From: Candidatus Zixiibacteriota bacterium
GTDB taxonomy: Bacteria; RBG-13-66-14; B26-G2; WVWN01
Assembly (NCBI GenBank): GCA_030613505.1
Contig: JAUWLW010000061.1
Span: 1-15,135 of the forward strand
Reading direction: 5' to 3'
DNA length: 15,135 nucleotides
Part shown: positions 1 to 15,135 of the stretch, piece after piece
Numbering within the stretch: position 1 is the stretch's first letter
Layout of the letters: the number at the start of each line of letters is the position of its first letter
Position numbers and translations under genes: made by a program
Notes under the pieces: generated by a model
What the model saw: only the letters and a program-made list of their open reading frames with translations
Told to the model about the DNA's origin: nothing
Database searches by the model: none

Positions 1-280
1 CACCAAGTTCTCGGGCGAGGTGTACGTGCTGACCAAAGAGGAGGGCGGGCGGCACAAGCCGTTCTTCGACGGCTACCGGCCGCAGTTCTACTTCCGGACG
101 ACGGACGTGACGGGAGCGGTCCACCTCCCGGATGGGGTGGACATGGTGATGCCGGGAGACAGCGTCTCGATGAAGGTGGAGCTCATCATCCCCATCGCCA
201 TGGAGAAGGAGCTGCGGTTCGCCATCCGCGAGGGCGGCCGCACCGTAGGCGCCGGCGTCGTTACCGACGTCGAAGAGTAA
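1..280 (+). CDS. tuf: Elongation factor Tu, C-terminal part (first tuf copy, 5' end outside window)
   Basis: EF-Tu is the GTPase that carries aminoacyl-tRNA to the ribosomal A site. Reading from base 2 the frame gives the end of the beta-barrel domains: [20 protein letters not shown], then a [15 protein letters not shown] segment, a VMPGD segment and the [17 protein letters not shown] signature. It closes with TAA at 278-280. About 92 residues are present; the G domain lies upstream of the window. The last residues (DVEE) are more acidic than usual. rpmG starts three bases after the stop, so the two are almost certainly co-transcribed. This end cannot be compared with the second tuf in the window because only that gene's N-terminus is present. 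Confidence 0.97.
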
Positions 281-283
281 GTC

Positions 284-448
284 ATGGCCTTAAAAGGAGC
301 CAATCAGATAATAACCCTCGAGTGCACGGTGTGCAAGGAGCGCAATTACACCACCACCAAGAACAAGAAGAAGCATACCGACCGACTCGAGTTGAATAAG
401 TATTGCCCGCGCTGCCGTAAGCACACGCCCCATAAAGAAATAAAATAG
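284..448 (+). CDS. rpmG: 50S ribosomal protein L33, zinc-binding type
   Basis: This is a small 54-residue protein of the large ribosomal subunit near the E site. It starts [20 protein letters not shown] and contains [10 protein letters not shown] and [13 protein letters not shown]. Cysteines 14, 17, 41 and 44 form two CxxC pairs, so this is the zinc-binding (C+) form. The ATG at 284 lies three bases after the upstream tuf stop. The only Shine-Dalgarno-like bases (GAAGAG, 272-277) fall inside the end of tuf, suggesting coupled translation. The stop TAG (446-448) shares its last two bases with the 5' end of the following tRNA-Trp gene. All three isoleucine codons are ATA, which is notable in GC-rich DNA. 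The rpmG-trnW-secE-nusG order is a common bacterial arrangement. Confidence 0.95.
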
Positions 449-520
449 GGTCATAGCTCAATTTGGCAGAGCACCGGATTCCAAATCCGGCGGTTGGGGG
501 TTCGAGTCCCTCTGGCCCTG
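447..520 (+). tRNA. trnW: tRNA-Trp (anticodon CCA)
   Basis: A complete cloverleaf folds by eye. The acceptor stem is AGGGTCA (447-453) with TGGCCCT (513-519), including one T-G wobble. The D stem is GCTC/GAGC (456-459/469-472). The anticodon stem is CCGGA/TCCGG (474-478/486-490), around the loop TTCCAAA with anticodon CCA at 481-483. The variable region is 491-495. The T stem is GGGGG/CCCTC around TTCGAGT (501-507). The discriminator is G520, and the A1-U72/G73 combination is that of bacterial tRNA-Trp. The 3' CCA is not encoded (AAT follows). The first two bases lie inside the rpmG stop codon. Cysteine-free certainty on the isoacceptor comes from the anticodon itself. Confidence 0.97.
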
Positions 521-553
521 AATACGCCGGACGCGCGCGAGGAGAAGACGGCA

Positions 554-733
554 ATGCGCAAACTGTGGAATTTTTTGGTCGAGGTCAAGGCCGAGCTGAA
601 GAAAGTAACTTGGCCCACGTGGATCGAGGTCTTCTCCTCGACCATTGTCGTTATCATGACGACGCTGATGGTCGCCGCGTTGATCGGCGTCTGGGATAAA
701 TTATTGATGGAGATAATGCTCCGCATCCTGTAG
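554..733 (+). CDS. secE: Preprotein translocase subunit SecE
   Basis: SecE is a small inner-membrane subunit of the SecYEG channel. The 59-residue protein is the short single-span form. An amphipathic N-terminal part carries the family signature ELKKVTWPTW (about residues 14-23). One hydrophobic membrane segment follows (about 27-47, STIVVIMTTLMVAALIGV), then a short tail. The ATG at 554 is chosen because GAGGAG at 539-544 lies nine bases upstream and the product begins at the expected place. Starts further upstream in the frame would run into the tRNA. Its stop is followed 19 bases later by the nusG start, the usual secE-nusG pairing. Confidence 0.95.
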   Translation: MRKLWNFLVEVKAELKKVTWPTWIEVFSSTIVVIMTTLMVAALIGVWDKLLMEIMLRIL

Positions 734-752
734 GCGAGCGGGAGAGGTGGTT

Positions 753-1388
753 TTGGCCGAAGAAGAGGCAAGTGCCGCGACGGCGGGAACCGAAGGGGCG
801 GAAGCCGTGCCCGACGAGCGAGAAAGCTCCGCGTACCAGGTTCGGGTGGAAGACCCGAACGTGCGGTGGTACGTAGTCCACACGCTGACGGGCCACGAAC
901 AGAAGGTCAAGGCCGCTGTTGACCGCGCGGTGGACGAGCGGAACCTGGGCGGTTTGATCTACAACTTGCTCGTTCCGGCGGAGGATGTCACCACCCGGAC
1001 CAAAAAGGGCAAGAGCGTCCGCAGGAAGGTCTTCTTCCCCGGGTACGTGCTGGTCCAGATGAAGGTCAGCGAGGAGTCCTGGGGGTTCGTGCGGCGGACA
1101 GCGGGGGTCACCGGCTTCGTCGGCTCGGGCGCCACGCCGACGCCGTTGTCGGACGAAGAGGTCCAAATAGTGTTGGACCAGGTCGAGGGCCGCAAGCCCC
1201 AGCTCGAGGTCGAGGTCGACTTCGAGGAGAGCGACGTCGTCAACATCACCTCGGGCCCGTTCGCCAACTTCTCCGGCGTGGTGGAGGAGGTTTATCCCGA
1301 CCGCGGCAAGTGCAAGGTTATGGTGACGGTCTTCGGCCGCGCGACGGCGGTGGAGTTGGATATCTCGGAGGTCGAGAAGGCCCGCTAG
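753..1388 (+). CDS. nusG: Transcription termination/antitermination factor NusG
   Basis: NusG binds the polymerase clamp through its NGN domain and couples to S10 or Rho through its KOW domain. The NGN domain begins at RWYVVHTLTGHEQKV (about residue 38) and includes FPGYVLVQM (about 94-102). The C-terminal KOW domain begins near residue 164 with NITSGPFANFSGVVEEVYP. TTG at 753 is preferred because GGAGAGG (741-747) lies five bases before it; a GTG at 747 is in frame but overlaps that site. The product has 211 residues, longer than the usual 175-180. The extra part is a Glu/Ala-rich N-terminal extension of about 36 residues. A GTG at 861, immediately after a perfect hairpin, would give a canonical 175-residue NusG, so the start is the least certain point here. 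Confidence 0.94.
   Translation: MAEEEASAATAGTEGAEAVPDERESSAYQVRVEDPNVRWYVVHTLTGHEQKVKAAVDRAVDERNLGGLIYNLLVPAEDVTTRTKKGKSVRRKVFFPGYVLVQMKVSEESWGFVRRTAGVTGFVGSGATPTPLSDEEVQIVLDQVEGRKPQLEVEVDFEESDVVNITSGPFANFSGVVEEVYPDRGKCKVMVTVFGRATAVELDISEVEKAR
840..860 (+). promoter_or_regulatory. Perfect 8-bp stem-loop inside nusG
   Basis: Left arm GTTCGGGT (840-847) and right arm ACCCGAAC (853-860) are perfectly complementary around the loop GGAAG (848-852). It lies exactly between the acidic extension and the NGN domain, and the next codon, GTG at 861, is in frame. The loop carries a purine run at Shine-Dalgarno distance (eight bases) from that GTG. The inverted repeat is seen directly; a role in internal initiation or autoregulation is inference. 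Confidence 0.45.
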
Positions 1389-1415
1389 CGACGCGGCGTC
1401 GCGCGGCCGGAGGCC
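1388..1415 (+). promoter_or_regulatory. Two adjacent hairpins filling the nusG-rplK gap, the second burying the rplK Shine-Dalgarno
   Basis: The first hairpin is GCGACG/CGTCGC with triloop CGG (1388-1402), starting at the last base of the nusG stop. The second is GGCC (1405-1408) and GGCC (1412-1415) around GGA, so the rplK Shine-Dalgarno GGAGG (1409-1413) is within it. In E. coli, L1 represses the rplK-rplA unit by binding mRNA just before rplK. I do not see a clear copy of the 23S L1 site here, so a link to L1 feedback is only suggested by position. Confidence 0.4.
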
Positions 1416-1421
1416 TTGGTT

Positions 1422-1847
1422 ATGGCTGTAAAAAGGGTATTCAAGAAGATCAAATTGCAGGTGCCGTCGGGGCAGGCGAACCCGGCGCCGCCCGTGGGGC
1501 CCGCGCTGGGCCAACACGGCGTGAACATCATGGCCTTCTGCCAGCAGTTCAACGAGGCCACCAAGGACAAGGAAGGGCTCATCGTACCCGTCGTCATCAC
1601 CGTCTATCACGATAAGTCCTTCACTTTCGAGATCAAGACGCCGCCGGCGGCGATCCTGCTCAAGAAGGCGGCCAATATCGCCAAGGGCTCGCCGGAGCCG
1701 AACCGTGAAAAGGTCGCGACGGTGACGTACGAGCAGCTAGAGGACATCGCGCGCACGAAGATGGCGGACCTGAACGCGGCGTCGCTCGAGGCCGCGGTGA
1801 AGATAATCGAGGGGACCGCCCGTTCGATGGGCATCACGGTCGAGTGA
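1422..1847 (+). CDS. rplK: 50S ribosomal protein L11
   Basis: L11 forms the base of the GTPase-associated centre with 23S rRNA helices 43-44 and is the thiostrepton target region. The 141-residue length is standard. The proline-rich segment [20 protein letters not shown] (about residues 21-40) marks the N-terminal domain. The C-terminal RNA-binding domain has [12 protein letters not shown] and ends [14 protein letters not shown] 1422 follows GGAGG (1409-1413) by eight bases, and the product begins [19 protein letters not shown] as expected; a TTG two codons earlier is poorly spaced. It is followed 30 bases later by rplA, its normal partner. Confidence 0.97.
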
Positions 1848-1877
1848 CGATCCCCTCGGAGGTCGGAGGATTAGCAC

Positions 1878-2582
1878 GTGGCGGGAAAGAAGTACGCGGA
1901 AGCGAAGACGAAGGTTGACCGCGGGGCCGAGTACGCGCTGGCGGATTCCATAAAGCTGGTGCGCGAAGCGGCCTACGCCGGCTTCGACGAGACGGTGGAC
2001 TTGGCGTTCCGGTTGGGCGTCGACCCGCGGCACGCCGACCAGATGGTCCGCGGTTCGGTGGTTCTGCCCCACGGGACCGGCAAGGCGGTGCGCGTCCTGG
2101 CCCTGACCAAGGGCGAGAAGGTGCGCGAGGCGGAGGAAGCCGGGGCCGACTACGCCGGCTTGGAGGAGTACCTCACGAAGATAGAGAAGGAGAATTGGCT
2201 CGATTTCGACCGCATCGTGGCGACGCCCGACGTGATGAAGGACGTCGCGCGGTTGGGTAAGTTGCTCGGGCCCCGTGGATTGATGCCCAGCCCCAAGACC
2301 GGGACCGTGACGTTCGACGTCGCGAAGGCGGTGGTGGACATTAAGAAGGGCAAGGTGGATTACCGCGTCGACAAGTTGGGGAATGTGCATATGACGGTCG
2401 GCCGCCTATCGTTCACCGACGAGCAGCTAACTGAGAACGCCGCGGCGGCGATCGAGGCCGTCGTGAGGGCGCGGCCGGCGGCGGCGAAGGGGCAATACCT
2501 CCGGAGGCTGACGATCTCGAGCACGATGGGCCCCGGCCTCCGCGTGAGCAAGCAGGAGGCTTCGGCGTTGGCCAGCGGCTAA
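1878..2582 (+). CDS. rplA: 50S ribosomal protein L1
   Basis: L1 forms the mobile L1 stalk near the E site and in many bacteria represses the L11-L1 mRNA. The 234-residue protein has the family features: [20 protein letters not shown] early, [14 protein letters not shown] in the middle, and [20 protein letters not shown] before the final RNA-binding strand. The C-terminal part ([16 protein letters not shown]) matches L1. The start is GTG at 1878, with GGAGGA (1865-1870) seven bases upstream. That Shine-Dalgarno can pair with the CCTC/ATCC bases after the rplK stop (1850-1857), which would partly close it. Confidence 0.97.
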
Positions 2583-2588
2583 CGCCGC
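2575..2588 (+). promoter_or_regulatory. Hairpin with the rplA stop codon in its loop
   Basis: GCGGC (2575-2579) and GCCGC (2584-2588) are complementary around TAAC (2580-2583), so the rplA TAA (2580-2582) lies in the tetraloop. A terminating ribosome would melt it. It stands 20 bases before the rplJ ATG, which has no good Shine-Dalgarno, so a coupling role is plausible but unproven. Confidence 0.35.
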
Positions 2589-2608
2589 CCAAGCGACGGT
2601 GCTGCGAA

Positions 2609-3157
2609 ATGCCTATTAGTAAACAGAAGAAGGAAGCGATACTGGCCGACCTCAAGACGGCCTTCGGCGAGACCGGCGGCGCGGTGTTTACCGATTTCCG
2701 CGGCGTAAACGTAGCCGGCATGACCGAGCTTCGCGCCAAGCTGCGCGCACAGGGCTCGCGCTACGTCGTCGCCAAGCGCACGTTGGCGGAACGCGCCCTG
2801 GCCGAAACGCCGGCCGAGACTTTACGAACTTTGTTGGAAGGCGCTACCGGCATCGCCTTCGTGGGCGAGGAGCCGGTCGTCGTCGCGAAGATCCTGGTGG
2901 ATTTCCGCAAGGAGTACGGAAGCTTCGCCATCAAGGGCGGCCTGTTGGGCGGCGAATTCATCGGGCCGGAGAAGATCGGCGCGCTGGCCAGGACGCCGCC
3001 GCGCGACGTGCTCCTGGCGATGCTGTTCGCGGCCATGAAGTCGCCCCATGCCTCGCTGGCCGCCGTTTTGGCGGGAGTGCTTCGTAAGGCGGTCGCGACG
3101 CTCGCCGCCGTCGCAGATAAGAGAAGAGAAGAGGAAGCCGCGGCCTCGGCCGAGTAG
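2609..3157 (+). CDS. rplJ: 50S ribosomal protein L10
   Basis: L10 anchors the L7/L12 dimers on the ribosomal stalk. The N-terminal 23S-binding domain is seen as MPISKQKKEAILADLKTAFG, FTDFRGVNVAGMTELRAKLR and VVAKRTLAERAL. A C-terminal helical region for L7/L12 binding (about residues 135-182) ends in an acidic, alanine-rich tail. The length of 182 residues is slightly above the usual 165-175. The start is ATG 2609, where the conserved L10 sequence begins. No convincing Shine-Dalgarno lies upstream, and the gap from rplA is only 26 bases. That is too short for the long L10 leader found before rplJ in many bacteria, so translation probably depends on rplA. Confidence 0.96.
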   Translation: MPISKQKKEAILADLKTAFGETGGAVFTDFRGVNVAGMTELRAKLRAQGSRYVVAKRTLAERALAETPAETLRTLLEGATGIAFVGEEPVVVAKILVDFRKEYGSFAIKGGLLGGEFIGPEKIGALARTPPRDVLLAMLFAAMKSPHASLAAVLAGVLRKAVATLAAVADKRREEEAAASAE

Positions 3158-3224
3158 CCGCGGAATTGCGTTGTAATCTATTCGGTATTGTTTAAGGAGG
3201 AAAGCCCGTTCGGGCGAAAGGTTT
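3138..3224 (+). promoter_or_regulatory. rplJ-rplL junction: stop-codon hairpin, AT-richer spacer and displaced strong Shine-Dalgarno
   Basis: CCGCGG (3138-3143) pairs with CCGCGG (3158-3163), with the rplJ TAG in the loop. An AT-richer stretch follows, then AAGGAGG (3194-3200), one of the best Shine-Dalgarno matches in the window. It lies 24 bases before the rplL ATG. Between them GCCC (3204-3207) pairs with GGGC (3212-3215), which would shorten the effective spacing to about 12. A weaker GAAAGG (3216-3221) lies three bases before the ATG. Repeats are seen; enhanced rplL translation is inferred. Confidence 0.45.
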
Positions 3225-3602
3225 ATGACCAAGGAAGAGATCAAGGAAGCCATAAAGTCGATGACGGTCCTCGAGCTTTCGGAGCTGGTGAAGGAGCTTG
3301 AAGAGGAATTCGGCGTTACGGCCGCGGCGCCGATGGTAGTCGCGGCGGCGGGGGCGGCCCCGGCCGAGGCGGCGGAGGCCGCGGAGGAGAAAACCGAATT
3401 TAACGTAACGTTGAAGGCCATCGGCGACAATAAGATTCCGGTTATCAAAGTGGTCCGCGAGGTTACGGGGCTGGGTTTGAAAGAGGCCAAAGAGCTCGTG
3501 GACGGCGCGCCCTCTCCCGTCAAGGAAGGTTTGTCGAAAGAGGACGCCGAGCAGGTTAAAGCAAAGCTGGAAGAGGTCGGGGCTACCGTTGAGTTGGAGT
3601 AA
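3225..3602 (+). CDS. rplL: 50S ribosomal protein L7/L12
   Basis: L7/L12 is the multicopy stalk protein that recruits EF-Tu and EF-G and stimulates GTP hydrolysis. The 125-residue sequence has the dimerising N-terminal domain (about 1-33, [20 protein letters not shown]), an Ala/Glu/Pro hinge (about 33-56) and the globular C-terminal domain (about 58-125). The latter carries [20 protein letters not shown] and a [19 protein letters not shown] helix. ATG 3225 is the natural start. L7/L12 is needed in several copies per ribosome, and the unusual spacer with a displaced strong Shine-Dalgarno is in keeping with extra translation. rpoB follows after 108 bases. Confidence 0.98.
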
Positions 3603-3612
3603 GGCACCGGTG

Positions 3613-3681
3613 GGTAAAGGCCGAGGCGAGTTGGGCGCGGCGACGCGGCCGGTTCGGCTGCCGGCGGCTGCGCCCTTTACC
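3613..3681 (+). promoter_or_regulatory. Structured rplL-rpoB intergenic region
   Basis: GGTAAAGG (3613-3620) is perfectly complementary to CCTTTACC (3674-3681), closing a GC-rich interior with a GCCGG/CCGGC stem (3648-3652/3661-3665). A competing pairing, GGGCGC (3633-3638) with GCGCCC (3670-3675), overlaps the outer right arm. No T-run follows, so it is not a standard intrinsic terminator. In E. coli the same junction holds an attenuator and an RNase III site; equivalence here is inferred from position only. Confidence 0.45.
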
Positions 3682-3710
3682 AGGCGAAAGCTTGAAGGAG
3701 TGCTGGGGGT

Positions 3711-7492
<3,782 letters not shown>

Positions 7493-7493
<1 letters not shown>

Positions 7494-7540
7494 GGCCGGA
7501 CCCGCTCGCCGGCGCCCGACCGCGGCGCCGGTACCGGCCT
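7493..7540 (+). promoter_or_regulatory. Strong two-part hairpin between rpoB and rpoC
   Basis: The outer stem AGGCCGG (7493-7499) pairs with CCGGCCT (7534-7540). The inner stem CCGGCGCC (7509-7516) pairs perfectly with GGCGCCGG (7524-7531) around a 7-base loop. The structure begins at the last base of the rpoB stop and ends about 10 bases before the rpoC Shine-Dalgarno. There is no T-run, so termination is unlikely. An mRNA processing, stabilising or translation-pacing role is inference. Confidence 0.55.
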
Positions 7541-7559
7541 AAACGCGTCGGGGGAAAAA

Positions 7560-11642
<4,083 letters not shown>

Positions 11643-11659
11643 CGCTGCGTCTTGCGGCG
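11643..11659 (+). promoter_or_regulatory. Short hairpin directly after the rpoC stop
   Basis: CGCTGC (11643-11648) pairs with GCGGCG (11654-11659), with one T-G wobble, around the loop GTCTT. It abuts the TAA at 11640-11642 and precedes the rpsL Shine-Dalgarno GGAG (11666-11669). It is too short, and lacks a T-run, for a terminator. It may be chance in such GC-rich DNA. Confidence 0.3.
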
Positions 11660-11674
11660 GCTAACGGAGAGATT

Positions 11675-12055
11675 ATGCCTACTATAAATCAGCTCGTACG
11701 ACACGGCCGCGCCCGGGTGCGGAGGAAGTCGAAGTCGCCCGCGCTCGCCAAATGCCCGCAGCGCCGTGGCGTTTGTACGCGCGTGTGGACCGTGACGCCC
11801 AAAAAACCCAATTCGGCGCTCCGCAAGGTGGCTCGGGTGCGGCTTACTACCGGCACCGAAGTGACGGCCTATATCCCCGGCGTGGGCCACAACCTGCAGG
11901 AGCACTCGATCGTCCTGGTGCGCGGAGGCCGCGTCAAGGATATCTCGGGCGTCCGTTATCACATTATTCGCGGCGCCTTCGACGCCTCGGGGGTGTCGGA
12001 TCGCAACCGTGGCCGGTCGAAATACGGCGCCAAAAAGCCCAAGAAGGCGAAGTAA
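11675..12055 (+). CDS. rpsL: 30S ribosomal protein S12
   Basis: S12 sits at the decoding centre and controls accuracy. The 126-residue protein has [11 protein letters not shown] at the start, [20 protein letters not shown] in the middle (K43 and K44 present), [22 protein letters not shown] and a [14 protein letters not shown] end. ATG 11675 follows GGAGAG (11666-11671). It is the short form that lacks the extra loop found in some Gram-positive S12 proteins. The decoding loop reads K88-D89-I90-S91-G92: serine replaces the almost invariant proline (codon TCG). Lys43 and Lys88 (E. coli mature 42 and 87), the common streptomycin-resistance sites, are unchanged. rpsG follows, as in str operons. 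Confidence 0.98.
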
Positions 12056-12099
12056 GACCGCCTTCCGGGCGACGTCGTAACGCGGAGGTTTAACGCACA

Positions 12100-12570
12100 A
12101 TGGCGCGTTCGCGCAAACCCGATAAACGCAGTTGGCCCCCCGACCCCAAGTTCGGGTCGCCCCTCGTGACGAGGTTCGTCAATAACATCGTGTCGCGCGG
12201 CAAAAGTTCCGTGGCCGAGGGTATATTCTACCGCGCGATGGACATCGTGGCCGAAAAAACGGGCGAAGACCCGCTGGCCGTATTCAACCGGGCCCTTAAC
12301 AACGTCAAGCCGTCGCTGGAAGTCAAGTCCCGGCGAGTCGGCGGCGCCACGTACCAGGTGCCGGTCGAAGTACCGCAGCAGCGGCGCGGGGCGCTGGCCA
12401 TACGTTGGCTCAAGGCCGCGGCTTTGGCCAGGTCGGAATACAAGATGGAGGATAAATTGGCCGGAGAGATCCTGGACGCCGCCAAGGGCGCCGGCGCGGC
12501 GCATAAGAAAAAGGAGGACACGCACCGGATGGCCGAGGCCAACAAGGCTTTTGCCCATTACCGCTGGTAA
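12100..12570 (+). CDS. rpsG: 30S ribosomal protein S7
   Basis: S7 nucleates assembly of the 30S head by binding the 16S 3' major domain and contacts E-site tRNA. The 156-residue length is standard. Features are [40 protein letters not shown], the [17 protein letters not shown] beta hairpin (about 75-92) and the ending [14 protein letters not shown] 12100 has GGAGG (12084-12088) 11 bases upstream. The final codons and stop form a perfect 6-bp inverted repeat: ATTACC (12557-12562) and GGTAAT (12566-12571) around GCT. In E. coli S7 represses the str operon through an mRNA site near rpsG; I cannot identify such a site here with confidence. Confidence 0.98.
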
Positions 12571-12706
12571 TCACCGCGGGGGGTACGGCTGGTCGATGAT
12601 AAATAATCCGGTACAACGCGCTCGTTCCGATACGGGCTGAGGTCCTTGGGCTTGGGGAGCTGTAGAGCCATCCCTTGCCGGGGATGGTTTCTTTAACTAT
12701 GGAGTT
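12571..12706 (+). promoter_or_regulatory. Structured leader of fusA (136-bp rpsG-fusA interval)
   Basis: No gene is seen in this interval. A first fold joins CCG(G)TA (12608-12613, one bulged G) with TACGG (12631-12635), and inside it AACG (12615-12618) with CGTT (12623-12626). A terminator-like hairpin follows at 12668-12687. GGCT (12649-12652) can pair with AGCC (12666-12669), which would compete with the terminator stem. This resembles an attenuator; the ligand, if any, is unknown. An AT-rich patch (12596-12607) could be a -10 region but has no convincing -35. Confidence 0.45.
12668..12694 (+). terminator. Terminator-like hairpin immediately before fusA
   Basis: CCATCCC (12668-12674) pairs perfectly with GGGATGG (12681-12687) around TTGCCG, and is followed by TTTCTTT (12688-12694). 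This is the clearest intrinsic-terminator form in the window, but it ends only 12 bases before the fusA ATG. It therefore most likely acts as a conditional attenuator rather than an end of the operon, unless fusA is translated from a very short leader. Confidence 0.6.
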
Positions 12707-14806
<2,100 letters not shown>

Positions 14807-14836
14807 GTGCCGTATGCGTTTTAAGCGTAATAATGC

Positions 14837-14866
14837 TTTACTTTTAAGGCGTTTTGTGTTATACAT
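14837..14866 (+). promoter_or_regulatory. Candidate sigma-70-type promoter for the second tuf (P1)
   Basis: TTTACT (14837-14842) and TATACA (14860-14865) are separated by 17 bases. A TGT directly before the -10 gives an extended -10 (TGn). The surroundings are AT-rich compared with the rest of the window. Start of transcription would be near 14872, leaving a leader of about 125 bases. Both hexamers match consensus at four of six positions, so this is probable rather than certain. Confidence 0.45.
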
Positions 14867-14874
14867 TGCAACTT

Positions 14875-14906
14875 CGCGCCTCGCCCCGGTCGCGGCGGCG
14901 GGCGCG
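14875..14906 (+). promoter_or_regulatory. GC-rich hairpin in the tuf leader
   Basis: CGCGCCT (14875-14881) pairs with GGGCGCG (14900-14906), with one T-G. Past a bulged C, GCC (14883-14885) pairs with GGC (14897-14899). It is an island of pure GC in an AT-rich 190-bp spacer, just after the predicted P1 start. No T-run follows. It could stabilise the tuf mRNA 5' end; this is inference. Confidence 0.4.
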
Positions 14907-14916
14907 TACGTCGTGT

Positions 14917-14948
14917 AATAGTAAATATTATTGGCAAATAGTATAAAA
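14917..14948 (+). promoter_or_regulatory. AT-rich patch with a possible second -10 element before tuf (P2)
   Basis: This is the most AT-rich stretch in the window. TATAAA (14942-14947) matches the -10 consensus at five of six positions, but the only good -35-like hexamer, TTGGCA (14931-14936), is far too close. The hexamer at 17-bp spacing (TAGTAA, 14919-14924) is poor. It may be a weak promoter, an upstream element, or simply an unstructured ribosome-entry region. Confidence 0.25.
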
Positions 14949-14995
14949 GCAGAGACAAAAACCCCTCGCTTGAGGACATCGGAGGTTTTGACGCC

Positions 14996-15135
14996 ATGGC
15001 CAAGGCGAAGTTTGAGCGGACTAAGCCGCACGTTAACGTGGGGACGATAGGGCACGTGGACCACGGGAAGACTACGTTGACGAGCGCCATAACGCGCGTG
15101 CTGGCGCACAAGGGGATGGCGGAGTACCAGGATTT
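14996..15135 (+). CDS. tuf: Elongation factor Tu, N-terminal part (second tuf copy, 3' end outside window)
   Basis: The first 46 codons encode [20 protein letters not shown] followed by [13 protein letters not shown], the EF-Tu start with the P-loop GHVDHGKT at residues 19-26. The ATG at 14996 has GGAGG (14981-14985) ten bases upstream. A small CCTC/GAGG hairpin lies just before that site (14963-14974 region). The gene runs off the window. Its 189-base upstream spacer, with a candidate promoter, suggests it can be expressed independently of fusA, as expected for one of the most abundant cellular proteins. Confidence 0.97.

Follow-up and report, generated by a model that had tools for sequence, protein, structure and literature searches.

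In the window (the whole 15,135-nt stretch of Candidatus Zixiibacteriota DNA analysed here), the stop codon of rpmG, which encodes ribosomal protein L33, shares its last two nucleotides with the downstream tRNA-Trp gene, and the same overlap appears to have arisen repeatedly and independently across many bacterial phyla rather than being a local oddity. The best explanation, to which we give a probability of roughly two in three, is a compaction-derived overlap within a tuf-rpmG-trnW-secE-nusG operon, in which L33 would be made before the tRNA is cleaved from the transcript and a 5' mRNA without a stop codon would be left afterwards. That the stop codon is cut seems likely, and we infer co-transcription, cleavage at 446/447 and the stalling of ribosomes on the nonstop mRNA.

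The rpmG-trnW junction and its apparent operon

The features of the junction and its surroundings are given in Table 1. The L33 reading frame scores 86.7 bits against the Ribosomal_L33 profile of Pfam (cut-off 25) over profile positions 2-47 of 47, and this match extends to the last residue of both the protein and the profile, which places the product in the L33 family. It also comes just under the cut-off for the Pfam profile CapR (284-445; 22.6 against 24.2 bits), probably owing to a common zinc ribbon. The tRNA is identified as tRNA-Trp by its cloverleaf, its CCA anticodon, its A1-U72 pair and its G73. The full RF00005 model of Rfam covers 447-520 (66.4 bits), with an acceptor stem of 7 bp whose outermost pair is A447-U519 and with G520 as the discriminator. 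ARAGORN gives 446-521 by extending the acceptor stem to eight pairs with a U446.G520 wobble; U8-A9 and the position of the D stem set nucleotide 1 of the tRNA at A447. By the usual 7-bp rule the mature 5' end is predicted to be 447, and in principle the U446-G520 wobble could shift RNase P cleavage by one base. An overlap of the TAG stop at 446-448 with the mature tRNA-Trp 5' end had been proposed in a sequence-only reading of the window, and it is borne out by the reading frame, the Rfam boundaries and the position of A447-U519 as the outermost pair. The cut proposed there, which would leave an rpmG mRNA ending in U446, is right as a predicted RNase P site, taken from the tRNA end placed by Rfam.

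Table 1. Positions in the window of the rpmG-trnW junction and the neighbouring genes
Feature	Position	Strand	Evidence
3' end of tuf (EF-Tu domain 3), stop TAA at 278-280	2-280	+	Pfam GTP_EFTU_D3, 126.6 bits
rpmG, L33 (zinc-ribbon type, CxxC...CxxC), 54 amino acids/54 codons, stop TAG	284-448	+	Open reading frame; Pfam Ribosomal_L33
A(-2)U(-1), predicted RNase P leader dinucleotide; predicted cut 446/447	445-446	+	Position from RF00005
Stop codon shared with tRNA-Trp, made up of its N(-1) (U446) and its first two nucleotides (A447, G448)	446-448	+	
tRNA-Trp, anticodon CCA at 481-483, CCA end not encoded	447-520	+	Rfam RF00005; ARAGORN
secE, same apparent operon, downstream of tRNA-Trp	554-733	+	Pfam SecE
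nusG, same apparent operon, downstream	747-1388	+	Pfam NusG + KOW

The window begins within tuf, and rpmG follows the tuf stop codon after 3 nt. A scan of positions 1-800 found neither a promoter-like site on the tRNA strand (sigma-70 consensus only) nor a terminator between rpmG and tRNA-Trp, which makes co-transcription of tuf, rpmG and trnW likely. The genome also carries an RNase P RNA gene of type A and a tmRNA gene (G000:C56, 145.9 bits), and these, together with a junction free of promoter and terminator, make it plausible that the genes share a transcript and that a 5' fragment without a stop codon is left. One copy of rpmG was found in the genome and one credible tRNA-Trp, the copy at the junction; a second match to the tRNA-Trp pattern is not among the genome's tRNA places, and a reversed control likewise gave 1 match. 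In the lowest-energy RNA fold of 400-530 the cloverleaf is broken and the tRNA pairs with the rpmG end (z-score only -1.5); this fold may be due to chance.

The same context bears on the possibility that there is no real conflict between the two genes, with the tRNA coming mostly from a separate internal promoter, or the 5' fragments decaying first, and the overlap being a harmless quirk of packing. L33 is dispensable in E. coli, 3' ends without protection degrade fast, and the overlap is tolerated in many lineages, all of which fits such a view; a tRNA promoter within rpmG would, moreover, mean that some of the tRNA is made free of the conflict. Against it stand the scan of 1-800, which showed no promoter-like site on the strand of the tRNA, and the close spacing of rpmG and tuf in an apparent operon, which would make cleavage within a translated transcript hard to avoid, and we regard a junction free of conflict as possible but rather doubtful.

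Distribution and persistence of the overlap

The distance from the stop of L33 to the mature tRNA-Trp was surveyed in relatives across bacteria, a downstream tRNA-Trp being in reach at 151 of 167 loci. The exact 2-nt overlap (-2) is present in 17 of these 151 rpmG-trnW neighbours, spread over 11 families (f1, f18, f25, f32, f34, f49, f83, f90, f101, f156 and f198); the loci were selected for their resemblance to the L33 of the window, which makes this 11% a biased figure and not a census frequency. An overlap of 1 nt, or of more than 2, was seen in no neighbour (0/151), and a stop codon lying further inside the tRNA, for example at the TAG of tRNA positions 8-10, can be discarded (0/151 loci). 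Gaps of 0, +1, +2 and +3 nt were seen 1, 2, 0 and 1 times (4 in total, of 151), and gaps of +4 to +13 are occupied by about 3.8 loci per position (of 151). The gene order of the window, tuf-rpmG-trnW-secE-nusG, is that of the surveyed neighbours, most of which have a spacer of at least 4 nt. Measured against the density at +4 to +13, the spike at -2 has a Poisson P of 6e-7, or about 0.002 when the 17 cases are collapsed to 11 families: the exact -2 overlap exceeds chance at the local spacing density and is unlikely to be a coincidence.

GTDB species genomes were also scanned with a pattern consisting of the L33 end, TAGG and the start of the tRNA D arm, a search from which the window's own genome records were perhaps excluded. 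At least 119 contigs carry the overlap pattern, with about 20 named lineages among the matches listed. Those represented among the matches listed include Dictyoglomus, WOR-3/Stahlbacteria, Aminicenantes and other Acidobacteriota, Omnitrophota, Thermotogae, Spirochaetes, Nitrospirae, Actinomycetota, Lentisphaerae, Latescibacterota, Zixiibacteriota, Marinamargulisbacteria, Lindowbacteria, Bacteriovoracaceae, Thermodesulfobacteriota, Desulfurella acetivorans (complete genome) and Hippea. The closest to the window among the matches listed is a Candidatus Zixiibacteriota MAG (L224), which shares the tRNA start AGGGTCAT with it and has a near-identical L33 end. An artefact (a misplaced tRNA end, a wrong frame or an assembly error) might be suspected from the difference of one base at each tRNA end between ARAGORN and Rfam. 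Such an assembly or annotation error is in effect refuted by the recurrence of the junction in three separate genomes of the window's genus and by the placement of the ARAGORN tRNA-Trp start at the second base of the TAG in 118 of 119 cases among the matches listed.

Whether relatives conserve the overlap, a check attached to the original observation, has a mixed answer. It is found in all genus members where the locus was found (3/3 genomes) and in many phyla, whereas a genome of the same order has a gap of 61 nt and two genomes of the same class have gaps of 66 and 8 nt, which rules out strict conservation in the window's class. In the class containing Desulfurella and Hippea, the overlap is kept in 19 of 21 genomes from four families; the L33 query used for this class had an approximate N-terminus and served only to locate the loci, spacings being measured on the loci themselves. 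Both exceptions (L302 in genome G401 and L298 in G371) have a +3 gap, and the junction of L302, TAGGATAGG, looks like the product of a local duplication that parted the two functions.

Origin of an overlap of exactly two nucleotides

The sequences on either side of the tRNA 5' end suggest why the overlap is always of the same size. The tRNA-Trp starts with AGG in 143 of the 151 survey loci, and at the 134 non-overlapping loci the nucleotide at N(-1) is T in 52, C in 51, A in 21 and G in 10 (T or C in 103/134), with mostly A or G at N(-2). A bias towards a purine and then a pyrimidine before tRNA-Trp is seen even where there is no overlap, and it is consistent with the leader preferences of RNase P, as many bacterial pre-tRNAs carry a uridine at N(-1) (PMC10465520) and A(-2)U(-1) is an optimal leader for the E. 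coli enzyme (PMC9433436). With an AGG start and a pyrimidine, often U, at -1, a UAG often pre-exists at the boundary: a TAG straddling the tRNA 5' end is already found at 49 of the 134 non-overlapping loci, at 16 of them in the L33 frame. L33 usually finishes on Lys or Arg, AAA and AAG being the commonest of these last codons, and such a codon ahead of the U makes a leader favourable to RNase P (A445-U446 in the window). Were the stop to abut the tRNA or overlap it by 1 nt, position -1 would be A or G, bases that are disfavoured there in these tRNAs.

L33 ends 14 residues from the start of its last CxxC motif in 14 of 17 overlapping and 103 of 134 non-overlapping loci. The overlapping proteins stop at the usual place, which suggests that the spacer was lost and the protein not extended; an origin through loss of the stop codon and a lengthened L33 is ruled out by this normal end. 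We infer from such comparisons an evolutionary route of spacer loss followed by lock-in. A single deletion of the spacer, perhaps from one TAG to the other, would suffice to produce the -2 form. From then on U446, A447 and G448 would each be in dual use and substitutions could hardly free the overlap, with only an insertion readily undoing it, as the +3 relatives suggest.

This lock-in bears on a different reading, that the overlap is a selected regulatory switch through which RNase P lowers L33 relative to EF-Tu, or ties L33 to the supply of tRNA-Trp or RNase P via nonstop decay, a proposal that comes nearest to the sequence-only reading and to the model of Mukai for selB-selC. The excess at exactly -2, its many origins and its persistence across a class could all be taken as marks of selection, the upstream tuf would stay translatable after the cut, and the same logic has been put forward for selB-selC (PMC8124441). 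Persistence at class level is to be expected anyway, however, if three dual-use bases lock the overlap, so that it would be explained without a regulatory role; in addition, the overlap is absent in most neighbours, including genomes of the same order and class, it was lost in two Desulfurella-class genomes, and it has no known regulatory partner. A selected switch is thus unlikely. The evidence does not favour a regulatory role over compaction with lock-in, and we claim no dedicated one. A further candidate, UAG as a sensor of tRNA-Trp charging, is ruled out, as tRNA-Trp decodes UGG and not UAG.

Predicted fate of the transcript and known parallels

For a compaction-derived overlap, the reading we prefer, ribosomes trailing RNA polymerase would translate L33 on the fresh transcript and terminate at a UAG composed of U(-1) of the pre-tRNA and A1 and G2 of tRNA-Trp, and L33 may be finished on the nascent transcript before the tRNA is complete. 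A ribosome terminating at the UAG would cover, with its footprint, the 5' acceptor strand of the tRNA, and termination would thus alternate with tRNA folding and RNase P cleavage. Once the site is cleared, RNase P would cut between U446 and A447, releasing tRNA-Trp and the secE-nusG mRNA. The remaining 5' tuf-rpmG fragment would end in ...AAA-U, with only the U of the rpmG stop left; EF-Tu should still be translatable from it, L33 would not be normally terminated, and late ribosomes on the cut rpmG would be left to tmRNA or decay. The earlier description of L33 synthesis and tRNA-Trp maturation as mutually exclusive on one transcript is too strong, since several L33 chains could be finished before the cut. 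What stands of it is a conflict of order in time, first protein and then tRNA on each transcript. The alternative put forward with it, that cut mRNAs constantly supply nonstop ribosomes for tmRNA rescue, is a possible outcome. A further-reaching version, in which bacterial tRNA punctuation evolved many times, RNase P removes the L33 stop from most tuf-rpmG transcripts, the timing of tRNA-Trp maturation sets the number of L33 chains per transcript relative to EF-Tu, and tmRNA or A-tailing is obligatory, seems improbable.

The closest precedent for the rpmG-trnW junction is tRNA punctuation in animal mitochondria, as at human MT-ND2/TRNW and MT-ND1/TRNI, where the end of the reading frame likewise abuts a tRNA whose first bases complete the stop codon. 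In human mitochondria, fragments of TRNW and TRNI create in-frame stops for ND2 and ND1 on the uncut RNA; once processed, the ND2 and ND1 mRNAs acquire a stop only through polyadenylation (PMC9674279). RNase P cuts between reading frame and tRNA in the mitochondrial case, and with the same geometry at rpmG-trnW the same cut is predicted there. The two differ in that mitochondria rebuild the stop with poly(A) and use a protein-only RNase P, whereas rpmG-trnW belongs to a bacterial operon with RNA-based RNase P and tmRNA.

The mitochondrial parallel could be taken further, with A-tailing of the ...AAA-U end rebuilding UAA in bacteria as well and making the cut mRNA fully functional. In bacteria, A-tails mostly promote RNA decay, and the single PolyA_pol-family gene found in the genome is probably needed for CCA addition, as CCA is not encoded in the tRNA-Trp. 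Thus, even though U followed by added A gives UAA, and human ND2 and ND1 are likewise cut beside tRNA-Trp and tRNA-Ile and completed by polyadenylation (PMC9674279), such repair of the rpmG stop is very unlikely.

The only direct precedent for overlaps of a bacterial tRNA and a stop codon that we found in the open-access literature is that of selC (tRNA-Sec), which is nested in or overlaps selB in Alphaproteobacteria, Dyella/Luteibacter and Nitrospirae (Mukai 2021, PMC8124441). There, too, a bacterial reading frame runs into the tRNA that follows it; processing of that tRNA is expected to yield a nonstop mRNA, and it has been proposed that protein and tRNA are alternatives from one RNA (PMC8124441). 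In selB-selC, however, ribosomes read the whole tRNA, or its part up to residues 46-48, adding a C-terminal extension to the protein, whereas at rpmG-trnW only the last 2 nt of the stop are common. The rpmG-trnW junction is not of this type, L33 ending at its usual residue with 2 nt of overlap; it also involves different genes, leaves L33 unchanged and has a much wider lineage spread. No paper describing the rpmG-trnW overlap was found in the open-access literature on rpmG, tRNA-Trp, secE and nusG.

If the cut occurs as predicted, in many bacterial lineages the ordinary maturation of a tRNA strips the stop codon from the mRNA that encodes L33. The rpmG-trnW junction would then turn a highly expressed operon into a natural source of nonstop mRNA, one open to experiment, and would be a bacterial counterpart of mitochondrial punctuation. 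As the overlap is class-wide in the Desulfurella/Hippea group, which includes cultured species, this can be tested directly.
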